DNA from: a virus
Reading direction: 5' to 3' (one strand)
Virus record (IMG/VR): IMGVR_UViG_3300009509_000080
Coordinates: 1 to 29,363 of that record
DNA length: 29,363 bases
Shown piece after piece: positions 1 through 29,363 of the stretch (the first letter of the stretch is position 1; every line of letters starts with the position of its first letter). The notes below the pieces were generated by a model. The model made no database searches, was not told the DNA's origin, and saw nothing but the letters and a program-made list of their open reading frames with translations. The position numbers and the translations under genes were made by a program.

Positions 1-507
1 GGGTAATCCCATAGTCATATTAGGTGTGGGTTCTCCTGTCTGTGAATCTTTGTTAGACCATTTTATGCTGGAATCTGCCCCGAACCTCTTCTTGTAGTTT
101 ATGATAGCAACTATCATACTAGCTGCAGTTAAAGAGATCACAGGGTCTATGTCAGTACCACCAGCTGTATAATCGATCTCTACATTTGCGTTTCCTCGAG
201 GAAAGATCTCATTCTCAAGCTGAATGATATTCTTTTGTACTATGAAGTCTGTAGCCAACACTGATACCCCATTGATCCGCACGTCTTGAACAGATACAAT
301 TGGAGGATCTTTTACCCGTAGGTACGGAGTGCCATCTCCATTATGAACCTCATCTGTGATCACAACTTCTGCGCCTAGATAAGGGGTACCCAGGTGTTGG
401 CGTATCAGACCCTCGACCTGTAGAGACCAAGAATCCTCAAGCTCTCCCTTTGGTATTGGGTGCATATTAGTAACATCTTCTTTAGTGCATAACTCCCAGG
501 CTGCCAT
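1..507 (-). CDS. Head-tail connector / head completion protein, 3' end outside window
   Basis: The leftward reading frame is open for all 169 codons to the window edge, so the C-terminus is missing. It starts at ATG 507 behind a GGAGGC Shine-Dalgarno. The N-terminal half is polar and mixed. The middle has the pattern PPIVSVQDVRINGV, then a short beta stretch, then VEIDYTAGG, followed by a helix (ISLTAASMIVAIINYKKR). That order (beta elements, YTAG, then an amphipathic helix) is what I know from gp6/gp15-like head-tail connector proteins of siphovirus-type phages, which sit next to the capsid gene as this one does. It lies downstream of a terminator that follows the capsid gene, so its level may be set by read-through. 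The assignment rests on pattern and position, not on a strict motif. Confidence 0.6.
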   Translation of the reverse strand, partial: MAAWELCTKEDVTNMHPIPKGELEDSWSLQVEGLIRQHLGTPYLGAEVVITDEVHNGDGTPYLRVKDPPIVSVQDVRINGVSVLATDFIVQKNIIQLENEIFPRGNANVEIDYTAGGTDIDPVISLTAASMIVAIINYKKRFGADSSIKWSNKDSQTGEPTPNMTMGLP

Positions 508-593
508 CTTGCCTCCAGTCCAAACTTGTACTAAACACCACCTACGACACATTCGTGGTTTCAGTGGTTCATTATCTACAATCGATTATTCCT

Positions 594-631
594 AAAAAAA
601 GATACTCCCTGGGACCGTGGGCCCCAGGGAG
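594..631 (-). terminator. Rho-independent terminator after the capsid gene
   Basis: On the minus strand a perfect 9-bp stem (CTCCCTGGG / CCCAGGGAG, 605-613 with 623-631) with a 9-nt loop is followed by TATCTTTTTTT. It lies between the capsid gene (ends 712) and the connector gene (starts 507). It would cap most capsid transcripts and lower expression of the genes further left. Confidence 0.8.
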
Positions 632-660
632 ACAGAGAGGAGAGTGAGATAATAGCTTGA

Positions 661-682
661 GAGCCCCCAGGGTAGGGGGCTC
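661..682 (-). other. Second hairpin downstream of the capsid gene
   Basis: A perfect 8-bp stem, GAGCCCCC / GGGGGCTC (661-668 with 675-682), has a 6-nt loop. No T-run follows on either strand, so it is not a classical terminator. It sits about 30 nt before the true terminator at 594-631 and may protect the capsid mRNA 3' end or assist termination. That role is inference. Confidence 0.45.
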
Positions 683-711
683 GGGTTATATTAGATTGTC
701 ACCCAACTAGC

Positions 712-2013
712 TTACGCCAGTTTTGCGTGCCGAATGACAGCGTTGACGTTGGGGTAAACCAACTTGAATGCCAAGTAGGACTTGAGCATATAGTCGTAGC
801 TATCCTTCACACGGGCCAACTCAACGAAGCTCAGCAGTTTTCCAACCTGCCGACCCATGTCATCGACCATTCCGACGTATGAGCCACCACGCTGTGGGCG
901 GGCGTTGACAAGAACAATGTTCTCTTCGCCAGCAGCCAGAGGCTTGATTGCGATGTCAGACTTGCTGCCATCGTCAGTGTACGCCTCTACAGAACCATTT
1001 ACGGTTCCAGCGGAGTCATAGGTCTTTGCGGGAATGATATCGATCAACTGGACATCGCCAGTGTCGGTTTTGCGGAAGATCATATAAGCTTTTGCATTCG
1101 CATCAGCTGTCCAGGACAGATCAACCGAGAAGTTGGGCGTACCAGCAGTCCGGGCTGTTGACAGTGCGCTGGCAACCTGTTCACCATACATGGTGACAGA
1201 TGCAATCTGGTGCTGGAAGTCAGAACCATCGGTCAGCGTTCCGCCAGATGCCAGGGCCGAAGTCAGGGCCGGGCTTGTCGAGGTACCTGCGGGAACCACG
1301 AAATCGCTTTCGTAGATCGGGGCACCTGCGTAAGATGCCATGACGATTTTACCATCGTCCAACACTGCCTCTTGTAGGGGCAGGGAGACTTTGGCCTGGA
1401 GGCCGTCAACAACCTGTTTCATCCGTAGACCCATGATCCAAAAGCGAGGATCATTGCGGACTTGGCGATAGCCAGCAGCCTTGGCAACCGCAGCATCCAG
1501 GTCGTCCAGAGTGATTTTGTTTCCGCCAGCATCGATCACGTTGCCTGGGGCATACGCAAACAGACGGGGCAGAAGTCCAGAGTATTGATAGGCATCTCCG
1601 GTAAAGCCGATATCATTGGCAGTACCGTACAGAGCACCAAACTCCATCAGATCCGCCATACCTTCCAAAGAGCCTTCCAGCTCTACGGAAAGTGCGTCAA
1701 TAAACTTTTCGTCTACTGCCTGGGCAAATCCGGTTACACCACCCCAAATGCGCTGAATCTTCAGCTGAACAGTCTTACGGGAATATGTCCCTGACTGTTG
1801 GTTCATTGGGGTCGTCTCGCCTTCGAACCAACCCTGCGGGTGACTCGTGCGGACATTATATTCGTGGGTCTTGCTCTCGGCCTGTTGCACGTCCATCAGC
1901 TGGGCCAACGGTTGGAGCTTCATCAGCTCTTCGTGCAGAATAGCATCAAGGTCCTCTGCTTGCAGAGCATCTTGGGCCGAGGTCAGCAAGGCTTTCTTTA
2001 ACTCACTGGGCAT
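712..2013 (-). CDS. Major capsid protein, HK97 fold, with Ig/FN3-like insertion
   Basis: A protein of 433 residues. It is immediately downstream of the protease/scaffold gene (36-nt gap), the canonical place for an HK97-type major capsid protein. ATG 2013 is preceded by AAGGGGGAAG. Residues 1-280 and 355-433 have shell-protein character: an N-terminal helical part, the segment GWFEGETTP, and a C-terminal stretch with QRGGSYVGMVDDMGRQVGKL. Between them, about residues 295-350, lies a fibronectin-III/Ig-like pattern (VDLSWTADANAKAYMIFRKT, later EAYTDDG), the usual look of an inserted beta-sandwich exposed on the capsid surface. No cleavage site was identified, although a protease is encoded next door. 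Family-level call is strong; the insert is a pattern-based reading. Confidence 0.88.
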   Translation of the reverse strand: MPSELKKALLTSAQDALQAEDLDAILHEELMKLQPLAQLMDVQQAESKTHEYNVRTSHPQGWFEGETTPMNQQSGTYSRKTVQLKIQRIWGGVTGFAQAVDEKFIDALSVELEGSLEGMADLMEFGALYGTANDIGFTGDAYQYSGLLPRLFAYAPGNVIDAGGNKITLDDLDAAVAKAAGYRQVRNDPRFWIMGLRMKQVVDGLQAKVSLPLQEAVLDDGKIVMASYAGAPIYESDFVVPAGTSTSPALTSALASGGTLTDGSDFQHQIASVTMYGEQVASALSTARTAGTPNFSVDLSWTADANAKAYMIFRKTDTGDVQLIDIIPAKTYDSAGTVNGSVEAYTDDGSKSDIAIKPLAAGEENIVLVNARPQRGGSYVGMVDDMGRQVGKLLSFVELARVKDSYDYMLKSYLAFKLVYPNVNAVIRHAKLA

Positions 2014-2048
2014 TGCTTCCCCCTTATAGATATTTTATAGTTTGTGCC

Positions 2049-3182
2049 TTAGTCTACCTTGAAGAACATCTTCAAAGCAGAACGCAGGTCTTTCACTTCC
2101 GGAGTGTCCTCTTCCGCATTGCTATCTAAGTCGATATCAGTAGCGGGGATTCCACCTTCCCGGTTTACAGGAGCTGATTTTTCCTCTTCAACCTCTTCCG
2201 GCTCTTCCTGGGTTTCCTCGATCTCTTCTACTTCATCTTCACTTTCGATCTGATCAATGCCTTGATCCTCTGTCGAAGTCTCCAGATTCCGTAAAACAGC
2301 ATCAAGTCGCTCAGTAAAACCATCCATGGTTTCAGCGTACTTGTTCAGCATATCCGTCATTCCAATCACAGCGTCCATAAGACCCTGTTCCAACACCACT
2401 ACATGGTTGGAGTCTTCCAGCTCTTCCTGATCTTCCTCGGTTTCGCCTTCAACATCCTTCTCCATCTCGATTTCGTCTTCCGATTCGGCAACCTCTTCGT
2501 CCTCTTCGATTGCTTTCTCTTCTTCGATGACCTCTTCGGTCTCCGGTTCGACTTCCTCGATGGTGTCCTCTTCAAGGATTTCCTCCTCGATAACCTCGTT
2601 CTCTAAGGATTTTTCTTCCTCGGGCATATTTCCCTCCAAATGCATATTTACTAGCGACGCCATACTTTTGGCTACGGTATCAAAACCGTGTTGTTTTGCC
2701 AGGGCTCTTAAACCGTCGGTAGCTTCAAGTCCCTTGAGAGCAGCGTCATAATTTGCGGGATGGTCCACCAGGGATATCTCCGCTAATTGGTAATCGTTGA
2801 TCAGAAGGCCCCCGTCTTCGAGAAACTCGACATCTTCAAACTTGATAAGAGCACCAATGCTTAGGGCCTTCAACAGACCCTGCTCTACTTCGAATGCAGC
2901 GTCTTTATCAATAACTTTAATTTCAACTTCGTTCCATTCGAGGCCGTCTTCTTTTCCGATGCCGACAATCTTCCCTACTGGGCGGGGTTGGTGCATGTAG
3001 CGAATATTACCCCATTGCCGATATGCCCCGAGAGCACGTTCTGTAGCACTCCTGGTGATAATATCACCAAACTCATCTTTATTGTCCGAAGTGAAGTAGC
3101 CCCTGGTAACCAGGAACCCATCTTCTGACTTAGAGAAGTCCTTACTTAGAGGAATGCCGATAATCTTGGTAAGGTTTTCCAT
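2049..3182 (-). CDS. Prohead maturation protease fused to acidic scaffold
   Basis: I choose ATG 3182 (377 residues) over an upstream start because GGGGAT lies just before it and it abuts the previous stop (3184). Residues 1-150 match HK97-type prohead serine proteases: the YFTS...FGDIITRSA region, His64 (RYMHQP), Ser108 (ALSIGALI), and EISLVDHPANYDA near 135-147. Residues about 170-330 are an extremely Glu-rich, Pro-poor tract, typical of a scaffolding domain that is digested during maturation. The C-terminal ~40 residues end in a short amphipathic segment (KDLRSALKMFFKV), a possible capsid-binding tail. It lies directly upstream of the capsid gene, as expected. The low-complexity acidic region also produces many meaningless open frames on the opposite strand. 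Confidence 0.88.
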   Translation of the reverse strand: MENLTKIIGIPLSKDFSKSEDGFLVTRGYFTSDNKDEFGDIITRSATERALGAYRQWGNIRYMHQPRPVGKIVGIGKEDGLEWNEVEIKVIDKDAAFEVEQGLLKALSIGALIKFEDVEFLEDGGLLINDYQLAEISLVDHPANYDAALKGLEATDGLRALAKQHGFDTVAKSMASLVNMHLEGNMPEEEKSLENEVIEEEILEEDTIEEVEPETEEVIEEEKAIEEDEEVAESEDEIEMEKDVEGETEEDQEELEDSNHVVVLEQGLMDAVIGMTDMLNKYAETMDGFTERLDAVLRNLETSTEDQGIDQIESEDEVEEIEETQEEPEEVEEEKSAPVNREGGIPATDIDLDSNAEEDTPEVKDLRSALKMFFKVD

Positions 3183-3183
3183 A

Positions 3184-3453
3184 TTAATCCCCGTATTCTG
3201 CAGCCATCTGTACCAGCTTCGCAGCAAACTTTGGCCCGAAGGCCCTGTTCAACTCTGCCCTGGGTACTTCTCGGACCATCTCAAACGTAATCCCAGGCTG
3301 ATTTCCAGGAAAAGCTAGTTTCTCAGGCCAGTCTGATTTCCAACGGGTGTAAACTTTCTCAGTCTCCTCCTCAGTAAGGTACCCGTCGATTATTGTACCT
3401 ACGGCAAGGCTCGTCCCCTGCCTGTATCTCGTAGTCTCAACATTTAAAGGCAT
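3184..3453 (-). CDS. Small conserved-position protein between zinc ribbon and protease
   Basis: An 89-residue protein with a good Shine-Dalgarno (TAGGAG, 7-nt gap to ATG). It contains EEETEKVYTRWKSDWPEKLAF, probably an amphipathic helix, and ends in a helical AAEYGD tail. No catalytic motif, membrane segment or cysteine cluster is visible. Its stop overlaps the protease leader by one or two bases, so the two are likely translationally coupled. Placement between portal and protease suggests a minor head or assembly role, but I do not recognise the family. Confidence 0.7.
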   Translation of the reverse strand: MPLNVETTRYRQGTSLAVGTIIDGYLTEEETEKVYTRWKSDWPEKLAFPGNQPGITFEMVREVPRAELNRAFGPKFAAKLVQMAAEYGD

Positions 3454-3501
3454 AAAAATCTCCTATTCTCTTCAATTGGATTTATAAATAAAATGCAAAT
3501 G

Positions 3502-3768
3502 CTATTTCTCATGCATTTTCTTTCCGATCTCATTTACCATCGCCCTGGCTGCGGTAGAAGCTATCGCATCTGTCAATTGGTAGACAGATCTAACAATAGG
3601 ATCTGCCGTATACCAGACCTTTACACGCTTGCACTCAGGGCAGGTAACAACAAGATTGGGCCCATTTGTCCTCATCTGCTCACCAGGAACAGACGGATGC
3701 AGCTCTCCACCCAGGACCTTTCCAAGAGTAAAGCCACATTCAACACATAACCATTCTACTTTTCCCAT
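3502..3768 (-). CDS. Zinc-ribbon protein downstream of portal
   Basis: A protein of 88 residues with two Cys pairs, CVEC near the start (Cys8, Cys11) and CPEC around residues 43-46, the arrangement of a small zinc ribbon. The C-terminal half is helical (DAIASTAARAMVNEIGKKMHEK). Its ATG lies inside the last codons of the portal gene (13-nt overlap), so it is probably co-translated with it. Zinc-ribbon proteins of this size in head operons are common but mostly uncharacterised; nucleic-acid binding is possible. Confidence 0.72.
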   Translation of the reverse strand: MGKVEWLCVECGFTLGKVLGGELHPSVPGEQMRTNGPNLVVTCPECKRVKVWYTADPIVRSVYQLTDAIASTAARAMVNEIGKKMHEK

Positions 3769-5393
3769 AGCTCATAAACCGTTTGTAACGCAGACTGGAA
3801 TACATGGTCGATCTCTTCCGGAGTTTCTGCTTTATGTACTTCGTAGTTGATCAACTCCGAGATGTCTATGGGGAGTACGTCAGTGTTAAAATCTCTGATA
3901 GGTTTGCCACTCTTTGCACGTTTCTTTGCGAAAGACCGCCAAGTCTTCAACTCGTCCACAACCTGCACTAAAAGAGCACTATCCTGGCGAGTCTCGTCAT
4001 CATGGTTATCACCACGAGGCGGGTCCTGATCGTCAAGTGTTGGCTCTCCTGTGTTAGATGGTGAATCTGGTTCTTCTTCACGTCCCCCAGGCTCGCTACC
4101 CTGCGGATTGGTAGCCTCTTGCGCCTCCATCTGATCTATAAATAGATCGCCATCTTCCCGTTCATCCTTTCCAAGCTCCTGCCGAATCTCGTTCGGGTTC
4201 AGGACGCCCATACTATGATAACGCATATGTACGGTCGCTTTCTCCACCTGGGTCAGGAAGTCCGGGGTATTAAATTTAAACTCCCAACCATCATAAGCAA
4301 ACTCACGTTCGTGTATCTGCTCATAGAAGGCAACTTCAATCATACGGAATAGTGGTTCCATCTGGGTCTCGTGATACTCCCGTCTCGACTCTCGCATGTT
4401 TGCGGAGGAAAGGCTATCAGTGAGCCCTAGCTTGGTTCCACTAACACCAGCAACTGCAAGCTCCTCTTCCCGGGCCTGTACTCTTGATTCCTGGTACGGT
4501 AGTCCGTCTGGAAGAGGTCGTAACTCTTTCACATCAAACTCACCCTGAACAGCAATAGCACTTCTACCTGTGTTCGCTGCGCCACCATGCCGGGCCTGGA
4601 TCTCCTGAACAAACTGGTCAAACCCTTCGTCAGAAATATCCTCGGAAAGCATGTAAACTACTTCCGGCCTATCCCGGTTCTTCATGTATTCCCTGGCGGA
4701 GGTCATCAAGTAAAAGTCTAACGGTAACGTCAGGTCAGCAATTGACCTGATATCTGTCCCTCCCAAGGGAGAACCCTCAAAGTCTGGGTTCGTTATGTAG
4801 ACTAGATCCCTTGGGTTTTTAAAATGTACCTGTGTCATAGGATCGGACGTAGGAAACTGTATGAAAGCTGGGCCGTCTTTAAAGTTGCCTGACTCATCTA
4901 CATTAGGAACAATCATCCCTGGTAGAAAGTCCATACCTACAGGCCTGTCGTTTCCGTCCCTCAAAATATGAAACCCAGCTTGTCCGAAATACCTCAAGTA
5001 CATGACTGCAATCATGAGCTTGTGTGCAAAGTTTTGGTAGTCTTTTATATTGGTCCAATCTTTATTCTTAAAGGAATAAAACTCCATCAACTTCCTGCGC
5101 TGCAGGTCTGGAGGTTCTGATTTAGCTTCTGGATGTTTAGCAAGATACCACCAGGAACCAACTGCACTTTTACCAACAACACTAATAGCAGCACGAAGAT
5201 AACCATGCTGCTTGATTGCCGACATCAACTCCCAAAACTGGTTGAATCGTTGTATTGTGGGATTTAGGTCTTCGACCCTTATCTTCTGACTACCGATAGT
5301 GATCACACCACGATCATATTCTTTAATAACACTAAGCTTTTTGCCTGTATTTGGTAAATCCCTGTTTCTTATTTTATACGCAAAATCTGCCAC
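3756..5393 (-). CDS. Portal protein
   Basis: The portal forms the dodecameric ring at one capsid vertex through which DNA enters and to which the tail attaches. I start it at GTG 5393 (545 residues): AGGAGGG lies 4 nt upstream, whereas the ATG 39 nt further up has no ribosome site. Features expected of HK97/SPP1-like portals: an N-terminal helical crown region; LVYITNPDFEGSPLGGTDI around residue 210 (like the family's SPLG/GxS motif); a long central helix region; and AGVSGTKLGL plus SSANMRESRREYHETQMEPLFRMIE, the typical late clip/stem segment. A Pro/Glu/Asp-rich linker around 425-465 precedes a short C-terminal helical domain. It heads the morphogenesis operon, after a terminator at 5445-5480. 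Confidence 0.88.
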   Translation of the reverse strand: MADFAYKIRNRDLPNTGKKLSVIKEYDRGVITIGSQKIRVEDLNPTIQRFNQFWELMSAIKQHGYLRAAISVVGKSAVGSWWYLAKHPEAKSEPPDLQRRKLMEFYSFKNKDWTNIKDYQNFAHKLMIAVMYLRYFGQAGFHILRDGNDRPVGMDFLPGMIVPNVDESGNFKDGPAFIQFPTSDPMTQVHFKNPRDLVYITNPDFEGSPLGGTDIRSIADLTLPLDFYLMTSAREYMKNRDRPEVVYMLSEDISDEGFDQFVQEIQARHGGAANTGRSAIAVQGEFDVKELRPLPDGLPYQESRVQAREEELAVAGVSGTKLGLTDSLSSANMRESRREYHETQMEPLFRMIEVAFYEQIHEREFAYDGWEFKFNTPDFLTQVEKATVHMRYHSMGVLNPNEIRQELGKDEREDGDLFIDQMEAQEATNPQGSEPGGREEEPDSPSNTGEPTLDDQDPPRGDNHDDETRQDSALLVQVVDELKTWRSFAKKRAKSGKPIRDFNTDVLPIDISELINYEVHKAETPEEIDHVFQSALQTVYELWEK

Positions 5394-5444
5394 TAATCCC
5401 TCCTCGAGACAGAGCAACCCTACTAACTTCAATCGATTTTGTAT

Positions 5445-5480
5445 GGGAAAAGAAAAGAGCCCAGATTTTTGATCTGGGCT
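5445..5480 (-). terminator. Terminator separating the accessory and head operons
   Basis: A 9-bp stem (AGCCCAGAT / ATCTGGGCT, 5458-5466 with 5472-5480) has a TTTTG loop. On the minus strand it is followed by CTCTTTTCTTTTCCC. It lies right after the stop of the deoxyribosyltransferase-like gene. The opposite strand also ends in TTATTTTTAT, so it could work both ways. Confidence 0.75.
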
Positions 5481-5485
5481 TATTT

Positions 5486-5878
5486 TTATACTGCCCTATA
5501 GATATCTTTCATCTCTTTGAGCCAATCTCTAACCTCAAGAAGATTAGGGGTAATCACATCAGAGAGCTCTTTTACAAAGTCCCAGTATCGATCATCCTCT
5601 CGACCAGAGTCTATGCAGAAAATGATCTTCTTTCCCAGGGCCCGAGCATACCCAACTTCTGCTGCCATACCAACCCCGCTGGGGTTATCCCGGGACAAGT
5701 AGGCTACCAGGATATCGCAGTGCTCTATGGCAGTAGTGTCCCAGGTAGTGTACTGGTCAGAGTATTTCAGGCCATGGGTCCTGGGATTAAAGAAGTATAT
5801 TTCTTCTGGAAACTCCCGGATCAGCTGGCCCTGCCAATCTGTTCCACGCATCCCCCCCGCTAAATAGACTTTAAGCAT
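5486..5878 (-). CDS. Nucleoside 2-deoxyribosyltransferase-like protein (first of two)
   Basis: A 130-residue Rossmann-like protein. It opens with VYLAGGMRG, followed by a WDTTAIEHCDILVAYLSRDNPSGVGMAAEVGYARALGKKIIF core. These are hallmarks of the nucleoside 2-deoxyribosyltransferase superfamily: the N-terminal beta strand with GxMxG, Asp in the ADI/CDI turn, and Glu in the G-x-x-x-E-x-G-x-A helix, which is the usual nucleophile position (AAEVGYA). The family cleaves or transfers the N-glycosidic bond of (deoxy)nucleosides or nucleotides. The start at 5878 has GAGGAG 7 nt upstream, and its ribosome site overlaps the previous gene's stop. It is the last gene before a terminator. A second, divergent member is at 27596-27943. 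Which substrate it uses cannot be read from sequence. Confidence 0.75.
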   Translation of the reverse strand: MLKVYLAGGMRGTDWQGQLIREFPEEIYFFNPRTHGLKYSDQYTTWDTTAIEHCDILVAYLSRDNPSGVGMAAEVGYARALGKKIIFCIDSGREDDRYWDFVKELSDVITPNLLEVRDWLKEMKDIYRAV

Positions 5879-5882
5879 CTTA

Positions 5883-6329
5883 TTACTCCTCTACAATCTC
5901 AACGTACCTGCTTATTTCTGATAGGGGCACTGAGTAAAACTCGTCAGGTTCCTCTGTATATCGATTTTCAGACTTTATGACTGGGGCACCCTCAATAACT
6001 TTACCGTCAAGAATCAAAAGAAATTTCAGGTCATCTCGAACAACAAAGTAGTAGAAGAGTCCGGCCCTATCTATAAACTTCTTTTTCCTGAAAGGTACGT
6101 TTACTGTCCTAAAAGGGAATGGACCGGACTTCCAGTTGGCTCGCCTTTCTACGTCAGCAGTGAAACTACTTCGCACCCCGTAGTGTACAAGTAAATCGAC
6201 ATCCTTAGTACCGAAAGGATACAACACAATGTCCCGGATACCTGGGGAGCTTTTCAGAAAATCCACCACAACTTTTTCAGCGGGCTTTCCATACTCGTCG
6301 TCCAGGGACTTGTCATAGACTTTCGTCAT
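5883..6329 (-). CDS. Putative PD-(D/E)XK-fold protein
   Basis: I start it at ATG 6329 (148 residues), behind GGGGGAAG and overlapping the previous gene by 17 nt; longer upstream starts lack a ribosome site and read through the neighbour. Residues show Glu18 in an N-terminal helix (GKPAEKVVVDFL), then GTKDVDLLVHYG (Asp43/Asp45) and TADVERRANWK (Glu61-x-Arg63), a spacing resembling the E...D...ExK core of restriction-endonuclease-fold nucleases with Arg instead of the usual Lys. It then has FPFRTVNVPFRKKKFID and a beta-rich C-terminus. It could be a degraded or specialised nuclease, a decoy, or a structural relative. The next gene up-transcript but two is a DNA methyltransferase, but I see no restriction-modification pairing strong enough to claim. 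Confidence 0.5.
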   Translation of the reverse strand: MTKVYDKSLDDEYGKPAEKVVVDFLKSSPGIRDIVLYPFGTKDVDLLVHYGVRSSFTADVERRANWKSGPFPFRTVNVPFRKKKFIDRAGLFYYFVVRDDLKFLLILDGKVIEGAPVIKSENRYTEEPDEFYSVPLSEISRYVEIVEE

Positions 6330-6675
6330 CTTCCCCCTGGTACTCAGGCAACGGAACACCATCAGGAAACAGCTCTGGGTGCTCGAGCCGGACCCAGGCA
6401 ATAAAAGCATTCCCGATAATCTTTAGCCACGTTTCCTGGTTAATCAGGTACTCTTTAGCAGATGTCAAACGCCCAGAAGGCGTATGAGATATACTCATAG
6501 TGCCCGCATAGTAATCGTCAAACCGACCGAATATGCGGTCATCCTGGTCAGGGTACTCTCCCCAGGGTACAACAGGACGCCGTAGCCACTCGTCCCCCCA
6601 ACGCTCATCGTCTTTCCTCATCCTTTCTGTAAAGGCGATAAAAAACTCCGGTAAGAAATCCAGTATACTTGGCAT
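6313..6675 (-). CDS. Unknown helical protein (ERMRKDDERWGDEWLRR family)
   Basis: A protein of 120 residues with GAGGAG 7 nt before ATG 6675. It is rich in Trp and acidic residues, with helices around FFIAFTERMRKDDERWGDEWL and WLKIIGNAFIAWVRLEHPELF. The pattern of charged helix, RFDDYY, then an IAWVRxEHPEL helix reminds me of small all-alpha phage proteins sometimes grouped with MazG-like enzymes. The metal-binding ExxE...ExxD residues of MazG are not clear, so I do not assign that function. It sits in a tight operon with overlaps on its 3' side. Confidence 0.65.
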   Translation of the reverse strand: MPSILDFLPEFFIAFTERMRKDDERWGDEWLRRPVVPWGEYPDQDDRIFGRFDDYYAGTMSISHTPSGRLTSAKEYLINQETWLKIIGNAFIAWVRLEHPELFPDGVPLPEYQGEDDESL

Positions 6676-6689
6676 TATTTTTCTCCTCT

Positions 6690-6893
6690 TTACTCATTTT
6701 TGTCCTCCAGGTATATCACTTCCGCCTGGAGTCTTAAAACCCTTCTATAGGCTATTCTTAGAAGGGATACTACCTCCTCATGGTCAACCATAAGGCGATC
6801 ATATTCCTGCTCATTTATCTTTTCATCCATGTATAGTTGGGTTATATTCTCCAATACGGCAGACAAGGTTTTATGAATAGTATCAGGTTTCAT
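6690..6893 (-). CDS. Small coiled-coil protein
   Basis: A 67-residue, almost entirely helical protein from ATG 6893, which overlaps the methyltransferase stop (TAATG), with GGAGAG 6 nt upstream. A longer frame with a further upstream start would lie inside the methyltransferase and has no ribosome site. Heptad-like spacing is seen in VSLLRIAYRRVLRLQAEVIYLE, suggesting a coiled coil or dimer. No function is recognised; it may be an accessory to the neighbouring methyltransferase, but only proximity supports that. Confidence 0.62.
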   Translation of the reverse strand: MKPDTIHKTLSAVLENITQLYMDEKINEQEYDRLMVDHEEVVSLLRIAYRRVLRLQAEVIYLEDKNE

Positions 6894-7726
6894 TAGAAAC
6901 TCTCCTGAACCCAACCACCGGGCCACCCACCATTGTACGCACTCTTTTTCGCTATGTGTAACCGTTGACCCATTATGTTACAGTATTCCTCAGAGATTTC
7001 AATACCGATAAAATCCCGTCCCTGCCGGATACACTCCACTCCTACCGTCCCAGACCCGGCAAGTGGGTCCAAAACTAATCCCTGAGGAGGACTGAAACAC
7101 AATATGAGGTCTCTGGCGAGAGCATCTGGGAAGGTAGCGGGGTGCTGCAGTTTCAGCTTATCCCCTTCACTATTGGAGGTGCTGTAGGGCCAGATCGTTC
7201 CTCTACATTTGAGGTCTTTCTGTTTGGTTGGCTCTATGGGGATCAGGTCTCCCTGCGTCGTTCTCTGCGTACCACTCCACACCTTCCCAGCATGCATAGC
7301 CGGGATCTTGAGGGGCTCTTTATCGAAGTACCCCGGCCTCTCGCCTTTGAAGAAAATCAGAATGTATTCATGGTCTACCCGGAACCTCTTAGTCCACCAC
7401 GCACCGGGCTTACCATGTCTCTGATATATCACCGTCTCAAACAGGTTGAACCCAACCCGGTCAACCCAATCAACTGCTGTCTTGAAAGTTGTTACAGATT
7501 TCTTGCGGTCTTTAGTCCCATCCTGGATCACCATCGTGACCCATCCTCCTGGCTTAGTAACCCTGTATAACTGGTCACCAAGAGCACCGAGGTCCAGGTC
7601 CCAATCGTTATTGTAGTCTCTGATAGCATCATAGGGAGGACTGGTTACAGTGAGGTCAAACTTATTATCACCAAACATCTGCAACGTTTCCAGACAATCC
7701 CCCTGATATATATCAGTATTGACCAT
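6893..7726 (-). CDS. DNA methyltransferase (beta-class, TSPPY)
   Basis: A protein of 277 residues. Catalytic motif IV TSPPY is at about residues 28-32, after GDCLETLQ; motif I (PLAGSGTVGVE) lies near the C-terminus around residue 225, followed by RDFIGIEISEEY. This IV-then-I order defines the beta class of amino-methyltransferases. SPPY is typical of N4-cytosine enzymes, but some N6-adenine enzymes share it, so the base is not decided. The middle has the DHEYILIFFKG motif (VIII-like). No target recognition domain is obvious. The start overlaps the previous gene's stop by one base (TAATG), so translation is coupled. A likely role is protecting phage DNA or marking it; no cognate restriction enzyme is next to it. 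Confidence 0.86.
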   Translation of the reverse strand: MVNTDIYQGDCLETLQMFGDNKFDLTVTSPPYDAIRDYNNDWDLDLGALGDQLYRVTKPGGWVTMVIQDGTKDRKKSVTTFKTAVDWVDRVGFNLFETVIYQRHGKPGAWWTKRFRVDHEYILIFFKGERPGYFDKEPLKIPAMHAGKVWSGTQRTTQGDLIPIEPTKQKDLKCRGTIWPYSTSNSEGDKLKLQHPATFPDALARDLILCFSPPQGLVLDPLAGSGTVGVECIRQGRDFIGIEISEEYCNIMGQRLHIAKKSAYNGGWPGGWVQESF

Positions 7727-7989
7727 TAGAAAACCTCCGCCAATCTATCCAGGACCCAGGTAAGCGCAGCAAGAATACTAGCTGGCATACCAACAAAAAA
7801 TCCCATTACCAGGGCTGCAAGTGCAGGTACACTTGTTCCGAAGTACTGGGATAATAGATAATTTATGGACATGTACCCTATAGTGGTATTATATACGACA
7901 ATGATTGTCAGAATAATGGTAGTCCATGTCGTGCATGATCGTGTGTTTTTCTGGTCCTGTAATGCATAGTTAAATTTATATCCACTCAT
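7726..7989 (-). CDS. Small two-pass membrane protein
   Basis: I start it at ATG 7989 (87 residues) because AAGGGAA lies just upstream; a start 39 nt earlier lies inside a stem-loop. Two hydrophobic helices, TWTTIILTIIVVYNTTIGY and ALAALVMGFFVGMPASILAAL, are separated by a short polar turn. The N-terminus (SGYKFNYALQDQKNT) is polar. Two-pass proteins this small are often holins or superinfection-exclusion proteins in phages. It is far from the transglycosylase at 21911-22549 and leads an operon with a methyltransferase, so an immunity or membrane-defence role is as likely as lysis. It is the first gene after the promoter at 8071-8099. Confidence 0.68.
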   Translation of the reverse strand: MSGYKFNYALQDQKNTRSCTTWTTIILTIIVVYNTTIGYMSINYLLSQYFGTSVPALAALVMGFFVGMPASILAALTWVLDRLAEVF

Positions 7990-8001
7990 ATTATTCCCTT
8001 G

Positions 8002-8040
8002 AAAAATTTGGGGGCAAGGGCCTCGCAAACCCTCGCCCCC
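8002..8040 (-). terminator. Promoter-proximal hairpin, possible attenuator
   Basis: On the minus strand GGGGGCGAGGG pairs with CCCTTGCCCCC (8030-8040 with 8010-8020, one mismatch) around a 9-nt loop, and AAATTTTTC follows. It lies about 25 nt downstream of the start point expected from the promoter at 8071-8099 and ends 13 nt before the membrane-protein ATG. The three A residues before the T-run make it a weaker terminator than usual. It could end transcripts from the exonuclease operon or attenuate the new promoter. Confidence 0.5.
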
Positions 8041-8070
8041 ATCCGCTAAGGAGGTTCAACATGTAGATCT

Positions 8071-8099
8071 ATTATACTATGGATACTGGATCTTGTCAA
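8071..8099 (-). promoter_or_regulatory. Perfect consensus sigma70 promoter for the membrane protein/methyltransferase operon
   Basis: On the minus strand TTGACA (8099-8094), a 17-nt spacer and TATAAT (8076-8071) match the consensus at all twelve positions. The -35 box overlaps the stop region of the exonuclease gene. The predicted start is near 8064, giving a ~75-nt leader that contains the hairpin at 8010-8040. Confidence 0.82.
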
Positions 8100-8692
8100 G
8101 CAAGTCGGGGTGACTCTGAAAGCAGCTCCCTTAACTTGTCGTAGTTTCTCTTTACAACCTTTGCGCCTTCCAAAGCATCATGCACCTTCGGCTCTTCCTT
8201 TACACCCAGGGTCCTGGATATCGTGTGACCTCTCCTATCGTCACTGATAGGTTTCACCTTGCCACGCCGGATAGCCTCAGAGTACATTGACCGCACATCA
8301 ACGGGTCGCTGGTAAGGAACGCCCAGGTAATCAAGCTCATCCTTCATAAAATACTTGAGAAACTTCATATCAAATGTCGGATTTTGCCCAATCAATACGC
8401 ACCCTTCGATGCCACACCGGGACAAGTACCTTAAAAACTCTTCTTTAACTTCACTGTAGGGCTTGCCCTTCTCCTGGAGGGTTTCCCAGGTGAGCCCATT
8501 CACTTCGATCGCTTTCGGGGAGGCCTTCATGTATTCTTCGTTGGTTGGTAAGATGGTCATACTAAACTCACCATCTTCTGGGTCATCGGTCAGGCAACCA
8601 ATCTGCAGGATAACAGCACCTTGACTGGGTTCCAGACCGCTGGTTTCCAGGTCAATGAAGAACCTCTTCTTCGAATCCTTTTGTATTCTCAT
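8096..8692 (-). CDS. DEDDh-type 3'-5' exonuclease (RNase T / DnaQ-like)
   Basis: A protein of 198 residues from ATG 8692, with GAGGAG 7 nt upstream; it overlaps the previous gene by 41 nt. Exo I is clear: FFIDLETSG with Asp14 and Glu16. Exo II appears as GQNPTFDMKFLKYF with Asp108. Exo III appears as VHDALEGAKVV with His171. The organisation and length match stand-alone exonucleases such as RNase T, oligoribonuclease or the DnaQ proofreading domain. In those, an acidic residue usually sits five after the histidine; here that position is Gly176, with Glu175 beside it, so metal binding may be altered. Possible roles are proofreading, end trimming or RNA turnover. Confidence 0.8.
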   Translation of the reverse strand: MRIQKDSKKRFFIDLETSGLEPSQGAVILQIGCLTDDPEDGEFSMTILPTNEEYMKASPKAIEVNGLTWETLQEKGKPYSEVKEEFLRYLSRCGIEGCVLIGQNPTFDMKFLKYFMKDELDYLGVPYQRPVDVRSMYSEAIRRGKVKPISDDRRGHTISRTLGVKEEPKVHDALEGAKVVKRNYDKLRELLSESPRLA

Positions 8693-9011
8693 CAATCCAC
8701 TCCTCTATTTCCTCTGGTGTCATATCTTCCACACTGGGGCCTTCAACAAAAACTGAAACATCCTCATCAATCAGGACGCCATGTATCAGGTCTGATAGGG
8801 ATATAGGCTCAGCTCGCATCCCCATCACCATAACGACACCGTTCTCGTTTATATAGGGTTTGAACAACCCCTGTTTGGTTAGGGCAAACAACTCGTCTGC
8901 CACTGACTGGATGGCCTTAGCAACCAGCAGGTCGTAAATCTGATCTTCTTTTAGTTGTCTTGGTACCATGTTAGCCAAATAGGCCATGTCAAGCTCACGC
9001 TGTGTTGTCAT
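8652..9011 (-). CDS. Unknown acidic helical protein
   Basis: A protein of 119 residues with TAGGAG 7 nt before ATG 9011. The N-terminal half is helical and mixed in charge; the C-terminal part is strongly acidic (SVEDMTPEEIEEWIDENTKG). ELFALTKQGLFKPYINENGVVMVM suggests a helix-beta element. No motif gives a function. It overlaps both neighbours, so it belongs to the operon ending with the exonuclease. Confidence 0.65.
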   Translation of the reverse strand: MTTQRELDMAYLANMVPRQLKEDQIYDLLVAKAIQSVADELFALTKQGLFKPYINENGVVMVMGMRAEPISLSDLIHGVLIDEDVSVFVEGPSVEDMTPEEIEEWIDENTKGFEEEVLH

Positions 9012-9576
9012 TATCTTCTCCTAAAAGATCATCGATGGATGCAAACTTATCGTACTCCCCATTAGCAAGAGCCTCCCGGGCATCCTCCGCTGTCCCGGAG
9101 ATCTCTTCGGCTTTCTTTTGCACCTTCTCGTTTGTAAACCCAAAGAAGGTTAGCTCATAAAGTACGTGGGCAACTGTTTCCAGGGGAGGGAGGATCGTGG
9201 AAACCTCCATCCCCATCAACTCTTCCCAGGGGGTTAACTCTAGCGCATATCCTATCTCCTTTTCTAAAAACTCCTCACTGAAACCATCCTGAGGATAGTT
9301 GTCATCCTCAGCGTATTCTTCGCCGTATGTCTTCCCGTTCTTACCATAGACGTGGCCCCAGTAATCCACATCTCCGTCCGCACCCAACTCTTCAACTATC
9401 TCAACATACATAACCATTGGATTTAGTACTGGGGTTACTTCGAGCATCTCTGTTAGCGCAGCAGCATACCCCTCCAGGTTATCTTCCTGGTCCGGGTATT
9501 GTGCAACGATCTCGTCTGCGATTTCAAACCACCCGTAGTCTTTCTTTACTTTGCGAAGGTACTCTTGTAAGATCAT
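8995..9576 (-). CDS. Unknown acidic protein, 193 residues
   Basis: I start it at ATG 9576, which shares an ATGA overlap with the previous gene and has GGAG upstream; the longer frame back to 9639 lies inside that gene and has no ribosome site. The protein is acidic throughout, with helical segments (ILQEYLRKVKKDYGWFEIADEI cut at the Trp; LPPLETVAHVLYELTFFGF) and an aromatic central part, DYWGHVYGKNGKTYGEEYAED. The C-terminus ends in an acidic tail (DDLLGEDNDN). No enzymatic motif, Cys cluster or membrane segment is seen. Confidence 0.65.
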   Translation of the reverse strand: MILQEYLRKVKKDYGWFEIADEIVAQYPDQEDNLEGYAAALTEMLEVTPVLNPMVMYVEIVEELGADGDVDYWGHVYGKNGKTYGEEYAEDDNYPQDGFSEEFLEKEIGYALELTPWEELMGMEVSTILPPLETVAHVLYELTFFGFTNEKVQKKAEEISGTAEDAREALANGEYDKFASIDDLLGEDNDNTA

Positions 9577-9764
9577 CCTAGCTCCATTATTTTCATTTTG
9601 TCTGCTTGCACGATGAACACGTTCAAATCCTCGAACCATCCGGTGTCTACAAGCTTTGCCGGGTCCACGTCTTTGGGAACAACTAATATGTAACTCTTAT
9701 TGGGGTCTAACTCTTTCGCTACTTTTTCGTAATCTGGCTTAAATATCTTACTCAAAAACGACAT
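9573..9764 (-). CDS. Small unknown protein, 63 residues
   Basis: I choose ATG 9764 because AGGAG lies 9 nt upstream; the ATG at 9773 is only a base or so from that site. The protein has a basic N-terminus (SFLSKIFKPDYEKVAKEL), then a beta-like SYILVVPKDVDPAKLV, and ends MELG. It overlaps the genes on both sides. The pattern hints at a small alpha/beta protein of unknown role. Confidence 0.6.
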   Translation of the reverse strand: MSFLSKIFKPDYEKVAKELDPNKSYILVVPKDVDPAKLVDTGWFEDLNVFIVQADKMKIMELG

Positions 9765-9972
9765 CGATTTCATCTCCTGTGGGGACTAACATGTACTCAA
9801 TTATAACAGGTTTTATGGTTTTTGTATAGATACTTCTTGTTTTCAATGCTGACTTACAGGCTGCTGCCGTGGTATAAACTCGCCCGGCCTCACTCCACTG
9901 GGGGTATGAGCCCCTCCCGGTCATGAATAGTCCGGTCTTTTTGTCCTTTATTTTGAACACTCGCTGGCACAT
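9748..9972 (-). CDS. Small unknown protein, 74 residues
   Basis: ATG 9972 has CTGGAGA 5 nt upstream. The sequence is beta-rich and basic (MCQRVFKIKDKKTGLFMTG, then WSEAGRVYTTAAACKSAL), a form I know from small phage proteins with a single compact domain that begins with K-x-G-L-F/Y. Function unknown. It is the first well-supported gene downstream of the non-coding region at 10085-10630 and probably shares its transcript. Confidence 0.65.
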   Translation of the reverse strand: MCQRVFKIKDKKTGLFMTGRGSYPQWSEAGRVYTTAAACKSALKTRSIYTKTIKPVIIEYMLVPTGDEIDVVFE

Positions 9973-10045
9973 TGTAATCTCCAGTAAACCAGAATGCACA
10001 CAACAAAACGAAAAAAATTGCGACGAGAGTCGTAGATACTAACAT
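9890..10045 (-). CDS. Possible tiny membrane protein, 51 residues
   Basis: ATG 10045 has AGGAG 8 nt upstream. The frame encodes a hydrophobic segment near its start (TTLVAIFFVLLCAFWF) and then a polar tail, like a small membrane or exported peptide. It overlaps the gene at 9748-9972 for 83 nt in another frame, which argues for caution. The ribosome site and the well-formed hydrophobic helix are the only support. Confidence 0.35.
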   Translation of the reverse strand: MLVSTTLVAIFFVLLCAFWFTGDYNVPASVQNKGQKDRTIHDREGLIPPVE

Positions 10046-10084
10046 GTTTATGATCTCCTTAGCTTAAGCTATATTTAGCTCAGT

Positions 10085-10630
10085 ATACTGTACTTATATA
10101 TGTTCTTATATTTAGCTGCCTCCGGGTGCTCTGGAAATGAGAGCTCGAGAAAAGCCTGGGTTGACCCCTGCATAGAACATAGACTCCCCCCTACCCGCAG
10201 CTATAGATAGCTACTTAGATAGGGGGGAAGGATTGCATGAGCTGGCGTTGCCCGAGAAAGAAGCTATCCCGAGAGGGCGATTAAGAATGGGAATACCATT
10301 CGCCAAGTACCCTTTTACTCCGAGCATCCTCATCATGTAGACTTTAACTCGCCCAGGTCTGTCTTTACCGAGTGATTAATCTGTTATCTCTTTCCTCAAG
10401 AGTTACCTAATACTCTACATGATCCCATACAGGACGGGGGGTTTCGTAAGTTAACCCTGCTCTAATGGACACACCAATGCAGGTCTGGGAGTGTGCCCAT
10501 AAGTGGTGAAGTCTAGTCACCTGTCCGTCAGCAACTGGCCCAGCGACCCTACAAGGGGTCCCCGATGGCTATAAAGAAATACATCTATGTAGAGAATGCT
10601 CTCTGACCGGAACATCCCAAATGTAAACCA
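10085..10630 (-). ncRNA. Candidate large structured non-coding RNA between terminase and small genes
   Basis: This is the only gene-free stretch over 300 nt in the window. A perfect consensus promoter (10637-10665, minus) points into it, giving a start near 10630. Stems read from the sequence: 10545-10549 with 10556-10560; 10505-10509 with 10517-10521; 10467-10474 with 10491-10498 (8 bp), whose loop (10479-10483) can pair with 10456-10460 to form a pseudoknot; a perfect 10-bp long-range helix, 10332-10341 with 10414-10423, enclosing 10347-10351 with 10369-10373; 10276-10279 plus 10286-10290 pairing with 10296-10304; and a perfect 9-bp helix, 10185-10193 with 10220-10228, capped by an inner hairpin 10199-10212. 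The size and density resemble large phage RNAs such as GOLLD or ROOL, though I do not recognise either consensus. The 3' end is uncertain; no terminator is evident, so it may also act as a leader for the genes to the left. Confidence 0.62.
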
Positions 10631-10636
10631 CCTTTA

Positions 10637-10665
10637 ATTATATCACACTATTCTTATCCTGTCAA
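10637..10665 (-). promoter_or_regulatory. Perfect consensus sigma70 promoter for the non-coding RNA
   Basis: On the minus strand TTGACA (10665-10660), a 17-nt spacer and TATAAT (10642-10637) match consensus at every position, with an extended -10 TG (TGATATAAT). The -35 lies in the last codons of the terminase gene. The predicted start near 10630 is at the beginning of the gene-free structured region. Confidence 0.85.
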
Positions 10666-12530
10666 ATGGAACCATTTCCAAGCAGGATCTCCGTGATAAC
10701 CCAATCGACCACGTCTTGGGAATACTCTTGTACTGTTGTGATTTTGTAGGAAAGTGGAAAAGGTATCTCATAGTGAGGGTTATCTCTTCGGAGTAGATAC
10801 TCAGATAGCTGTTCTTTTGGAACCTCCGCAAGTTTGCTTACAATGTAGACGATGTCATCTTTTGGAGGTCGATCACTATCATCTATTTCTACAATCTCTT
10901 CTTCGACCGTTTCGCCAACGATAGCAACTTTTCCTCGCTTTCCTTTATCGATATCCATGGCAATACCCAGGTAACCCATAGCATGTGCCAAGTGGTCCAT
11001 TCTCAGCTTTCTGTAAACACCAACCTCTATTATACCAGATCTTGTGGTGCGCTCTTCGACATCTCTCTTCAATGCTGTGACATGGTCAATCAGCAACTCT
11101 ACTTCTGGGCTCAGGTTTGGAGGCTCTCCGTATAGTTGCCACTCACCCTTCTTTATGCTTTCCATGAGATCGTCAAACATAGTTGTTCTGTGCAAGGTTA
11201 CGTTGGTAGTATATTTTTGCCCTTGCTTGTTTGTCTTCCAGCGGGTCTTCTGCTGCTCGATATAATCCGCAGCCAGCAACTTTCCAGGGAATGTTTTCTG
11301 TAAAGTAAGGATTGGGTGCCTGTTCGGGTTCCCGTCCCATACAGCACGCTTGATGCGAAACAACTTCATCAACTTTGCTGCACGATCGAAACCATCTTCC
11401 ATGGGGATAAACTCGATATGCACGATTTTACGTAACCTGGATTCTGGTTCAATCTTCCCAATAACTACCTGGAGCTCGTTGCCCTGGTCCAGTCCCATAT
11501 AGTATTTGGACCTGTCATCGGGGGACATTTCAGGAAGGTAGGGGTCATCAAAGCAGGTTACCAGGAAGTCTTCACGCTCGATACTACCACCTCCCAACTG
11601 GAAAGGCTCTCCAAGACGCTTGCGGTAAAACTCCAGTAGCTTAGTCTGGGGGTCCCGGTACGATGCGTATAGCTCGGATGCCGGGTGTGTCATCATTTGG
11701 CTTATGTGATAACCACGATGTTCATCGCTCTTATCGGGCTTTTCGGGTACCCATTGTCCGTATTCGTTGATCTCTTCTACGCTCAACTCCCGGTCACACT
11801 TGGCACATCCATAGTAAACTTTGGTAGGAGAATCTGGAGATCCCAAAACCTTAACATTTACATTGAAGTCCAGCACTTGCTGCTCTCCACAAGACGGGCA
11901 CTTCACCATCCACTTCCTCATGTCAGTATTGGAGTAGATAGCATTGATGCCATAGTTTGCCAAAGTTGGGGTAGATAACGTGTTGCTCAGTTTCCACCTG
12001 GACGCATCCAAACGGTTGAGAACCGTAGCCATGTGATCGATGTTTGATAGGTCAACCTCGTCAATGATAGCCATATCAGAAGGTAGCATACGGGGCTCTG
12101 TAGTAAGCTCCGATATGTACATATAGCTATTACCTATTCTTTTGGCATGGTTGGAGTTTGGCTCTCCCATCAGACCACTTAAGAACGGGGAGGCCTGGAT
12201 AGTTGGGTCTAAACGTGTACCAGAAAAGTCCCCAACATCTGTCAATCTGGGTAACGTGTAAAAGACACGCACATTCCAGTTAGACAGGAAGTGGAGGGCC
12301 TTTACCATCATCAGGGTAGTAATCCCTGCCTGAGTGCTTTTTTGGATTGCTAACTTACGTGGCTTACCGACCGGGTACTTCTCTATCTCCCAGGGATTTC
12401 CGACAGAGTATATCTCGGGCAACCATTTCCAGACGTGCCAAGACTTGTCGTCCAGGAGGTCTATGTTTAGGATGCCGAAAGATAAGGGGTCCCGGAGGGC
12501 TAAGCTTTCTAACTCAGTCTTACTTACCAT
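10662..12530 (-). CDS. terL: Terminase large subunit (GpA-type)
   Basis: A protein of 622 residues, the ATPase-nuclease motor that cuts and packages phage DNA. The N-terminal ATPase has a Walker A-like KSTQAGIT (64-71) after an AIQ strand, and Walker B MAIIDEVD (153-160). A zinc-binding knuckle, CPSC...CAKC (Cys211, 214, 242, 245), separates it from the nuclease, a feature of lambda GpA-like large terminases. The RNase-H-like nuclease shows GLDQGN (Asp348), AVWDGNPN (Asp399) and RMDHLAHAMGY near the C-terminus. The start overlaps the previous gene by 11 nt. A small-terminase candidate lies two genes upstream. The length is usual for GpA-type proteins, and the C-terminus beyond the nuclease is acidic then hydrophobic. 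Confidence 0.92.
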   Translation of the reverse strand: MVSKTELESLALRDPLSFGILNIDLLDDKSWHVWKWLPEIYSVGNPWEIEKYPVGKPRKLAIQKSTQAGITTLMMVKALHFLSNWNVRVFYTLPRLTDVGDFSGTRLDPTIQASPFLSGLMGEPNSNHAKRIGNSYMYISELTTEPRMLPSDMAIIDEVDLSNIDHMATVLNRLDASRWKLSNTLSTPTLANYGINAIYSNTDMRKWMVKCPSCGEQQVLDFNVNVKVLGSPDSPTKVYYGCAKCDRELSVEEINEYGQWVPEKPDKSDEHRGYHISQMMTHPASELYASYRDPQTKLLEFYRKRLGEPFQLGGGSIEREDFLVTCFDDPYLPEMSPDDRSKYYMGLDQGNELQVVIGKIEPESRLRKIVHIEFIPMEDGFDRAAKLMKLFRIKRAVWDGNPNRHPILTLQKTFPGKLLAADYIEQQKTRWKTNKQGQKYTTNVTLHRTTMFDDLMESIKKGEWQLYGEPPNLSPEVELLIDHVTALKRDVEERTTRSGIIEVGVYRKLRMDHLAHAMGYLGIAMDIDKGKRGKVAIVGETVEEEIVEIDDSDRPPKDDIVYIVSKLAEVPKEQLSEYLLRRDNPHYEIPFPLSYKITTVQEYSQDVVDWVITEILLGNGSI

Positions 12531-12876
12531 TCTTTGGTATCTCTGCGTACTCTGGGGCCCATTCTGGCTTTTCCAGTGCTTTGCAGAAAACCTTTAACAT
12601 TGACAGTGTGTAGTCCTGGTACTCCCTGGTGAGATACTTCACGTCCTCGCTTTCTACGTTTGGGTTTAGGGTTATAAAAACATCCCTGTCCGGCTCTAGC
12701 TCTCCATCAAACCAGAGCACCCCGGCAAGCTTTTGCCTGTAGAGTGATACTGCCACCATGTAGTCTGCTTGGTTATCATTTACCGTCTGGTCAAACCGCA
12801 TACCGTATGTGTGCAGGAAGTCTTTTGCCTGATCGTCACTGTTAAATTGTAGTGGACTTTTCAACCACATTACCAT
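12520..12876 (-). CDS. Unknown protein between small and large terminase genes
   Basis: 118 residues from ATG 12876, chosen because GAGGAG lies 7 nt upstream; an earlier ATG at 12882 is too close to the site. An alpha-beta pattern is visible: QAKDFLHTYG helix, ADYMVAVSLYRQKLAGVLWFDGE strands, FITLNPNV, and a C-terminal helix YQDYTLSMLKVFCKAL. The central strand pair hints at an acetyltransferase-like or capping fold, but no cofactor loop is convincing. Its position suggests a packaging accessory. Confidence 0.62.
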   Translation of the reverse strand: MVMWLKSPLQFNSDDQAKDFLHTYGMRFDQTVNDNQADYMVAVSLYRQKLAGVLWFDGELEPDRDVFITLNPNVESEDVKYLTREYQDYTLSMLKVFCKALEKPEWAPEYAEIPKNGK

Positions 12877-13693
12877 TGTCATTCTCCTCGATTTTTGCTG
12901 CACGAACCGCACCCTGTTCGAGCAGATATACTACTTCATAGTCCTTTGTGGACATGTTGTGTTTTGAATATAAGTGGGCATGCAGAGACTTGTACCTGTT
13001 ACCACAAATGTGGCACAGGGTACCGTCAGCACTTGTATCAAGTTTGCCCATTTCTCCATAAAGGGGACTACCATCGTCGCTCAATATTGGACCGTCTTCC
13101 ACCTTCTCATCGATAACTCTGTAAGTAGTCTCTACAGCATCGATTATCTGCCCATCATTCTGCTGCTGGAGTTTGTCGGCTATATAATCCAGGGCGTTCT
13201 CCTGGGCTTTAAATACCGTATCCCCCAACTCGTGAGTAACCTTTACATCTAGCTTTTGCCCAGAGAACAGTCCGATAACATACCGGGACTGAGCAGCAAC
13301 AACACTTAGGACTTTCGGGTCAACAAAGTGCTGGTTACCTTCATCATCCCAGTAGGCACCACTCATGCTCAAATCCAGGATCTGGTCAGACCTGTTTACA
13401 GCTTTTAGAAACTGCTGCTCGAGGCGACCCATTCTCCATTTTGTCAGCATGGATCGTCCCTGGGCCAACGTCGCTGCCATCACAGGATATTTTGTAATCC
13501 ACCTGCGAACAGTTGCTGGCTGCACGCCAACCTCGTTTGCTACATGATGTATTGGGAACCCGACAAGTAGAAGCTCTGTAGCTTCCACAACATTCTCCGG
13601 GATCTCCTCGTCTTGGTTTATTGTTTCAACAAGTCTGTCTACTATTTGGCCCCACTCTTCATCAAGAACAGGTACCATCGCTTTATCGGACAT
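12842..13693 (-). CDS. Putative small terminase subunit with C-terminal MucR/Ros-like zinc finger
   Basis: A protein of 283 residues. Residues about 38-68 form a helix-turn-helix (LLLVGFPIHHVANEVGVQPATVRRW), typical of small terminase N-termini that recognise the packaging site. Residues 85-175 are helical, fitting an oligomerisation core. The C-terminus carries CHICGNRYKSLHAHLYSKH (Cys227, Cys230, His238/240, His245) followed by NMSTKDYEVVY, which matches the zinc finger and following Tyr of Ros/MucR-type regulators. That combination is unusual. It lies two genes before the large terminase, the expected place. A GAGGGGG site precedes ATG 13693 with a 9-nt gap, and it overlaps both neighbours. 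It could alternatively be a transcription factor. Confidence 0.7.
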   Translation of the reverse strand: MSDKAMVPVLDEEWGQIVDRLVETINQDEEIPENVVEATELLLVGFPIHHVANEVGVQPATVRRWITKYPVMAATLAQGRSMLTKWRMGRLEQQFLKAVNRSDQILDLSMSGAYWDDEGNQHFVDPKVLSVVAAQSRYVIGLFSGQKLDVKVTHELGDTVFKAQENALDYIADKLQQQNDGQIIDAVETTYRVIDEKVEDGPILSDDGSPLYGEMGKLDTSADGTLCHICGNRYKSLHAHLYSKHNMSTKDYEVVYLLEQGAVRAAKIEENDNGNVVEKSTTI

Positions 13694-13913
13694 TCGTAAT
13701 TACCCCCTCAAGGTCCGTAATGTCGAGATTAATCTCGTAGGAGTTTTGTTTCTTTGTTTGCCTACGTTCCTTCTGGGTTTGTCTCCATAAATAGCGTAGC
13801 CAACCGGGCCATTGGTAGGGAGAGCTTCCGTAGACCATTTCACATTCACTGCAGATTGCAAATTGCCATGTTATCGTTTTTCCGCAGCCCGCTAAACATT
13901 TATGAGCTGCCAT
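13683..13913 (-). CDS. Small Cys-rich basic protein
   Basis: I start it at ATG 13913 (76 residues), with GGGAGG 6 nt upstream; it overlaps the regulator gene by 14 nt. Cys residues in HKCLAGCGKTI and FAICSECEM form a plausible zinc knuckle (CxxxC...CxxC). The rest is basic and aromatic (YQWPGWLRYLWRQTQKERR) and ends in an amphipathic tail. It could bind nucleic acid. Its stop overlaps the next gene. Confidence 0.6.
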   Translation of the reverse strand: MAAHKCLAGCGKTITWQFAICSECEMVYGSSPYQWPGWLRYLWRQTQKERRQTKKQNSYEINLDITDLEGVITNVR

Positions 13914-14121
13914 CCATGGCCTCCCTGATCTCTTCAATTGCTTTGTGATAGATTGCGCCAATTGCTGCTCGGGTAAGTCCTATTACTCTAGCACAATCTA
14001 ACTGGGTATGTCCGGCAGAGATCATCGCCAGGACCACCTTTTGTTTGGGTGGCATCACTGCCACCGCATCGTTCAGGGCTATGTGTTCGAAGATACTATC
14101 TTCATCAGTGTAATCTAACAT
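13900..14121 (-). CDS. Sigma70 region 4-like DNA-binding protein
   Basis: A protein of 73 residues, the first gene of the leftward arm, with AAGGGGGG before ATG 14121 and a promoter at 14159-14187. MPPKQKVVLAMISAGHTQLDCARVIGLTRAAIGAIYHKAIEEIREAM has the layout of sigma region 4: an initial helix, then a helix-turn-helix with a T-x-x-x-x-A-x-x-x-G-L-T-x-x-A pattern. Such small HTH proteins in phages act as transcription activators or packaging-site regulators. It is well placed to control the leftward genes or the intergenic inverted repeat nearby. Confidence 0.72.
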   Translation of the reverse strand: MLDYTDEDSIFEHIALNDAVAVMPPKQKVVLAMISAGHTQLDCARVIGLTRAAIGAIYHKAIEEIREAMDGSS

Positions 14122-14158
14122 AATCCCCCCTTTTTAGATTTTTATGATATATATAATA

Positions 14159-14187
14159 ATTATACCATAAATAGTGCGAAAATGCAA
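14159..14187 (-). promoter_or_regulatory. Leftward promoter (TTGCAT-17-TATAAT, extended -10)
   Basis: On the minus strand TTGCAT (14187-14182), a 17-nt spacer ending TGG, and TATAAT (14164-14159) lie about 38 nt before the regulator ATG at 14121. The -35 is identical to that of the divergent promoter at 14282-14310 and the tmRNA promoter at 25521-25549. It would drive the regulator and probably the terminase operon. Confidence 0.78.
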
Positions 14188-14225
14188 ATTGACTACATAA
14201 GACACTTATGTTACAACTACCAACA

Positions 14226-14283
14226 AAACCTCAGTTTCGGTAACAGTTATACTACAATACTATTGTTACTGAAATTGAGGTTT
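14226..14283. repeat. 20-nt imperfect inverted repeat between divergent promoters
   Basis: Arms 14226-14245 and 14264-14283 are reverse complements with two mismatches, separated by 18 nt. The right arm ends inside the -35 box of the rightward promoter. The symmetry suggests an operator for a dimeric or tetrameric regulator, possibly the sigma-4-like protein or a repressor outside this window. A replication-origin element is an alternative. Confidence 0.65.
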
Positions 14284-14310
14284 GCATTTATTTGGAAAGT
14301 GTGCTATAAT
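14282..14310 (+). promoter_or_regulatory. Rightward promoter (TTGCAT-17-TATAAT, extended -10)
   Basis: TTGCAT (14282-14287), a 17-nt spacer ending TGC, and TATAAT (14305-14310) lie 32 nt before the SSB ATG. The -35 overlaps the inverted repeat, so a protein bound there would block it. It begins the rightward arm. Confidence 0.82.
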
Positions 14311-14342
14311 TAAGTATCTCAAATTTTAGGAGGCTCAAGAAG

Positions 14343-14744
14343 ATGAGCATCAAAAACCTTTGTATATTCTCTGGGTTGGTTGGTCAGGACCCGGAGATGC
14401 AGTACCTAGCCAACGGGTCTGCCATCGTGAAGTTTGGCGTGGCATCCCGTAAGTCCTGGAGACGGGATGATGGCGAATGGGAAAGCGAAACCACTTGGTT
14501 TGACTGCGTCGCATTTGGGCAGAAAGCCGAACGGATCATCTCTAAAGTGCAGAAGGGCACCCAGGTGTTCGTTGAGGCGGAATACCAAAAGCGAGAAGTC
14601 CAGGACGACGAGACCGGGGGTAAGCGTTACTTCCACAACTTCAAAGTCCAGAACATCGAGTACGGCAAGGGCGTGATCGAAGACGCTGAGTACGCCCCCT
14701 CCTCCGAAGGTTCGTCCTTCGATGACGAAAGTGTCCCCTTCTAG
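14343..14744 (+). CDS. ssb: Single-stranded DNA-binding protein
   Basis: A protein of 133 residues with AGGAGG 9 nt before the ATG. It has the OB-fold SSB pattern: IFSGLVGQDPEMQYLANGSAIVKF, then WRRDDGEWESETTWFDCVAFG (the typical W-x-x..TTWFDCVAFG), AERIISKVQKGTQVFVEAE and KRYFHNFKV. The C-terminus ends SSFDDESVPF, matching the acidic-tip DDxxPF tail that binds replication partners. It opens the replication arm directly after a strong promoter, as in many phages. Confidence 0.95.
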   Translation: MSIKNLCIFSGLVGQDPEMQYLANGSAIVKFGVASRKSWRRDDGEWESETTWFDCVAFGQKAERIISKVQKGTQVFVEAEYQKREVQDDETGGKRYFHNFKVQNIEYGKGVIEDAEYAPSSEGSSFDDESVPF

Positions 14745-15174
14745 TTACGGGATAAGCCTGGAAACCTTTTCCAAACTGCTTGAGGAGGATGTGGGGGACG
14801 ACCCCACCCTCCTCATCGCTGTCTATTTGGGACTGGCGTACCAGCAAGTGCAGAAAATAGGGGAAGAGGGGGTTGACCTCTCTTCTCTTATTACCCCGTC
14901 CCTGGAAAGAGCCTGGAGAGAAAACATCCACGTCAGGCACACTGAAACGCCAGGGACATTGAACACCGAAATCTTAACAAAATACGGAGCTATCAATGCC
15001 TCTACAACTTCCGGTGATAGTGAACCAGGAACCCCTGGTAGTGGGGACGCTGAAAATCAAGATCAGCCTCCACAGAGAGACAATACAGGCAGCTACAAAA
15101 CAAGGTATAGACGCCGAAGAGTTGTCAAACCTCGTGGCTCAAAAAGAGATGGAAGTAAGGGAATACATTGGTAG
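14722..15174 (+). CDS. Unknown protein with out-of-frame overlapping 3' half
   Basis: The reading frame gives 150 residues, starting inside the SSB gene (23-nt overlap). Residues about 10-95 look like a genuine helical domain (SLETFSKLLEEDVGD, TLLIAVYLGLAYQQVQKIGEE). From about residue 92 the sequence becomes Ser/Gly/Pro-rich and then Arg-rich (YKTRYRRRRVV), and that part overlaps the better-looking gene at 14996-15196 for 179 nt in another frame. The C-terminal part may be overprinting or extension after loss of an earlier stop. There is no strong ribosome site; translation is probably coupled to SSB. No known family. Confidence 0.5.
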   Translation: MTKVSPSSYGISLETFSKLLEEDVGDDPTLLIAVYLGLAYQQVQKIGEEGVDLSSLITPSLERAWRENIHVRHTETPGTLNTEILTKYGAINASTTSGDSEPGTPGSGDAENQDQPPQRDNTGSYKTRYRRRRVVKPRGSKRDGSKGIHW

Positions 15175-15196
15175 TTTCTTCGAGGAAACCGAATGA
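14996..15196 (+). CDS. Small unknown protein coupled to RNase HI
   Basis: A protein of 66 residues. GGAG lies 6 nt before ATG 14996, and its TGA overlaps the RNase HI ATG (ATGA), a classic coupling. Sequence: a short beta-rich start (LPVIVNQEPLVVGTLKIKI) then a helix (AEELSNLVAQKEMEVREYIG). It lies almost wholly within the 3' half of the preceding frame, in a different phase, so at most one of the two is constrained there. Function unknown. Confidence 0.58.
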   Translation: MPLQLPVIVNQEPLVVGTLKIKISLHRETIQAATKQGIDAEELSNLVAQKEMEVREYIGSFFEETE

Positions 15197-15681
15197 CCCA
15201 AGTCCAAATTTGGACTGATGGCAGCTCGGACTGGAATACGAAAATGGGGGGCTGGGCTGCGGTCCTGTCCACAAACAAAGATGGCATACAGATAGTTAGA
15301 ATAATGGGGTCGCATTTATCCGATACGACCAATAATGTTATGGAAACCTGGGCCGTCCTGGAAGGGCTCACTGCTCTGGTAAAGCCCTGTAATGTAGAGA
15401 TCATAACGGACAGTCAATACGTGATATACGGCATGGCCCGGATCTTCAAAAACAAAAAGATGCTGGAGAGCAACACTTGGTTATGGGAACAGGTGCGGGA
15501 CGTTGTCAAAGAGAGCCAGCACCGTATCACTATGACCAAAATAAAGGGACACGATGGTGACTACTTGAACGAAGTTGCAGACCAAGTAGCTGTCCATTGC
15601 AGGACCCGACAGGCCTATGTTGATGAGGTTATACCGGACTTCAACCAGAGACGCCTGATCGACTTTATGGGAAGACTATGA
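15193..15681 (+). CDS. rnhA: Ribonuclease HI
   Basis: A protein of 162 residues, the usual RNase HI length, which removes RNA from RNA-DNA hybrids (primers, R-loops). The four catalytic acids are visible: Asp9 in WTDGSS, Glu51 in NNVMETWA, Asp73 in ITDSQYV and Asp130 in NEVADQVA; His120 in KGHDGD corresponds to the catalytic-loop histidine. The start overlaps the preceding stop. It fits with SSB in a DNA replication set. Confidence 0.93.
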   Translation: MTQVQIWTDGSSDWNTKMGGWAAVLSTNKDGIQIVRIMGSHLSDTTNNVMETWAVLEGLTALVKPCNVEIITDSQYVIYGMARIFKNKKMLESNTWLWEQVRDVVKESQHRITMTKIKGHDGDYLNEVADQVAVHCRTRQAYVDEVIPDFNQRRLIDFMGRL

Positions 15682-16355
15682 GCTCAGTCACATATAAGAA
15701 CCAACCCGGCATCGATAAGACAAAAGGCAAGATACCCCTGGCAGGTACAGAGCATCTTTACACTGTGTCCAGGGTCCTGTGGCCTGATGCCGTTGAAAAG
15801 TATTTACGGGAAAGGTTAATAGGATCGACCTTGCACGTCTGCCCTGGAAAGAGCATGCTGGGCGATGTCAGGATGGACCTCTTTGAAGAGGTGGTTGACG
15901 TTAGGGGGGACGCAGCCAAGCTCCCGTTTGCTGCAAACGCTTTCGATACTGTGCTGACAGATCCCCCCTACAACGGTAAGTTTCAGTGGAACCACGACAT
16001 GCTGAATGAGTTGCACCGGGTTGCTCACCAGCGTATCATTTTTCAGCACCATTTTTCCCCGGTAAACAAGGAAGGAAAGTTTAAAAAGGCACACGTATGG
16101 CACCTGACAGAGGGCGCAATTGTACCCGAGATGCCTCGCAAATATCTTAAGGAAAATAAGACCCTTTTAATTGGCGTGGACAATGGTGGTGTGATTGTAG
16201 AAGATGATGGAGACGGTAAGACTTTCGACCTAACGGACTTGGTTTATTGGCAACCAAGAACGTACTTCGGAAGGGTCCAGTTGATATCTATCTTAGACAA
16301 CCAGGAGGTGCTAAGTGCCAGAGGAAACAATGCCCAGGGAGGGTTTTCTTTATAA
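15678..16355 (+). CDS. Methyltransferase-like protein (DPPY)
   Basis: A 225-residue Rossmann-fold protein. A degenerate cofactor motif, HVCPGKSMLGDVRMDL (residues 53-68), is followed by VRGDAAKLPFAANAFDTVLTDPPYNG, a clean motif IV (DPPY at about 95-98). I know this C-x-G-x-S-x-x-G-x-x-R arrangement from phage and archaeal SAM-dependent proteins of uncertain substrate, so adenine N6 methylation is plausible but not shown. No target recognition domain is visible. It overlaps RNase HI by 4 nt. It is one of four methyltransferase-type genes in the window. Confidence 0.75.
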   Translation: MSSVTYKNQPGIDKTKGKIPLAGTEHLYTVSRVLWPDAVEKYLRERLIGSTLHVCPGKSMLGDVRMDLFEEVVDVRGDAAKLPFAANAFDTVLTDPPYNGKFQWNHDMLNELHRVAHQRIIFQHHFSPVNKEGKFKKAHVWHLTEGAIVPEMPRKYLKENKTLLIGVDNGGVIVEDDGDGKTFDLTDLVYWQPRTYFGRVQLISILDNQEVLSARGNNAQGGFSL

Positions 16356-16506
16356 GAGGATAATAGGCGATTTAGCTGTTGTTCGCTTTCCAAAAGAAAT
16401 GTTAAAGTATACCTTCAAGAAATGGCCCAACGGTATATATGAGTTTATAGGCATAGGATGGAGACATTACTATGTGGGCCTATTCAAAGCAGGAATAAAG
16501 GAGTGA
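16315..16506 (+). CDS. Small basic protein, GTG start
   Basis: 63 residues from GTG 16315. AGGAGG lies 6-7 nt upstream, so this start is favoured over the internal ATG at residue 6, which has no site. The sequence is aromatic and basic (YKRIIGDLAVVRFP, then YTFKKWPNGIYEFIGIGWRHYYVG), beta-rich and possibly nucleic-acid-binding. It overlaps the methyltransferase by 41 nt. Unknown function. Confidence 0.58.
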   Translation: MPEETMPREGFLYKRIIGDLAVVRFPKEMLKYTFKKWPNGIYEFIGIGWRHYYVGLFKAGIKE

Positions 16507-16509
16507 GAT

Positions 16510-17145
16510 TTGACTACCATTTATGTAGACAACAGAGACGACCTGCCGGACCGCATAAAAGATGATGTTTATGTAACAGAGAAAAACCTGATCCGAGCAG
16601 CATACGAAGAGTTTATCACTGGGCCAGTCAGTAATGTTCTGGATGCTGGTGCGGGGGACGGTCGCTGGGGTAGTCTTCTTTTGGAATATGTGCCAACTGC
16701 TACTCTGACTGGAGTAGAGTTACGCAGTGTGGAACAACCGTCAGAGTTTGATATATGGCATAACAAAACCAGCTTTCTGGATTGGGCCCCACTACAGACC
16801 CAGTGTTATGATCTTGTAGTGAGCAACCCTCCGTACAAGTTTGCAGAAGAGTTTGTGCGTCTGTCCTGGGACCTTCTGGTTCCTGGAGGACAGATGCTCT
16901 TTCTTCTGCGTCTGGCTTTTCAGGCCAGCAAGAAAAGGTACGAGGGCCTATGGAGTGAGATCTGGCCCACAGAAGTTGCTGTGTGCTCTTTGCGCCCGTC
17001 TTTCTATGGTGGAGGGACCAACGGCACAGACTACGGAGTATATTACTGGGAGAAAGACGAGACTACAGAAAAACCTGTGGGTGCCCCCAGGCTCTGGGTA
17101 ACGTCTCTACTGCTGCATGAAAGGGATGACGATGGAGAAGTATAG
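16510..17145 (+). CDS. Class I SAM methyltransferase (NPPY)
   Basis: A protein of 211 residues starting at TTG 16510, with AAAGGAG 5 nt upstream. Motif I, NVLDAGAGDGRWGSLLLEY, is followed by TGVELR (acidic motif II) and CYDLVVSNPPYKFAEEFV (motif IV). The order I then IV is that of gamma-class or rRNA/DNA amino-methyltransferases. A Trp/Gly-rich C-terminal region (SFYGGGTNGTDYGVYYWEKDE) may contact substrate. It is likely to act on DNA adenine or on RNA; the substrate is not determined. Confidence 0.82.
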   Translation: MTTIYVDNRDDLPDRIKDDVYVTEKNLIRAAYEEFITGPVSNVLDAGAGDGRWGSLLLEYVPTATLTGVELRSVEQPSEFDIWHNKTSFLDWAPLQTQCYDLVVSNPPYKFAEEFVRLSWDLLVPGGQMLFLLRLAFQASKKRYEGLWSEIWPTEVAVCSLRPSFYGGGTNGTDYGVYYWEKDETTEKPVGAPRLWVTSLLLHERDDDGEV

Positions 17146-17362
17146 GTTTCACATAGGTAATATTTTGCATGGGCCACAGCTTGCTGCGAAGGTTCAGAAA
17201 AGCATGGTCGAAGGCTATATCCCGGTACGGGAAAACCTGTTGCCATCTGACAACATACATCCTGGAGTGGTTTGTGTGGTAATGGAATATGAGCCCACAC
17301 CTCCAGGGCTGTGGAGGGCGGTTTATGGTGGTTGGGTACCCCAAACCAAAGAAGGGAGGTAA
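17132..17362 (+). CDS. Small unknown protein, 76 residues
   Basis: ATG 17132 is chosen because AAAGGG lies 6 nt upstream; an ATG at 17117 lacks a site. The sequence includes a helix (LAAKVQKSMVEGYIPVREN) and an aromatic end with VVCVVMEYEPTPPGLWRAVYGG. It overlaps the methyltransferase 3' end and the HNH gene. No motif. Confidence 0.6.
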   Translation: MEKYRFHIGNILHGPQLAAKVQKSMVEGYIPVRENLLPSDNIHPGVVCVVMEYEPTPPGLWRAVYGGWVPQTKEGR

Positions 17363-17690
17363 GAAGAGAGAGGATGCCAAAAGAAAGCGTAACCTTAAAG
17401 TTTATAGGCATACCCAAGTCCAACTCGCAATCAATCGTGATGCAGACCGATGCACAATTTGCCATTTTAAGTATGGAAGGTTCAGGAGACGTGAGGAAGT
17501 ACACCATGTTTATAGCAGAGGCAGAAGATCCGGGGACTTCCGGGAACACTACACATCGTTACTTTGTGTCTGTAAAGAGTGCCACCCTCCCCCAATCCAA
17601 TTTCCTGGAGGGTCTGCTAACCTTAGTTGGGTAGAGGACATTCTTAGAAAAGCCAATGAAACCCCAATCAACACAACCTTCCGTAGCTAA
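17325..17690 (+). CDS. HNH-type endonuclease
   Basis: ATG 17325 (121 residues) follows GGAGGG with a 6-nt gap. The domain shows a Cys pair (RDADRCTICHF), then EEVHHVYSRGRRSG, where HH is the first catalytic histidine region, and a second Cys pair CVCKECH near the end, matching the HNH zinc-braced betabetaalpha-metal fold. A strongly basic lead (KPKKGGKKREDAKRKRN) could bind DNA. Phage HNH proteins often assist packaging, recombination or homing; this one is not next to the terminase and does not interrupt a gene, so homing is not indicated. Confidence 0.78.
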   Translation: MVVGYPKPKKGGKKREDAKRKRNLKVYRHTQVQLAINRDADRCTICHFKYGRFRRREEVHHVYSRGRRSGDFREHYTSLLCVCKECHPPPIQFPGGSANLSWVEDILRKANETPINTTFRS

Positions 17691-17949
17691 CATTTGTAAA
17701 GGATGTCAGAGAGCCTTTCCTATGCAGAAGCTTTTTCCACTAAAGGTTTCTGGAAAGTACTACGGAAACTATTGTAGAGCATGCTATATGAGGAGAGAGT
17801 TATTTATGACTAGCGAAGAGTTTGACTGGACGTACTACTATGCTGAGTTGACGAAGGCTAAGTCCGATCGCATCAAGTGGTTTATGGTTGGCGTGTGTCT
17901 AGGAGGAGCTGTTACGGCAGCGATTTTATTAACATTTCTAAACTTTTAA
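17656..17949 (+). CDS. Zinc-knuckle protein with C-terminal membrane helix
   Basis: 97 residues. The N-terminal half has CKGC (about 14-17) and CRAC (about 40-43) pairs, a small zinc ribbon. The C-terminus is a single transmembrane helix (WFMVGVCLGGAVTAAILLTFL). A cytosolic zinc head anchored to the membrane fits a regulator or host-interaction protein. The ribosome site is weak (AGAAAAG); it overlaps the HNH gene. Confidence 0.65.
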   Translation: MKPQSTQPSVANICKGCQRAFPMQKLFPLKVSGKYYGNYCRACYMRRELFMTSEEFDWTYYYAELTKAKSDRIKWFMVGVCLGGAVTAAILLTFLNF

Positions 17950-18015
17950 GGTTTGGGAATAACACTTTGTTTAACTGATCGATTGTAGTTAATTACGAGA
18001 CTTTTGGAGTGCGTG

Positions 18016-18540
18016 ATGGCAGACGCTGCGTGGAAGAAATTTGAGAGGCGGATTGCTGAGATTTTTCCGGACGGAAGGCGAAGGGGACCGGATACTCAGG
18101 GAGAAAGAAACCAGGGGAAGACTGATGTCGTATCTCCTGGATGGGCAATAGAATGTAAATTGCTCAAGACCGTCTCATTTGGGATACTACTGAATGCAGC
18201 TCTACAAGCCGAACGCAATCGGCTAGAACCCGATGATATACCAATAGCAATAGTAAAAGAATATGGAAGGCGGGACGAAAATGCCCTGGTAGTTGCCCAG
18301 TGGTCAACTTTTATGGACTACTTCAACCCTCACCCAACCAGTACAGGATGGCACATGTCTTATCTGCCAGCTCGAAAACCTACCATGAACCAGATATGGA
18401 AGACAGTGGTTGATTCAGAACGAGGGACCGATAGTATAAATGCCATCCCAATTGCTAAGATAGAAAAATACGGGACCGATGAAAAGATTGCAGTAATGAG
18501 GCTGCCCAGCTTCACCCAACATTTCGTCTCAAAACAATAA
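18016..18540 (+). CDS. Putative PD-(D/E)XK nuclease with internal repeat
   Basis: 174 residues from ATG 18016, behind GGAG. Residues 1-65: FERRIAEIFPDGRRRG, then GKTDVVSPGWAIECKLLK, in which Asp37 and Glu46-x-Lys48 form a good PD-(D/E)XK signature as in Holliday-junction resolvases and restriction-like nucleases. The rest holds two related segments, IPIAIVKEYGRRDENALVV...STFMDYF (75-103) and IPIAKIEKYGTDEKIAVM...PSFTQHF (144-170), a duplicated beta-rich motif. It is preceded by a ~55-nt gap in which I see no clear promoter. It may resolve recombination or replication intermediates. Confidence 0.66.
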   Translation: MADAAWKKFERRIAEIFPDGRRRGPDTQGERNQGKTDVVSPGWAIECKLLKTVSFGILLNAALQAERNRLEPDDIPIAIVKEYGRRDENALVVAQWSTFMDYFNPHPTSTGWHMSYLPARKPTMNQIWKTVVDSERGTDSINAIPIAKIEKYGTDEKIAVMRLPSFTQHFVSKQ

Positions 18541-18565
18541 AACTTAATATTTTAGGAGGTCTACC

Positions 18566-20467
18566 ATGGACACTTCTTGGTTCAGTGACCCTTTTGCCAA
18601 GGAAATCTTTGATACCAAATACAAAGGGGAACGTGAAAGTATCCAAGCACACTTTCGGGCTCTGGCTAACTCTGTGGCCCAAGCTGGCGGGGAACCCGCA
18701 CTAGCAAAGAAATACTACAACTTGATGATTAGTAAGCGTTTTTCCCCAGGAGGCCGGATACTGGCTTATGCTGGCAGACCGAACGCTAAACTAAGTCTCA
18801 TGAACTGCACGACCCATAAAATAGAAGGTGATAGTCTGGAAGATATTTCAGACACCGCATACACAATTATGCGAGCATCATCAAGGGGGCAAGGAATAGG
18901 GATCGATATCTCTAACTTGCGCCCTCTTGATTCCCCGGTAAACAACGCAGCCAGGACATCCACTGGAGCTATCTCATTTATGGATATGCTGAACCACGTT
19001 GGATCTACTATAGGACAGGAAGGAAGACGGGCAGCTCTGTTATTTTCTATCTCAGATAGCCACCCAGATTTTTATCGCTGGGGTGCCAAAGACAAATTGT
19101 GCCCAAATTGTAGTGGAGCTGGTTGTGACAGCTGCTCGAATGGATACATTCCACTGGACTTCCTCAACATCAAAAAACTCCCCGGCATGTCCAGCGCAAA
19201 CATCTCCGTTAGGATCAGCGACGCATTTATGAAGTCTGTCCAGGAAGACCTGATGTGGAAAATGTACTTCAATGGGGAGAGTGGTGGAGAGAGTTTCAGG
19301 ACTGTCGTAAACACACCTGCCCAGGATATCTTTGATACCCTCGCTACATCAGCCCATGCTGCTGCAGAGCCCGGGGTCCTGTTCTGGGATACATCCAAGA
19401 GATTTTCCAACTCAGACCTTTTTGGTCCGGAATGGGGGATAGCCGGAGTAAACGCTTGCAGTGAGCAGGTGTTAGACCAGGATGGGGTTTGCAACCTGGG
19501 TAGCATGAATCTATCTTCTTATGTTATGCAGCCCTTCACAAAACATGCTGCGTTTGATTATGATGGGTTTACCAGGGACTGTCGGCTCGCTGTCCGCTTT
19601 TTGGATTCTGTAATAGATCTGGAAGTTGCTAATAAAGGCTACATCACAGATACACAGTACAAGTCCCTTGTGGGCTTGAGAAGGGTTGGCCTGGGTGTTA
19701 TGGGATTTGCTGACATGCTCGCTATGCTGGGTCTTAGATACTCCGCCAGCGACCTCACAACTATCCAACTTGTAGAGAATGTTTTTGCAGCCCTACGCAA
19801 CGCAGCCTATGAAGAGTCTGTATCCATGGCTATGGAGAAGGGCCCTGCGGGGGTATGGTACCACGCTGGGGCAGAGTGGGACGAGATCGTAGAGAAGGGT
19901 TTCTTCGGAACCTTACCCGCATATTTGAAACAGGGTATCAAGATGTTTGGCACTCGGAATATTACACTTACCTCAATTGCACCTACAGGGACAATCAGCA
20001 ATTTGTTCGGGGTTACATCTGGTATTGAGCCCCTGTTCGCCCCCAGGTTCACTCGACGTGTTCGCATGAACGGGGAGGACGAGTTTATTGAATATGTCCA
20101 CCCAGGTATAAAGAGAGCCCTTGAGATGGGACTTCCAGAGGAAATCTACGAAACAGCATATCAGGTATCTCCGGAGAACCATATTGGCATCCAGGCTATC
20201 GCCCAGGCTCACATAGACCAATCGATCTCTAAGACACTGAACCTGCCCAAAACCGCTACTCCAGGCGATGTTGCTATGGCATACATGAACGGATGGAAAG
20301 CAGGGCTAAAGGGAATGACTGTCTATGTAGACGAATCAAGGTCCGAGCAGGTGCTATACGCCAGCAAAGACGAGGGAGAAGCTTGCCCCCAATGTGGCGG
20401 GGAGTTAATACACGAGAACGGTTGTGTCGATTGTAGTGTATGTACCTACTCGGTTTGTTCCATATAG
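18566..20467 (+). CDS. nrdJ: Class II (adenosylcobalamin-dependent) ribonucleoside-diphosphate/triphosphate reductase
   Basis: A single-subunit protein of 633 residues that makes deoxyribonucleotides. AGGAGG precedes the ATG. SLMNCTTH holds Cys81, NACSEQ the thiyl-radical Cys298 with Glu300, and GVCNLGSMNL Cys309, the usual active-site set. Late motifs include LTSIAPTGTISNLFGVTSGIEPLFAP, characteristic of B12-dependent enzymes. The C-terminal CPQCGG...CVDCSVC is the tail that re-reduces the active site. Between about residues 179 and 190 lies CPNCSGAGCDSC, an inserted DnaJ-like Cys cluster that I do not expect in the standard enzyme. No separate small subunit is present. With dUTPase, a MazG-like protein and RNase H it forms a nucleotide-supply set. 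Cobalamin must come from the host. Confidence 0.93.
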   Translation: MDTSWFSDPFAKEIFDTKYKGERESIQAHFRALANSVAQAGGEPALAKKYYNLMISKRFSPGGRILAYAGRPNAKLSLMNCTTHKIEGDSLEDISDTAYTIMRASSRGQGIGIDISNLRPLDSPVNNAARTSTGAISFMDMLNHVGSTIGQEGRRAALLFSISDSHPDFYRWGAKDKLCPNCSGAGCDSCSNGYIPLDFLNIKKLPGMSSANISVRISDAFMKSVQEDLMWKMYFNGESGGESFRTVVNTPAQDIFDTLATSAHAAAEPGVLFWDTSKRFSNSDLFGPEWGIAGVNACSEQVLDQDGVCNLGSMNLSSYVMQPFTKHAAFDYDGFTRDCRLAVRFLDSVIDLEVANKGYITDTQYKSLVGLRRVGLGVMGFADMLAMLGLRYSASDLTTIQLVENVFAALRNAAYEESVSMAMEKGPAGVWYHAGAEWDEIVEKGFFGTLPAYLKQGIKMFGTRNITLTSIAPTGTISNLFGVTSGIEPLFAPRFTRRVRMNGEDEFIEYVHPGIKRALEMGLPEEIYETAYQVSPENHIGIQAIAQAHIDQSISKTLNLPKTATPGDVAMAYMNGWKAGLKGMTVYVDESRSEQVLYASKDEGEACPQCGGELIHENGCVDCSVCTYSVCSI

Positions 20468-20476
20468 GAGGTAAGT

Positions 20477-20977
20477 ATGGGAATATCTGATACTATAAAA
20501 GGTACCAGTGCCAGCATACCCAAGTTTGAGACGCTGGATTTACTGGTAAACGGAAGTACTCCTGTGTTAGTAAAAGTCCTAGAAGACTTTACCTACATAA
20601 GTCGTGTAATACTAACTATGAGGTTCCCAACATCGACCCTTTCATACAGTGAGTTTGGAGAAGACACGGCCCTAACAAACGGGTTTTACATGCAGTACTC
20701 TGGGGCAACTCACACGACACTCATGGGGGATGACGCACCCCTAAAGGATAATGGGGGTTTCTTCCGCTTTGGCTACGATGTAGTGATCCAATCAGATGCG
20801 GTCGCTACACCAAACAAAATTTTATCGGCTAGGTGGTCCTTCGATAAATGGAACCCGCATGGCCTTGGAATGTGGGATGGAGAGGAGTTTGGGTTCGTCA
20901 TTCGAGATAATATGACAGCTCTTACATCGGTCTCCGAGCTACTCGCTACAGTACAAGGATGGTTGGCCCACCCCTAA
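20477..20977 (+). CDS. Unknown protein A of a tandem pair
   Basis: A protein of 166 residues; AGGAGG precedes ATG 20477. It aligns with the next gene along its full length: LDLLVNG..., then YISRVILTMRFPTS, FGEDTALTNGFYMQY, FGYDVVIQS, SARWSFDKWNPHGLGMWD, EEFGFVIRDNMT, and a C-terminal GW..HP. The pattern is a beta-rich globular domain with no catalytic motif. The two genes sit between ribonucleotide reductase and the lysis genes. A structural or virion-surface role (tail, fibre or adsorption) is plausible, but the gene lies outside the head operon. Family unknown. Confidence 0.75.
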   Translation: MGISDTIKGTSASIPKFETLDLLVNGSTPVLVKVLEDFTYISRVILTMRFPTSTLSYSEFGEDTALTNGFYMQYSGATHTTLMGDDAPLKDNGGFFRFGYDVVIQSDAVATPNKILSARWSFDKWNPHGLGMWDGEEFGFVIRDNMTALTSVSELLATVQGWLAHP

Positions 20978-20988
20978 AGGGGGTTACA

Positions 20989-21498
20989 ATGTCTGACGGC
21001 GTATGCCCTGTAATAGAGACACGCTCTCTACTTATAGATGGCACAGGTGGTGTGTATGACAAGGTTGAGAAGTCTTTTCAATATATAACAGAGGTTGTCC
21101 TAACAATGCGGTTCAGATCCAACGGGTTTGACTGCGAGAAATTTGGGAACGCACCTCCACTGGATAACGGTTTCTATTTGGTATACAAAGGAAACCACCT
21201 GGGTAGCGAGAACCCTATAAAAGCAAACAGGTACTTACACTTATACGGATACGACATCGGAATGATGGAACATCCAGACCCGAATAATCCCCCAACTCTT
21301 TTACAGAGGATCTACGGGGATTATTCTCGTATAATTGTCATCTGTGCAAAATGGCGATTCAAGCAATGGATGTTTGACGGACTGGGGATGTGGGACGCAA
21401 AAGATGAGTTTGGTATCATGGTTAACGATGACATGACAAATATACCAGACTTATTGGATCTGAAATACACATCGTTAGGATGGCATCCTCACCCTTGA
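20989..21498 (+). CDS. Unknown protein B of a tandem pair
   Basis: 169 residues from ATG 20989, preceded by AAAGGGGG. It shares the architecture of the gene before it: LLIDGTGG, YITEVVLTMRFRS, FGNAPPLDNGFYLVYKGN, LYGYDIGM, AKWRFKQWMFDGLGMWD, EFGIMVNDDMT and GWHPHP at the end. The similarity is weak outside those blocks, so the duplication is old or the proteins have diverged for different partners. Same unknown family as its neighbour. Confidence 0.75.
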   Translation: MSDGVCPVIETRSLLIDGTGGVYDKVEKSFQYITEVVLTMRFRSNGFDCEKFGNAPPLDNGFYLVYKGNHLGSENPIKANRYLHLYGYDIGMMEHPDPNNPPTLLQRIYGDYSRIIVICAKWRFKQWMFDGLGMWDAKDEFGIMVNDDMTNIPDLLDLKYTSLGWHPHP

Positions 21499-21523
21499 CC
21501 TCCACATAAAAGTATAGTATAAT
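21495..21523 (+). promoter_or_regulatory. Rightward promoter for the lysis genes
   Basis: TTGACC (21495-21500), a 17-nt spacer and TATAAT (21518-21523) lie 32 nt before the membrane-protein ATG at 21556. The -35 overlaps the stop region of the preceding gene. No extended -10 TG is present (TAG precedes TATAAT). Confidence 0.75.
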
Positions 21524-21555
21524 TGTAAGATGAATCTATACTTGGAGGCAAGCAC

Positions 21556-22164
21556 ATGCAAAACGACAAGACCGTATTGAAAGTTACCGTCATCATGACG
21601 GGACTGGTATTGATCACAGCAGCATTGCTATACTCACTACTGACAAGACCTAATCCAGAGGCTCTCCAGGCACAAGCTGCACTGTCACAAGCACAGGCAG
21701 TCGAATACCAGGGAGAGGCTACACTATTACAAGCTAAGGCCCAACTTGTGGACGCCTACCCAGAAACGCTCGATGCAGCGGGTAGCGCAGCCAGCGAGTT
21801 GGGTCGTGGTCTTTTTCTGACCGCCCTGGCTATCAGTATAATTGTAGTGGCCTTTGCCATTGGGATCGGGTACATCACAAGGAGTATGTCTAATGCGTAC
21901 ATGGAGATTAATGCAGTCAAAGTACTACCCATTGAAAACACAGACGATGCTGGCAACCTCATTCTTTGGGGTGCTCGTGGGATTGGGGATGTGGCTAACG
22001 ATGGTACCAGCAAAAGCAAACGAACCGACCCCTTCATCGTCAATCTTGGAAACGATAGTCCCACCACCAACGGCTCTCCCAACAGAGACACCAGAAGTTA
22101 CGCAGAAAGAGCAAAAGAAAAGTACCTCAGAACAGTGCGGGGTATCGACCCTCTATCCGGATAG
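21556..22164 (+). CDS. Two-pass membrane protein overlapping the transglycosylase gene
   Basis: 202 residues. A first transmembrane helix (VTVIMTGLVLITAALLYSLL, about 10-29) is followed by an Ala/Gln-rich helix that looks coiled-coil (ALQAQAALSQAQAVEYQGEA), a second helix (GLFLTALAISIIVVAFAIGI, 85-104), then a polar C-terminal tail. ATG 21556 has GGAGG 9 nt upstream. The last ~84 codons overlap the next gene in another frame. The topology with a membrane anchor and extracytoplasmic or cytoplasmic coiled coil resembles holins or spanin-like proteins; a lysis role is inferred from adjacency to a cell-wall hydrolase. Confidence 0.68.
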   Translation: MQNDKTVLKVTVIMTGLVLITAALLYSLLTRPNPEALQAQAALSQAQAVEYQGEATLLQAKAQLVDAYPETLDAAGSAASELGRGLFLTALAISIIVVAFAIGIGYITRSMSNAYMEINAVKVLPIENTDDAGNLILWGARGIGDVANDGTSKSKRTDPFIVNLGNDSPTTNGSPNRDTRSYAERAKEKYLRTVRGIDPLSG

Positions 22165-22549
22165 TATAAGACAGTGGTGTGACCTGATAACAAAACAATC
22201 CAAAAAGAGAGGACTAGACCCGGACCTTGTAGCTGCCCTGGTCTGGCAAGAAAGTGGAGGGAACCCCCAGGCGTACTCAAAGAGTGGTGCGGTAGGGTTG
22301 ATGCAGGTAATGCCTCGAGACGGTCTGGCAGCATCCTTTATGTGTATAAATGGGCCCTGCTTTGCCAACAGGCCCACGATGGAGGAGCTCTTCAAACCTA
22401 CTTTTAATGTAAAGTACGGAACCGAGTTTCTAGGTAATCTGGTTGCCCAGAACGGCCTTAGAGAGGGGTTGCGTAGATATGGCCCGGCGAACGTCGGATA
22501 CTATTATGCGGACAAAGTGCTCGGTATCTACAACAGGTACAAACAATGA
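21911..22549 (+). CDS. Exported lytic transglycosylase (SLT domain)
   Basis: 212 residues from ATG 21911, with GGAG 4 nt upstream. The N-terminus is a signal peptide (MLATSFFGVLVGLGMWLTM then AKA-NEP). A Pro/Thr/Glu linker (residues about 39-65) leads to an SLT/lysozyme-like domain: LDPDLVAALVWQESGGNP with the catalytic Glu114, SGAVGLMQVMP, and the Asn/Gly-Tyr-rich end (YGPANVGYYYADKVLGIYN). Lytic transglycosylases cut the MurNAc-GlcNAc bond and leave an anhydro end. The enzyme would reach the wall through the host Sec pathway, so it may not need a holin pore. The whole signal peptide and linker are encoded within the 254-nt overlap with the upstream gene. An alternative downstream start at 21947 also keeps the signal peptide. 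Confidence 0.85.
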   Translation: MQSKYYPLKTQTMLATSFFGVLVGLGMWLTMVPAKANEPTPSSSILETIVPPPTALPTETPEVTQKEQKKSTSEQCGVSTLYPDSIRQWCDLITKQSKKRGLDPDLVAALVWQESGGNPQAYSKSGAVGLMQVMPRDGLAASFMCINGPCFANRPTMEELFKPTFNVKYGTEFLGNLVAQNGLREGLRRYGPANVGYYYADKVLGIYNRYKQ

Positions 22550-23145
22550 GCGAGATAGGCGATAACTTTATCTTTACGCACATTACCAAAACCGGAGGCA
22601 ACAGTGTACGAGAGACCCTCCGACTAAACTACAATACCGTTGTCCGAGAGCCCTATCATGGTAAACCCATGAAAGTAGATAAGGATCTTGTGTTTACTTT
22701 TGTACGGCACCCGGCCTTCTGGCTCAGGTCCTATTGGGCCAACCGGGAGGACAACTACTGGGCAGTTGGAGGTGGTACGGGTCTGTGGAACCAGATTACC
22801 AGGGAGTTGCAACCGTTCTATAAACCACAGTGCAGTGAGTTTATCATCAACGTTGCGAAGGGAAAGCCCGGGATAGTAGGCAGATATTTCCAGAAGTACT
22901 TTGTTGAGGGTATGCGAATAGGTAGGACAGAGTTTTTATTCTACGACCTCCTGGAGTTTCTTCCAGACATAGAGGTATTTGGGCCGACTACAAATGTACG
23001 TAATGACAAGCCCCCAATATCGATGGAGGCCTTCGAGACAGTATCTAGTAAAGAACGTTGGTTAGTGAAAAACTTTTACCCTGATGAACAAGAGTTATTA
23101 GGCACAATTTGGCAAGGAGAGACGTATGAAACCACAAGAGTTTAG
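22546..23145 (+). CDS. Sulfotransferase-like protein
   Basis: A protein of 199 residues. It opens NFIFTHITKTGGNSVRETL, matching the 5'-phosphosulfate loop (KTGG-x-S) of PAPS-dependent sulfotransferases, and has FTFVRHPAFWLRSYW (Arg54, Ser62), the 3'-phosphate-binding motif VRHP..RxxS. The rest is helical, ending KERWLVKNFYPDEQELL, the typical C-terminal region of glycan sulfotransferases. The donor would be PAPS; the acceptor (glycan, surface polymer, small molecule) is not identifiable. A TGA/ATG overlap couples it to the transglycosylase. Sulfotransferases are uncommon in phages, and no glycan synthesis genes are nearby. Confidence 0.72.
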   Translation: MSEIGDNFIFTHITKTGGNSVRETLRLNYNTVVREPYHGKPMKVDKDLVFTFVRHPAFWLRSYWANREDNYWAVGGGTGLWNQITRELQPFYKPQCSEFIINVAKGKPGIVGRYFQKYFVEGMRIGRTEFLFYDLLEFLPDIEVFGPTTNVRNDKPPISMEAFETVSSKERWLVKNFYPDEQELLGTIWQGETYETTRV

Positions 23146-23593
23146 GGGAGTAGCAATAACGACACCAATAAAGGTAGCAAAGTTGGCAGAGACTGCTATT
23201 CTACCTACGGTGCACCACGAGCACGATGCAGGAATAGACTTCTATGCATACTTCAACACCTATATAAACCCCTTCCAGGCAGAAGTGATCGACACAGGGA
23301 TTGCTGTGGCTATCCCTACAGATTGTGTTGGGCTGCTGTGGCCTAAAGGCTCTAACGATTTTCTGATTGGTGCCGGGGTAGTTGACTGGACTTACCAGGG
23401 ATCAATCATGTTCAAGGTTGTCAACTACACAGCAGAGCCCCTCTACATCAGTAAGGGGGAGGCTATAGGACAGATGGTAATCGTAAAGAATGAATCACCA
23501 TCTATAGTAGAAGTTGACCAGATGGATCTTTTCCTGCGACAGACAAAGAGAGGAGGTACTGGTGGAATCAGTGGAACAAGCTTATCTGAATAA
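23126..23593 (+). CDS. dut: dUTP diphosphatase
   Basis: 155 residues; GGAGAG lies upstream of ATG 23126, which is inside the previous gene's 3' end. Trimeric dUTPase motifs: HDAGIDFYA (motif 1, 33-41), WPKGSND (motif 2, modified), GAGVVDWTYQGSIMFKVVN (motif 3 with Asp87), GEAIGQMVI (motif 4) and RGGTGGISGTS (motif 5, RG-x-x-G-x-x-G-T-S). It hydrolyses dUTP, keeping uracil out of DNA. Length is normal. Confidence 0.9.
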   Translation: MKPQEFRGVAITTPIKVAKLAETAILPTVHHEHDAGIDFYAYFNTYINPFQAEVIDTGIAVAIPTDCVGLLWPKGSNDFLIGAGVVDWTYQGSIMFKVVNYTAEPLYISKGEAIGQMVIVKNESPSIVEVDQMDLFLRQTKRGGTGGISGTSLSE

Positions 23594-23882
23594 GTTATCA
23601 GAGCACGAAGCTCTGTGTGCCCTGGCGTTTGCATGCATCGTGTGGGACCTCCCTCCGTTGGACGAGATGTGGAATGAGTTTAACCCGGACGATCAGAAAG
23701 ACGAATACTGGACAGCGAACATCATGTTTAGTGATAGCATCGTGGCTATCTCAAACTATAACCTCCATGACTTGTCCCAGGTACAGATGGTACTGACTGT
23801 CTTGGACGAAACCCAACATGACTTGGTAGAGAGAGTAAAGGAGTTGCTATGGTTGCCAGCATCCGAAGACAGCGAGGAGTAG
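23562..23882 (+). CDS. Small acidic helical protein, GTG start
   Basis: GTG 23562 (106 residues) has AGGAGG 5 nt upstream; an earlier frame start lies inside dUTPase without a site. Sequence: LNKLSEHEALCALAFACIVWDL, PPLDEMWNEFNPDDQKDEYW, and a helical end with VQMVLTVLDETQHDLVERVKELLW. It is acidic and leucine-rich, without a motif. It overlaps dUTPase by 32 nt and the next gene by 34 nt. Confidence 0.62.
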   Translation: MESVEQAYLNKLSEHEALCALAFACIVWDLPPLDEMWNEFNPDDQKDEYWTANIMFSDSIVAISNYNLHDLSQVQMVLTVLDETQHDLVERVKELLWLPASEDSEE

Positions 23883-24502
23883 AGGGCCCTCTGAAAGACC
23901 ACTTCCGCTTTATTGCTTTTGGTGGTACTGTCGGAGTGGATATATACAGAATGTTGAACCAATCCCAGAAATCCTTTTGGGTTGTGGAGGTACCGACGGG
24001 CAGAAGTGCAGTAACACCCTGGCGTAATACCATGCTGCTGGATCCTCTCTTCTTTGGCGAAGAGGGGATGTCCCCCTACAACCTCAGCGTCATAGCGCAT
24101 GAGTACATCCATCTGTTGCAAAGAGATCTAAACTACCCCAGGTACTTTCCAAGCGGAGGTCTTCGGCCTGGGAAAAATAAGAGGTGGATCGGAGATTCTA
24201 CCAACTATATGGAAGTCCTGGCCTACATCGTATCTTTTGCTATCTGGCATGACTCTATAGAAAATGATGCCAAAATGGAACGTATAGCGAGCGATCTGCG
24301 CTGGCTTACCGGATACTCTTATGATGCCTGTGACTTTGTTGTAGATAAGTTTCCTAATGTTGGCATCTACCAGAAGAACCACGAACGGGAGATGAAAGAA
24401 CCCGATCGCCGGATACCTTTTGGTGGTTGGGAATACTGGCTCGACCAGTTTGGGATGTCCCGACTTGCCATAATGAGGATAGGAGAGATAGTAAATGGTT
24501 GA
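23849..24502 (+). CDS. HExxH-motif protein, putative zinc metallopeptidase
   Basis: 217 residues, with AAAGGAG before ATG 23849. VIAHEYIHLLQ contains HEYIH (His84, Glu85, His88), and TNYMEVLAYIVSF, about 34 residues later, gives Glu122 in an E-x-x-A-Y setting, the gluzincin layout. The protein has no signal peptide or membrane helix, so it would act in the cytoplasm or virion. Targets are unknown; phage zincins may process host or virion proteins. HEYIH is a match to the short HExxH consensus and could also be a non-peptidase metal site, so function is moderately supported. Confidence 0.6.
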   Translation: MVASIRRQRGVEGPLKDHFRFIAFGGTVGVDIYRMLNQSQKSFWVVEVPTGRSAVTPWRNTMLLDPLFFGEEGMSPYNLSVIAHEYIHLLQRDLNYPRYFPSGGLRPGKNKRWIGDSTNYMEVLAYIVSFAIWHDSIENDAKMERIASDLRWLTGYSYDACDFVVDKFPNVGIYQKNHEREMKEPDRRIPFGGWEYWLDQFGMSRLAIMRIGEIVNG

Positions 24503-24517
24503 TGATGTGGAGATCTC

Positions 24518-24733
24518 ATGGAAATAGAGCAACCAACCCCCCATGGAGTAGGCCCAGCAATTGCAGAGTTGGTCCAAAAAGATATCGATGCCAGGATGGA
24601 GAAAGGGTTACAGACCTACGGAGAAAAGCTACGGGCCCATAATGGCAGAGACCCCCTGGTTGATGCCTACGAGGAAGTCCTGGACTTAGCAGTGTACCTG
24701 CGCCAGGAGTTGTACGAACGATACGGAGAATAA
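24518..24733 (+). CDS. MazG-like nucleotide pyrophosphohydrolase-type protein
   Basis: 71 residues; GGAG precedes ATG 24518. KDIDARMEKGLQTYGEKLRAHNGRDPLVDAYEEVLDLAVYLRQELYE matches a small phage family with the E-E-x-x-D-x-A-x-Y-L metal-site helix (EEVLDLAVYL), usually annotated MazG-like or dATP/dGTP diphosphohydrolase. The length suits a minimal domain; some metal ligands seen in full MazG are missing or shifted. It lies in the nucleotide-metabolism section. Confidence 0.65.
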   Translation: MEIEQPTPHGVGPAIAELVQKDIDARMEKGLQTYGEKLRAHNGRDPLVDAYEEVLDLAVYLRQELYERYGE

Positions 24734-24734
24734 T

Positions 24735-25520
24735 ATGTCCTATATGAGAGTTTTCGAAACAGAGGCAGAAAGGTACTATGCGCCCAAGTATGTATACAAC
24801 CCAACCAGCTTGTTATTGATGGTTGTTGGTGGTTCTCGAGCATACGGTATCGCATCTCCAACATCAGATGTCGATCTGTATGGTATCTGCATGCCCCCAA
24901 TCCAGGAAGTATTTCCTCACCTCGCCGGGTACATCCCCGGGTTTGGTAAACCCCCTTATATGTTCGAGCACTGGGATCACCAGTCCGCCCGGTATGATTT
25001 CAATGTCTACTCCCTGGTGCGCTTTTTCAATCTTGCGTCCCAGGGGAATCCAAATATCATCGAGATCTTGTATGCACAAGAGGTATTACACACAACCCCA
25101 CTCGGAGATCACATCATCAGGATCAGGGACATCTTCCTAAGTAAAGAGATCATCCCAAGATTTATGGGATACTACTATAGCCAGAAAGAGAAGATGTTCA
25201 AGTATGTTGATGCCACTCACATGGATGCCGGATATGGGACTAAGGCAGCATACCACTCTATGAGACTGCTGCTAGAGTTGGAAGATATCCTGACAACAGG
25301 ATCAATCCATCTACAGAGCAATGCCCATTTTCTACAGACTATCCGTGAAGGAAAAACGGACCCAGTGGACCTAGAGGTGTTCTTCGGCATCCAGGAAAAT
25401 AAAGTGAAAGAAGCTGCTAAAAAATCAGATCTACAAGCAAGTCCAAACTTGGACTTGATCCGTGGGTACATGGTTGGCATCATGCGGGACTACTACGATC
25501 ACCCAATATCCTGGGAGTAA
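24735..25520 (+). CDS. Pol-beta-type nucleotidyltransferase (RlaP-like)
   Basis: 261 residues; GGAG lies upstream of ATG 24735. LLLMVVGGSRAYGIASPTSDVDLYGI has the GS...DxD core (GGSRAYG at 32-38, Asp45 and Asp47), which resembles the DUF-type nucleotidyltransferase called RNA repair pathway DNA polymerase beta family (RlaP). The C-terminal helices (AYHSMRLLLELEDIL) are typical of that family. Members occur with RNA ligases or tRNA repair genes, and here the gene abuts the tmRNA/tRNA block. I see no partner ligase in the window. The substrate is not established. Confidence 0.7.
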   Translation: MSYMRVFETEAERYYAPKYVYNPTSLLLMVVGGSRAYGIASPTSDVDLYGICMPPIQEVFPHLAGYIPGFGKPPYMFEHWDHQSARYDFNVYSLVRFFNLASQGNPNIIEILYAQEVLHTTPLGDHIIRIRDIFLSKEIIPRFMGYYYSQKEKMFKYVDATHMDAGYGTKAAYHSMRLLLELEDILTTGSIHLQSNAHFLQTIREGKTDPVDLEVFFGIQENKVKEAAKKSDLQASPNLDLIRGYMVGIMRDYYDHPISWE

Positions 25521-25549
25521 TTGCATTATGCCACAATTTGTGGTATAAT
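25521..25549 (+). promoter_or_regulatory. tmRNA promoter (TTGCAT-17-TATAAT, extended -10)
   Basis: TTGCAT (25521-25526), a 17-nt spacer ending TGG and TATAAT (25544-25549) lie just after the nucleotidyltransferase stop. The predicted start, about 25556, leaves a 28-nt leader before the mature tmRNA 5' end at 25584. The -35 and -10 match the two divergent promoters at 14159-14310. Confidence 0.85.
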
Positions 25550-25583
25550 TAACTGTAGAACCTTAAAAACGTTTGTAGTATAT

Positions 25584-25873
25584 GGGCCTGACAGGTTTCG
25601 ACAGGCAGCGGATGCTAATCTACGGGCAAAAAACCTTAGACGCCAAAGATGCGTTCACTTTTGAAGAGGTCTTCGGATCTCAGCCTTCCCTTGCTGAGGC
25701 TTTATTCAGTAAGGCCGTTGTAACAGCGTAATCTGTTACTTAGTCTGCTGGGACTTTAAACCAGCTGGTGGAGACGCTTGTCGTCCTAGACCTACCTCCC
25801 GGTCTTGATAGGGAGGACACCCGTGAAGAGACCCGAAACTGTTTGGACGGGCGTTCGAGTCGCCCCAGGTCCA
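25584..25873 (+). ncRNA. ssrA: Transfer-messenger RNA (phage-encoded)
   Basis: tmRNA rescues stalled ribosomes by acting as tRNA-Ala, then as mRNA for a degradation tag. The 5' GGGCCTG pairs with 3' CAGGTCC (25866-25872) to form the acceptor. The 3' T-arm is GGGCG-TTCGAGT-CGCCC (25849-25865). The tag frame starts with GCC at 25642, in a TTAGAC-GCC-AAA-GAT setting like that of other resume codons, and runs 29 residues (AKDAFTFEEV ... SKAVVTA) to TAA 25729. The stop lies in the loop of a hairpin (GTAACAG / CTGTTAC), as in known tmRNAs. CCA is not encoded (CCT follows the discriminator A). The long tag is unusual. SmpB must be supplied by the host. Confidence 0.9.
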
Positions 25874-25908
25874 CCTAGCCATCAAAGTAGCACAAGTGCA
25901 CAAAGCCT

Positions 25909-26067
25909 ATGACGGTGCCATGTTTGCGGATGCAGGACGCTGCTCTCCAAAAAAACTGGGTAAATGCGGTGATTACCAATCAGCCCGAGGAAGGTGACGA
26001 AATGATGGCATCCAGTTTATTGCGATGGGTTCTGGCTATCAAAAACATATCGCTCTTGGGTTGGTAG
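25909..26067 (+). CDS. Possible 52-residue protein between tmRNA and tRNA-Ala
   Basis: The 184-nt spacer between tmRNA and tRNA-Ala holds one open frame from ATG 25909 to a TAG inside the tRNA-Ala acceptor region (10-nt overlap). It begins MTVPCLRMQDAALQKNW and ends AIKNISLLGW. No Shine-Dalgarno precedes it, so I treat it as unproven. The spacer also contains several short self-complementary segments (for example 25911-25920 with 26000-26010), so structured RNA is an equal possibility. Confidence 0.22.
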   Translation: MTVPCLRMQDAALQKNWVNAVITNQPEEGDEMMASSLLRWVLAIKNISLLGW

Positions 26068-26129
26068 CTCAATGGGAGAGCAACTCCTTTGCAAGGAGTA
26101 GGTTGCACGTTCGAATCGTGTCCGATCCA
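26058..26129 (+). tRNA. tRNA-Ala (anticodon TGC)
   Basis: The acceptor GGGTTGG pairs with CCGATCC (two GU/UG-type pairs), D-arm GCTC-loop-GAGC, anticodon stem ACTCC/GGAGT with loop TTTGCAA (anticodon TGC), and T-arm GCACG-TTCGAAT-CGTGT. Discriminator A. CCA is not encoded. It is the first of four tRNA genes in this segment. Confidence 0.9.
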
Positions 26130-26131
26130 CT

Positions 26132-26284
26132 ATGGCACATCATAAGAGAAAGAGACCGAAAAATCGTAGGCGTGGCTGCCTAATGTGCAAGCCATGGAAA
26201 ATGAACGGGGCCCCCAGGAAGGATCGTATGAGACCCGGTGATCGCAGAAGGGCCCAAGAAGATGCTGATGTAGCTCAAAGGTAG
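26132..26284 (+). CDS. 50-residue basic protein overlapping tRNA-Thr
   Basis: The frame begins with MAHHKRKRPKNRRRGCLMCK and continues with an R/K-rich body ending DADVAQR. The start R-x-K-R-P-K-N-R-R-x-G-C-L-x-C-K-P is a layout I associate with a small conserved family of unknown function in bacteria and their phages. A Cys pair (CLMC) suggests metal binding. Its last 21 nt fall in the tRNA-Thr gene. There is no clear Shine-Dalgarno; the start is only 3 nt after the tRNA-Ala 3' end. A conserved-looking sequence argues for a real gene, the lack of a ribosome site against it. Confidence 0.45.
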   Translation: MAHHKRKRPKNRRRGCLMCKPWKMNGAPRKDRMRPGDRRRAQEDADVAQR

Positions 26285-26335
26285 AGCAGGTGTTTTGTAA
26301 ACACCCGGTTGGACGTTCGAGTCGTCTCGTCAGCT
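26264..26335 (+). tRNA. tRNA-Thr (anticodon TGT)
   Basis: Acceptor GCTGATG/CGTCAGC, D-arm GCTC/GAGC, anticodon stem GGTGT/ACACC with loop TTTGTAA (anticodon TGT), T-arm GGACG-TTCGAGT-CGTCT, discriminator T. CCA is not encoded. Its 5' part overlaps the last codons of the basic protein gene at 26132-26284. Confidence 0.9.
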
Positions 26336-26344
26336 CTTGAATAT

Positions 26345-26415
26345 GCGGGTGTCGCCAAGTGGTAAGGCCGTGGCCTTCCAAGCCTCTATCGCAGGTTCGA
26401 ATCCTGTCGCCCGCC
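26345..26415 (+). tRNA. tRNA-Gly (anticodon TCC)
   Basis: Acceptor GCGGGTG/CGCCCGC, D-arm GCC/GGC, anticodon loop CTTCCAA (anticodon TCC) on a stem with one T-T mismatch, T-arm GCAGG-TTCGAAT-CCTGT, discriminator C. CCA is not encoded. It precedes the structured spacer at 26418-26635. Confidence 0.88.
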
Positions 26416-26417
26416 CA

Positions 26418-26635
26418 GAGCCTATGGTGTAATGGCAAGACACAAAATGCAGGGATAGCGTGCCCGCTGTGCAAAAACGACAGGCCCCTGCTACCCACCT
26501 CTGTACTAATGGAGGCATGGACGGACTAAGGGTCTGCGTGTCTACCAGAGTAAAACTGGTCTGATAGTCCCGATGGCGAACCGCACTCGAGCAAGGTTAA
26601 AGATACGTTGTGAAATCGTCAGAATGTCCGAATAC
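26418..26635 (+). ncRNA. Structured spacer with group-I-intron-like pairing
   Basis: The 220 nt between two intact tRNAs hold helices in the order of a group I intron core: P3 candidate AGACAC (26438-26443) with GTGTCT (26538-26543); AAAA, then P4 GCAGGG (26449-26454) with CCCTGC (26486-26491); P5-like CTGT/ACAG (26467-26470 with 26480-26483); P6-like CCTC/GAGG (26498-26501 with 26512-26515); P7 GGACTA (26523-26528) with TAGTCC (26565-26570); P8 ACCAG/CTGGT (26544-26548 with 26556-26560). P3 and P7 cross, as they must. I cannot place splice sites or a broken exon, and both flanking tRNAs are complete, so an active intron is doubtful; a relic or another pseudoknotted RNA is possible. The segment also begins with a tRNA-like D-arm (GTGTAATGGCAAGACAC). 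Confidence 0.4.
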
Positions 26636-26708
26636 ACGTTGGTAGCTCAACTGGAAGAGCACTGGTCTCCAAAACCAGCGGTTGCACGTTCGAGTCGTGC
26701 CCAGCGTG
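26636..26708 (+). tRNA. tRNA-Trp (anticodon CCA)
   Basis: Acceptor ACGTTGG/CCAGCGT, D-arm GCTC/GAGC, anticodon stem CTGGT/ACCAG with loop CTCCAAA (anticodon CCA), T-arm GCACG-TTCGAGT-CGTGC, discriminator G as is usual for tRNA-Trp. CCA is not encoded. Confidence 0.92.
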
Positions 26709-26710
26709 CC

Positions 26711-26835
26711 TAGCCCGGCAGCTCGTGTGGTAGCGGGCCCCGACGTTTAGCATGCCATACCTTGTGCCGAATGCAGAAGTACTGTAGGTACTGCAGATAC
26801 CGAAAGTCGCTAACGCATAGTAAACTGCCGGGCTA
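26711..26835 (+). ncRNA. 125-nt RNA closed by an 11-bp helix
   Basis: TAGCCCGGCAG (26711-26721) is the exact reverse complement of CTGCCGGGCTA (26825-26835). Inside are CTCG-TGTGGTAG-CGGG, a D-arm-like hairpin; CGTTTAGC pairing with GCTAACG (one bulge); and a hairpin with GTAC repeats around 26780-26800. Read as a tRNA, it has a good acceptor and D-arm but no T-arm or normal anticodon arm. It begins 2 nt after tRNA-Trp and ends 24 nt before the lipoprotein gene, with no T-run after it, so it is not a simple terminator. Confidence 0.5.
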
Positions 26836-26858
26836 AAAACTAACTCTAAGGAGTGTAT

Positions 26859-27389
26859 ATGAAAGCTGTGAAAGTCCTATTTATCCTGTTGGCTATAGTC
26901 ATCCTGTCGGTGACTATTGTGGCTTGTCGGCCTGAACCAACGCCCACCCCAACCCCACCTATTCCTACTACGGAAGAGCCCACAATAACACCGACACCGT
27001 TTGAGCCTCTGCCAGAGCATCACGTATGCCTGGATGGACTGTCTTTTGCTGGTCCTGCTACGGTGATCGATGTGCAAGATGTGGACACCCTACGTATTGA
27101 GACCCCTTCCGGTAAACAAACGATTGACTTAGTCGGTGTGAACGGATGGTCTGACGCTGCCAGAGAGGCCTCTGGAAAAGCTTTCATGGAAGAGTTGGTA
27201 GAGGGTAAAGAAATTGAAGTAGCCCAAGATCCCGTAGTCCAGGTTCACAACGGAAAACAAGCCTTCTACGTATATGTAGACGGGATTTTCGTCAACTTAC
27301 TGGTACTGGGAGAAGGGCATGCTCGCCCTCGTGCTGAGGTGGTAGACCAGCTGGTCTGTGCGGATGCTTTTATCGAGGCATCCAAATAA
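26859..27389 (+). CDS. Lipoprotein with staphylococcal nuclease-like domain
   Basis: 176 residues from ATG 26859 (AAGGAG 5 nt upstream). A signal peptide (KVLFILLAIVILSVTIVAC) ends in a lipobox with Cys23, then a Pro/Thr-rich linker (residues 25-50). Residues about 65-165 match the SNase (thermonuclease) fold: ATVIDVQDVDTLRIE (usually DGDT), LVGVNG, and a later KQAFYVYVDGIFVNLLVLGEGHA. The catalytic Arg of the RLxGxDxPE motif appears as Asp (IDLVGVNGW) and the following Glu is absent, so it may not be an active nuclease. It would be anchored at the outside of the membrane. Possible roles are superinfection exclusion or DNA binding at the surface. Confidence 0.75.
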   Translation: MKAVKVLFILLAIVILSVTIVACRPEPTPTPTPPIPTTEEPTITPTPFEPLPEHHVCLDGLSFAGPATVIDVQDVDTLRIETPSGKQTIDLVGVNGWSDAAREASGKAFMEELVEGKEIEVAQDPVVQVHNGKQAFYVYVDGIFVNLLVLGEGHARPRAEVVDQLVCADAFIEASK

Positions 27390-27449
27390 CTAGTTTTTGG
27401 TTGGGGCGTGCAGGTGCACCTACCCTAGTGGCTGGACCTGCGGGGAACG

Positions 27450-27572
27450 ATGCCGTTTAGGAGTAAGAAACAACGTAACTACTTACGTTGGAAGAAACCC
27501 AAAATATACAAACGTTGGAAAAAGAAATACGGGACCAGAATAAGGCGCAAGAAGAGTAGACGTAAAAAGTAA
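27450..27572 (+). CDS. 40-residue very basic protein
   Basis: The frame reads MPFRSKKQRNYLRWKKPKIY followed by more Lys/Arg and ends RRKK. GGGGAACG precedes ATG 27450. The first half resembles small phage proteins with the M-P-F/Y-x-S-K-x-Q-x-x-x-L start that occur near virion genes, of unknown function. The charge suggests RNA or DNA binding. The 60-nt leader before it contains a GCAGGT/ACCTGC pairing (about 27410-27441). Confidence 0.58.
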   Translation: MPFRSKKQRNYLRWKKPKIYKRWKKKYGTRIRRKKSRRKK

Positions 27573-27595
27573 TCTGTGGTATAATGGAGTGTGAA

Positions 27596-27943
27596 ATGAA
27601 GACTTTTCTAATATGCCCTGTGAGAGGGCATGACATGTCTGAAACCCAAGAAGTTGTCGATCGCCTGGAGTATGCAGGTTTCGATGTGTATTGGCCCCCA
27701 AGAGACACTGATCAAACTGACCCGATCGGTCTGCAGATCTGTAAGGATAATCGAGCAGCGATCGAGGAAGCTGACATCGTGCATATCGTCTGGGACGGGA
27801 AGAGCACAGGCAGCTTGTTTGACCTGGGTATGGCGTTTGCTCTTGGTAAGCCTGTAATACCCATATCTTTACCCCCAGAAACCGAACACAAGTCTTTCCA
27901 AAACATGATCATGGCGTACTATGAGGAGTTACAATGGGCGTAG
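27596..27943 (+). CDS. Nucleoside 2-deoxyribosyltransferase-like protein (second)
   Basis: 115 residues from ATG 27596, chosen because GGAG lies 6 nt upstream (an ATG at 27584 is adjacent to the -10-like TATAAT at 27580). KTFLICPVRGHD, then RAAIEEADIVHIVWDGKSTGSLFDLGMAFALGKPVIPI, has the ADIVHIVW strand, the K-S-x-G-x-x-x-D/E-x-G loop and the helix that usually carries the nucleophilic acid (here Asp in FDLGMAFA). It is the same superfamily as the gene at 5486-5878 but with a different core spacing (VWDGKSTGSLFDLG, the form seen in the nucleotide N-glycosidase branch). Role: nucleoside base exchange or removal, or nucleotide-signal hydrolysis. Confidence 0.72.
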   Translation: MKTFLICPVRGHDMSETQEVVDRLEYAGFDVYWPPRDTDQTDPIGLQICKDNRAAIEEADIVHIVWDGKSTGSLFDLGMAFALGKPVIPISLPPETEHKSFQNMIMAYYEELQWA

Positions 27944-28155
27944 TCTTTGAAGAAATCTTTAAGATGTTGAACCACCCGATGTTCTGGACGTTTGTCTTCG
28001 CATCGGCTACCGGATATATCATCGTGAAAGCTGCGCCTACTATAATCTTCGGCGCACTGTACATCGTCTTTTATATCCTGGGAAGGATAACTTACTGGCT
28101 GCTCTTTTCAGCAATCTTTATATGGGAAGTAATAAAAAAGGCTCTTGGAAAATGA
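27934..28155 (+). CDS. Small membrane protein, 73 residues
   Basis: GAGGAG lies upstream of ATG 27934, which overlaps the previous stop by 10 nt. Two hydrophobic segments, FWTFVFASATGYIIVKAAPTI and FGALYIVFYILGRITYWLLF, end with a charged WEVIKKALGK. No lysis or transport motif. It may anchor a complex or work with the adjoining deoxyribosyltransferase-like protein. Confidence 0.65.
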   Translation: MGVVFEEIFKMLNHPMFWTFVFASATGYIIVKAAPTIIFGALYIVFYILGRITYWLLFSAIFIWEVIKKALGK

Positions 28156-28922
28156 ACCCTCCTATCAAGTGGCCCGGTGGTAAACGCTGGTTAGCTCCCA
28201 CTATAGCGTCTCTTTACAAGGGGCACGAAGACAGGCCCCTGGTGGAACCTTTTGCTGGTGCGTGTGCTGTGTCGTTCCATATAGAGCCGGAAGTGGCCCT
28301 CTGTAATGACTACAACCCCCATGTGATAAACTTCTTCTGGGAGGTCAAGCAGGGTCTCGAAATAAACATGCCCATGGAGAACGACAGGGACATGTACTAC
28401 AGTTATCGTGGAGAGTTTAATCAGCTCGTAATGTCCTATGACTGGTTAGGAGACCATGCTGCAGAGTTATTCTACTATCTGAATAAGACCGGGTACAACG
28501 GGCTTTTCAGGGTCAACAAGAAAGGTCGATATAACGTACCTTTTGGGTCCTATAAAACCATAAACTACCAACGGTCTTTTGAGGAAGAGGAGAGAGTAAT
28601 CCGGGAATGGGAGTTTTACTACGGAGACTTCGAAGACACCCCCATCCCTCCAGAATGCTTTATCTATGCAGACCCTCCCTATGATGACGGGTTCACAGCA
28701 TATACTGCAGATGGGTTTTCCTGGGGTGACCAAGTACGCTTATGCCGATGGTTGGCGTGGTATCCAGGTCCGGTTGTTGCATCGAACAAAGCTACCCCCA
28801 GAATCATAGACCTGTACGCACAAAACGGGTTCAAACTTCGGTACATTAGTGGACCCCGGTCAATAAGTAGTGATGGTAATCGAGATCAAGTTTTAGAAAT
28901 CTTAGCAACGAAAGGAGTGTGA
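28152..28922 (+). CDS. DNA adenine-N6 methyltransferase, D12/Dam class
   Basis: 256 residues from ATG 28152, in an ATGA overlap with the previous stop. IKWPGGKRW (motif X), VEPFAGACAVSF (motif I), and FIYADPPYDDGF (motif IV, DPPY) are in the alpha-class order of Dam/D12 enzymes. FNQLVMSYDWLGDHAAELFY and KTGYNGLFRVNKKGRYNVPFG are the usual intervening target-recognition region. Length is normal for the class. It likely methylates adenine in a short palindrome (Dam-like), but the site is not known from sequence. Possible use: protection from host restriction or marking for packaging. Confidence 0.9.
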   Translation: MNPPIKWPGGKRWLAPTIASLYKGHEDRPLVEPFAGACAVSFHIEPEVALCNDYNPHVINFFWEVKQGLEINMPMENDRDMYYSYRGEFNQLVMSYDWLGDHAAELFYYLNKTGYNGLFRVNKKGRYNVPFGSYKTINYQRSFEEEERVIREWEFYYGDFEDTPIPPECFIYADPPYDDGFTAYTADGFSWGDQVRLCRWLAWYPGPVVASNKATPRIIDLYAQNGFKLRYISGPRSISSDGNRDQVLEILATKGV

Positions 28923-28923
28923 C

Positions 28924-29157
28924 ATGACTGTTTTTACAACTGAGACCTTACTGATGGCTTGTGTAACCCTGGCGAATGCAACAAAGACCTACTTCTCCCT
29001 GGTGGTGGATACCTCTGGGTATACCGTGTGGTCTGCAACAGAATACGTAAAGACGGACAACCTGGAAGAGAACCTACTCTGGGCTTATAAGAGGTTGGCA
29101 AGGGTCGCAAAAGACCAGGGCATGGAAATCGTTGATGTAGAGGTGAGTGTGGCATGA
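28924..29157 (+). CDS. Small unknown protein, 77 residues
   Basis: GAAAGGAG lies upstream of ATG 28924. TFSLVVDTSGYTVWSATEY looks like a short beta segment and the C-terminal half is helical (LEENLLWAYKRLARVAKDQG). No motif is found. It is coupled to the preceding methylase. Confidence 0.6.
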   Translation: MTVFTTETLLMACVTLANATKTYFSLVVDTSGYTVWSATEYVKTDNLEENLLWAYKRLARVAKDQGMEIVDVEVSVA

Positions 29158-29363
29158 GTATGACCGGGGTCTTCACAGAAATGCTGTACCTACGCTGTGG
29201 TGAAAGCCCGTCAGGAGCTTTGTCCCTCTTAAAGGATAACCTTAAAAGGCATATCGGATCTGTTACTCTTACTCTTGCCGGGCTGCATACTGTAGTGTTC
29301 ATAAAGAAACCAGAGATGGGTATGTCTGACGGTATAGAGACCCTAAAGATGGACTTTGTAGTA
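29154..29363 (+). CDS. Unknown protein, C-terminus outside window
   Basis: The frame is open for 70 codons from ATG 29154 (which overlaps the previous stop, ATGA) to the window end. A GAGGTGA site lies upstream. MSMTGVFTEMLYLRC, then LKDNLKRHIGSVTLTLAGLHTVVF, suggests a small beta/alpha protein. The end is missing, so no family is assigned. Confidence 0.5.
   Translation, partial: MSMTGVFTEMLYLRCGESPSGALSLLKDNLKRHIGSVTLTLAGLHTVVFIKKPEMGMSDGIETLKMDFVV

Follow-up and report, generated by a model that had tools for sequence, protein, structure and literature searches.

An EGFOA-class RNA with a conserved pseudoknotted core beside the terminase gene of a phage, and its relatives in diverse phage, prophage or plasmid-like contigs

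EGFOA is an RNA class represented in Rfam by an sRNA model of 108 positions (RF02955); its likely origin is said to be Weinberg 2017, and our search of the literature found no paper discussing EGFOA RNA. Phages are known to carry other noncoding RNAs with which it can be compared. GOLLD and ROOL, often located near tRNA islands, form RNA nanocages (PMC12286853), and Staphylococcus phage K has a long noncoding RNA, lnc001 (PMC9241854). The DUF3800-I RNA (RF02969) is, like EGFOA, an sRNA family present in phages, although its structure is different.

The stretch of DNA analysed here (hereafter the window) is a virus record of 29,363 bases, in which ∼580 bases without a credible ORF separate a large terminase gene from a run of small genes. 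A sequence-only reading of this DNA had proposed that 10085-10665 specifies, on the minus strand, a structured phage RNA of no family that it recognised, and had cited GOLLD and ROOL as known large structured RNAs of phages. An Rfam search of 801 bases (E up to 5) matched EGFOA and nothing else (Table 1), so that neither the absence of a known family nor an identity with GOLLD or ROOL is supported. The window passes the RF02955 gathering cut-off of 37.7 bits only marginally (relatives above it score 38.5 to 69.7, and L002 and some other members score below it), but the marginal score is confirmed because homologues keep the RNA. By its sequence, the window RNA is thus a member of a known Rfam family, the EGFOA class, and not a new one.

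The RNA gene and its predicted structure

The claims of a real, promoter-driven RNA in this gene-free region stood. The perfect minus-strand promoter is present, with the TG of an extended -10 in addition, and would place the transcription start near 10630, giving an RNA of about 530-550 nt directly downstream of the terminase gene. The predicted fold of the minus strand of 10085-10640 (-188 kcal/mol, z -2.94) was not equalled by any of 100 shuffled sequences, whereas the plus strand of the same region has a z of only -0.51, in agreement with the earlier description of a highly foldable RNA. All of the helices named in that description can be formed: the 10-bp long-range pair corresponds to the EGFOA closing stem P1, a pair given as 8 bp within 10467-10498 in fact comprises 10 bp, its possible pseudoknot is that listed as A in Table 1, and a 9-bp pair (10185-10193 with 10220-10228) lies inside the 13-bp 3' hairpin.

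Table 1. Features of the terminase-RNA region, in positions of the window
Feature	Position	Strand	Remarks
Large terminase subunit (PF05876, phrog_675)	10662..12530	-	directly upstream of the RNA
Sigma-70 promoter TTGACA-17-TATAAT, extended -10 TG	10637..10665	-	12/12 matches; perfect counterpart in L002 at equal distance
RNA gene, EGFOA class, inferred extent	10097..10630	-	75% identity with L002 (504 ungapped columns); 21 compensatory pairs; fold z -2.9
35-nt block, 5' domain	10535..10569	-	identical in L002
10-bp hairpin	10465..10500	-	10465-10474 with 10491-10500; loop contains CCCAGA (10484-10489); stem swapped for other pairs in L002 and L010
Pseudoknot A	10456..10483	-	10479-10483 with 10456-10460; CCUGC/GCAGG
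Part matched by Rfam RF02955 EGFOA	10335..10494	-	37.8 bits, E 3.6e-5
CCGUC-CUGU element	10429..10437	-	CUGU (10429-10432) pairs with ACAG (10359-10362) of the P3 loop
Closing stem P1	10332..10423	-	10414-10423 with 10332-10341; helix sequence differs in most members
Small hairpin between P1 and P3	10388..10402	-	10398-10402 with 10388-10392; UA to CG in L002
P3 hairpin	10347..10373	-	stem 10369-10373 with 10347-10351; conserved loop GUAAAGACAGACCUGGG at 10352-10368
30-nt block, ATGAGGATGCTCGGAGTAAAAGGGTACTTG	10304..10333	-	identical in L002
3' hairpin, C-run/G-run stem	10184..10229	-	10217-10229 with 10184-10196; equivalent in most EGFOA members
Next ORF, 51-aa hydrophobic peptide	9890..10045	-	Shine-Dalgarno AAGGAG; begins some 40 nt beyond the region

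Two phages with related terminases retain the RNA at the same place. In L002, whose terminase is 88% identical to that of the window, the whole ∼550-nt RNA is kept, with three identical blocks of 27-35 bases, and folds at z -4.3; the compensatory pairs in Table 1 are those that RNAalifold found changed on both sides between the two sequences. L010, with a terminase of 54% identity, matches EGFOA at 38.5 bits. Pseudoknot A recurs in both with compensatory changes (CCUAC/GUAGG in L002, AUGGC/GCCAU in L010), and CCCAGA occupies the same hairpin loop in all three RNAs. When each sequence is shuffled, 5-12% of the shuffles form a hairpin with such a pseudoknot at any position of the stretch, so that its presence at one place in three sequences is unlikely to be due to chance. 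A small protein with an LDPxKxYIL motif, recognized by eye, is encoded at 9573-9773 (-) in the window and by an ORF downstream of the RNA in L010, so the order terminase, RNA, LDPxKxYIL gene seems conserved.

Relatives and the covarying core

From scans of IMG/VR and GTDB genomes with patterns of the EGFOA core, together with an Rfam search of 398 Bacillota genomes (two positives, one of them the query genome), we assembled about 20 distinct EGFOA RNAs from diverse phage, prophage or plasmid-like contigs: the window, L002, L004, L005, L007, L008, L010, L011, L012, L013, L017, L031, L033 (identical to L035), L034, L036, L037, L050, L056, L057 and L058. The sample is of few sequences, mostly metagenomic, and the invariance of the loop is partly selected, since exact loop patterns served to find most members. 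Wherever the Rfam model was run on a carrier record or genome, it matched one EGFOA RNA. Blastn searches of seven of the RNAs (window, L008, L010, L013, L017, L034, L036) against annotated phages, and of the L034 RNA against plasmids, retrieved nothing. Further pattern matches (L003, L006, L009, L015, L016, L018, L019, L048, L049, L051-L055) were discarded as chance hits, mostly within genes and without the P3 stem; such sequence-only matches in protein genes have no flanking stem. The L017 carrier, a contig of a Selenomonas ruminantium MAG, may be a plasmid or phage-plasmid, as its RNA is flanked upstream by a TnpB-type transposase-like ORF and downstream by an ORF that, by eye, is FtsZ/TubZ-like.

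Members share the P3 hairpin, whose 17-nt loop reads GUAAAG-NNAS-ACCUGGG; an upstream CCGUNCU element and the closing stem P1 are further marks of EGFOA, and all three are found in the window. There, CCCAG, CCGUNCU, P1, P3 and the loop GUAAAGNNAGACCUGGG follow one another in the same order as in RF02955. The window RNA differs from the model in lacking the hairpin after CCGUCCUAG, which is missing or altered in some other members as well, and in being about five times longer, with extra 5' and 3' domains. It differs also in a pairing that the covariance model, which contains no pseudoknots, cannot represent: the loop segment NNAS pairs with SUNN directly after the upstream CCGUN, forming a core pseudoknot.

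In a manually trimmed alignment that brings 15 members into one register, 97% of cells in the P3 stem and core pseudoknot are standard pairs, and seven of the nine pairs show double changes. Their covariation score is 0.75, compared with 0.23 for shuffled alignments (0 of 500 as high) and at most 0.12 for slid controls; the pseudoknot taken alone scores 0.52 vs. 0.17 (again 0 of 500). In L031, G-C replaces C-G at an otherwise constant pair of the pseudoknot. The predicted SUNN/NNAS pseudoknot is thus supported by covariation.

The members are not uniform. P1 helices of unrelated sequence start about 8-11 nt after the loop in most of them, and a hairpin of C-run and G-run strands, matched by few or no shuffles, lies further 3' in most, beyond the Rfam model. 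L012 has no CCGU element, and P3 is shortened or altered in L056-L058. A CCAG upstream in most members could also pair with the CUGG of the P3 loop (UCCAG/CUGGA in L058, CCCAG/CUGGG in the window), a pairing that is not provable because the sequences are too invariant.

A stand-alone RNA or a part of its neighbours

The location of the RNA beside a terminase gene had suggested a link to packaging. As a packaging RNA it would bind terminase or portal and take part in DNA packaging, much as phi29 pRNA, likewise a phage RNA specified near a packaging gene. The RNA does adjoin the large terminase, following it in the window, L002 and L010 and preceding it in L033/L035, where the terminase belongs to a family unrelated to that of the window. 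Elsewhere, however, it lies near PhoH-region, lysis, tail, primase/helicase, DNA polymerase III or ParA genes, and because most relatives are situated away from a terminase, the link is not supported in general. Nor does a terminase family common to the carriers account for the distribution, an explanation we rejected: phrog_675 was found in only four of the 12 carriers searched, some of which are fragments, and three remote relatives of the window terminase (L040-L042) gave no EGFOA match in the Rfam search. Unlike phi29, the window has a gpA-type terminase, its RNA has no Rfam match to the pRNA family, and the terminase is not a constant neighbour of the class. We consider a packaging role improbable.

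Two further alternatives concern protein genes. The RNA might be a regulatory leader, as had also been suggested, that is, a long 5' UTR controlling the small genes to its left; consistent with this, no terminator was found between the window RNA (whose 3' end is not fixed) and the next gene, and the 51-aa ORF with its ribosome site begins shortly beyond. Yet gene neighbours vary among members, with no co-oriented downstream gene kept as would be typical of an mRNA leader or riboswitch. The RNA is in all likelihood not an mRNA leader, as several relatives (L004, L031, L056, L057) have opposite-strand genes downstream; in L005, L007 and L008, moreover, a second promoter-like sequence (by eye) follows the RNA and precedes the next gene. 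A leader has a low probability, and a small protein gene concealed in the region a far lower one still. The longest internal minus-strand ORF, a 41-aa frame at 10211-10336, spans the 30-nt block identical in L002, but it has no Shine-Dalgarno sequence, and a stop codon ends its L002 counterpart at a length of about 24 codons. Of the three substitutions in the part shared with L002, at least two are in compensatory RNA pairs. In the window, L002 and the unrelated L034, promoters with 12 of 12 matches precede the loop by 268-292 nt, and in L010 one with 10 of 12 does so by 284 nt; the same test found no promoter in several other members. From these comparisons, the window very probably specifies a stand-alone RNA of the EGFOA class.

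A possible role in infection

That so diverse a set of phages has retained the core suggests a basic function during infection. We favour, with some reserve, a phage RNA that acts in trans, as a particle, in the infected cell, and in which outer domains particular to each lineage surround a conserved pseudoknotted core. Host RNA polymerase would transcribe it from its own strong sigma-70 promoter; By sequence, P1 encloses the domain with P3, and the 17-nt loop folds back to pair NNAS with SUNN; in the terminase-adjacent clade the upstream hairpin adds a second pseudoknot, and the C/G hairpin stands near the 3' end. With its fixed single-stranded segments (GUAAAG, CCGU, ACCUGGG, CCAGA) exposed, the core could bind either a partner that many hosts have in common or a second molecule of the RNA, while the outer domains might serve as a lineage-specific scaffold. 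The RNA would act as a ribonucleoprotein or RNA-only particle, and not as a regulator of the next gene. That the core binds a partner is suggested only tentatively; more speculative still is the fuller picture of EGFOA RNAs as full-length phage RNAs of 350-550 nt whose core docks onto a shared bacterial component or onto their own copies to build an RNA particle.

Should the SUNN/NNAS contact be intermolecular, the RNA might self-assemble into homo-oligomers like those of GOLLD and ROOL. Large ornate phage RNAs do so (PMC12286853), the window RNA has many short paired loops, and covariation and pair counts fit pairing in cis and in trans alike; the short distance between the two strands and their constant order, however, fit an ordinary pseudoknot, and we regard self-assembly through this contact as unlikely. 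EGFOA RNA resembles GOLLD and ROOL in being large, ornate, phage-borne, pseudoknotted and of unknown function. It differs from them in its conserved core, in having no Rfam match to either, and in its distance from tRNA genes, proximity to which is frequent, if not universal, for GOLLD and ROOL: no tRNA genes were found in 20 relative loci, and the nearest in the window is about 15 kb away.

If the docking or particle reading is true, EGFOA would be a third widespread large-RNA phage system beside GOLLD and ROOL. The set described here defines a longer RNA than the Rfam model, one that has a 3' hairpin and whose core pseudoknot covaries. It also shows this RNA, with testable promoters and boundaries, in many phage contigs that are unrelated to one another.

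Two observations concern other phage RNAs. In Staphylococcus phage K, where two lncRNA regions examined contained no EGFOA motif, the 3' end of lnc001 gives a near-threshold match to DUF3800-I (43.4 vs. 44.2 bits, E 2.8e-5) at 13632-13768 of the phage (L047 1133-1269, minus strand), a match that may identify this known phage lncRNA. The window itself carries a tmRNA at 25584-25876 (+) whose predicted tag, AKDAFTFEEVFGSQPSLAEALFSKAVVTA, is unusually long and ends in VVTA instead of the usual LAA; no tmRNA was found in the scanned 40 kb of the L002 contig (L029, L030). The window tmRNA adjoins tRNAs for Ala, Thr, Gly and Trp, and a gene for an RlaP-type RNA-repair protein (24735-25520, plus strand) directly precedes the cluster.
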